Shown: piece by piece, positions 1 to 32,902 of the stretch
How positions within the stretch are numbered: position 1 is the first letter of the stretch
Layout of the letters: each line of letters starts with the position of its first letter
NCBI GenBank assembly: GCA_025358155.1
Contig: JANYKR010000055.1
Location: 1 to 32,902 of the forward strand
DNA length: 32,902 nucleotides
Source: Betaproteobacteria bacterium
GTDB lineage: Bacteria > Pseudomonadota > Gammaproteobacteria > Burkholderiales > Burkholderiaceae_C
Reading direction: 5' to 3'
Notes under the pieces: model-generated
The model's database searches: none
What the model was told of the DNA's origin: nothing
The model's input: the letters and a program-made list of their open reading frames with translations, nothing else
Position numbers and translations under genes: made by a program

Positions 1-2
1 CT

Positions 3-1034
3 GCGGATGGCTACGCCAGTCTGGCGGCATCGGTCGAACAGTCGCTGAAACAGACCCTGGCCGAGAGCGCCCAAGCGGCTGCGGCGGCGATAGCCCCCAC
101 CGTGACCGCAACGCTGGCCGGCATTGCTGAAGAGACGGGCCTGCTGCACCAGCGTGTGGTCGAGGCCCAGCAGGCCCGGCTCGACGGCCTGACCGAGCAC
201 TGGACAGGCACGTTGGCCGGCGCTGCCGCGCAGTGGCGCGAGGCGCTGGCCGTCAGCCAGACCATGCTGGCCGAGCGCGATCAAGCCCGGCTGGCCGCCT
301 GGTCGGGCTCGCTGGCCAGCCTGTCCGGCACGCTGCAGCGCGAATGGCAGCAGGCCGGGGCGGCAACCCTGGCACAGCAGCAAGCCATCTGCCACACGCT
401 CGATGCCACGGCGCAGCAGATCAGCCAGCAGGCCGCCGCCCAAACCCGCCAGACCCTCAGCGAGATCGCCCAGCTGTTGCAGGTCGCCGCCGAGGCGCCG
501 CGTGCGGCTGCCGAGCTGATCGCGCCCTTGCGCCAGCAGCTCTCCGACAGCCTGGCCCGCGACACGGCGATGCTGACCGAGCGCAGCCAGATCATGGCCA
601 GCCTGAGCGGCCTGCTGGCGTCGGTGCAACAGGCCGCCGCCCAGCAGGGCAGCGCGGTAGGCGCGCTGGTGGCCTCATCGTCCGCATTGCTGGGTGGCGT
701 CGAGCAGCGCTTTGCGCAACGTGTCGATGCCGATGCCGACCGGCTCGCCGCCGTTGCCGACCAGGTCAGCGGCAGCGCGGCAGAGGTTGCCAGCCTGGGC
801 GAGGCCTTTGGCCTGGGCGTGCAGCAGTTTGGGGCGGCCAATGACAAGCTGGTCGACCAGTTGCAGCGCGTCGAGAACTCGCTGGTCAAGTCCAGCGCCC
901 GCAGCGACGAGCAGCTCGCCTACTACGTGGCCCAGGCGCGCGAGGTGATCGACCTCAGCATCGCCGCGCAAACCCAGATCGTCGAAGAACTGCAGCACCT
1001 GGCCCGGCGCCAGGCCGTGGTCGAGGCGGTTTGA
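3..1034 (+). CDS. DUF802 domain protein, C-terminal part (5' end outside window)
   Basis: The reading frame is open from the first bases of the window to the TGA at 1032-1034, so this is the last ~343 residues of a longer protein. The visible part is almost entirely Ala/Gln/Leu-rich helix with heptad-like spacing and no cysteine, typical of a long coiled coil. It ends in a short charged segment rich in Ala, Gln, Val and Glu. Family: I recognise it as the DUF802 protein that in Burkholderiales lies between a DUF3348 gene and an OmpA gene. The next gene starts inside the stop codon (TGATG), so the two are probably translationally coupled. Any N-terminal membrane segments would be upstream of the window. 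Inference: a MotA/ZorA-like partner for the downstream MotB-like protein, with this coiled coil as its tail. The biochemical function is unknown. Confidence 0.75.
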   Translation, partial: ADGYASLAASVEQSLKQTLAESAQAAAAAIAPTVTATLAGIAEETGLLHQRVVEAQQARLDGLTEHWTGTLAGAAAQWREALAVSQTMLAERDQARLAAWSGSLASLSGTLQREWQQAGAATLAQQQAICHTLDATAQQISQQAAAQTRQTLSEIAQLLQVAAEAPRAAAELIAPLRQQLSDSLARDTAMLTERSQIMASLSGLLASVQQAAAQQGSAVGALVASSSALLGGVEQRFAQRVDADADRLAAVADQVSGSAAEVASLGEAFGLGVQQFGAANDKLVDQLQRVENSLVKSSARSDEQLAYYVAQAREVIDLSIAAQTQIVEELQHLARRQAVVEAV

Positions 1035-1672
1035 TGGACGAGACCGACAGCGCCCTGGAGCCGACGGTCTGGGCCGTCTTTGGCGACCTGATGGCTGGCC
1101 TGCTGGGCGCTTTTGTGCTGATCCTGGTCTGCGTGCTCGGCATGCAATTGCAGCTGACCGCCCAGCTCGACGCCGAGGTCAAGGCGCGGCAGCAGGAAGC
1201 GCAACGCCGGCTGACCTTGGAGCGCGCGCTGGCCGGCCCGCTGGCCAGCGGCCGGATCACGCTGGACCACGGCCGCATCGGCATCAGCGGCAGCGTGCTG
1301 TTTGCGCTCAACTCCGACCAGTTGCAGGCCGAGGGCCGCAGCCTGCTCCAGACCCTGACGCCGCCGCTCGCCGCCTACCTGCGTGAGCGCGACGAGCTGC
1401 TGATGGTCAGCGGCTTCACCGACGACCGGCCCCTGCGCGAGGGCAACCGCCAGTTTGTCGACAACTGGGAGCTCTCGGCGCAGCGCTCGCTGACGGTGAT
1501 GCGGGTGCTGATCGAAGGCGGCCTGCCCGCGGGCTCGGTCTTTGCAGCGGCCTTTGGCCCGGAGCAGCCGGTGGCCTCCAACCGCGACGAGCCCGGCCGG
1601 TCGCGCAACCGCCGGGTTGAAATGGCGCCGGTGCCCCGGCTGGCGACGGCCGCGCCCAAGCCCCATGGTTGA
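1034..1672 (+). CDS. MotB/ZorB-like OmpA-family protein
   Basis: 212 residues from the ATG at 1034, which overlaps the preceding TGA by one base. An in-frame TTG at 1031 is a less likely start. Residues ~12-36 form a single membrane segment that begins with Phe-Gly-Asp18-Leu-Met, the position and context of the proton-binding Asp in MotB (Tyr-Ala-Asp-Phe-Met). A short charged linker (~40-70) follows. The C-terminal OmpA/MotB domain (~75-200) has the GFTDDRPL motif, NWELSAQR and the closing RSRNRRVEM, which in this family bind peptidoglycan. Expected location is the inner membrane with the C-terminus in the periplasm. Neighbours suggest a stator-like complex with the DUF802 protein. No flagellar genes are nearby, so flagellar MotB is unlikely. 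ZorB of the Zorya defence system has the same architecture. Confidence 0.85.
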   Translation: MDETDSALEPTVWAVFGDLMAGLLGAFVLILVCVLGMQLQLTAQLDAEVKARQQEAQRRLTLERALAGPLASGRITLDHGRIGISGSVLFALNSDQLQAEGRSLLQTLTPPLAAYLRERDELLMVSGFTDDRPLREGNRQFVDNWELSAQRSLTVMRVLIEGGLPAGSVFAAAFGPEQPVASNRDEPGRSRNRRVEMAPVPRLATAAPKPHG

Positions 1673-2351
1673 GGCCCGGCTGGCGGCCTGGCGCGGGCGC
1701 GGCGCCGCCCGTTTCGACGCGCTGCGCTTCGGCTTTGTCGAGGCCCTGGCCCGGCGCACGGCGGCGCACAGCGGCGCGGCGACGAGGGCTGTGCTCGAGG
1801 CCCGGCTGATGGCGGCGCTGCAGGCCTACGGCGAGCACTTTGACGCTGCCCAGGCCGAGGCCACCCGGTTGCTGACCGAGGCCACGGCGCGCTTTCCGGC
1901 CGCTTGCGAGGCCTTGCGCCAGTGCCATGCGGCCGGTGACTTTGGCGCGCTGCGCCGCCAGGTGGCAGCCCTGCAGCTTGCGGCCGCCCCGAGGCCCTGG
2001 GCCGAACTGGAGCGAGCATTTGGGCCGGACGGCGCGGCAACCGGCCTCGCCAAGGCCTCGGCAAATGGCCTGCCGGAAACCCAGCCGGCCGGCCCGGCAG
2101 GTCCCGAACTCAAAGCCGCCACGCGGTTCAGAAAAACCTGGGCCCGGCTGGGCGCCGAGAAGCGCTTGCGCGAGTCGCTGGCCCAGGCGCCCGGCAACGC
2201 CGGCCCGCTCAATTCTCATGGCCTGGTCTTGCGCTCGCTGCAGCGCATGCACGCCGTCTCACCCGACTACCTCAGCCGCTGGGTCGCCCAGGTCGATGCC
2301 TTGCTCTGGATCGAGCAGGCCGCGCGCGCTGTCGGGCGCGACCGCAGCTAA
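1665..2351 (+). CDS. DUF2894 domain protein
   Basis: 228 residues. The ATG at 1665 lies inside the end of the OmpA gene, an 8-base overlap, so the three genes 3-2351 form one operon. I prefer this start because the frame upstream of it is only the shadow of the OmpA gene. The protein is soluble, Ala/Arg-rich and helical, with no signal peptide or membrane segment. A variable middle (~120-165) separates an N-terminal helical domain from a conserved-looking C-terminus (Pro-Leu-Asn-Ser-His-Gly-Leu, then Tyr-Leu-Ser-Arg-Trp and Asp-Ala-Leu-Leu-Trp-Ile-Glu). Family: DUF2894, a Burkholderiales protein found with DUF802 and OmpA genes. Function unknown. By position, a cytoplasmic accessory of the putative membrane complex. 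Confidence 0.75.
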   Translation: MVEARLAAWRGRGAARFDALRFGFVEALARRTAAHSGAATRAVLEARLMAALQAYGEHFDAAQAEATRLLTEATARFPAACEALRQCHAAGDFGALRRQVAALQLAAAPRPWAELERAFGPDGAATGLAKASANGLPETQPAGPAGPELKAATRFRKTWARLGAEKRLRESLAQAPGNAGPLNSHGLVLRSLQRMHAVSPDYLSRWVAQVDALLWIEQAARAVGRDRS

Positions 2352-2470
2352 CGCGCCACCCTCGCGCCGCGCCAGGTCGGATTCGGCCCTGATCCGCCCG
2401 GTCGCCACGGGTCAACGCGAGCCTTCAATCACCCCCGGCCGCGAGCGGACCTGTGTCCCCCGCTGCGGCC

Positions 2471-2482
2471 TATGATGGCGCA
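2471..2482 (+). promoter_or_regulatory. -10 element directly before kynB, possible leaderless start
   Basis: TATGAT at 2471-2476 matches a sigma-70 -10 hexamer. Only six bases separate it from the kynB ATG at 2483, and there is no purine-rich ribosome site. Transcription would start at or next to the A of the ATG. The -35 region at the right distance (GACCTG, 2448-2453) is a weak match. Confidence 0.4.
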
Positions 2483-3106
2483 ATGAAGCGGCTCTGGGAC
2501 ATTTCACCGCCGGTGCATGCCGGCTCCCCCGTCTTTCCGGGTGACACGCCCTACAGCCAGCAATGGGCCACGACGCTCTCGCCGGGCTGCCCGGTCAATG
2601 TCGCCACGCTCACCCTCAGCCCGCACACCGGCGCCCATGCCGACGCGCCGCTGCACTACAGCCCCGACGGTGCCGCCGTGGGTGCGCTCGATCTGGCGCC
2701 CTACCTCGGGCCGTGCCGGGTGATCCACGCGCTGGCCTGTGGCCCGCTGGTCGAGTGGCGGCACCTGGCCCATGCATTGGCCGGTCTGCCGCCTCGGGTG
2801 TTGGTGCGCACCTACGCCCAGGCGCCGAGCGGCTGGGACCCTGCGCTCAGCGCGTTTGCGCCCGACACCGTCAGCCGCCTGGCCGACGCCGGCGTGTGCC
2901 TGATCGGCATCGACACCGCCAGCATCGATCCGGCCGACAACAAGACCCTGCCCAGCCACCAGGTGATCCGCCAGCGCGGCCTGCGGGTGCTGGAGAACCT
3001 GGTGCTCGACGCCGTGCCCGAGGGCGACTACGAGCTGATCGCCCTGCCGCTCAAGCTGATGAGCGCCGATGCCTCGCCGGTGCGCGCCGTGTTGCGTGCG
3101 CTTTGA
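2483..3106 (+). CDS. kynB: Kynurenine formamidase (arylformamidase)
   Basis: 207 residues. Hydrolyses N-formyl-L-kynurenine to kynurenine and formate, the second step of tryptophan breakdown to anthranilate; soluble cytoplasmic metalloenzyme. It belongs to the cyclase-like KynB family. The metal-binding motif H48-x3-H52-x-D54-x3-H58 is intact (His-Thr-Gly-Ala-His-Ala-Asp-Ala-Pro-Leu-His), and the N-terminus Trp-Asp-Ile-Ser-Pro-Pro-Val is typical. Further family marks are Gly-Ile-Asp-Thr-Ala-Ser-Ile-Asp-Pro and the C-terminal Leu-Pro-Leu-Lys-Leu. Length is normal. I chose ATG 2483 over a GTG at 2453 because homologues start at this Trp-Asp-Ile-Ser region. It is first in the order B-U-A, 36 bases before kynU, and the genes are almost surely co-transcribed. 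Confidence 0.95.
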   Translation: MKRLWDISPPVHAGSPVFPGDTPYSQQWATTLSPGCPVNVATLTLSPHTGAHADAPLHYSPDGAAVGALDLAPYLGPCRVIHALACGPLVEWRHLAHALAGLPPRVLVRTYAQAPSGWDPALSAFAPDTVSRLADAGVCLIGIDTASIDPADNKTLPSHQVIRQRGLRVLENLVLDAVPEGDYELIALPLKLMSADASPVRAVLRAL

Positions 3107-3142
3107 GGCGCAGGCTCAGCCTCAACCTGTGACCGACCGATC

Positions 3143-4486
3143 ATGACCGCCCTGACCGCCCTGTTTCGAGACCAAGCCCTGGCTGACGATGCCGCCGATG
3201 TCCTGGCGCCGCTGCGCCAGCAGTTTGTCCTGCCCGAGGGCTTGATCTACCTCGACGGCAACTCGCTGGGCGTGCTGCCGCGCAGCGTCGCCGCCAGGCT
3301 CTTGCAAGTCGTCACCGAAGAGTGGGGCCAGGGCCTGATTGGCAGCTGGAACAGCGCCGGCTGGATGGCCCAGCCGCAGCGCATTGGCGACAAGATCGCC
3401 CGCCTGGTGGGTGCGGGCCCGGGCGAGCTGGTGGTGGCCGATTCGACTTCGGTCAACCTGTTCAAAGTGCTTTCTGCCGCGCTGGCGATGCAGCGCGAGG
3501 ACGCACCCGGGCGGCGGGTGGTGGTCAGCGAGCGCAGCAATTTCCCGACCGACCTCTACATTGCCGACTCGCTCTGCCAGCAGTACGGCTGCCGCCTGCG
3601 GCTGGTGGACAACGCCAGCGAGCTGCCGGCCGCGCTCGACGCCGACTGTGCGGTGCTGATGCTCACCCAGGTCAACTACCGCACCGGCGCGCTGCACCCG
3701 ATGGCCGCGCTCAGCGCCACCGCCCATGCCGCTGGCGCGCTGACGGTCTGGGATCTGGCGCATTCAGCCGGCGCGGTGCCGGTGGCCCTGGCTGCCGACG
3801 GTGCCGACTTTGCGGTGGGTTGCGGCTACAAATACCTCAACGGTGGCCCCGGTGCACCGGCTTTTGCCTGGGTCCGGCCCGGCCTGGTCGGGCGCAGCCG
3901 GCAGCCGCTGTCGGGCTGGCTGGGCCATGCCGCGCCGTTTGCTTTCGAGACCGGCTACACCCCGGCGCCGGGCATCCAGCGCTTTGTCTGCGGCACACCG
4001 CCGGTGCTGGCGCTGGCCGCGCTCGACTGCGGCGTCGATACCCTGCTGTCGGCAGAGCCGCTGGGCGGCATGGCGGCGCTGCGCCGCAAATCCTTGGCGC
4101 TGACCCGCAGTTTCATCGAGCTGGTGGCCGGGCGTTGTGCCGGCCACGGCCTGCTGCTGGTCTCGCCCGATGCGGACGCCGGGCGCGGCAGCCAGGTCTG
4201 CCTGGCCTTTGAGGCGTCCAGCCCGGCCGGCCAGGCTGGGGCCGCGTATGCCGTGGTGCAGGCCTTGATAGGCCGTGGCGTGGTGGGCGACTTCCGCGCC
4301 GGGGTGCAAGCCAGCGGGAGCGCCAACGCCAGCGCGGTCGCACTGCCCGACATCCTGCGGTTTGGCGTCACGCCGCTCTACACCCGCTTTGTCGACGTCT
4401 GGGACGCGGTGGAGCATCTGCGCCTCGTGTTGACCAGCGGTGAATGGCAGCAGGCCCGCTTTGCCCAGCGCGGAGCGGTGACATGA
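3143..4486 (+). CDS. kynU: Kynureninase
   Basis: 447 residues. PLP enzyme that cleaves L-kynurenine to anthranilate and L-alanine. The aspartate-aminotransferase fold is recognisable: Tyr-Leu-Asp-Gly-Asn-Ser-Leu-Gly near residue 36, the Gly-Ser-Trp-Asn segment near 67, and the Asp-Leu-Ala-His-Ser-Ala-Gly stretch (~204-210). The Schiff-base lysine is K230 in Gly-Cys-Gly-Tyr-Lys-Tyr-Leu-Asn. The length is somewhat above the usual ~415-420 residues, mostly from the N-terminus and a few loop residues. Its stop overlaps the kynA start (ATGA at 4483-4486), indicating translational coupling. No regulator such as KynR (Lrp type) is adjacent. Confidence 0.96.
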
Positions 4487-5319
4487 CGGACCCCAGCGTG
4501 CCGCGCCACGAAGGCGCCCAGCTCGACTTTTCGAAGTCCATGAGCTACGGCGACTACCTGCAGCTCGACGCGCTGCTCGGCGCCCAGCATCCGCTGTCGC
4601 CGGCGCATGACGAGATGCTGTTCATCGTGCAGCACCAGACCAGCGAGCTGTGGATGAAGCTGATGTTGCACGAGCTGCGAGCCGCCGTCGCCGCGCTCGC
4701 CGCCGACCGGCTGCCACCGGCCTTCAAGATGCTGGCCCGCATCTCGCGCATCCTGGAGCAACTGGTGCATGCCTGGGACGTGCTGGCCACCATGACGCCG
4801 CCCGAGTACAGCGCGATCCGGCCCTACCTGGCCCAATCGTCGGGCTTTCAGAGCTGGCAGTACCGCTGCATCGAGTTCATGCTCGGCAACAAGAGCGCGG
4901 CCCTGCTCAAGCCGCATGCCCACAACCCCAACCGGCTGGCCGAGGTCGAGGCCGCCTGGCGTGCGCCCTCGCTGTACGACGAGGCCTTGCGCCTGCTGGC
5001 TCGGCGCGGCCTGGCGCTGCCCGCCAGCCGCACCCAGCGCGACTGGACCGGGCCGTACGCGGCCGATGAGGCGGTCAAGCAGGCCTGGCTGGTGGTCTAC
5101 CGGGCGCCCGAGACGCATTGGGACCTGTACCAACTCGGTGAGGAGCTGACCGACCTGGAGGACGCGTTCCGGCTCTGGCGTTTTCGCCACCTCACCACCG
5201 TCTCCAGGATCATCGGCCTAAAGGGCGGCACCGGCGGCACCAGCGGCGTGGCCTACCTGCGGCGCATGCTGGATGTGGAGTTGTTCCCGGAGCTTTGGCA
5301 GTTGCGCACCGATTTGTGA
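4483..5319 (+). CDS. kynA: Tryptophan 2,3-dioxygenase
   Basis: 278 residues, the usual size. Haem enzyme that opens the indole ring of L-tryptophan with O2 to give N-formylkynurenine, the first step of the pathway, although its gene is last in the operon. The active-site helix Phe-Ile-Val-Gln-His51-Gln-Thr-Ser-Glu-Leu-Trp is intact. The proximal haem ligand is H236 in Arg-Phe-Arg-His-Leu-Thr-Thr, and the substrate-binding loop Gly-Gly-Thr-Gly-Gly-Thr-Ser-Gly (~248-255) follows. Start at ATG 4483 inside the kynU stop; an in-frame upstream extension from 4444 overlaps kynU and is not family sequence. With kynB and kynU it converts tryptophan to anthranilate and alanine. No anthranilate-degrading genes appear in the window. 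Confidence 0.96.
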
Positions 5320-5323
5320 CGCC

Positions 5324-5346
5324 TTGGCCGGACCAGCCGGCGCCAA
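5324..5346 (+). terminator. Possible hairpin after kynA
   Basis: Five bases after the kynA stop, TTGGCCGG (5324-5331) can pair with CCGG-CG-CCAA (5337-5346), giving an 8-bp stem with a two-base bulge and a five-base loop. No T-run follows, so intrinsic termination is doubtful. Confidence 0.25.
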
Positions 5347-5473
5347 AAGCGCCAGCAATCCTCGCTTTGCGCGTTTCAGTCGTCTGGCGCCTCCCCAGGT
5401 GACTGTTGGGCGCTGCGACACTGCCAGCGTGGACAAATCGCCCGGTCCGCAGCCAACTACCGCACCGACCGCC

Positions 5474-6298
5474 ATGCCGACAGCCTCGCGCCTGACTTCA
5501 GCCTTCGCCGCGCTCGGCGCCACGCTTGCGACAAGCCTGGCAGTGCTGGCAGTGCTGGCCGCGCCGGCCACGGCGGGCACCGTGCTCGACCGGGTTCAGT
5601 CCAGCAGCAACCTGCGGGTCTGCATCTGGCCCGATTACTACGGCGTCACCTACCGCAATCCGCGCAACCAGCAGCTGATGGGCATTGACATCGACCTGTC
5701 GGCCGACTTTGCGCGCGACCTGGGGGTCAAGCTGCAGTACGTCGAGTCGTCGTTCCCGAAGCTGATCGAGGACCTCGTCGCCGACCGTTGTGACATCGCG
5801 ATGCATGCGGTGGGGGTGCTGCCGGCCCGCGCCGAGAAGCTCAAGTTCTCTCAGCCCTACCTGCAGAGCGACATCTACGGCGTCACGACCCGCAGCGCCC
5901 GCCTCAAGACCTGGGACGACATCGACAAACCCGGGGTTCAGGTGGCGGTGCAGGCCGGCACCTTCATGGAGCCGGTGATGGCCGCCGCTCTGAAGCAGGC
6001 CAAGATGGTGGTGATCAAACCGCCGGTGACCCGCGAGCAAGAGCTTGAAGCCGGCCGGGTCGATGTCTTCATGACCGACTACCCCTACAGCCGTCGCCTG
6101 CTCGACAACGCCGATTGGGCCCGCTTGATCGCGCCGCCCAAGCCTTTTTTTGTGCTGCCCTACGCCTATGCCGTCAAGCCGGGCGACGAGGCCTGGCTCA
6201 AGCGGGTGGACGATTTTGTCGCGGCCATCAAGCGCGACGGTCGGCTCGAAGCCGCCGCCAAACGCAACGGTCTGGTCGAGATCGTGGTGCGCAAGTAG
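5474..6298 (+). CDS. Periplasmic solute-binding protein, family 3
   Basis: 274 residues from ATG 5474, chosen because it gives a clean Sec signal peptide: Lys/Arg-poor n-region, hydrophobic core ~9-30 and cleavage near Ala-Thr-Ala (~34). The mature part is a two-lobe SBP_bac_3 domain: Leu-Arg-Val-Cys-Ile-Trp-Pro-Asp at the start, Gly-Ile-Asp-Ile-Asp-Leu for strand 2, and a Cys-Asp-Ile-Ala-Met-His segment in the binding cleft. It then has Arg-Ala-Glu-Lys-Leu-Lys-Phe-Ser-Gln-Pro-Tyr and a hinge at Asp-Val-Phe-Met-Thr-Asp-Tyr. The family binds amino acids or small organic acids; the ligand here cannot be read. No permease or ATPase genes lie next to it. Instead, 42 bases downstream a sensor histidine kinase starts, so it may serve sensing rather than uptake. 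In-frame starts upstream (from 5273) would overlap kynA. Confidence 0.85.
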   Translation: MPTASRLTSAFAALGATLATSLAVLAVLAAPATAGTVLDRVQSSSNLRVCIWPDYYGVTYRNPRNQQLMGIDIDLSADFARDLGVKLQYVESSFPKLIEDLVADRCDIAMHAVGVLPARAEKLKFSQPYLQSDIYGVTTRSARLKTWDDIDKPGVQVAVQAGTFMEPVMAAALKQAKMVVIKPPVTREQELEAGRVDVFMTDYPYSRRLLDNADWARLIAPPKPFFVLPYAYAVKPGDEAWLKRVDDFVAAIKRDGRLEAAAKRNGLVEIVVRK

Positions 6299-6340
6299 GG
6301 CCGGTCCGGCAACTGCCGGGGCGTCTCCAGCCACAGGTCC

Positions 6341-8566
6341 ATGAGCGGAGCGATGCCCGACAACGCCAACCCGGCCCCGTCGCTGTGGTTGCGCAGCCGG
6401 CTGGTGGGGGTAGGTGCCGGCCTGCTGGCAGCGGCCGTGGTGATCACGGCGCTCGCCTTTCTGGCCTACCAGCGGCGTGAGCTGCAGGACGCAGCAGTGG
6501 ACCGCAGCGAGCTGTTTGCCCGGGTGCTGGAGGACCAGGCCAACCGCACCCTCAACGGCGTGGAGGTGGTGCTGGGCGCCAGCGCCGAGACCTTGCGCGG
6601 CGAACTCAACAGCCCCGCCGCCGCCAGCCGCTTCGCTGATGCGCCGCGCCAGGTCTCGCAATTGCAGGCCACGCTGCGGACCTTGCCGTACCTGCGCAGC
6701 ATCAGCCTGGTCGATGCGCAGGGCCGGGTGTTGGCCAGCTCCAACCCTGCCAACGTCGGCCGCCAACTGGCGCGCGATCGCTTGTTGGCCCCGGGTATCG
6801 GCGCCGGGCTCGGGCCGCTGCAGGTCGGCCGAGATCTGGCGGATCTTGACATCACCGCAGCCGCGGCGTCGCCAGTCGGCCCGGCCCGCTTGTTGCCGAT
6901 GGTGCGTGTGATCGACAAAACGCCCCAGTCCGACTGGCTGGTGGCTGCGATCAACCCCGACTACTTTGCCAACCAGTACCAACTGCTGCTGGACGGCACG
7001 CCCCAACAGGCCGCCTTGCTGTCCCTGGACGGCCAGCTCATCGCCGCCAGCGAGGGCATCACGCTGGCGGTCGGCAGCCGGGCGCCGGGCCACCGCGTCT
7101 TCAGGCAGTTTCTGCCGGGCCGCGAGCAGGGGTCTTTCACCGGCCCAGGGCTGGATGGCCACACCGCGTACACCGCATTTCGCATCGCGCGCAGCTCGCC
7201 GCTGGTGGTGCTGGTCGAGACGCCAGGCTCGGCGGTGGCAGACCAGGTCGGGGCGGTGGCGCTGACGGTGGCGGCCGGCACCGGCGCGATGCTGTTGGTG
7301 GTGGTTGTGCTGGGCAGCCTGGCCCGGCGCAGCCTGCGGAGCCGCGAGCAGGCCAGCGGCGACCTGGCCGCTGCGCGGGGCAACCTGGCGGCCCAGGACG
7401 CCTTCACCGACCGCTTGTTCCAGGTCAGCCCGATTCCGATGGTGGTCAAGGACAGCGACAACCGGTTTGTGCGGGTCAACCAGGCCTGGAGCGACCTGAC
7501 CGGACTGGCGCCCGAGCGGGTGATCGGCGTCAACCTGGGTCGGCTCTACCCGGCCCACCTGGCGGCGCCGCATGAGGTGCAAGAGCAGATGGCGATGGCC
7601 TCGGGCCAGCCGATGAACTACGAGGAGCAGATGCTCGACGCCGACGGCCTGCCGCGCGACGTGATGATCCGCGTGATGCCCTACGCCAACGCGGCAGGCG
7701 AGCCGGTGGGCGTGATCAGTTGCCTGACCGATGTCAGCGAGTTCCGCGAGGCGGCCCAGCGCACGCTCGAAGGCCTGCAGGCGGCCGAGCGCGCCAATGC
7801 CGCCAAGACCGAGTTTTTGGCCAACATCAGCCATGAGCTGCGTACCCCGCTGCAAAGCATTCTCGGCTTCTCGGAGCTGGGCGGCATGCGCAGCCGCAGC
7901 GATGCCCGGCTGCAGAGCATGTTTGGCGACATCCATGCCGCCGGCGAGCGCATGCTGCTGCTGGTCAACAATTTGCTGGACCTGTCGCGACTGGAGTCGA
8001 CGGTGGGCGAGGTGGTGCTGCGGCCCATCGACATCACGCCTGGCCTGCGCGCGGTGGTGGCTGAGCTGTGGCAGCTGGCCCAGCTGCGCGGCCTGCGGCT
8101 GGTGATCTTGGCTGACGTTGCCCCGGACGCCGGGCTCTGGGCCAACGCCGACGAGTTCCGGCTGCAGCAGGTTTTGCGCAACGTGCTGGCCAATGCCATC
8201 CGGTTTGCGCCGCCAGGCAGCGAGATCAGCGTCCAGTGGCAACACGACGGGCCAGCCACGCTGCGGGTGCAAGTGCGCGACCACGGTCCCGGCATCCCGA
8301 CCGACGAGCTGGGCAGCATCTTCGAGTCGTTCGTGCAGTCCAGCCGCACCAAGGACGGCTCGGGCGGCACCGGCTTGGGCCTGGCGATCTGCCGCAAGAT
8401 CATGGCCGCCCACCACGGCCACATCAGCGCCCGCAACCCTCCGGAGGGTGGTGCGGTGTTTGAGTTCAGTTTGCCGGCGGTGGTGGCGGTGGTGGCGGTG
8501 GCCGAGGTGACACCGGAGGATGCAGCTCAGCCCTCGAAGCCGCCCGCCAGCGCGTCCCTCAGATAG
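6341..8566 (+). CDS. Membrane sensor histidine kinase with PAS domain
   Basis: 741 residues. Membrane segment 1 is ~18-41 and segment 2 ~301-325; between them lies a ~260-residue periplasmic region of the double-Cache type. A PAS domain follows (~354-467; Pro-Met-Val-Val-Lys-Asp and Val-Asn-Gln-Ala-Trp are typical). HisKA comes next with the phospho-acceptor H498 in Ser-His-Glu-Leu-Arg-Thr-Pro-Leu, then HATPase_c with the N-box-like Asn-Val-Leu-Ala-Asn-Ala, G1 Asp-His-Gly-Pro-Gly-Ile and G2 Gly-Thr-Gly-Leu-Gly-Leu-Ala. There is no receiver domain, so a separate response regulator is needed and none is adjacent. The tail is a Val/Ala repeat encoded by tandem GCGGTGGTG units. Its last 40 bases overlap the convergent lysR remnant. 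An alternative start is ATG 6353. Probably co-transcribed with the binding protein. Confidence 0.92.
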   Translation: MSGAMPDNANPAPSLWLRSRLVGVGAGLLAAAVVITALAFLAYQRRELQDAAVDRSELFARVLEDQANRTLNGVEVVLGASAETLRGELNSPAAASRFADAPRQVSQLQATLRTLPYLRSISLVDAQGRVLASSNPANVGRQLARDRLLAPGIGAGLGPLQVGRDLADLDITAAAASPVGPARLLPMVRVIDKTPQSDWLVAAINPDYFANQYQLLLDGTPQQAALLSLDGQLIAASEGITLAVGSRAPGHRVFRQFLPGREQGSFTGPGLDGHTAYTAFRIARSSPLVVLVETPGSAVADQVGAVALTVAAGTGAMLLVVVVLGSLARRSLRSREQASGDLAAARGNLAAQDAFTDRLFQVSPIPMVVKDSDNRFVRVNQAWSDLTGLAPERVIGVNLGRLYPAHLAAPHEVQEQMAMASGQPMNYEEQMLDADGLPRDVMIRVMPYANAAGEPVGVISCLTDVSEFREAAQRTLEGLQAAERANAAKTEFLANISHELRTPLQSILGFSELGGMRSRSDARLQSMFGDIHAAGERMLLLVNNLLDLSRLESTVGEVVLRPIDITPGLRAVVAELWQLAQLRGLRLVILADVAPDAGLWANADEFRLQQVLRNVLANAIRFAPPGSEISVQWQHDGPATLRVQVRDHGPGIPTDELGSIFESFVQSSRTKDGSGGTGLGLAICRKIMAAHHGHISARNPPEGGAVFEFSLPAVVAVVAVAEVTPEDAAQPSKPPASASLR
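8477..8501 (+). repeat. GCGGTGGTG tandem repeat in kinase tail
   Basis: Two exact copies of the 9-mer GCGGTGGTG (8477-8494) and a partial third (8495-8501) encode Val-Val-Ala repeats just after the ATPase domain. Because the unit is in frame, copy-number change would only alter tail length. Confidence 0.7.
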
Positions 8567-9472
8567 GCCACCAGCGCCTGCACGGCACGCGGCACCTGGG
8601 GGCTGTAGGGCCGCACCGCGTAGATCTGCTCGCCAAAGCTGCCCACCGGCTGCCAGTTGGGCAGCAGCTTGACGAGCTTGTCGGAGCGCAACGCGGCCAG
8701 CGCGCTGAAGTCGGGCAGCAGCGCAATACCCAGGCCAGCCAGCGCCGCCTCGCGCAAGGCCTCGCTGTTGTTGGCGGCAAAGCTGCCGGTCACCGGCACT
8801 GCAAGTTTTTGACCGAGGATCTGGCCTTCGCCTGCCAGCGCCTGCAGTTGCCAGGCCGGCGTGTCACCGGCGCGAAAGTAGCTCAGGCAGTCATGCTGGG
8901 CCAGGTCGGCCGGAACCTGCGGCGTGCCGCGCCGGCGCAGGTAGGCCCGGCTGGCCACCAGCCAGGCGCGGGTGGCGCACAGGGCCCAGGCCACATGGCT
9001 GTCGGGCGGCGCCGGGCAGTGGCGGATCGCCAGATCGAACCCCTCTTGCGCCAGCGGCACCAGCCGGTCGGACAGGTCCAGCTCGATGCGCACCTGCGGA
9101 TGGGCCCGCAAAAACGCCGGCAGCAGCGGTACGAATCTGCTGGCGCGCCAGGGCCACCGGCGCGGTCAGGCGCAGCCGGCCTCGCGGTGTGGCCGCCAGG
9201 TCGCGGATGCCGGCAAACGCGGTGTTGATGGTCTCGAAGGCGCCGGCGGTGGCGTCCACCAGTTGCTGGCCGGCCTCGGTCAGGCGCAGGCTGCGGGTGG
9301 TGCGCTGCACCAGCGGCACACCGGCAGCCTGCTCCAGCTCGGTGATGCGCTGGCTCATGGCCGCCTTGCTCACGCCCAGGCGCTGCGCCGCCGCCGTGAA
9401 GCTGCCCGCCAGGCCCAGCACCGAGAGCCAGTGCACATGGCTCCAGAGGGTTTCGATACGACGCTCAGCCAT
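8527..9472 (-). pseudogene. LysR-family regulator interrupted by a +1 frameshift
   Basis: The N-terminal part (start ATG at 9472) has a LysR winged-helix domain: Ser-Phe-Thr-Ala-Ala-Ala-Gln-Arg-Leu-Gly, then Ser-Lys-Ala-Ala-Met-Ser-Gln-Arg-Ile, and the linker Gly-Arg-Leu-Arg-Leu-Thr-Ala-Pro-Val. It is in frame up to Ile113 (9134-9136). Removing one base (for example the G at 9133) lets reading continue as Val-Pro-Leu-Leu-Pro-Ala-Phe-Leu-Arg-Ala-His-Pro-Gln. The effector domain then runs through to the TGA at 8527-8529. The restored protein would be ~314 residues, normal for the CrgA-like LysR group. As written, the product loses the effector domain and gains a nonsense tail to about 8891. It is divergent from mmsA, so it was probably its regulator. 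Either a recent pseudogene or an assembly error. Confidence 0.85.
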
Positions 9473-9493
9473 GGTTGTTCCTGCTTTTGACGG

Positions 9494-9521
9494 TTAATTG
9501 TTCATTATTCTGAACAATTAA
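9494..9521. promoter_or_regulatory. LysR operator candidate (perfect 11-bp inverted repeat)
   Basis: TTAATTGTTCA (9494-9504) and TGAACAATTAA (9511-9521) are exact reverse complements around a 6-base spacer. The site is strikingly AT-rich in this GC-rich DNA. It starts 22 bases upstream of the lysR ATG. If TAGACT at 9561-9566 is the mmsA -10 element, its centre is about 65 bases before the mmsA transcription start, the usual place for a LysR recognition site. Confidence 0.75.
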
Positions 9522-9560
9522 TCCAGTGCCGGGACGCTAGTCGGGCGCCGCGCGGCGCCC

Positions 9561-9566
9561 TAGACT
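9561..9566 (+). promoter_or_regulatory. Putative mmsA -10 element
   Basis: TAGACT, four of six bases of TATAAT, stands 34 bases before the mmsA ATG. No good -35 hexamer is seen, as expected for an activator-dependent promoter. Confidence 0.35.
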
Positions 9567-9599
9567 GTGCATCCTTCATCCACATTGCCGGAGATCACC

Positions 9600-11120
9600 A
9601 TGGGCGCCCCTGAAGCCTTCACCCAAACCACCGATGTGGGCCACTTCATCGCCGGGCGCGCGGCAGCCGGCAGCAGTGGCCGATCGCAGCCGGTCTACAA
9701 CCCGGCCACCGGCCAGGTGGCACGCCAGGTGGCGCTGGCCTCGGCTGATGAGGTGGGCCAAGCGGTGGCCGCCGCCGTGGCCGCGCAGCCGGCCTGGGGC
9801 GACTTTCCGGCAATCCGCCGGGCCCGGGTGCTGAACAACTTTCTGGCGCTGATGAACCAGCACAAGGACACACTCGCCGCGATGATCAGTGCCGAGCACG
9901 GCAAGGTTTTTACCGATGCGCAGGGCGAGGTGGCACGCGGCATCGACATCGTCGAGTTCGCCTGCGGCGCGCCGCAGCTGCTCAAGGGCGACTTCACCGA
10001 GCAGGTCTCCACCGGCATCGACAACCACACGCTGCGCCAGCCGCTGGGCGTGGTGGCCGGCATCACGCCGTTCAACTTTCCGTGCATGGTGCCGTTGTGG
10101 ATGTTCCCGATCGCGCTGGCCGCGGGCAACGCCTTCATCTTGAAGCCGAGCGAGCGTGACCCGAGCTGCGCGATGTTCATGGCCGAGCTGCTGCAGCAGG
10201 CCGGCCTGCCGGCTGGCGTGTTCAGCGTGGTGCAAGGCGACAAGGTGGCGGTGGATGCCCTGCTGGTGCATCCGGATGTCAAGGCGATCAGCTTTGTCGG
10301 CTCGACTGCCATCGCCCAGTACATCTACGAGACCGGCGCGCACCACGGCAAGCGGGTGCAGGCGCTGGGCGGGGCCAAGAACCACCTGGTGGTGATGCCC
10401 GATGCCAACGTCGAGCAGGCGGTGGACGCGCTGGTGGGCGCGGCCTACGGCTCGGCCGGTGAGCGTTGCATGGCGATCAGCGTGGCGGTGCTGGTGGGCG
10501 GCATCGCCGATGCGGTGGTGGAGAAGGTGGCCGAGCGTGCCCGTGCACTCAAGGTGATGAACCCGATGGACCTGGCCGCCGAGATGGGCCCGATCGTCAC
10601 CGCCCAGGCGCGGGACCGGATCGAGGGCTACATCGGCGTCGGGGTTGAAGAGGGCGCCACCCTGGTGGTGGACGGGCGCGGCCTCAAGGTGCCGGGGCTG
10701 GAGGCTGGGTTCTTCACTGGCGGCACGCTGTTCGACCACGCCACCCCGGCGATGCGCATCTACCAGGAGGAGATATTCGGCCCGGTGCTGGTGTGTGTGC
10801 GGGTGCCCGACATGGCCAGTGCGCTCAAGCTGATCAACGACCACGAGTACGGCAACGGCGTCTCGCTCTACACCAGCGATGGCGGCGTGGCGCGCGAGTT
10901 CAGCCGCCGGGTGCAGGTGGGCATGGTCGGCATCAACGTGCCGATCCCGGTGCCGATGGCCTGGCACGGTTTTGGCGGCTGGAAGCGCAGCCTGTTTGGC
11001 GACATGCACGCCTACGGCGAAGAGGGCGTGCGCTTCTACACCAAGCAAAAAAGCGTGATGCAGCGTTGGCCAGACAGCATCGCCAAGGGTGCGGAGTTCG
11101 GGTTCCCGACCTCAAAGTGA
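9600..11120 (+). CDS. mmsA: Methylmalonate-semialdehyde dehydrogenase (CoA-acylating)
   Basis: 506 residues. Oxidises methylmalonate semialdehyde (and malonate semialdehyde) to propionyl-CoA (acetyl-CoA) with NAD+ and CoA, the late step of valine and inositol breakdown. The catalytic cysteine is C290 in Gly-Ser-Ala-Gly-Glu-Arg-Cys-Met-Ala. At the position of the usual general-base Glu the protein has Gly-Gly-Ala-Lys-Asn-His, the hallmark of the CoA-acylating subgroup. Thr-Pro-Phe-Asn-Phe-Pro and Leu-Lys-Pro-Ser-Glu for NAD binding are intact. ATG 9600 is chosen because GGAG sits at 9591-9594; an in-frame GTG at 9567 lacks this. No mmsB or acyl-CoA dehydrogenase genes follow. Divergent from the broken lysR. 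Confidence 0.95.
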
Positions 11121-11128
11121 GGGCGAAT

Positions 11129-11148
11129 GCGGCGGCTCTGACCGCCGC
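11129..11148 (+). terminator. Hairpin after mmsA
   Basis: GCGGCGG (11129-11135) and CCGCCGC (11142-11148) form a perfect 7-bp GC stem with a 6-base loop, nine bases after the mmsA stop. No T-run follows; the -10 element of the next gene begins at once. Confidence 0.4.
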
Positions 11149-11162
11149 TAAACTGTCACGCC
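11149..11162 (+). promoter_or_regulatory. -10 element directly before the desaturase gene
   Basis: TAAACT (11149-11154) lies eight bases before the ATG at 11163, with no Shine-Dalgarno sequence between them. The predicted transcript would start within a base or two of the start codon. Confidence 0.35.
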
Positions 11163-12089
11163 ATGCCCGCCGCCCCTCGCGCCCAGCCGCAAGCGTTTTT
11201 TGACGCTGAGCAATGGCGGGCGTTGACAGAACGCTCGTCCTGGCGCGGTCTGTGGTTGGTGGCCCACTGCTGGGGCGTGATCGGCGCGGCGATGTGGGCC
11301 GGCGCGACCTGGCCGGTGTTGATCCCGCTGGCGGTAGTCGTCGTCGGCACCCGCCAGTTGGGCCTGTTCATCCTGATGCACGACGCCGCCCACGGCTTGC
11401 TGCACAGTGATCGTCGGGTCAACGACTTTGTCGGCCACTGGTTTTGCTCGTCCACACTCTCGCGCTACCGGCCCTACCACCTGCAGCACCACCGCTACGT
11501 GCAACAGACCGAAGACCCGGACCTGCTGCTGTCAGCGCCTTTTCCCGTCACCCGCGCCTCGTTCAGGCGCAAGGCCTGGCGCGATTTGTCAGGGCAGACC
11601 TTCTACAAGCAGCGCTTTGGCGGCCTGGTGGCGCGCCTCCGGCAGGGCCGCCAGGCCGGCAAGCCCAGCGCGCTGGCCGCAGGACAGGAGTTGGCCAGGG
11701 ACGGGCGCTTCCTGCTTGGCAACGCGCTGGGTTTTGCCGTGTTTGCCGCTGCCGGCGCGGGCTGGGTCTGGGGAGTGCTGTGGCTGCTGCCGATGGTGAC
11801 CTGGCTGCCATTTGTCACCCGGATTCGCAACATCGCCGAGCACGCGCTGGTGGCGCAAAACGAGGCCGACCCGCTGCGCCAGGCCCGCACCACCCAGGCC
11901 AGTGGTTGGGAGCGTGCGCTGATCGCCCCGTACTGGGTCAACTACCACCTGGAGCATCATTTGTTCACCCAGGTGCCCTGCTGGAAGCTGCGCCAGGCGC
12001 ATGCGCTGCTGCAGGCCCAAGGACTGGGCGCGCGCATGACCACCCAGCCCGGCTACCTGCCGTTGTTGCGATTGGCGACAGCCGCTTGA
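11163..12089 (+). CDS. Membrane fatty acid desaturase
   Basis: 308 residues. Di-iron membrane desaturase/hydroxylase. All three histidine clusters are present: H73-D-A-A-H77, H106-L-Q-H-H110 and H262-L-E-H-H266. A further His (H227) lies in Arg-Asn-Ile-Ala-Glu-His. Hydrophobic segments lie at ~30-48, ~50-75 and ~185-218, consistent with an inner-membrane enzyme whose histidines face the cytoplasm. The family inserts double bonds or hydroxyls into acyl chains or other lipids using O2 and an electron donor; substrate and position cannot be read from sequence. No ferredoxin or reductase gene is adjacent. It stands alone between mmsA and a chemotaxis receptor, probably with its own promoter. Confidence 0.9.
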   Translation: MPAAPRAQPQAFFDAEQWRALTERSSWRGLWLVAHCWGVIGAAMWAGATWPVLIPLAVVVVGTRQLGLFILMHDAAHGLLHSDRRVNDFVGHWFCSSTLSRYRPYHLQHHRYVQQTEDPDLLLSAPFPVTRASFRRKAWRDLSGQTFYKQRFGGLVARLRQGRQAGKPSALAAGQELARDGRFLLGNALGFAVFAAAGAGWVWGVLWLLPMVTWLPFVTRIRNIAEHALVAQNEADPLRQARTTQASGWERALIAPYWVNYHLEHHLFTQVPCWKLRQAHALLQAQGLGARMTTQPGYLPLLRLATAA

Positions 12090-12160
12090 GGTCTGGCCTG
12101 GGCAATGCCGGGCTGGCCGGGCAACGCCCGGGGCCGTGCCGCAGGCACCGGCGTGCTGGC

Positions 12161-12184
12161 TGACTGCCTGACTGCCTGACTGCC
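12161..12184. repeat. Tandem octamer TGACTGCC x3
   Basis: Three exact head-to-tail copies of TGACTGCC, noncoding, directly before a second octamer block. Confidence 0.9.
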
Positions 12185-12185
12185 G

Positions 12186-12216
12186 GTTTGTCCGTTTGTC
12201 CGTTTGTCCGTTTGCC
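12186..12216. repeat. Tandem octamer GTTTGTCC x3 plus degenerate copy
   Basis: Three exact copies of GTTTGTCC (12186-12209) and a shortened fourth, GTTTGCC (12210-12216). The following TGAC returns to the start of the first block's unit. Confidence 0.9.
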
Positions 12217-12431
12217 TGACGTACCGGACGCCGATCAGATCAGCCCCCGCTTGCGCCCGCACCGGGCTGAGCCTGTCGCCACTCAAGTTTGAACGGCTGC
12301 TGCCGAAATGACCGGTCTGAGCCTTGCGCGACTGCAGACGGTTGATGGCCGCTGCGCCGCGCAGCGTTGCGCCGTGACAGTCGACCCCCTGTCCACCCGA
12401 GTTTCGCCCTTCAACCAATCAGGAACACAAC

Positions 12432-13997
12432 ATGCAGACCCGAATGACCGTTTCCAGACGCCTGTACCTCGGCTTTGGCTTGATATTGGCGATCCTGGTG
12501 GCGGTGGCCACGGTTGCCGTGCTCAAGGTGGAAGTCATCAACGGCGCGCTGCGTGCCAACAGCGAGCAAAACGCTGCGGTGCAGCGCTACGCCTTCAACT
12601 TCCGGGGATCGGCGCACGACCGCTCGATCGCGATCCGCGATGTGGTGCTCAGCGTCAACGCCACTGACCGCCAGCGCGAGATCGTCGCCATCGATCAGCT
12701 CGCGGCCTTTTACGTCAAGTCGGCCGGTCCGCTGGAAGCGCTGATCGGCGCGCGCGACGCCTCGCCTGAGCTGGCACGCCTGTACACCGGCATCAAGGAC
12801 ATCGAGCGCCAGGCGGTGGACACCACCAAGGCCATCATGGCCGCCGTCGACAAGGGCGATGCGGGCGCTGCCCAGACCCTGCTCTGGTCGCAGGCCAAGC
12901 CCCAGTACGTGCAGTGGCTGGCGGCGATCAACAAGCTGATCGACTTTGAAGAGACCCGCATCCAGGCCGAGAACCAGAACGCGCTGCAACAGGCCAGCAG
13001 CTTCATGGCCGTCATGTTGGTGGCACTGGCGGTGGCCTTGCTGGTGGCGGGCACGCTGGCGGTGGTGATTTCGCGCAGCATTCTGGCGCAGCTCGGCGCC
13101 GAGCCGACCGCCCTGGGTGAGGCCGCCCAGCGCGTGGCCGACGGCAACCTCAGCCCGCTGCCCGGGGCGCAACAGGCACCGGCCGGCAGCGTGTTGGCGT
13201 CGCTGAGCAGCATGCAGGCCAGTCTGGCCGAACTGGTGGGCCAGGTGCGCAGCGCCTCTGACTCCATCGCCACCGGCTCGCAGGAAATTGCCGCCGGCAA
13301 CGCCGACCTGAGCCAGCGCACCGAGGCGCAGGCCAGCAACCTGCAGCAGACCACCGCCTCGATGCAGCAGCTGTCGCAGACGGTGCAAGCCAACGCCGAC
13401 ACCGCCGCCCAGGCCAACCGGATGGCCGGCGGCGCGTCGGCCGCAGCGGCCAAGGGTGGCGAGGTGATGGGCCAGGTGGTCACGACGATGCAGGACATCT
13501 CGAGCTCGTCGCGCAAGATCGCCGACATCATCGGCGTCATCGACGGCATCGCGTTCCAGACCAACATCCTGGCCCTCAACGCGGCGGTCGAAGCCGCCCG
13601 GGCGGGCGAGCAGGGCCGTGGTTTTGCAGTGGTGGCGTCTGAGGTGCGCAGCCTGGCCCAGCGCTCGGCCAACGCCGCGCGCGAGATCAAGACTTTGATC
13701 GGCAGCAGCGTCGACAAGGTCGAAAACGGCACCCGCCTGGTGGCCGACGCGGGCCAGACGATGGACAACATCGTCAACCAGGTGCGCCAGGTCAGCGACC
13801 TGATCGGCCAGATATCGAGCGCCACCGCTCAGCAGACGGAGGGCATCGTGCAGGTGGGTCAGGCGGTGAACCAGCTCGACCAGTCAACCCAGCAGAACTC
13901 GGCGCTGGTGGAGCAGAGTGCCGCCGCCGCCGAGAGCCTGCGTCAGCAGGCCGCTCGCCTGGCCGACACGGTCAGCGTCTTCAAGATCGCACACTGA
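12432..13997 (+). CDS. Methyl-accepting chemotaxis protein
   Basis: 521 residues. Transmembrane chemoreceptor that passes ligand signals to CheA/CheW. Membrane segment 1 is ~11-31, the periplasmic part (~32-188) is a four-helix-bundle sensor of about 155 residues, and segment 2 is ~191-213. A HAMP-like linker follows with Leu-Gly-Ala-Glu-Pro, then the long helical signalling domain (~255-515). The highly conserved hairpin tip is intact: Ile-Ile-Gly-Val-Ile-Asp-Gly-Ile-Ala-Phe-Gln-Thr-Asn-Ile-Leu-Ala-Leu-Asn-Ala. Gln/Glu pairs typical of methylation sites flank it. There is no C-terminal CheR-docking pentapeptide; the protein ends Val-Phe-Lys-Ile-Ala-His. The ligand is unknown. It stands alone, without che genes, which implies a motile organism with a che cluster elsewhere. 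Confidence 0.96.
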   Translation: MQTRMTVSRRLYLGFGLILAILVAVATVAVLKVEVINGALRANSEQNAAVQRYAFNFRGSAHDRSIAIRDVVLSVNATDRQREIVAIDQLAAFYVKSAGPLEALIGARDASPELARLYTGIKDIERQAVDTTKAIMAAVDKGDAGAAQTLLWSQAKPQYVQWLAAINKLIDFEETRIQAENQNALQQASSFMAVMLVALAVALLVAGTLAVVISRSILAQLGAEPTALGEAAQRVADGNLSPLPGAQQAPAGSVLASLSSMQASLAELVGQVRSASDSIATGSQEIAAGNADLSQRTEAQASNLQQTTASMQQLSQTVQANADTAAQANRMAGGASAAAAKGGEVMGQVVTTMQDISSSSRKIADIIGVIDGIAFQTNILALNAAVEAARAGEQGRGFAVVASEVRSLAQRSANAAREIKTLIGSSVDKVENGTRLVADAGQTMDNIVNQVRQVSDLIGQISSATAQQTEGIVQVGQAVNQLDQSTQQNSALVEQSAAAAESLRQQAARLADTVSVFKIAH

Positions 13998-14117
13998 CGG
14001 CCAGGCTCTGCGCGGTCGGGCGCCTGCCGCACCGATGCTGCGGCATGATGTGCCACGCCGTTGCGGCCGGTCTGCTCCGGATCCGCCGTGCCCGGCACGC
14101 TGACCTGGAGCCCCGCT

Positions 14118-15809
14118 ATGAGCCTTGTCCACCGCCGCACCGTCCGCCCTGCCTTGCTGCTGATCAGCGCCACTGCCGCGTTGATCGCGGGTTGTGCCGG
14201 TCGCCCGGTGCCGGGTGGCGTGGTCTGTACCAGCCTGCCCGGCGCGCTCGCCGCGCTACCCGGCCTGCAGATCAGCCAGGCCAGCAACCAGCCGGCCGAC
14301 GCCAAGGGCCACCCGGCACACTGTCTGGTGACCGGCCTGATCAACCCCCGCAGCGGCACCGAGGGCCGGTCTTATGCGATCGGCTTCGAGATGCGGCTGC
14401 CGCAAGGCTGGAACAAGCGCTTTTTGCACCAGGTCAACGACGGCGTGGTCAAACCCGCGCTGGGCGACCTGGGCGTGTTGAGCGCCGACGCGCTGAGCCG
14501 CGGCTTTGCGGTGATCAGCAGCGATTCGGGCCACAACGGTGAAGACCCGGTCAACAACACCTACGGCCTGGCGCGTGGCAATGCCTTCGGGCTCGACCCG
14601 CAGGCCCGGCGCGACTACGGCTACAGCGCCAACGCTGCGGTCTGGCCAGTGGCGCAAGCCCTGATGGAGCGCCATTACGGCGAAAAGCCGCAGCGCAACT
14701 ACATGGCCGGCTGCGGCAACGGCGGGCGCCACGGCATGGTGGCGGCCACCCGCTATGCCGAGCGCTACGACGGCGTCCTGGCCGGCGCGCCGGGCTTCAA
14801 CCTGCCCAAGGCTGCGGTGCAACATGCCTGGGACATCCAGAGCTGGAAGTTGGTGGACACCGACATCCGCCGCGCCTTCAGCCCCGCCGACATGAAACTG
14901 GTGGCTGACTCGGTGGTAGCGCGCTGCGACGGGCTGGACCTGCTGGTGGACGGCATGGTGAGCGACATCAAGCGGTGCCAGAGCGTGTTTCGCCTGGCCG
15001 AGCTGCAGTGCACCGGTGTCAAGACCGCCAGTTGCCTGAGCGCTGTGCAGGTGCAGGCGCTGAGCCGGTCACTGGCCGGCCCGCGCAACAGCCGGGGCGA
15101 GGCGCTGTATGCCGACTGGCCGTTTGATGCCGGCATGGGCGCAGCCGGCTGGCGCACCTGGAAGCTCGAATCCAGCGTGCCGCCCTGGGACCGCTTCCCG
15201 ATCATCGCCACCATGGGCGCGGGCTCGCTGGCCTATGTCTTCAGCACGCCGCCGGTGCGCGCGCCCGGCACGCCGGCAGCGCTGGTGGACTACCTGGCAC
15301 GCTACGACTTTGACCGTGACGCGCCCAAGATTTATGCCACCGATGCGGCATTTTCCGAGTCGGCGATGGCGGTGATGAGCCCACCCGACGCCGCCGACCC
15401 GCGCCTGACGGCCTTTGCCAAACGCGGCGGCAAGCTGCTGGTCTACCACGGCGCCAGCGACCCGGTGTTCTCGGTCAACGACACCACCCAGTGGGTCGAG
15501 CGGTTGCAGCACAACCTGGGGCTGCAGGCGGCGGGTGCGGTGGCGCGGGTGTTCGTGGTGCCGGGCATGGGCCACTGCCAGGGCGGGCCGGCCACCGACC
15601 AGTTTGATGCGCTGGGCGCGCTGGTGAGCTGGGTGGAGCAGGGCAAGCCGCCCGAGCGGATTGACGCCCGCACCCTGCCGGCCAACAAGGAGCTGCCGGC
15701 AGTCTGGTCGGCGCAGCGTGCCCGGCCGCTCTGCCCCTGGCCACAGGTAGCGCGTTACGCTGGCGGTGATGTGGAGGCGGCGGCCAGCTTTCGCTGCGCT
15801 GCGCCGTGA
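14118..15809 (+). CDS. Tannase/feruloyl esterase-family lipoprotein, nucleophile Ser replaced by Gly
   Basis: 563 residues from ATG 14118, chosen because it gives a lipoprotein signal (Leu-Ile-Ala-Gly-Cys, lipid-modified Cys at ~28); the in-frame ATG at 14061 adds unrelated sequence. The alpha/beta-hydrolase family cleaves ester bonds of gallate, ferulate or related aromatic esters. Its catalytic motif is a Cys-Ser pair, an Asp and a His-Cys pair. Here the Asp (D448, Gly-Ala-Ser-Asp-Pro-Val) and His (H486, Gly-Met-Gly-His-Cys) are present with both disulfide cysteines. The nucleophile position reads Gly-Cys199-Gly200-Asn-Gly-Gly instead of Gly-Cys-Ser-x-Gly-Gly; codon GGC at 14715-14717 is one base from AGC. 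The rest of the domain looks intact, so the protein may be a non-catalytic binder, a recently inactivated enzyme or affected by a sequence error. Confidence 0.88.
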   Translation: MSLVHRRTVRPALLLISATAALIAGCAGRPVPGGVVCTSLPGALAALPGLQISQASNQPADAKGHPAHCLVTGLINPRSGTEGRSYAIGFEMRLPQGWNKRFLHQVNDGVVKPALGDLGVLSADALSRGFAVISSDSGHNGEDPVNNTYGLARGNAFGLDPQARRDYGYSANAAVWPVAQALMERHYGEKPQRNYMAGCGNGGRHGMVAATRYAERYDGVLAGAPGFNLPKAAVQHAWDIQSWKLVDTDIRRAFSPADMKLVADSVVARCDGLDLLVDGMVSDIKRCQSVFRLAELQCTGVKTASCLSAVQVQALSRSLAGPRNSRGEALYADWPFDAGMGAAGWRTWKLESSVPPWDRFPIIATMGAGSLAYVFSTPPVRAPGTPAALVDYLARYDFDRDAPKIYATDAAFSESAMAVMSPPDAADPRLTAFAKRGGKLLVYHGASDPVFSVNDTTQWVERLQHNLGLQAAGAVARVFVVPGMGHCQGGPATDQFDALGALVSWVEQGKPPERIDARTLPANKELPAVWSAQRARPLCPWPQVARYAGGDVEAAASFRCAAP

Positions 15810-15932
15810 TGGCCGCCGTCCCAACCACCGCCGAGTCGACGCTGCCGACCCTGTTGCCATTGATGGTGGCTTGATCGAGGTGCGCAACGAGGGCTTGCGC
15901 CACGACCCCGGGTCGGGATCGAGCGGCGCAGG

Positions 15933-16826
15933 CTACTGCAGCACGAGTCCGGCAGCCATGCCGCGCTGCGCCCGCGCCAGCGCCCGCTGCACCTCGGCCA
16001 GCAAAGCCTGCTCGTCGTAGGGCTTGCCCAGCAGCACATCCACACCGGCGGCGGCGGCCTCGGCCCGGTGTTTGTCGTCGGACGAGGTGATCATGATCAC
16101 CGGCAAGCCGGCCCAGCGCGGGCTGGCGCGCAGCCGCTGGGTCAGGCCGAAGCCGTCGAGCCCCGGCATCTCGACATCGGTGATCAGCAGGTCGGCCGGC
16201 TGTGTCTCCAGGCAGGTCACGGCGCTCAAGCCGTCCTCGGCCATCAGCACGCGGTAGTTGTTTTTCTCCAGCAATCGGCCGGTCTTGATGCGCACGACTT
16301 TCGAGTCATCCACCACCAGCACGGTCGGCGGCAGGGCTGGGCCGAGCGGCCGGGAGGGGGGCAGCGGGGGCGCGACACGCGCGCCAAAGGGCGGCGGTGC
16401 GGCCCCCGCCGATGGCAGGGCGGGCAGCGGTGGAGCAGGCAGCGCTGGAGCCGCCTGCGGTGGCCGGGGTGATGCTGCAGTGCCCGTGCGGGCGCCGGAC
16501 GCTTCTGGCGCTGCCAAGCGGGCCAGGCGTGACGCCTCCAGCCGCGCCGTCTCGGCCGCCGCCCGGCGCCGGGCTTGGCGCAAACCCTCGGCGGCGGCTT
16601 CTCGCTGCGCGGCAATGCGGTCCGCCGTGCCCCCGGGTGGCGCCGCTGCGGGTTTTGCGGCCTTTGCGGCCACTGACAGAGGCGGCAGGCGGCTGGTTGG
16701 GGCGTGCGCTGGCGGCCGCGTCTGCCGGGCCCGGCGCGACTGCGCACGCCGCCGGCGCAAAACCAGTGCCAACAGCGCAACCCCCAGCAGCGCCAGCGGG
16801 ACGGCCCAGAGCAAGTACCCACCCAT
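15933..16826 (-). CDS. Membrane-anchored response-regulator (receiver) protein
   Basis: 297 residues. Residues ~4-24 form one membrane segment followed by an Arg-rich stretch, placing the rest in the cytoplasm. Residues ~30-165 are a low-complexity Ala/Pro/Arg linker with a charged helical patch (~65-105). The C-terminal receiver domain (~168-290) is complete: acidic pair D173/D174, phospho-acceptor D217 in Ile-Thr-Asp-Val-Glu-Met-Pro-Gly, T247 and K268 in Gly-Lys-Pro-Tyr. No output domain follows. Phosphorylation therefore presumably changes a protein contact at the membrane rather than DNA binding. The nearest histidine kinase in the window is 7 kb away; pairing is not supported by position. 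Convergent with the tannase-like gene. Confidence 0.85.
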   Translation of the reverse strand: MGGYLLWAVPLALLGVALLALVLRRRRAQSRRARQTRPPAHAPTSRLPPLSVAAKAAKPAAAPPGGTADRIAAQREAAAEGLRQARRRAAAETARLEASRLARLAAPEASGARTGTAASPRPPQAAPALPAPPLPALPSAGAAPPPFGARVAPPLPPSRPLGPALPPTVLVVDDSKVVRIKTGRLLEKNNYRVLMAEDGLSAVTCLETQPADLLITDVEMPGLDGFGLTQRLRASPRWAGLPVIMITSSDDKHRAEAAAAGVDVLLGKPYDEQALLAEVQRALARAQRGMAAGLVLQ

Positions 16827-17123
16827 CCGTGCAACACCTGGCCCGTCCCCAGGTCTTGAATCGACGCTGGGCCCGCCGGACCTGCCTTTCTGTGCAACAG
16901 CTTAGCCGGCCGCCGGCGCGCCTGGTGTGACGATTTGCCCGAGAAGCCACCGCCATTCCTCATGCGCGGCCGGCCAGCGGGCGCCTTGCACGGTCTGGCG
17001 CACCAGCCTTCGCAGCCAAACGCCCGCCCCGCTGCCCAACGGCCAAGCTGTCGCCAGCACGCCGGCTGCGGCCCGTCACCCTGGCGATAGGGCGGCCTGG
17101 CCGCTGGCCCCACACTGCGGCCC
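16827..17123. other. Intergenic region, possible 52-codon ORF on minus strand
   Basis: About 297 bases between two divergent genes. On the minus strand an ORF of 52 codons runs from a GTG at 17060 to a TAA at 16902. It contains a Trp/Arg-rich stretch that is protein-like (Arg-Leu-Val-Arg-Gln-Thr-Val, then Glu-Glu-Trp-Arg-Trp-Leu-Leu). It has no clear ribosome site and I do not recognise it, so I do not call it a gene. CACACT (17111-17116) before the 17124 gene could be a -10 element. Confidence 0.3.
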
Positions 17124-18032
17124 ATGCCCAAACTCCCCCCTGTCCTTTTGCTGGCTGACCCCGGCATGGCCGCCCCACTGGTGGCCGCTATCGCCGAGCA
17201 GGCGCCCGACCTGCTGCTGCTGCCCTACAGCCGCAGCCTCGACGAGGCCACCTTGGCAGCCACCGAGGTGGTGCTGGGCTGGCGCTTTCCGACCGGGGTG
17301 GCCGGCCAGCTGCCGGCCTTGCGCTGGGTCTGTTCGATGGCGGCCGGGGTTGAAAAGCTGTTGGTGCCCGACCTCGCGCCGAGCGTGGTGATGTCCCGGG
17401 TGGTAGACCCCGATCAGGCGCTGGGCATTGCCCAGTACGTCGCGCTGATGGCCTTGCGGCAGGTCCGGATGCTGCCCGTGTACGAGGCACAGCAGGCCGT
17501 GCGGTCCTGGCGACGCCAGCCGATGGCGGCCTCCCGGGCCCGGGTGGCGGTGCTGGGCTGGGGCGAGGTGGGGCGCGAGATCGGCCGGGTGCTGGCGGCG
17601 CTGGGCTTTGTGGTCTCGCCCTGGCAACGCCACAGCGGACCGCTGCTCGCCTTGTTGGCGGCCAGCGATATCGTCGTCAACGCCTTGCCGCTGACGGCGG
17701 CCACCGAGGGCCTGCTCAACGCCGCCGCCTTTGCGGCCCTGCCACGCGGTGGCTACCTGATCAACATTGCGCGGGGCGGCCATGTGGTCGAGGCCGATCT
17801 GATCGCCGCTGTGCTGTCCGGCCAGCTGGCCGGTGCGGCGCTGGATGTGCAGGCGGTCGAACCGATGGCGGACGCCGACCCGCTCTGGGCGGTGCCCGGC
17901 ATCTCGATCACGCCGCACATCGCCGCGCAATCCTCGCCCGCCACGGTGGCGGCACAGTTTGTGGCCGGCCTGCGCTGCTTGCAGCGCGGTGAGCCGCTGC
18001 CCAATCAGGTGGATCGCAGCCTGGGCTACTGA
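17124..18032 (+). CDS. ghrA: Glyoxylate/hydroxypyruvate reductase A-like 2-hydroxyacid dehydrogenase
   Basis: 302 residues. NAD(P)H-dependent reduction of glyoxylate, hydroxypyruvate or similar 2-oxoacids; cytoplasmic D-isomer-specific 2-hydroxyacid dehydrogenase family. The nucleotide-binding motif Gly-Trp-Gly-Glu-Val-Gly is at 145-150. The catalytic set is complete: R217 (Asn-Ile-Ala-Arg-Gly), E246 (Ala-Val-Glu-Pro) and H265 (Thr-Pro-His-Ile-Ala-Ala). The N-terminal Gly-Trp-Arg-Phe-Pro and Ser-Met-Ala-Ala-Gly-Val-Glu segments are typical of GhrA rather than SerA or formate dehydrogenase. Length is near the 310 of the family. The gene stands alone, so the true substrate is not shown by context; the symbol is a family assignment. 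Confidence 0.85.
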   Translation: MPKLPPVLLLADPGMAAPLVAAIAEQAPDLLLLPYSRSLDEATLAATEVVLGWRFPTGVAGQLPALRWVCSMAAGVEKLLVPDLAPSVVMSRVVDPDQALGIAQYVALMALRQVRMLPVYEAQQAVRSWRRQPMAASRARVAVLGWGEVGREIGRVLAALGFVVSPWQRHSGPLLALLAASDIVVNALPLTAATEGLLNAAAFAALPRGGYLINIARGGHVVEADLIAAVLSGQLAGAALDVQAVEPMADADPLWAVPGISITPHIAAQSSPATVAAQFVAGLRCLQRGEPLPNQVDRSLGY

Positions 18033-18128
18033 CGGCCGTCGGGCCGCAGGCCGCCGCGAACCCCTGCTGCCTGGGCTCGCGAGCGCCGATTCTTGAACCT
18101 GGCGTGCGTCACTTGCGCAGCTATTTGA

Positions 18129-18140
18129 TTTAACGTTAAA
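18129..18140. promoter_or_regulatory. MarR-type operator candidate, 12-bp palindrome
   Basis: TTTAACGTTAAA is a perfect palindrome and the most AT-rich patch nearby. It lies 35 bases before the oxidoreductase ATG, where a repressor could block the promoter. The second gene of the operon encodes a MarR regulator, the likely ligand of this site. Confidence 0.6.
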
Positions 18141-18175
18141 CTACTTCCATCCCAGTCCGCAGTGAGAAGCCCGTG

Positions 18176-19375
18176 ATGGAGCGACGCAAATTCATACGTT
18201 TGGCCGGTGGTGGCGCCGTCATGGCGGTCAGCGCGGTGGCCCTGAGCGCATTTACCGTGTTTGGGGTGCCCGACAGCGCAGTGGCCGCCTGGCAGGGCCC
18301 GGCACCGGACACCGAGCTGCGGCGCTGGCTGTTGTCGTACGCGCTGCTGGCGCCCAATCCGCACAACATGCAGCCCTGGCTGGCCGATTTGGGCATGCCC
18401 GGCGAGATCGTGTTGCGTCTGGACCCGCAGCGCCTGCTGCCGGCCACCGACCCGTATGGCCGGCAGATCCTGATGGGCACCGGTGCGATGCTTGAACTGC
18501 TGGTGCTGGCCGCCGCCGAGCGCGGCCAGCGGGCCGAGCTGCAGCTGTTCCCGGACGGCGAACCGGCCGAGCGGCTGGACGGCCGTGCGGTGGCGCGGAT
18601 TCGTTTGCTGCCCGACGCTGCGCTGCCCCGAGACCCGCTGTTTGCCCAGGTGCTGCGCCGCCGAACCGACCGCCGGGCCTACGACCCCACGCGCGCCCTC
18701 AGCGCCGCCGATGCCCAGGCGCTGGCGGCCGCCGCCGCCGCCCTGCCACTGCGCTTCGGCCTGGCCAGGGTGGCCGGCAAGGGGGCGGCGGATGCACCCC
18801 GGCTAGACGCGATCCGCACCCTGGTGCGCGAGGCCTGGCGCATCGAGCTGACCGCCGAGGCGCCGATGATGGAGTCGATGCGGGTGTTGCGGGTGGGCAC
18901 GGCCGAGATCGACCAGCACCGCGACGGCATCACCATCGACAGCCCCGGGCTGGTGCTGCTGGCCAAGACCGGGCTGTTTGATCGCAGCCAGTTTCCAGCG
19001 CCCGACTCCACCGCCACCACCGGCCAGATCCGAGACTTTGTCAAAGTGACCGCGTCCACACCGGCCTACCTGTGGCTCGTCAGCGAGGGCAACCGGCGCG
19101 CCCAGCAGATCGACGCCGGCCGGGCCTATGCCCGGGTCGCGCTGGCCGGCACCGCCGCCGGCTTGGCGATGCACCCCAACGAGCAGGCGCTGCAGGAGTA
19201 CCCGCAAATGGCCACGCAGTACCAAACCGTGCACAACTTGCTGAACGCGCCCGCACCCCGCTTTACGGTGCAGATGCTGGCGCGGGTCGGCCACCTGCCG
19301 GCCGGCACGGCGGCGCTGGGGCCGGCGCCCCGGCGTGGGCTCGACCGCCAGCTGGCGCCAGAGGTCAGGGCTTGA
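18176..19375 (+). CDS. Tat-exported nitroreductase-like (Acg-type) oxidoreductase
   Basis: 399 residues. The N-terminus Met-Glu-Arg-Arg-Lys-Phe-Ile-Arg-Leu followed by a hydrophobic stretch (~10-30) and Ala-Val-Ala-Ala (~38) is a twin-arginine signal. It suggests a protein folded with its cofactor and exported to the periplasm. The rest matches the Acg-type flavin nitroreductase group: Ala-Pro-Asn-Pro-His-Asn-Met-Gln-Pro-Trp near 58-67, Arg-Arg-Arg-Thr-Asp-Arg-Arg-Ala-Tyr near 160-170, and a Leu-Ala-Met-His-Pro segment near 330. FMN binding is expected from the family; the substrate is unknown. I use ATG 18176 rather than the GTG directly before it. Its stop is one base before the marR start, so the two form an operon. 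Confidence 0.82.
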   Translation: MERRKFIRLAGGGAVMAVSAVALSAFTVFGVPDSAVAAWQGPAPDTELRRWLLSYALLAPNPHNMQPWLADLGMPGEIVLRLDPQRLLPATDPYGRQILMGTGAMLELLVLAAAERGQRAELQLFPDGEPAERLDGRAVARIRLLPDAALPRDPLFAQVLRRRTDRRAYDPTRALSAADAQALAAAAAALPLRFGLARVAGKGAADAPRLDAIRTLVREAWRIELTAEAPMMESMRVLRVGTAEIDQHRDGITIDSPGLVLLAKTGLFDRSQFPAPDSTATTGQIRDFVKVTASTPAYLWLVSEGNRRAQQIDAGRAYARVALAGTAAGLAMHPNEQALQEYPQMATQYQTVHNLLNAPAPRFTVQMLARVGHLPAGTAALGPAPRRGLDRQLAPEVRA

Positions 19376-19376
19376 G

Positions 19377-19850
19377 ATGCCTGCGTCCAAACCTGAGGCG
19401 ATGGCGACGGCGACAGCCGATGACCCGCTGGCGTTTCAGGCCCTCAACGAGATCGGCATCATCGACCAGCTGGCGCAAAACCGGGCAGCCCGCCTGCTGG
19501 CGCCCGAGCTCAACCTGTCGCAGTTTGTCGTGCTCAACCACCTGACCCGCCTGGGTGAGGCCCGCTCGCTGGTGCAGATCGCCAACGCCATTCAGGTCAC
19601 CAAGGGTGCGATGACCAACACCGTGTCGCGCCTGCTGGCCAAGGGCCTGCTTACCGTGCTGCCCGACCCGCTGGACGGCCGTGGCAAGCAAGTCAGCTTG
19701 ACGGACGCCGGCCGAGCGGCGCGCCAGGCCGCCGTGAGCCGCCTGGGCGACAGTCTGGCCGAGATCGCCGTCGCCGTGCCGCCGGCTGGATTGGCGCAGG
19801 CGCTGGTGGTGCTGCGCCAGTTGCGGGTCTGGTTTGACACGCACCGCTGA
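19377..19850 (+). CDS. MarR-family regulator
   Basis: 157 residues from ATG 19377, one base after the preceding stop. The winged helix-turn-helix spans ~45-110: Leu-Ser-Gln-Phe-Val-Val-Leu-Asn-His-Leu, the recognition helix Val-Thr-Lys-Gly-Ala-Met-Thr-Asn-Thr-Val-Ser-Arg-Leu, and the wing Asp-Pro-Leu-Asp-Gly-Arg-Gly-Lys. N- and C-terminal helices form the dimer interface. MarR proteins usually repress their own operon and release DNA on binding a phenolic or oxidised ligand. Co-transcription with the exported oxidoreductase and the palindrome at 18129 support autoregulation. The ligand is not readable. Convergent with the TonB-dependent receptor gene, 44 bases apart. Confidence 0.9.
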   Translation: MPASKPEAMATATADDPLAFQALNEIGIIDQLAQNRAARLLAPELNLSQFVVLNHLTRLGEARSLVQIANAIQVTKGAMTNTVSRLLAKGLLTVLPDPLDGRGKQVSLTDAGRAARQAAVSRLGDSLAEIAVAVPPAGLAQALVVLRQLRVWFDTHR

Positions 19851-19894
19851 CGGGCCGCTGCCCGCCCGGTGCAGGCTGCGGCGCAACGCCCGGT

Positions 19895-22114
19895 TCAGAA
19901 CATCGCCTTGGCCGACACCTGCAGGCTGCGCGGCGCCTGGTAGGTGTATTGGGCCGCTGCGCCGGTGCCGCTGATCGAGGTCGTCGCTTGCCGGTTCAGC
20001 AGGTTGAAGACGTTGACCTGCAGCTTGAGCGACTTGGCGCCGATCAACCCGATCTGGCGCAAGGTGTAGGACGCGCCCAGGTCGAGGTTGGTGTAGGCCG
20101 CTACCTTGTACTGCTCGTACAGCGCCGGGTTGGTGACGTACTCTTGCTGGTAGGCCGTACCAGTGCGCTTGCCGATCAGCGAGGCGCCCCAGGGGCCGGC
20201 GTTGTAGAGCGCGCCCAGCGCCGCTGTCATCGCCGGTGCGCCCGCGATCTGCTTGCCGGTGTCGAGCGCGGTGGCCTTGTTGACCGAGCCGTTGGCATAG
20301 GCCGCAAAGCCGCCGCCCACCAGGTAGGTGGCCTGGCCTTCGATGCCCTGGTAGGTCGCGCCGCCAAGGTTGACGTAGGCGGCGGCCGCGCCGCCCAGGC
20401 CGTTCGAGACCAGCTTGTTCTTGAAGTCGATCCGGTAGAGGTCGGCGTCCCAGGTCAGTTGCGCCGCCTGCCCGACGATGCCGAGCTGGTAATTCGTCGA
20501 CCTTTGCGGCTCGCTGCTGTTTTGCGTCGGGTTGGCGATGTAGAGCGTGTTCAGGTCGGGGATCTGGAAGCCACCGGCGTACTGGCCGTAGACCGCCAGG
20601 CCCTGGCCGAGCTGCTGGTTGACGGTCAGGAAGGGCAGGGTTGTGCGGTAGTCCACCGAGGTGTTGAGCGGTGTGCGGCTGGTCTGGTTGATTGCCGCAT
20701 CGACACTGCGCTTGATGCTGACGAACTTGACACCCGGCGTCACCGTCAAGCCCTCGCGCGGCTGCCACTCGAACTCAGCGTAGGGCTGCAGCGTGTCGAT
20801 CTGGGAGCGCTGGTCGAACTTGACGCTGGGCAACTGCACCGGCGCTGGCTTGGTCTCGCGCGGGTCTCGCAGGTTGCCGAGGGTCAGGTCGATGTCGTAC
20901 TGGTGGCGCTCGGTGTCTGAATGCTCGACCCACAGGCCGGCCCGCAGCAGGCCCACCGCCACCACCTGCTCGGCCTTGAACATGCCGCCGTAGACCCGGT
21001 ACTTGTTCTGCTTGTCGATGCCGGGGATGTCGGCATTGCCCAGCGGGCCGACCTTGGTGCCGGGCTTGGTCAGACCGGTCGGGTCGGTCGAGGAAATGGT
21101 CTGGTTGTCGTAGGCGTAGGTGTAGACCTGGGCCTCGGTGCGCAACTCGGCGCTCCAGTCGGTGCGCAACCGGGCGTATTCGAAGTCAGTGTCCTTGGTG
21201 GTGTGGTTGAAGCCGGCGTAGTTGAAGCTGGTCGGGTCGCTGTTGAGGCTGAAGTTCTTGCCGTACTTGGCCACCTGGGCCAACGTCGGGCCTTTGTTAT
21301 TGTCGGGCTGGGTGTAGTGGATGCGGTTGACCGAGGCAAACAGGGTCAGCACCGACGCCGCACCCACCGCGCGCTCGACCTTGGCGGTCAGGTTGTCGCT
21401 CTTGATGCTGTTGAGCGTCAGGTAGCCGTCCGACTGCAGGTGTTGCAGGTTGAGCTGCAGCGTGCCGTTGCCCAATTCGGCCAACCTGCCGCTCTCAAAA
21501 GCCACGCCGTAGAGCCGGGTGTTCCAGGTGCCCAGCGAGGCAAAGACGCTGGTCTCTTGCTCGGCGCCAGGCTTTTTGGAGACCAGGTTGATCGAGCCGC
21601 CGAAGGTGGCAAAGCCCAGGTTGCTGGCGTTGCCCGGGCCGCGCTCGACCACGGCCGCGCCGATCACGGCGGCCGGGAAGAACGAGGTCGAGTGGTGCGC
21701 GGGGTTGTTGGTGTCGCCCCAGGGGATGCCGTCGAAAGTGATGTTGTACTGGTCGTCGCTGAAACCCCGCATCGTGGTTTTGGTTTCGCTCAGGCCCGGG
21801 CCGTTGGCCGAGTCGCCCGACAGGCTGGGGGCAATGTTGACGACCCGGCTGTACTCGGCAGTGGGCGCCACCGACTGCTCGATGAACTCTCGGGTGATGA
21901 TCGATTGCGGCTGGGTCGCCTGCAAGCTGGACTGGGTCGGCGCGACAGCGGCCGCGGTGTTCTTCTCGCCCAGATAGGCGCCCGATTTGGCAACGACGGT
22001 GATGGTCTGGGCTGGCGCGGCCTCGGCAGCCCGTGCCGGCAGGCCAAAGCTCAACGCGGTCAAGGCCAGGGCAATATGGCGGGCAAGGGTGGAGGTCGGA
22101 AAGGGTGGGGTCAT
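19895..22114 (-). CDS. TonB-dependent outer-membrane receptor
   Basis: 739 residues. Residues 1-29 form a Sec signal ending Ala-Arg-Ala-Ala. A TonB-box-like Thr-Ile-Thr-Val-Val-Ala follows at ~37-42, then the plug domain (~60-185; Met-Arg-Gly-Phe, Asp-Gly-Ile-Pro, Val-Val-Glu-Arg-Gly-Pro-Gly, Gly-Gly-Ser-Ile-Asn-Leu). The C-terminal beta barrel ends in aromatic Phe, as needed for outer-membrane insertion. The family imports siderophores, cobalamin, sugars or aromatic compounds with energy from TonB-ExbBD. I cannot name the ligand; the plug is of the FecA/CirA-like type. No Fur box, FecIR pair or periplasmic binding protein is adjacent. It is divergent from a MarR-MFS pair (190 bases between), which leaves regulation by that MarR possible. 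Confidence 0.92.
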   Translation of the reverse strand: MTPPFPTSTLARHIALALTALSFGLPARAAEAAPAQTITVVAKSGAYLGEKNTAAAVAPTQSSLQATQPQSIITREFIEQSVAPTAEYSRVVNIAPSLSGDSANGPGLSETKTTMRGFSDDQYNITFDGIPWGDTNNPAHHSTSFFPAAVIGAAVVERGPGNASNLGFATFGGSINLVSKKPGAEQETSVFASLGTWNTRLYGVAFESGRLAELGNGTLQLNLQHLQSDGYLTLNSIKSDNLTAKVERAVGAASVLTLFASVNRIHYTQPDNNKGPTLAQVAKYGKNFSLNSDPTSFNYAGFNHTTKDTDFEYARLRTDWSAELRTEAQVYTYAYDNQTISSTDPTGLTKPGTKVGPLGNADIPGIDKQNKYRVYGGMFKAEQVVAVGLLRAGLWVEHSDTERHQYDIDLTLGNLRDPRETKPAPVQLPSVKFDQRSQIDTLQPYAEFEWQPREGLTVTPGVKFVSIKRSVDAAINQTSRTPLNTSVDYRTTLPFLTVNQQLGQGLAVYGQYAGGFQIPDLNTLYIANPTQNSSEPQRSTNYQLGIVGQAAQLTWDADLYRIDFKNKLVSNGLGGAAAAYVNLGGATYQGIEGQATYLVGGGFAAYANGSVNKATALDTGKQIAGAPAMTAALGALYNAGPWGASLIGKRTGTAYQQEYVTNPALYEQYKVAAYTNLDLGASYTLRQIGLIGAKSLKLQVNVFNLLNRQATTSISGTGAAAQYTYQAPRSLQVSAKAMF

Positions 22115-22269
22115 GGAGCGGCGACTGAGGTTGAAGAGAACTGACGGAGCGTAGGCAGCGGCCGTGACGCTTCAGTTACTTCGCCGTGACTTGAAGGTGA
22201 CGTTGCGCGCGCGCAGCGATCTGCCTTGCCATGTCCTGCCGCTGTGGGCTTTGGAGGGTGTGGGTAAAC

Positions 22270-22289
22270 TTGCATATGCAATCATTGCA
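22270..22289. promoter_or_regulatory. Overlapping palindromes before marR-MFS
   Basis: TTGCATATGCAA (22270-22281) is a perfect 12-bp palindrome. It overlaps a second one, TGCAAT-C-ATTGCA (22277-22289). The pair lies 15-35 bases before the marR ATG at 22305, so bound repressor would block transcription of marR and the MFS gene. The half-site TTGCA/TGCAA occurs three times. It is the best candidate operator for the MarR protein. Confidence 0.65.
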
Positions 22290-22304
22290 ATTACACTTCG
22301 CCCC

Positions 22305-22832
22305 ATGAGCCTCACCGCATCCCCGCCCGACCTGCCGCAATCCCTGCCCCGGGGCTGCACCCACCACCAACTGCGGCAACTGGTGCGCCGGGTTGGCCAG
22401 CATTACGACGGCGCGCTGGCGGCCGCCGGTCTCAAGACCACCCAGTACTCGCTGCTGAGCCATGTCCTCAAGCTCGGGCCGCTGCGCCCGGGTGACCTGG
22501 CGCAGGCGATGACGATGGAGCCGTCCACCCTGACCCGCAACCTCCAGCCTCTGGTCAGCGCCGGCTGGGTCACGCTGGCGCCGGGCAGCGATGGCCGCAG
22601 CAGGGTCGTCGCCATCACCCCCGCTGGCCAGGCCAAGCGTGCCGAGGCCCAGCAGCATTGGCGCCGGGCCCAAGACAGCCTGAACCACACGCTGGGCTCG
22701 CCCCGGGTGGTGGCGCTGCATGCGCTGATCCAGGACTCATTGGCTTTGCTGGCACCGGCAGGGCCGCAGGCCGATGCAGGCGCCCACCCGCAAGCCGCGC
22801 CGTCGGCCCCAGCGCAAATCAGCCATGTCTGA
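22305..22832 (+). CDS. MarR-family regulator
   Basis: 175 residues from ATG 22305. The frame extends upstream to 22164, but that stretch runs through the palindromes and is not MarR-like. The winged helix spans ~50-120: Thr-Gln-Tyr-Ser-Leu-Leu-Ser-His-Val-Leu, Leu-Ala-Gln-Ala-Met, Pro-Ser-Thr-Leu-Thr-Arg-Asn-Leu-Gln-Pro-Leu as recognition helix, and the wing Pro-Gly-Ser-Asp-Gly-Arg-Ser-Arg. The C-terminal ~25 residues are Ala/Pro-rich and probably unstructured. The stop overlaps the MFS start by eight bases, so the genes are coupled. Inferred role: repressor of its own operon, relieved by the compound the transporter moves. Possibly also affects the divergent TonB receptor. Confidence 0.9.
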   Translation: MSLTASPPDLPQSLPRGCTHHQLRQLVRRVGQHYDGALAAAGLKTTQYSLLSHVLKLGPLRPGDLAQAMTMEPSTLTRNLQPLVSAGWVTLAPGSDGRSRVVAITPAGQAKRAEAQQHWRRAQDSLNHTLGSPRVVALHALIQDSLALLAPAGPQADAGAHPQAAPSAPAQISHV

Positions 22833-24075
22833 CGCCCCTGCCACCCCCACCCGCCCGGTCCCCGCGCCAGCCCTGCCCGTCTGGCCGGTCTGGCTCGTGC
22901 TGTTGGCCGCTGCCGGCACCTTTGCGCTGACGATGGGCACACGCCAGTCGATGGGCTTGTTTCTGGGGCCGCTCAACACCGCGACCGGCCTGGGCCTGGG
23001 CAGCATCAGCCTGGCGTTTGCCTTTGGTCAACTCTTTTGGGGCCTGACCCAGCCGTTTGCGGGCGCCATGGCCGACAAGGTCGGTGCCGGCCGGGTGCTG
23101 CTGCTGGGCGCCTCGCTGGTGGCGCTGGGCACCTACCTCACGCCGCTGATGACCAGCACCGCTGGCTTGATTTTTGCCATCGGCATGTTGTCGGCCGGCG
23201 GCGCGGGCATGGCCGGCCCGGCCGTGTTGATGGCCACCACCACCCGGCTGATCCCGCCTGCGCAGCGAGGCCTGGCCACCGGCATCGTCAACGCCGGCGG
23301 CTCGTTTGGCCAATTTGTCATGGCGCCGATTGCCGGTGCGCTGCTGACCGGCCTGGGCTGGGTGCATGCAATGCAGTTGATGGGGCTGCTGGTGCTGCTG
23401 TGCCTGCCGGCCGCATGGATCTTGAAAGGCCATGCGGTGCATGTCGCCGTGCCGGGCCAGCAGCCGGTCAGCACCCGGGACGCGGTGCGCACCGCGCTGC
23501 GCGACCGCAGCTTCCGGCTGCTGGCGGCCGGGTTTTTTGTCTGCGGCTTCCATGTGGCGTTTCTCGGCACCCATTTGCCCGGGGTGATCGCGTCCTGTGG
23601 CCTGCCGCTGGCCTACGGCGCCTGGGCGCTGGCGATCCTGGGCTTGTTCAACATCGTCGGCAGCATCACGATGGGTTGGGCCGTCGGCCGCTGGCGCATG
23701 AAGTCGCTGCTGGCCGGCGTCTACGCCGCACGCGCCGTGGCGGTGCTGGCTTTTGTGCTGGCGCCCAAGAGCGGCACCGTGGTGCTGGTGTTTGCCGGCT
23801 TCATGGGCCTGACTTTCTTGTCCACCGTGCCGCCCACCGCCGGCCTGGTCGCCAAGTTTTTTGGCGTGCGCCACATGGCCACCCTGTTTGGGGTGGTGAT
23901 GTTGACCCACCAGATCGGCGGCTTTCTGGGCGCCTGGCTGGGCGGCAAGGTGTTTGAGGCCACCGGCATCTACGACATGATCTGGGCGATCGACATCGCG
24001 CTGGCCGTCGCCGCTGCGCTTGCGCACCTGCCGATCCAGGAGGCGCCCTTGCCGGCGCGCGGGGCAACCGCATGA
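22825..24075 (+). CDS. MFS transporter
   Basis: 416 residues from ATG 22825, overlapping marR by eight bases; an earlier in-frame start (22774) adds a very basic, unlikely leader. Twelve hydrophobic segments can be followed from ~20 to ~405. The family signature between segments 2 and 3 reads Gly-Ala-Met-Ala-Asp-Lys-Val-Gly-Ala-Gly-Arg-Val. The N-terminal Thr-Arg-Gln-Ser-Met-Gly-Leu-Phe resembles the monocarboxylate/oxalate-formate type of MFS carriers, which take up small organic acids. A Ser/Arg-rich loop (~205-225) joins the halves. The substrate is not certain. Pairing with an autoregulated MarR suggests induction by an aromatic or carboxylic acid, or an efflux role. Confidence 0.9.
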   Translation: MSDAPATPTRPVPAPALPVWPVWLVLLAAAGTFALTMGTRQSMGLFLGPLNTATGLGLGSISLAFAFGQLFWGLTQPFAGAMADKVGAGRVLLLGASLVALGTYLTPLMTSTAGLIFAIGMLSAGGAGMAGPAVLMATTTRLIPPAQRGLATGIVNAGGSFGQFVMAPIAGALLTGLGWVHAMQLMGLLVLLCLPAAWILKGHAVHVAVPGQQPVSTRDAVRTALRDRSFRLLAAGFFVCGFHVAFLGTHLPGVIASCGLPLAYGAWALAILGLFNIVGSITMGWAVGRWRMKSLLAGVYAARAVAVLAFVLAPKSGTVVLVFAGFMGLTFLSTVPPTAGLVAKFFGVRHMATLFGVVMLTHQIGGFLGAWLGGKVFEATGIYDMIWAIDIALAVAAALAHLPIQEAPLPARGATA

Positions 24076-24119
24076 ACCGGCGCCAGGAATAATCGGCCGC
24101 CCCGGCCCGTAGACCGCTC

Positions 24120-24656
24120 GTGCAGGCCCCCGACTGTTTCCGAGACCCACTGCTCGCCACGATTTCGAGGCTGCGGCGCTACGCCCGGTCGCTGGTTTTT
24201 GATGCGGGCAGTGCCGACGATCTGGTCCAGACCGCGCTCGAGCGGGCCTTGTCGCACTGGCACCCGTTTGACCAGCGGCGCGACCTGCTGGTGTGGCTGC
24301 CGTCGATTGCCCACAACGCCTTTCTGGACCAGCGCCGCCGCGACAGCCGGCTGAGCATCCTTGACCCGGCCGGGATCGAGAACCAGCAGGACGCGCTGCG
24401 CAGCGACCCCGGTGTGGACGTGGGCTTGCGCATCGACTTGCTGGCCGCGCCGTGCCGGCTGGCCGCGCCGCGCCGCCGTGGCCCATGCGGTCTACGCGCC
24501 CGAGGTGCGGCACCCAGACGGTTTTGGCTGCGCGCTGGTGGGCAAGCTGCCGCCTGAGCAAAGCTGGCGCTGGCCGAACCGGTCTACGAGCAGGCCGAAA
24601 ACGCCGGCCTGACGGTGTCTGATGCGGCCCCGGCTGCGCCGCGTCAGGGCTCCTGA
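24120..24656 (+). pseudogene. Collapsed ECF sigma factor / anti-sigma factor pair
   Basis: Three gene pieces remain. (a) From GTG 24120 to about 24460: ECF sigma region 2 (Asp-Asp-Leu-Val-Gln-Thr-Ala-Leu-Glu-Arg-Ala-Leu, then Trp-Leu-Pro-Ser-Ile-Ala-His-Asn-Ala-Phe-Leu-Asp) and linker, ending at Ile-Asp-Leu-Leu-Ala-Ala where region 4 should begin. (b) From 24475 in another frame: Val-Ala-His-Ala-Val-Tyr-Ala-Pro-Glu-Val-Arg-His-Pro, typical of the periplasmic side of RsgI/RskA-like anti-sigma proteins, joined directly to Asp-Gly-Phe-Gly-Cys-Ala-Leu-Val-Gly-Lys-Leu from near its C-terminus. (c) From 24561, after another frame change, Lys-Leu-Ala-Leu-Ala-Glu-Pro-Val-Tyr-Glu-Gln-Ala to the TGA at 24654-24656. 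Region 4, the membrane segment and most of the anti-sigma protein are gone, so neither product can work. Confidence 0.75.
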
Positions 24657-24855
24657 GTCCGGCCGGGCTCAAGCCGCGCGCCAGCGGTACGGTCGAGCAG
24701 CGCCGGCTCGCCGGCTGCACCTCCCCGGTTTGGGCCGTCCATGACCCGGCCTGGCGTGCCGCCATGGTGACGCTGCGGCCCGGTGCGCGGTGCCTAGAAT
24801 GCCGCTCGCATTGCCACACCCCCCACCGCCTGAGCCCACATTCCGGAGCAACACC
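24657..24855. other. Leader of the aldehyde dehydrogenase gene
   Basis: 199 noncoding bases. TAGAAT at 24795-24800 is a good -10 hexamer. A GGAG ribosome site at 24845-24848 lies seven bases before the ATG at 24856. I found no inverted repeat that would suggest a dedicated operator. Confidence 0.45.
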
Positions 24856-26292
24856 ATGCGTGAATACCTGAAGTTCTACATCAATGGCGCCTGGGTTGAG
24901 CCGGTCACGCCCAAGACCCTGGCCGTCATCAACCCGGCCACCGAGCAGGCCGCCGGCCACATCTCGATGGGCTCGGCTGCCGATGTGGACAAGGCCGTGC
25001 TCGCCGCCCGCGCCGCGTTTGCCAGCTACACGCAAACCCCCGTGGCCGAGCGTGTGGCCCTGCTTGAGCGGGTGATCGCCGAGTACCAAAAGCGCTACGC
25101 CGACATGGCCGCCGCCATCACCGAGGAGATGGGCGCGCCGGTGCTGCTGGCGCAAAAAGCCCAGGCCGCGATGGGCATCGGCCACCTGCAGACGGCGCTG
25201 GCCGTGCTGCGTGACTACCATTTTCAAGAACAGCGCGGCAGCACGCTGATCGTCAAGGAGCCGATCGGCGTCTGCGGCCTGATCACGCCCTGGAACTGGC
25301 CGGTCAACCAGATCGCCTGCAAGGTCGCACCCGCACTGGCCACCGGCTGCACGATGGTGCTCAAGCCCTCCGAGATCGCGCCGTTTTCGGCGCAGATCTG
25401 GACCGAGATCCTGCACGCCGCCGGCGTGCCCGCCGGGGTTTTCAACCTGGTCAACGGTGACGGCCCGACTGTCGGCGCGGCCATCGCCAGCCACCCCGAG
25501 GTGGACATGGTCAGCTTCACCGGATCGACCCGGGCTGGCATCGAGGTGGCGCGCAACGCCGCGGCCACCGTCAAGCGGGTGCATCAGGAGTTGGGCGGCA
25601 AATCACCCAACCTGATCCTGCCGGATGCCGACTTGAAGCGCGCCATCACCAACGGCGTGCGCGGCGTGATGGGCAACTCGGGCCAGTCCTGCAACGCCCC
25701 CACCCGTTTGCTGGTGCCCAATGAGCGCATGGACGAGGCGCTGGCGATTGCCAAGGCCGCCGCCGAGGCCACCACCGTCGGCGCGCCCGACAGCGGCGCC
25801 GCGCTCGGCCCGGTGATCTCGGCCACCCAATGGGACAAGATCCAGACCCTGATCCAGGCGGGTATCCACGAGGGCGCCACCGTGGTGGCCGGCGGCCCGG
25901 GCAAGCCCGCCGGGCTGGAGACCGGCTACTACGTCAAGCCGACCGTGCTGGGCCATGTCAACAACACCATGACCGTGGCCCGCGAGGAGATCTTCGGTCC
26001 GGTGCTGGTGGTGATCGGCTACGACACGGTGGACCAGGCGGTGCAAATCGCCAACGACACGCCCTACGGCCTGGCCGCCTACGTCTCGGGCACCGACCTG
26101 GACGCCGCGCGCAAGGTGGCCTCAAGGCTGCGCGCCGGGCAGGTCAACCTCAACAGCGCCGGGCCGGACCTGATGGCGCCGTTTGGCGGCTACAAGCAGT
26201 CGGGCAACGGCCGCGAGTGGGGTGACCACGCGTTTGCCGACTTTCTCGAAGTCAAGGCCGTGCTGGGCTACGCGCCCAAACCGGCAGCCTGA
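24856..26292 (+). CDS. NAD(P)-dependent aldehyde dehydrogenase
   Basis: 478 residues. Oxidises an aldehyde to the carboxylate; soluble. The catalytic cysteine C279 (Gly-Gln-Ser-Cys-Asn-Ala), general base E245 (Gln-Glu-Leu-Gly-Gly-Lys) and cofactor lysine K170 (Leu-Lys-Pro-Ser-Glu) are all present. So are Thr-Pro-Trp-Asn-Trp-Pro and the C-terminal Pro-Phe-Gly-Gly-Tyr-Lys-Gln-Ser-Gly. Unlike mmsA in this window it is a hydrolytic, non-acylating type. The N-terminal Tyr-Ile-Asn-Gly-Ala-Trp-Val and the Tyr-His-Phe pattern resemble the group acting on simple aliphatic or aromatic aldehydes. The specific substrate is unknown. ATG 24856 is chosen for its ribosome site. It is followed after 45 bases by a short-chain dehydrogenase, so an alcohol-to-aldehyde-to-acid pair is plausible. 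Confidence 0.92.
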
Positions 26293-26337
26293 GCAGCTTG
26301 CGTTGACACTCGCCTTTTCCCCTGAACTGGATTCCCC

Positions 26338-27144
26338 ATGACCGGACGTCTCGCAGGCAAGGTTGCCATCATCACTGGCGCGGGTTCGGGCATTGGCCGG
26401 GCCAGTGCGTTGTTGTTCGCCCGTGAGGGCGCCCGGCTGGTGCTGGGCGACAAGACCGAGGCGGTGTTCGAGACCGCCCGCAGCGTGGTCGAGGCCGGCG
26501 GTGCGGCCACTGCGCTGCAGATCGACGCCGGCCTGGACGCCGATGTGGCCAAGCTGGTGGCCGCCGCGTTGGCCGACTTTGGCCAGCTCGACGTGGCCTT
26601 TGCCAACGCCGGCATCTCGGGCGGCATGGCAGGCATTTTCGATTTGACGCCCGAGAGCTTCACCGAGGTGCTGCGGGTCAACCTGATCGGGCCCTGGCTG
26701 ATGGTCAAGCATGCCGGCAAGGCCATGGTCGACGGCGGGCGCGGCGGCTCGATCGTCTGCACCGCGTCGGTCGCCGGCATCCGCTCTGGCGCGGGTGGGC
26801 CGGCGTACTCGGCGTCCAAGGCCGGGGTGATCAATCTGGCGATGGTGGCAGCCCAGCAGTTGTGCGAAACAGGTGTGCGGGTCAACGCCATCTGCCCCGG
26901 CCTGACCGAGACCGGCATGACCCGGCCCACTTTCGACTACGCCAAGGACAAGGGCGTGACGCACAAGATCGGCCGGCTCAACCCGCTGCGCCGCGCCGCC
27001 CAGCCCGACGAGTTGGCCAACGTGGCGCTGTTTTTGGCGTCCGACCAGTCCAGCTATGTCAACGGCCAGGCGATTGCGGTGGACGGCGGCTTGTCAAGCT
27101 CGCACCCGGTGACCCGGCAGCTGACGGGTCAAACTGCGGTTTGA
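26338..27144 (+). CDS. Classical short-chain dehydrogenase/reductase
   Basis: 268 residues. NAD(P)-dependent oxidoreductase with every classical SDR element: Thr-Gly-Ala-Gly-Ser-Gly-Ile-Gly (13-20), Asn-Ala-Gly near 90-92, and the catalytic S144, Y157 and K161 (Tyr-Ser-Ala-Ser-Lys). Pro-Gly-Leu-Thr-Glu-Thr follows the active site and Val-Asp-Gly-Gly closes the fold. An Asp at the end of strand 2 (Gly-Asp-Lys) favours NAD over NADP. It shares an operon with the aldehyde dehydrogenase and probably makes or uses its aldehyde or a related alcohol. The substrate cannot be named. After it come only gene remnants, so the operon seems to have lost its downstream part. Confidence 0.93.
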
Positions 27145-27240
27145 GGCAGCGGTTTTGGGGGCGGATTGAGGCGACGCCGCACGCCGGGCCGCTGCAGGCG
27201 TATCGGGCCGGCGCAACAACCCGCCCGCCGGGCCGCCTGA

Positions 27241-27462
27241 TCAGTGCGCTAGCCCCGCCTTGCGCCGTCGTGCGGCCCGGCCCAGCACCCGTCGGCCCAG
27301 GCCCCCGCCGAGCAAGGCGTAGCGGGTCGGCTCTGGCAGCGACGAGATCAGCGCGGTGACGGGCACGGCGGTGGTAAAAACCCCAACGGGCAAACTGCGC
27401 GGCACTGTCCGGTCATCGGGATCTCGACGCATTGCCAGTCGGGCGACTGCGAAGTCGAACAC
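27241..27462 (-). pseudogene. PEP-CTERM-like protein tail (remnant)
   Basis: The minus-strand frame ends Ser-Ser-Leu-Pro-Glu-Pro-Thr-Arg-Tyr-Ala-Leu-Leu, then Gly-Gly-Gly-Leu-Gly, and closes with Arg-Ala-Ala-Arg-Arg-Arg-Lys. This is the layout of a PEP-CTERM sorting signal: Pro-Glu-Pro, short hydrophobic stretch, basic cluster. The hydrophobic part is interrupted by Arg-Arg, and only ~20 plausible residues of an exported domain (Val-Phe-Thr-Thr-Ala-Val-Pro-Val) precede it. The 5' part of the ORF is Arg/Asp-rich and unlike such proteins. I read it as the eroded 3' end of a PEP-CTERM protein gene. The surrounding 27145-27515 holds no other recognisable gene. Confidence 0.4.
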
Positions 27463-27515
27463 GGGCCGAGTTTGCTATCAGTTCGTGAAGGGCGCAAAAA
27501 TGTTCAGTCAACGTC

Positions 27516-28043
27516 GTGCCTGATACCGGCGCTACCCTGCCTCGGCGAGGCATCGGCACGGTGCCGCATTTTCTGGGGCTGATGATCGGCGACGCCGTCG
27601 GTATCGACTTCCAGCACGTGCCTTTCCAGGGCGGCGCGCCGGCCATGACCGCGCTGATGGGTGGCCACATCGGCTACACGATGGACGTGGTGACCGAGGC
27701 GTTGGAGCAGCACCGCGCCGGCAAGGTGCGGGTGATCGCGGTGGCCGGTGCGCAGCGTGCACCGCAGTTGCCCGAGGTGCCCACCCTGCGCGAGCAAGGC
27801 GTGGCGATGGACGCCAGCGCCTGGTTTGCGATGTACGGCCCGGGCGGCCTGCCAGCGGCCACCGCCCAGCGCTTGAGTGGCGCCGTGCAGGCGGCGCTGA
27901 AGGATCCGGCCCTTGCCCAGCGCATGACCGCCCTGGGGCTGGACCCGATCGGCGGCACGCCCGAGCAGCTGGCGCTGGTGCAGCGCGCTGATCTGGCCAA
28001 GTGGGCCAAACCGGTCAAGGCCTCGGGCTTTCAGGCGGATTGA
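27516..28043 (+). pseudogene. Bug-family (TctC-like) binding protein, C-terminal half only
   Basis: From about 27550 the frame reads as the second half of a tripartite tricarboxylate-type (Bug) solute-binding protein: Gly-Ile-Gly-Thr-Val-Pro-His-Phe, then His-Val-Pro-Phe-Gln-Gly-Gly-Ala-Pro-Ala and Asp-Val-Val-Thr-Glu-Ala-Leu. Further on it has Arg-Val-Ile-Ala-Val-Ala-Gly and Leu-Pro-Glu-Val-Pro-Thr-Leu-Arg-Glu. It is ~160-175 residues against the usual ~320. The signal peptide and the whole first lobe are absent, and nothing upstream encodes them in any frame I checked. A GTG at 27516 opens the frame but makes no export signal. The remnant cannot bind ligand. The intact parent probably served the adjacent dehydrogenase operon. 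Confidence 0.85.
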
Positions 28044-28067
28044 CGGCGCAGCAGGCGCAGGCGCGGG

Positions 28068-28754
28068 TTACTTCATCGCCCAGCCGCCACTGACCGGGAA
28101 CACTTGCCCGACAAAACACGCCGCCGCGTCGCTGCACAGGTAGGCGGCAAATAGCGCGTCCTCCTCGGCCGACACCAGCCGGCCCAACGGCACCTCGCGT
28201 TTGAGCCGATCCTGAAACCGCGGGTTGGCCTGCACCTCGGGCGGAAAGTAGGTCGGGTTCTCTACAAAGTTCTGCGCGATGGCGTTGAACTGGATGCCCA
28301 GCGGCGCCAGCTCCACTGCCACCGCCTGCATGTAGGCCAGTTGCGCACCCCTCGCCGCGCTGTAGCTGGCGGTGCGTTTTTGGCCGCGCAGTGCGGCGGC
28401 ACTGCCCATCAGCAGGATGCGACCGCTCTGCCTGGCCAGCATCTGCGGCAGCACGGCGGCCACCAGGCGCGGCATCGGGTCGACCAGATGGGCAAACACC
28501 GAGCGCCATTCGGCGTCGACGATGTTCTGCGCCGGGGTGGACGGCGCGGGCAGCGACAGGTGCAGCACCAGCACATCCACCGTGCCGGCGGCGGCCATGA
28601 TCGCGGCCGGCAGACCGGGATCATCGGCCAGCGTGCAGGGGTCAGCGATCACATGGGCGCCGAGCTGGCTGAAGACATTGCACAGCACCGGGCCCATGAA
28701 GTCTTGGGACTGGGTGATCAACACCCGCTTGCCATCGAGCCTGCAGAGGTTCAT
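28068..28754 (-). CDS. Atypical SDR-fold protein (Tyr-x3-Arg, no Gly-rich loop)
   Basis: 228 residues. The fold and length are those of a short-chain dehydrogenase: Lys-Arg-Val-Leu-Ile-Thr start, Gly-Arg-Ile-Leu-Leu-Met-Gly-Ser118, Asn-Ala-Ile-Ala near 160 and Pro-Val-Ser-Gly-Gly-Trp end. Two hallmarks differ. The cofactor loop reads Thr-Gln-Ser-Gln-Asp-Phe-Met-Gly-Pro instead of Thr-Gly-x3-Gly-x-Gly, and the catalytic pair is Y131-x3-R135 instead of Tyr-x3-Lys. Cofactor binding and activity are therefore uncertain. It lies 33 bases after glpK on the same strand, so it is probably the third gene of the glpR-glpK operon. That context hints at a glycerol- or polyol-related role. Convergent with the Bug remnant. 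Confidence 0.8.
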   Translation of the reverse strand: MNLCRLDGKRVLITQSQDFMGPVLCNVFSQLGAHVIADPCTLADDPGLPAAIMAAAGTVDVLVLHLSLPAPSTPAQNIVDAEWRSVFAHLVDPMPRLVAAVLPQMLARQSGRILLMGSAAALRGQKRTASYSAARGAQLAYMQAVAVELAPLGIQFNAIAQNFVENPTYFPPEVQANPRFQDRLKREVPLGRLVSAEEDALFAAYLCSDAAACFVGQVFPVSGGWAMK

Positions 28755-28787
28755 TTCGTTCGCCTGAAGTTGGGTAAATCGGTCCGC

Positions 28788-30277
<1,490 letters not shown>

Positions 30278-30281
<4 letters not shown>

Positions 30282-31117
30282 GTCGGATCTCCTGGGGCGT
30301 TGTCTTTGGCGCTGTCACTGCTGTTGAAGGCCGCTGCCGTACCGGGTGCGGCAATCATGCAGCCGACGCCGGCCTCGGCCAACAAGGCGTTGAACGCCGC
30401 TGGCGGTGCGCTGTCGGTGAACAAGGTGTCGATCTGGGACAGCCGGCCCACCTCGACCATCGCCGGCCGGTTGAACTTGCTGTGGTCGGCCGCCAGCCAG
30501 ACCTGGCGGCTGGCGCGGATGATGGCCTGCGCCACCTTGACCTCGCGGTAGTCGAAGTCGCGCAGCGTGCCGTCGGCCTCGATGCCCGAGATGCCGATCA
30601 CCCCGATATCGACCCGGAACTGGCCGATGAACTCGACCGTGGCCTCGCCGATGATGGCGCGGTCGCGCGGGCGCACCAGGCCGCCGGCAACGATCAGCTC
30701 GCAGTCCGGGTGGTCGCTCAGGATCGCCGCCACGTTCAGGTTGTTGGTGATCACCCGCAGCCCGCGGTGCTTGAGCAGCTCACGCGCAATCGCCTCGGTG
30801 GTGGTGCCGATGTTGAGGATCAGGCTGCAGCCGTCGGGCACGGCTTGCGCCACCGCACGGGCGATGCGGCGCTTGGCCTCCTCGTTGAGTGCCTGGCGCG
30901 CCCGGTAGGCGATGTTCTCGGTGGTGCTGGCGGGCAGCCGCACACCACCATGAAAGCGCGCCAACAGGCCGGCGTCGGACAGCAGCTTGACATCGCGCCG
31001 CACGGTTTGCAGCGTCACGCCGAAACGCTCGGCCAGCGCCTCGACCGTGACCGAGCCGAGCTCGAGCACCGTGGCGAGCATGCCGTCCTGGCGCGGGTTG
31101 GGGATCAAGGCGCTCAT
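30278..31117 (-). CDS. glpR: DeoR-family repressor of glycerol 3-phosphate genes
   Basis: 279 residues from the ATG at 31117; an in-frame start 12 codons earlier adds residues not seen in the family. The DeoR helix-turn-helix (~20-60: [10 protein letters not shown] and Gln-Thr-Val-Arg-Arg-Asp) is followed by Arg-Phe-His-Gly-Gly-Val-Arg. The sugar-phosphate sensor domain contains Asn-Ile-Gly-Thr-Thr-Thr-Glu and Thr-Asn-Asn-Leu-Asn, the usual ligand-binding strands. The C-terminus carries a short Ser/Asp-rich tail. In this family glycerol 3-phosphate releases the repressor. It heads an operon with glpK and is divergent from glpD, so both operons are probably controlled from the 390-base gap between them. 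Confidence 0.93.
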
Positions 31118-31507
31118 CGGGCAGGCTTCAAGCTTCGCATGGCGGTGTTTCACCTTTCGGCGCTGAGCCGGGCCCCAGCCTGTCCTGTGGACGGCCGGGT
31201 GCCTGGCGAAGGACAGCGCGCGCTGGCCGCTGGCGGCCGGACGGGCGCATCAGACCTGGAACTGGGCTCGCAGACGTGACGGCTGCAAGCGTAAGCGATG
31301 TGCCGGCTGGGCTGATGAGGGAAACCGGGCTTGCGCCACGCCAGCAGATAAGTTACAAACGAACTCAAGCGAACATTGCAGCAAACAAAACATCGACAAG
31401 CGAATCAAAACTTTGCTTAAATCGAACAGCAAGCGCGCAGAAGCGACGCAAGCCCCGGCGCTGTGCCCACCCCGCGAGGCCCCAGCGCCCGCGACCAGGA
31501 GTTCCGA
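31118..31507. promoter_or_regulatory. glpR-glpD regulatory gap
   Basis: 390 noncoding bases. The part 31350-31430 is much more AT-rich than its surroundings. It holds repeated CGAA cores at 31360, 31370, 31401 and 31423; the one at 31370 reads CGAACATT, equal to half of the E. coli GlpR operator. A fair sigma-70 promoter overlaps them: TCGACA (31393-31398), 18 bases, TTAAAT (31417-31422). The CGAA copies inside the spacer and just after the -10 element are placed for repression of glpD. The glpR-proximal part (31118-31340) shows nothing distinct. Confidence 0.55.
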
Positions 31508-32902
31508 TTGATCGAGCCCACTGCAGGCGTCAGCCTGTCATCGCCCACTGCCGTGCCCAAGTCCTGCGACGTGTTGGTGGTGGGCGGCGGCATCAACGGC
31601 GCCGGCATTGCCCGCGACCTGGCCGGGCGCGGCCTGAAGGTGGTGTTGTGCGAGCAAGACGACCTGGCCCGCCACACCTCGTCCGCCAGCACCAAGCTGA
31701 TCCACGGCGGCCTGCGCTACCTGGAGTACTACGAGTTTGGCCTGGTGCGCAAGGCCCTGGCCGAGCGCGAACTGCTGCTCAAGAGCGCGCCGCACATCAT
31801 GTGGCCGCTGCGTTTTGTGATGCCGCACGACCAGGCGATGCGGCCAGTCTGGATGGTGCGCATCGGCTTGTTTCTCTACGACCATCTGGCCAGGCGGGAG
31901 TGGCTGCCGGCGAGCACCACGGTCGCGCTGCGCCAGCACAAGTTGGGCGCACCGCTCAAGCCCCAGTACACCCGAGGATTTGTCTACAGCGACGGTTGGG
32001 TCGACGATGCCCGGCTGGTGGTGCTCAACGCGGTGGATGCAGCGGCGCGCGGCGCGACCATCCTGACGCGCTGCCGCTGCGAGCGGGTCGAACGCCACGC
32101 CCAGGGCTGGCGTGCCACGCTGCAACCCGCCGGCTCCGCGCCGGTGGTGGTGCAGGCGCGTGCGCTGGTCAATGCCGCCGGGCCCTGGACCGGTGAGTTC
32201 CTGCGTGACCGGGCGCAGGTGCAGAGCGCCCGTGCGTTGCGGCTGGTCAAGGGCAGCCACATCGTCGTCAAGCGCTTGTTCGATCACGACCATGCCTACA
32301 TCTTCCAGAACCCCGACAAGCGCATCATTTTTGCGATCCCCTACGAGGGCGACTTCACGCTGATCGGCACCACCGATGTCGAGATCGACGGCGCACCCGA
32401 CTCGGCCCGCATCGATGCCGGCGAGATCGGCTACCTGTGTGAGCAGGCCAGCCGCTATTTCACCCGGCCGGTGCTGCCGACCGATGTGGTGTGGAGTTAC
32501 TCTGGCGTGCGGCCGCTGCTCGATGACGAGTCGGGCGATGCGTCGGCGGTGACGCGCGACTACTTGCTGGAGTTCGACGAGGCGCCAACCGGGCCCGGCG
32601 CGGGGCCCTTGTTGTCGGTCTGGGGCGGCAAGATCACCACCTTCCGCAAACTGGCCGAAGAAGCGGCCGACCTGATCGTCGATCGCCTGGGCGAGCACCG
32701 TGCGGCCTGGACCGAGTCCGCGCTGCTGCCAGGCGGCAACCTGACCGCCTGGATCGGCCCACCGCAGCGGCCCGATACCGACATGCTGCGCTTTGTTGCC
32801 GCACTGGTGGCGTGTTATCCGCAGCTGCCGGCGCCGGTGCGCGAGCGCTGGGCCCGCTGCTACGGCGGCCGTGTGGTGTTGCTGCTGCAATCAGGTGCCC
32901 TG
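31508..32902 (+). CDS. glpD: Glycerol-3-phosphate dehydrogenase, aerobic (3' end outside window)
   Basis: 465 codons are present; the family is ~500-530 residues, so only the end is missing. FAD enzyme at the inner membrane that oxidises sn-glycerol 3-phosphate to dihydroxyacetone phosphate and passes electrons to quinone. The FAD motif Val-Val-Gly-Gly-Gly-Ile-Asn-Gly-Ala-Gly lies at ~24-33. Typical segments follow: Ser-Ser-Ala-Ser-Thr-Lys-Leu-Ile-His-Gly-Gly-Leu-Arg-Tyr-Leu, Asn-Ala-Ala-Gly-Pro-Trp, Lys-Gly-Ser-His-Ile-Val and Ser-Gly-Val-Arg-Pro-Leu. Late in the window comes Trp-Gly-Gly-Lys-Ile-Thr-Thr-Phe-Arg-Lys. I place the start at TTG 31508 because AGGAG (31497-31501) lies six bases before it and no in-frame ATG or GTG occurs at a plausible distance. 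Divergent from glpR-glpK. Confidence 0.95.
   Translation, partial: MIEPTAGVSLSSPTAVPKSCDVLVVGGGINGAGIARDLAGRGLKVVLCEQDDLARHTSSASTKLIHGGLRYLEYYEFGLVRKALAERELLLKSAPHIMWPLRFVMPHDQAMRPVWMVRIGLFLYDHLARREWLPASTTVALRQHKLGAPLKPQYTRGFVYSDGWVDDARLVVLNAVDAAARGATILTRCRCERVERHAQGWRATLQPAGSAPVVVQARALVNAAGPWTGEFLRDRAQVQSARALRLVKGSHIVVKRLFDHDHAYIFQNPDKRIIFAIPYEGDFTLIGTTDVEIDGAPDSARIDAGEIGYLCEQASRYFTRPVLPTDVVWSYSGVRPLLDDESGDASAVTRDYLLEFDEAPTGPGAGPLLSVWGGKITTFRKLAEEAADLIVDRLGEHRAAWTESALLPGGNLTAWIGPPQRPDTDMLRFVAALVACYPQLPAPVRERWARCYGGRVVLLLQSGAL

Follow-up and report, generated by a model that had tools for sequence, protein, structure and literature searches.

What kind of machine is encoded at the start of the window, the 32,902-nucleotide stretch of betaproteobacterial DNA analyzed here, where the gene for a small OmpA-domain protein with one membrane span overlaps a gene for a long Ala/Gln-rich coiled-coil protein on one side and a DUF2894 gene on the other? 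A sequence-only reading had taken these genes for an ion-driven envelope complex "neither flagellar nor canonical Zorya" and with unknown partners. The locus is instead probably (at about 85%) an anti-phage operon of Zorya type III, with the gene order DUF3348-zorA-zorB-DUF2894 and a contig end that falls within zorA (Table 1). The gene content, the gene order and the family membership of the four genes are demonstrated: the PADLOC type III models match all four proteins with E-values far beyond chance, and for ZorA and ZorB they outscore the type I/II models by far. In 2021, Payne et al. defined type III by a zor gene pair that has a DUF3348 gene and a DUF2894 gene at its flanks, with 6,401 cases, and reported that one such system, from Stenotrophomonas nitritireducens, protected E. 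coli against phages (PMC8565338). The four-gene set is that of type III, and as this type was already named in 2021, the claim of novelty falls. The DUF2894 protein, proposed earlier as a partner, does belong to the set. DUF2894 and DUF3348 were mentioned only in PMC8565338 and PMC11890865 in the literature searched, and DUF802 came up in one further paper. Both papers, of 2021 and 2025, use ZorF for the DUF3348 protein and ZorG for the DUF2894 protein; the names are swapped in PADLOC-DB v2, where ZorF3 is DUF2894 and ZorG3 is DUF3348.

Table 1. Features of the type III locus; positions are those of the window unless contig C21 is named
Feature	Position	Strand	Evidence
5' part of zorA, four hydrophobic segments	L004 1177-2 (contig C21)	-	PADLOC ZorA3 1.9e-144
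3' part of zorA (type III), cytoplasmic coiled-coil tail	3..1034	+	PADLOC ZorA3 7.4e-119; frame open at contig end
zorB (type III), 212 aa, one membrane helix with D18, OmpA-type domain at residues 89-193	1034..1672	+	PADLOC ZorB3 1.9e-105; Pfam OmpA 1.6e-15
D18 codon, predicted motor aspartate	1085..1087	+	alignment to 8VVN D24; invariant 45/45
DUF2894 gene (PADLOC-DB ZorF3)	1665..2351	+	Pfam DUF2894 5.3e-50; PADLOC ZorF3 1.8e-55
DUF3348 gene (PADLOC-DB ZorG3), 293 aa	L004 2055-1174 (contig C21)	-	Pfam DUF3348 6.8e-54; PADLOC ZorG3 1.3e-63

What might the two partner proteins do? In types I and II the effector step is assigned to ZorCD or to the nickase ZorE (PMC11890865). AlphaFold models of DUF2894 (pLDDT 85, pTM 0.54) and DUF3348 are all-helical, no related solved fold was found for either model, and no nuclease fold was recognized in either protein, one portion of DUF2894 being barely covered by the search. 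Because both are predicted to be all-helical, we expect them to act as regulators or adaptors and not as nucleases. Regulation of ZorAB is the function that Payne et al. propose for them (PMC8565338). Our reading agrees with that role, the alternative being that they are adaptors to another output.

How is the operon distributed? A search of genome contigs returned at least 569 ZorB relatives, of which the best 80 were analyzed, so that this set leans to close relatives. The order DUF3348-ZorA-ZorB-DUF2894 is complete in 76 of the 80 loci, the other four being cut by contig ends. Gaps of at most 30 bases occur at 72/76, 73/76 and 76/76 junctions, counts that favor short gaps because start codons were chosen close to the preceding stop. 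Some OmpA-domain match is present in all 21 genomes of the window's genus, and a strong ZorB (E < 1e-79; next match, 2.2e-13) in 12 of them, or in 9/12 when the count is confined to genomes with completeness of 90% or more and contamination of no more than 5%; at the family level ZorB is found in 60/200 genomes (E <= 1e-40). Type III is present, always as one copy, in 42/43 genomes of the genus group around an Achromobacter locus (L051), in 51/60 around a Cupriavidus locus (L060), and in 90/97 around a Paraburkholderia locus (L050), compared with 7/43 genomes of the Achromobacter group for the CBASS cyclase family SMODS, the sole control family.

Such near-fixed presence in some genera is unusual for a defense system. 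It could be viewed as the mark of an operon that in Burkholderiales is mainly a resident motor for envelope sensing or maintenance, with phage protection as one outcome. The single copies fit that view, as do the lack of a recognized nuclease fold in the partners, the absence of any excess of PADLOC neighbors in our samples, and a settled place in Achromobacter, where all 15 pairs of six loci have at least one neighbor in common. However, one type III system does guard E. coli from phages (PMC8565338), the operon is patchy in the window's own genus and sparse in the family as a whole, and the comparison with CBASS involves a single control family. Nor is its place kept in the window's genus, in which a neighboring gene is common to 3/66 genome pairs versus 29/91 for the kynA control, several contigs in both sets being short. 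We consider a primarily resident role unlikely, and retain the reading of the locus as a type III anti-phage operon. Shared neighbors were found in 28/55 pairs of 11 Paraburkholderia/Burkholderia loci, 15/28 pairs of eight Cupriavidus loci and 22/153 pairs of 18 Variovorax loci, and so, with the 15/15 of Achromobacter, the operon keeps its place in certain groups and changes it elsewhere.

The surroundings of the operon were examined for a defense island, a mobile element and a conserved metabolic neighbor. The enrichment beside defense genes suggested by the sequence-only reading was not seen in the ORF samples scanned. Within 3 kb of type III loci there were 20 PADLOC families with one member each (E <= 1e-10; 100 of 329 ORFs), namely 17 E1-E2 models, mad3, mad8 and AriA, or about four proteins if the E1-E2 models match one protein; at 5.5 kb or more there were 12 families in about six proteins (E <= 1e-10; 100 of 182 ORFs), with the names RtcR, PDC-M37B, DolB, mad3, DrmC and TRIP13. 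Both samples came from the same loci and from naive ORF calls that include some shadow ORFs. Among the 10 neighbors of the window's copy, only a kynureninase-like protein matched PADLOC, weakly (DndA, 1.3e-7; SspA, 2e-6). The idea of a mobile element was likewise set aside: none of five matching phage records covered ZorB to 80%, and of 100 matching plasmid records 37 did, all 20 of those listed being larger than 0.58 Mb. Downstream of the operon, at window positions 2453-5319, lie three genes that we take to be a kynurenine pathway set (formamidase, kynureninase and tryptophan 2,3-dioxygenase), and a conserved place beside kyn genes was rejected, with kyn matches in 0/80 loci over the stretch examined around each. 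The tryptophan 2,3-dioxygenase gene is present in 14/21 genomes of the window's genus, and where another of these genomes carries this gene as well as zorB, the two are on different contigs or, in one genome (G013), about 670 kb apart.

Is the window's copy intact? The window begins within zorA because the contig end falls there, window base 1 being the first base of contig C251. The DUF3348 gene and the front of zorA are on C21, another contig of the same genome, and the rest of zorA (343 codons, Ala+Gln 35%), zorB and the DUF2894 gene are on C251. The end of C21, read on the opposite strand, overlaps window positions 1-357 and differs from them at 6 of the 357 bases, and the bin may therefore mix strains. 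Both parts of zorA are open and share one phase through the overlap, which gives ZorA 617 codons if C21 and C251 adjoin. The break within zorA and the mismatches would suit a broken system, with contig ends from different strains or a decaying copy, but with the frames open on both sides, one strong ZorB in the genome (next match, E = 1.2e-8), and the DUF3348 gene, zorB and the DUF2894 gene whole, we judge this very improbable. The open reading frames, the OmpA domain and the overlaps had been described correctly before: the zorA stop codon and the zorB ATG share one base, and zorB and the DUF2894 gene overlap by 8 bases. A look upstream for MotA-type membrane helices in the coiled-coil protein and for a DUF3348 gene had also been suggested, and a MotA-like ZorA front with hydrophobic segments and a DUF3348 gene are present on C21.

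To what extent does the ZorAB pair resemble a motor? In the C21 part of ZorA, a crude scan places hydrophobic segments at residues 6-24, 29-47, 125-143 and 174-192, and the same scan finds four such segments in 52 of 76 relatives. Pfam MotA_ExbB matches this front part only at E 0.67. The ZorA3 membrane core matches the solved ZorA of 8VVN (chain C) with an E-value of 4.8e-05, and core residues T137, T144, T178 and S179 are invariant in 45/45 sequences. A profile of 17 ZorB3 N-terminal sequences matches the solved type I ZorB (8VVN chain B) with an E-value of 9.3e-06, placing D18 on D24, the critical aspartate of that protein (PMC11890865); a weak match to E. coli ZorB 8QYD (E 0.055) places it on D26. 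D18 is invariant in all 45 aligned ZorB sequences, and the motif FGDLM is present in all 80 of the listed relatives, the best 80 of at least 569. By alignment, then, D18 is the predicted motor aspartate of type III ZorB, as the sequence-only reading had proposed. That reading had staked its case on membrane helices in the full-length partner and on an aspartate kept among homologs; hydrophobic segments are present in ZorA and D18 is kept throughout. Its description of the sequence was good and its inference close. In the OmpA domain, D130, D131, N144, S148, R151, N192 and R193 are invariant among the aligned ZorB sequences. Asp and Arg residues of this kind bind peptidoglycan in OmpA relatives. 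The window's ZorB scores 346.8 bits against NCBIfam PRK09040 (cut-off 194). PRK09040 (NF006547) is still named "hypothetical protein" in NCBIfam, though PADLOC makes the same window protein a type III ZorB. A flagellar or Tol-like accessory stator, which the OmpA/MotB-like domain and the weaker matches to MotB and MotD models might bring to mind, is extremely improbable, since ZorB stays far under those cut-offs (MotD 85.8 versus 283 bits, MotB lower still, among the 25 of 38 NCBIfam families listed), scores on the ZorA3 and ZorB3 models lie at about 350 to 480 bits, and the partners are DUF3348 and DUF2894.

The ZorA tail is one part of the system in which the earlier inference went astray. 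DUF802 had been taken for the ZorA-like part itself, but it is a tail repeat of some ZorA3 proteins. In either part of the window's ZorA there is no Pfam match to DUF802 (PF05650) at E <= 1, and a repeat model built in this analysis also detects no repeat there. Three relatives were scanned for DUF802, and their tails contain six (L051), one (L036) and two (L060) stretches. Across 76 proteins, ZorA3 length spans a twofold range, from 601 to 1229 residues, and repeat copy number by our own model increases with it (Spearman 0.72). Many tails are composed of tandem units of lineage-specific length (55, 58, 87, 95, 116, 131, 149 and other values), and the shortest tails have no tandem units above the shuffled level. 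The ZorA of L051 (6309-9995) and those of the Achromobacter-group loci (L160-L199) contain 131-residue tandem units that are locally up to 98-100% identical over 60 residues.

Three measures of the tails agree on a single helical period. For 34 distinct repeat spacings, the best whole-turn fit is 3.64 residues per turn, and when multiples of other spacings are removed, the remaining 18 fit best at 3.635, with 0/2000 random sets equal in each case; spacings of 165, 232, 261 and 203 fit poorly, being off by 0.2 to 0.35 turn. Distances between landmarks at the front and end of ZorA, measured in 113 proteins, fall on 38 values, and the phases of these values cluster at a period of 3.635 (0/2000 random); for the 17 values seen twice or more the figure is 2/2000, which, unlike the 0/2000, is touched by the double counting of at least four Achromobacter genomes among the 113. 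The ends of ZorA share one frame in 75/78 loci, and the other three (L052, L057 and L080) were excluded from both the spacing and the landmark analyses. Tail hydrophobicity has a periodicity peak at 3.65 residues (power 9.6; shuffled maximum 1.2; 1.9 at 3.5), and with a power of 7.6 at 3.6 this measure by itself hardly tells 3.65 apart from a plain helix; for the tail of the window's copy the peak is at 3.61. The Achromobacter group illustrates the steps directly. ZorA was read in 41 of its 42 ZorB genomes, and after omission of one at a contig end (L172) and one with a broken frame (L174) there were 39 full proteins, with lengths of 1076 (4), 1098 (16), 1133 (1), 1200 (8), 1207 (2) and 1229 (8). 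The 1133-residue protein is built on another unit; among the rest, the steps are 22, 29, 102 or 131 residues, or sums and differences of these four, which are equivalent to 6.04, 7.97, 28.02 and 35.99 turns at 3.64. Most length steps of ZorA3 thus agree with whole turns of a coil that has about 3.64 residues in each turn. Relatedness is not taken into account in the random models, and in-phase change is to be expected of any coiled coil; the pattern therefore speaks for a continuous helical rod and not for a special function. With a period above 3.6, the bundle may be near-straight to slightly right-handed.

How might such a machine work? By homology with the solved ZorAB complexes, five ZorA subunits would surround two ZorB helices, D18 would carry ions, and the OmpA domain of ZorB would hold peptidoglycan. 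Damage to the wall by a phage may then shift ZorB and open ion flow, ZorA would rotate, and its long helical tail could relay the signal to the DUF3348 and DUF2894 proteins. Types I and II need ion flow, wall binding and the tail, and envelope sensing is a published inference for them (PMC11890865). It is conceivable, and we propose it only tentatively, that in Burkholderiales type III ZorAB serves as a resident rotary sensor of the envelope, close to fixation in several genera, with a non-nuclease output. Its drive shaft would be a continuous helical bundle, near-straight or turning slightly to the right, altered by whole turns through lineage-specific tandem units of, for example, 87 or 131 residues, and this would keep the angle right at which it meets DUF3348 and DUF2894.

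The window's copy is itself ordinary, and the added interest lies in the distribution and the tail series. A limited literature search, with most subscription papers outside it, found no published account of the near-fixed presence or of the tail series. Defense by types I and II depends on the tail, whose role is open (PMC11890865); the ZorA proteins of type III, from about 600 to 1229 residues and differing mostly by whole turns, are a natural series for separating length from phase. The combination of no recognized nuclease and near-fixed presence makes the type III effector and its native role direct questions. Compared with type III as published (PMC8565338), the window's system has the same gene content, a ZorA/ZorB pair between a DUF3348 and a DUF2894 gene, and matches the same PADLOC models, but it has a short ZorA, of 617 codons should the contigs adjoin, in which the DUF802 repeat is not detected. 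With the flagellar MotAB stator it shares an aspartate at the start of the MotB-type helix and an OmpA-type domain, and it differs in the long ZorA tail and in its partners. Compared with Zorya types I and II, it has no ZorC, ZorD or ZorE among the 10 neighboring proteins (PADLOC, E <= 1e-5), and what it has in common with their solved ZorAB complexes (8VVN, 8VVI and 8QYD) is the apparatus itself: a MotA/MotB-like core, a motor aspartate, an OmpA domain and a long tail.
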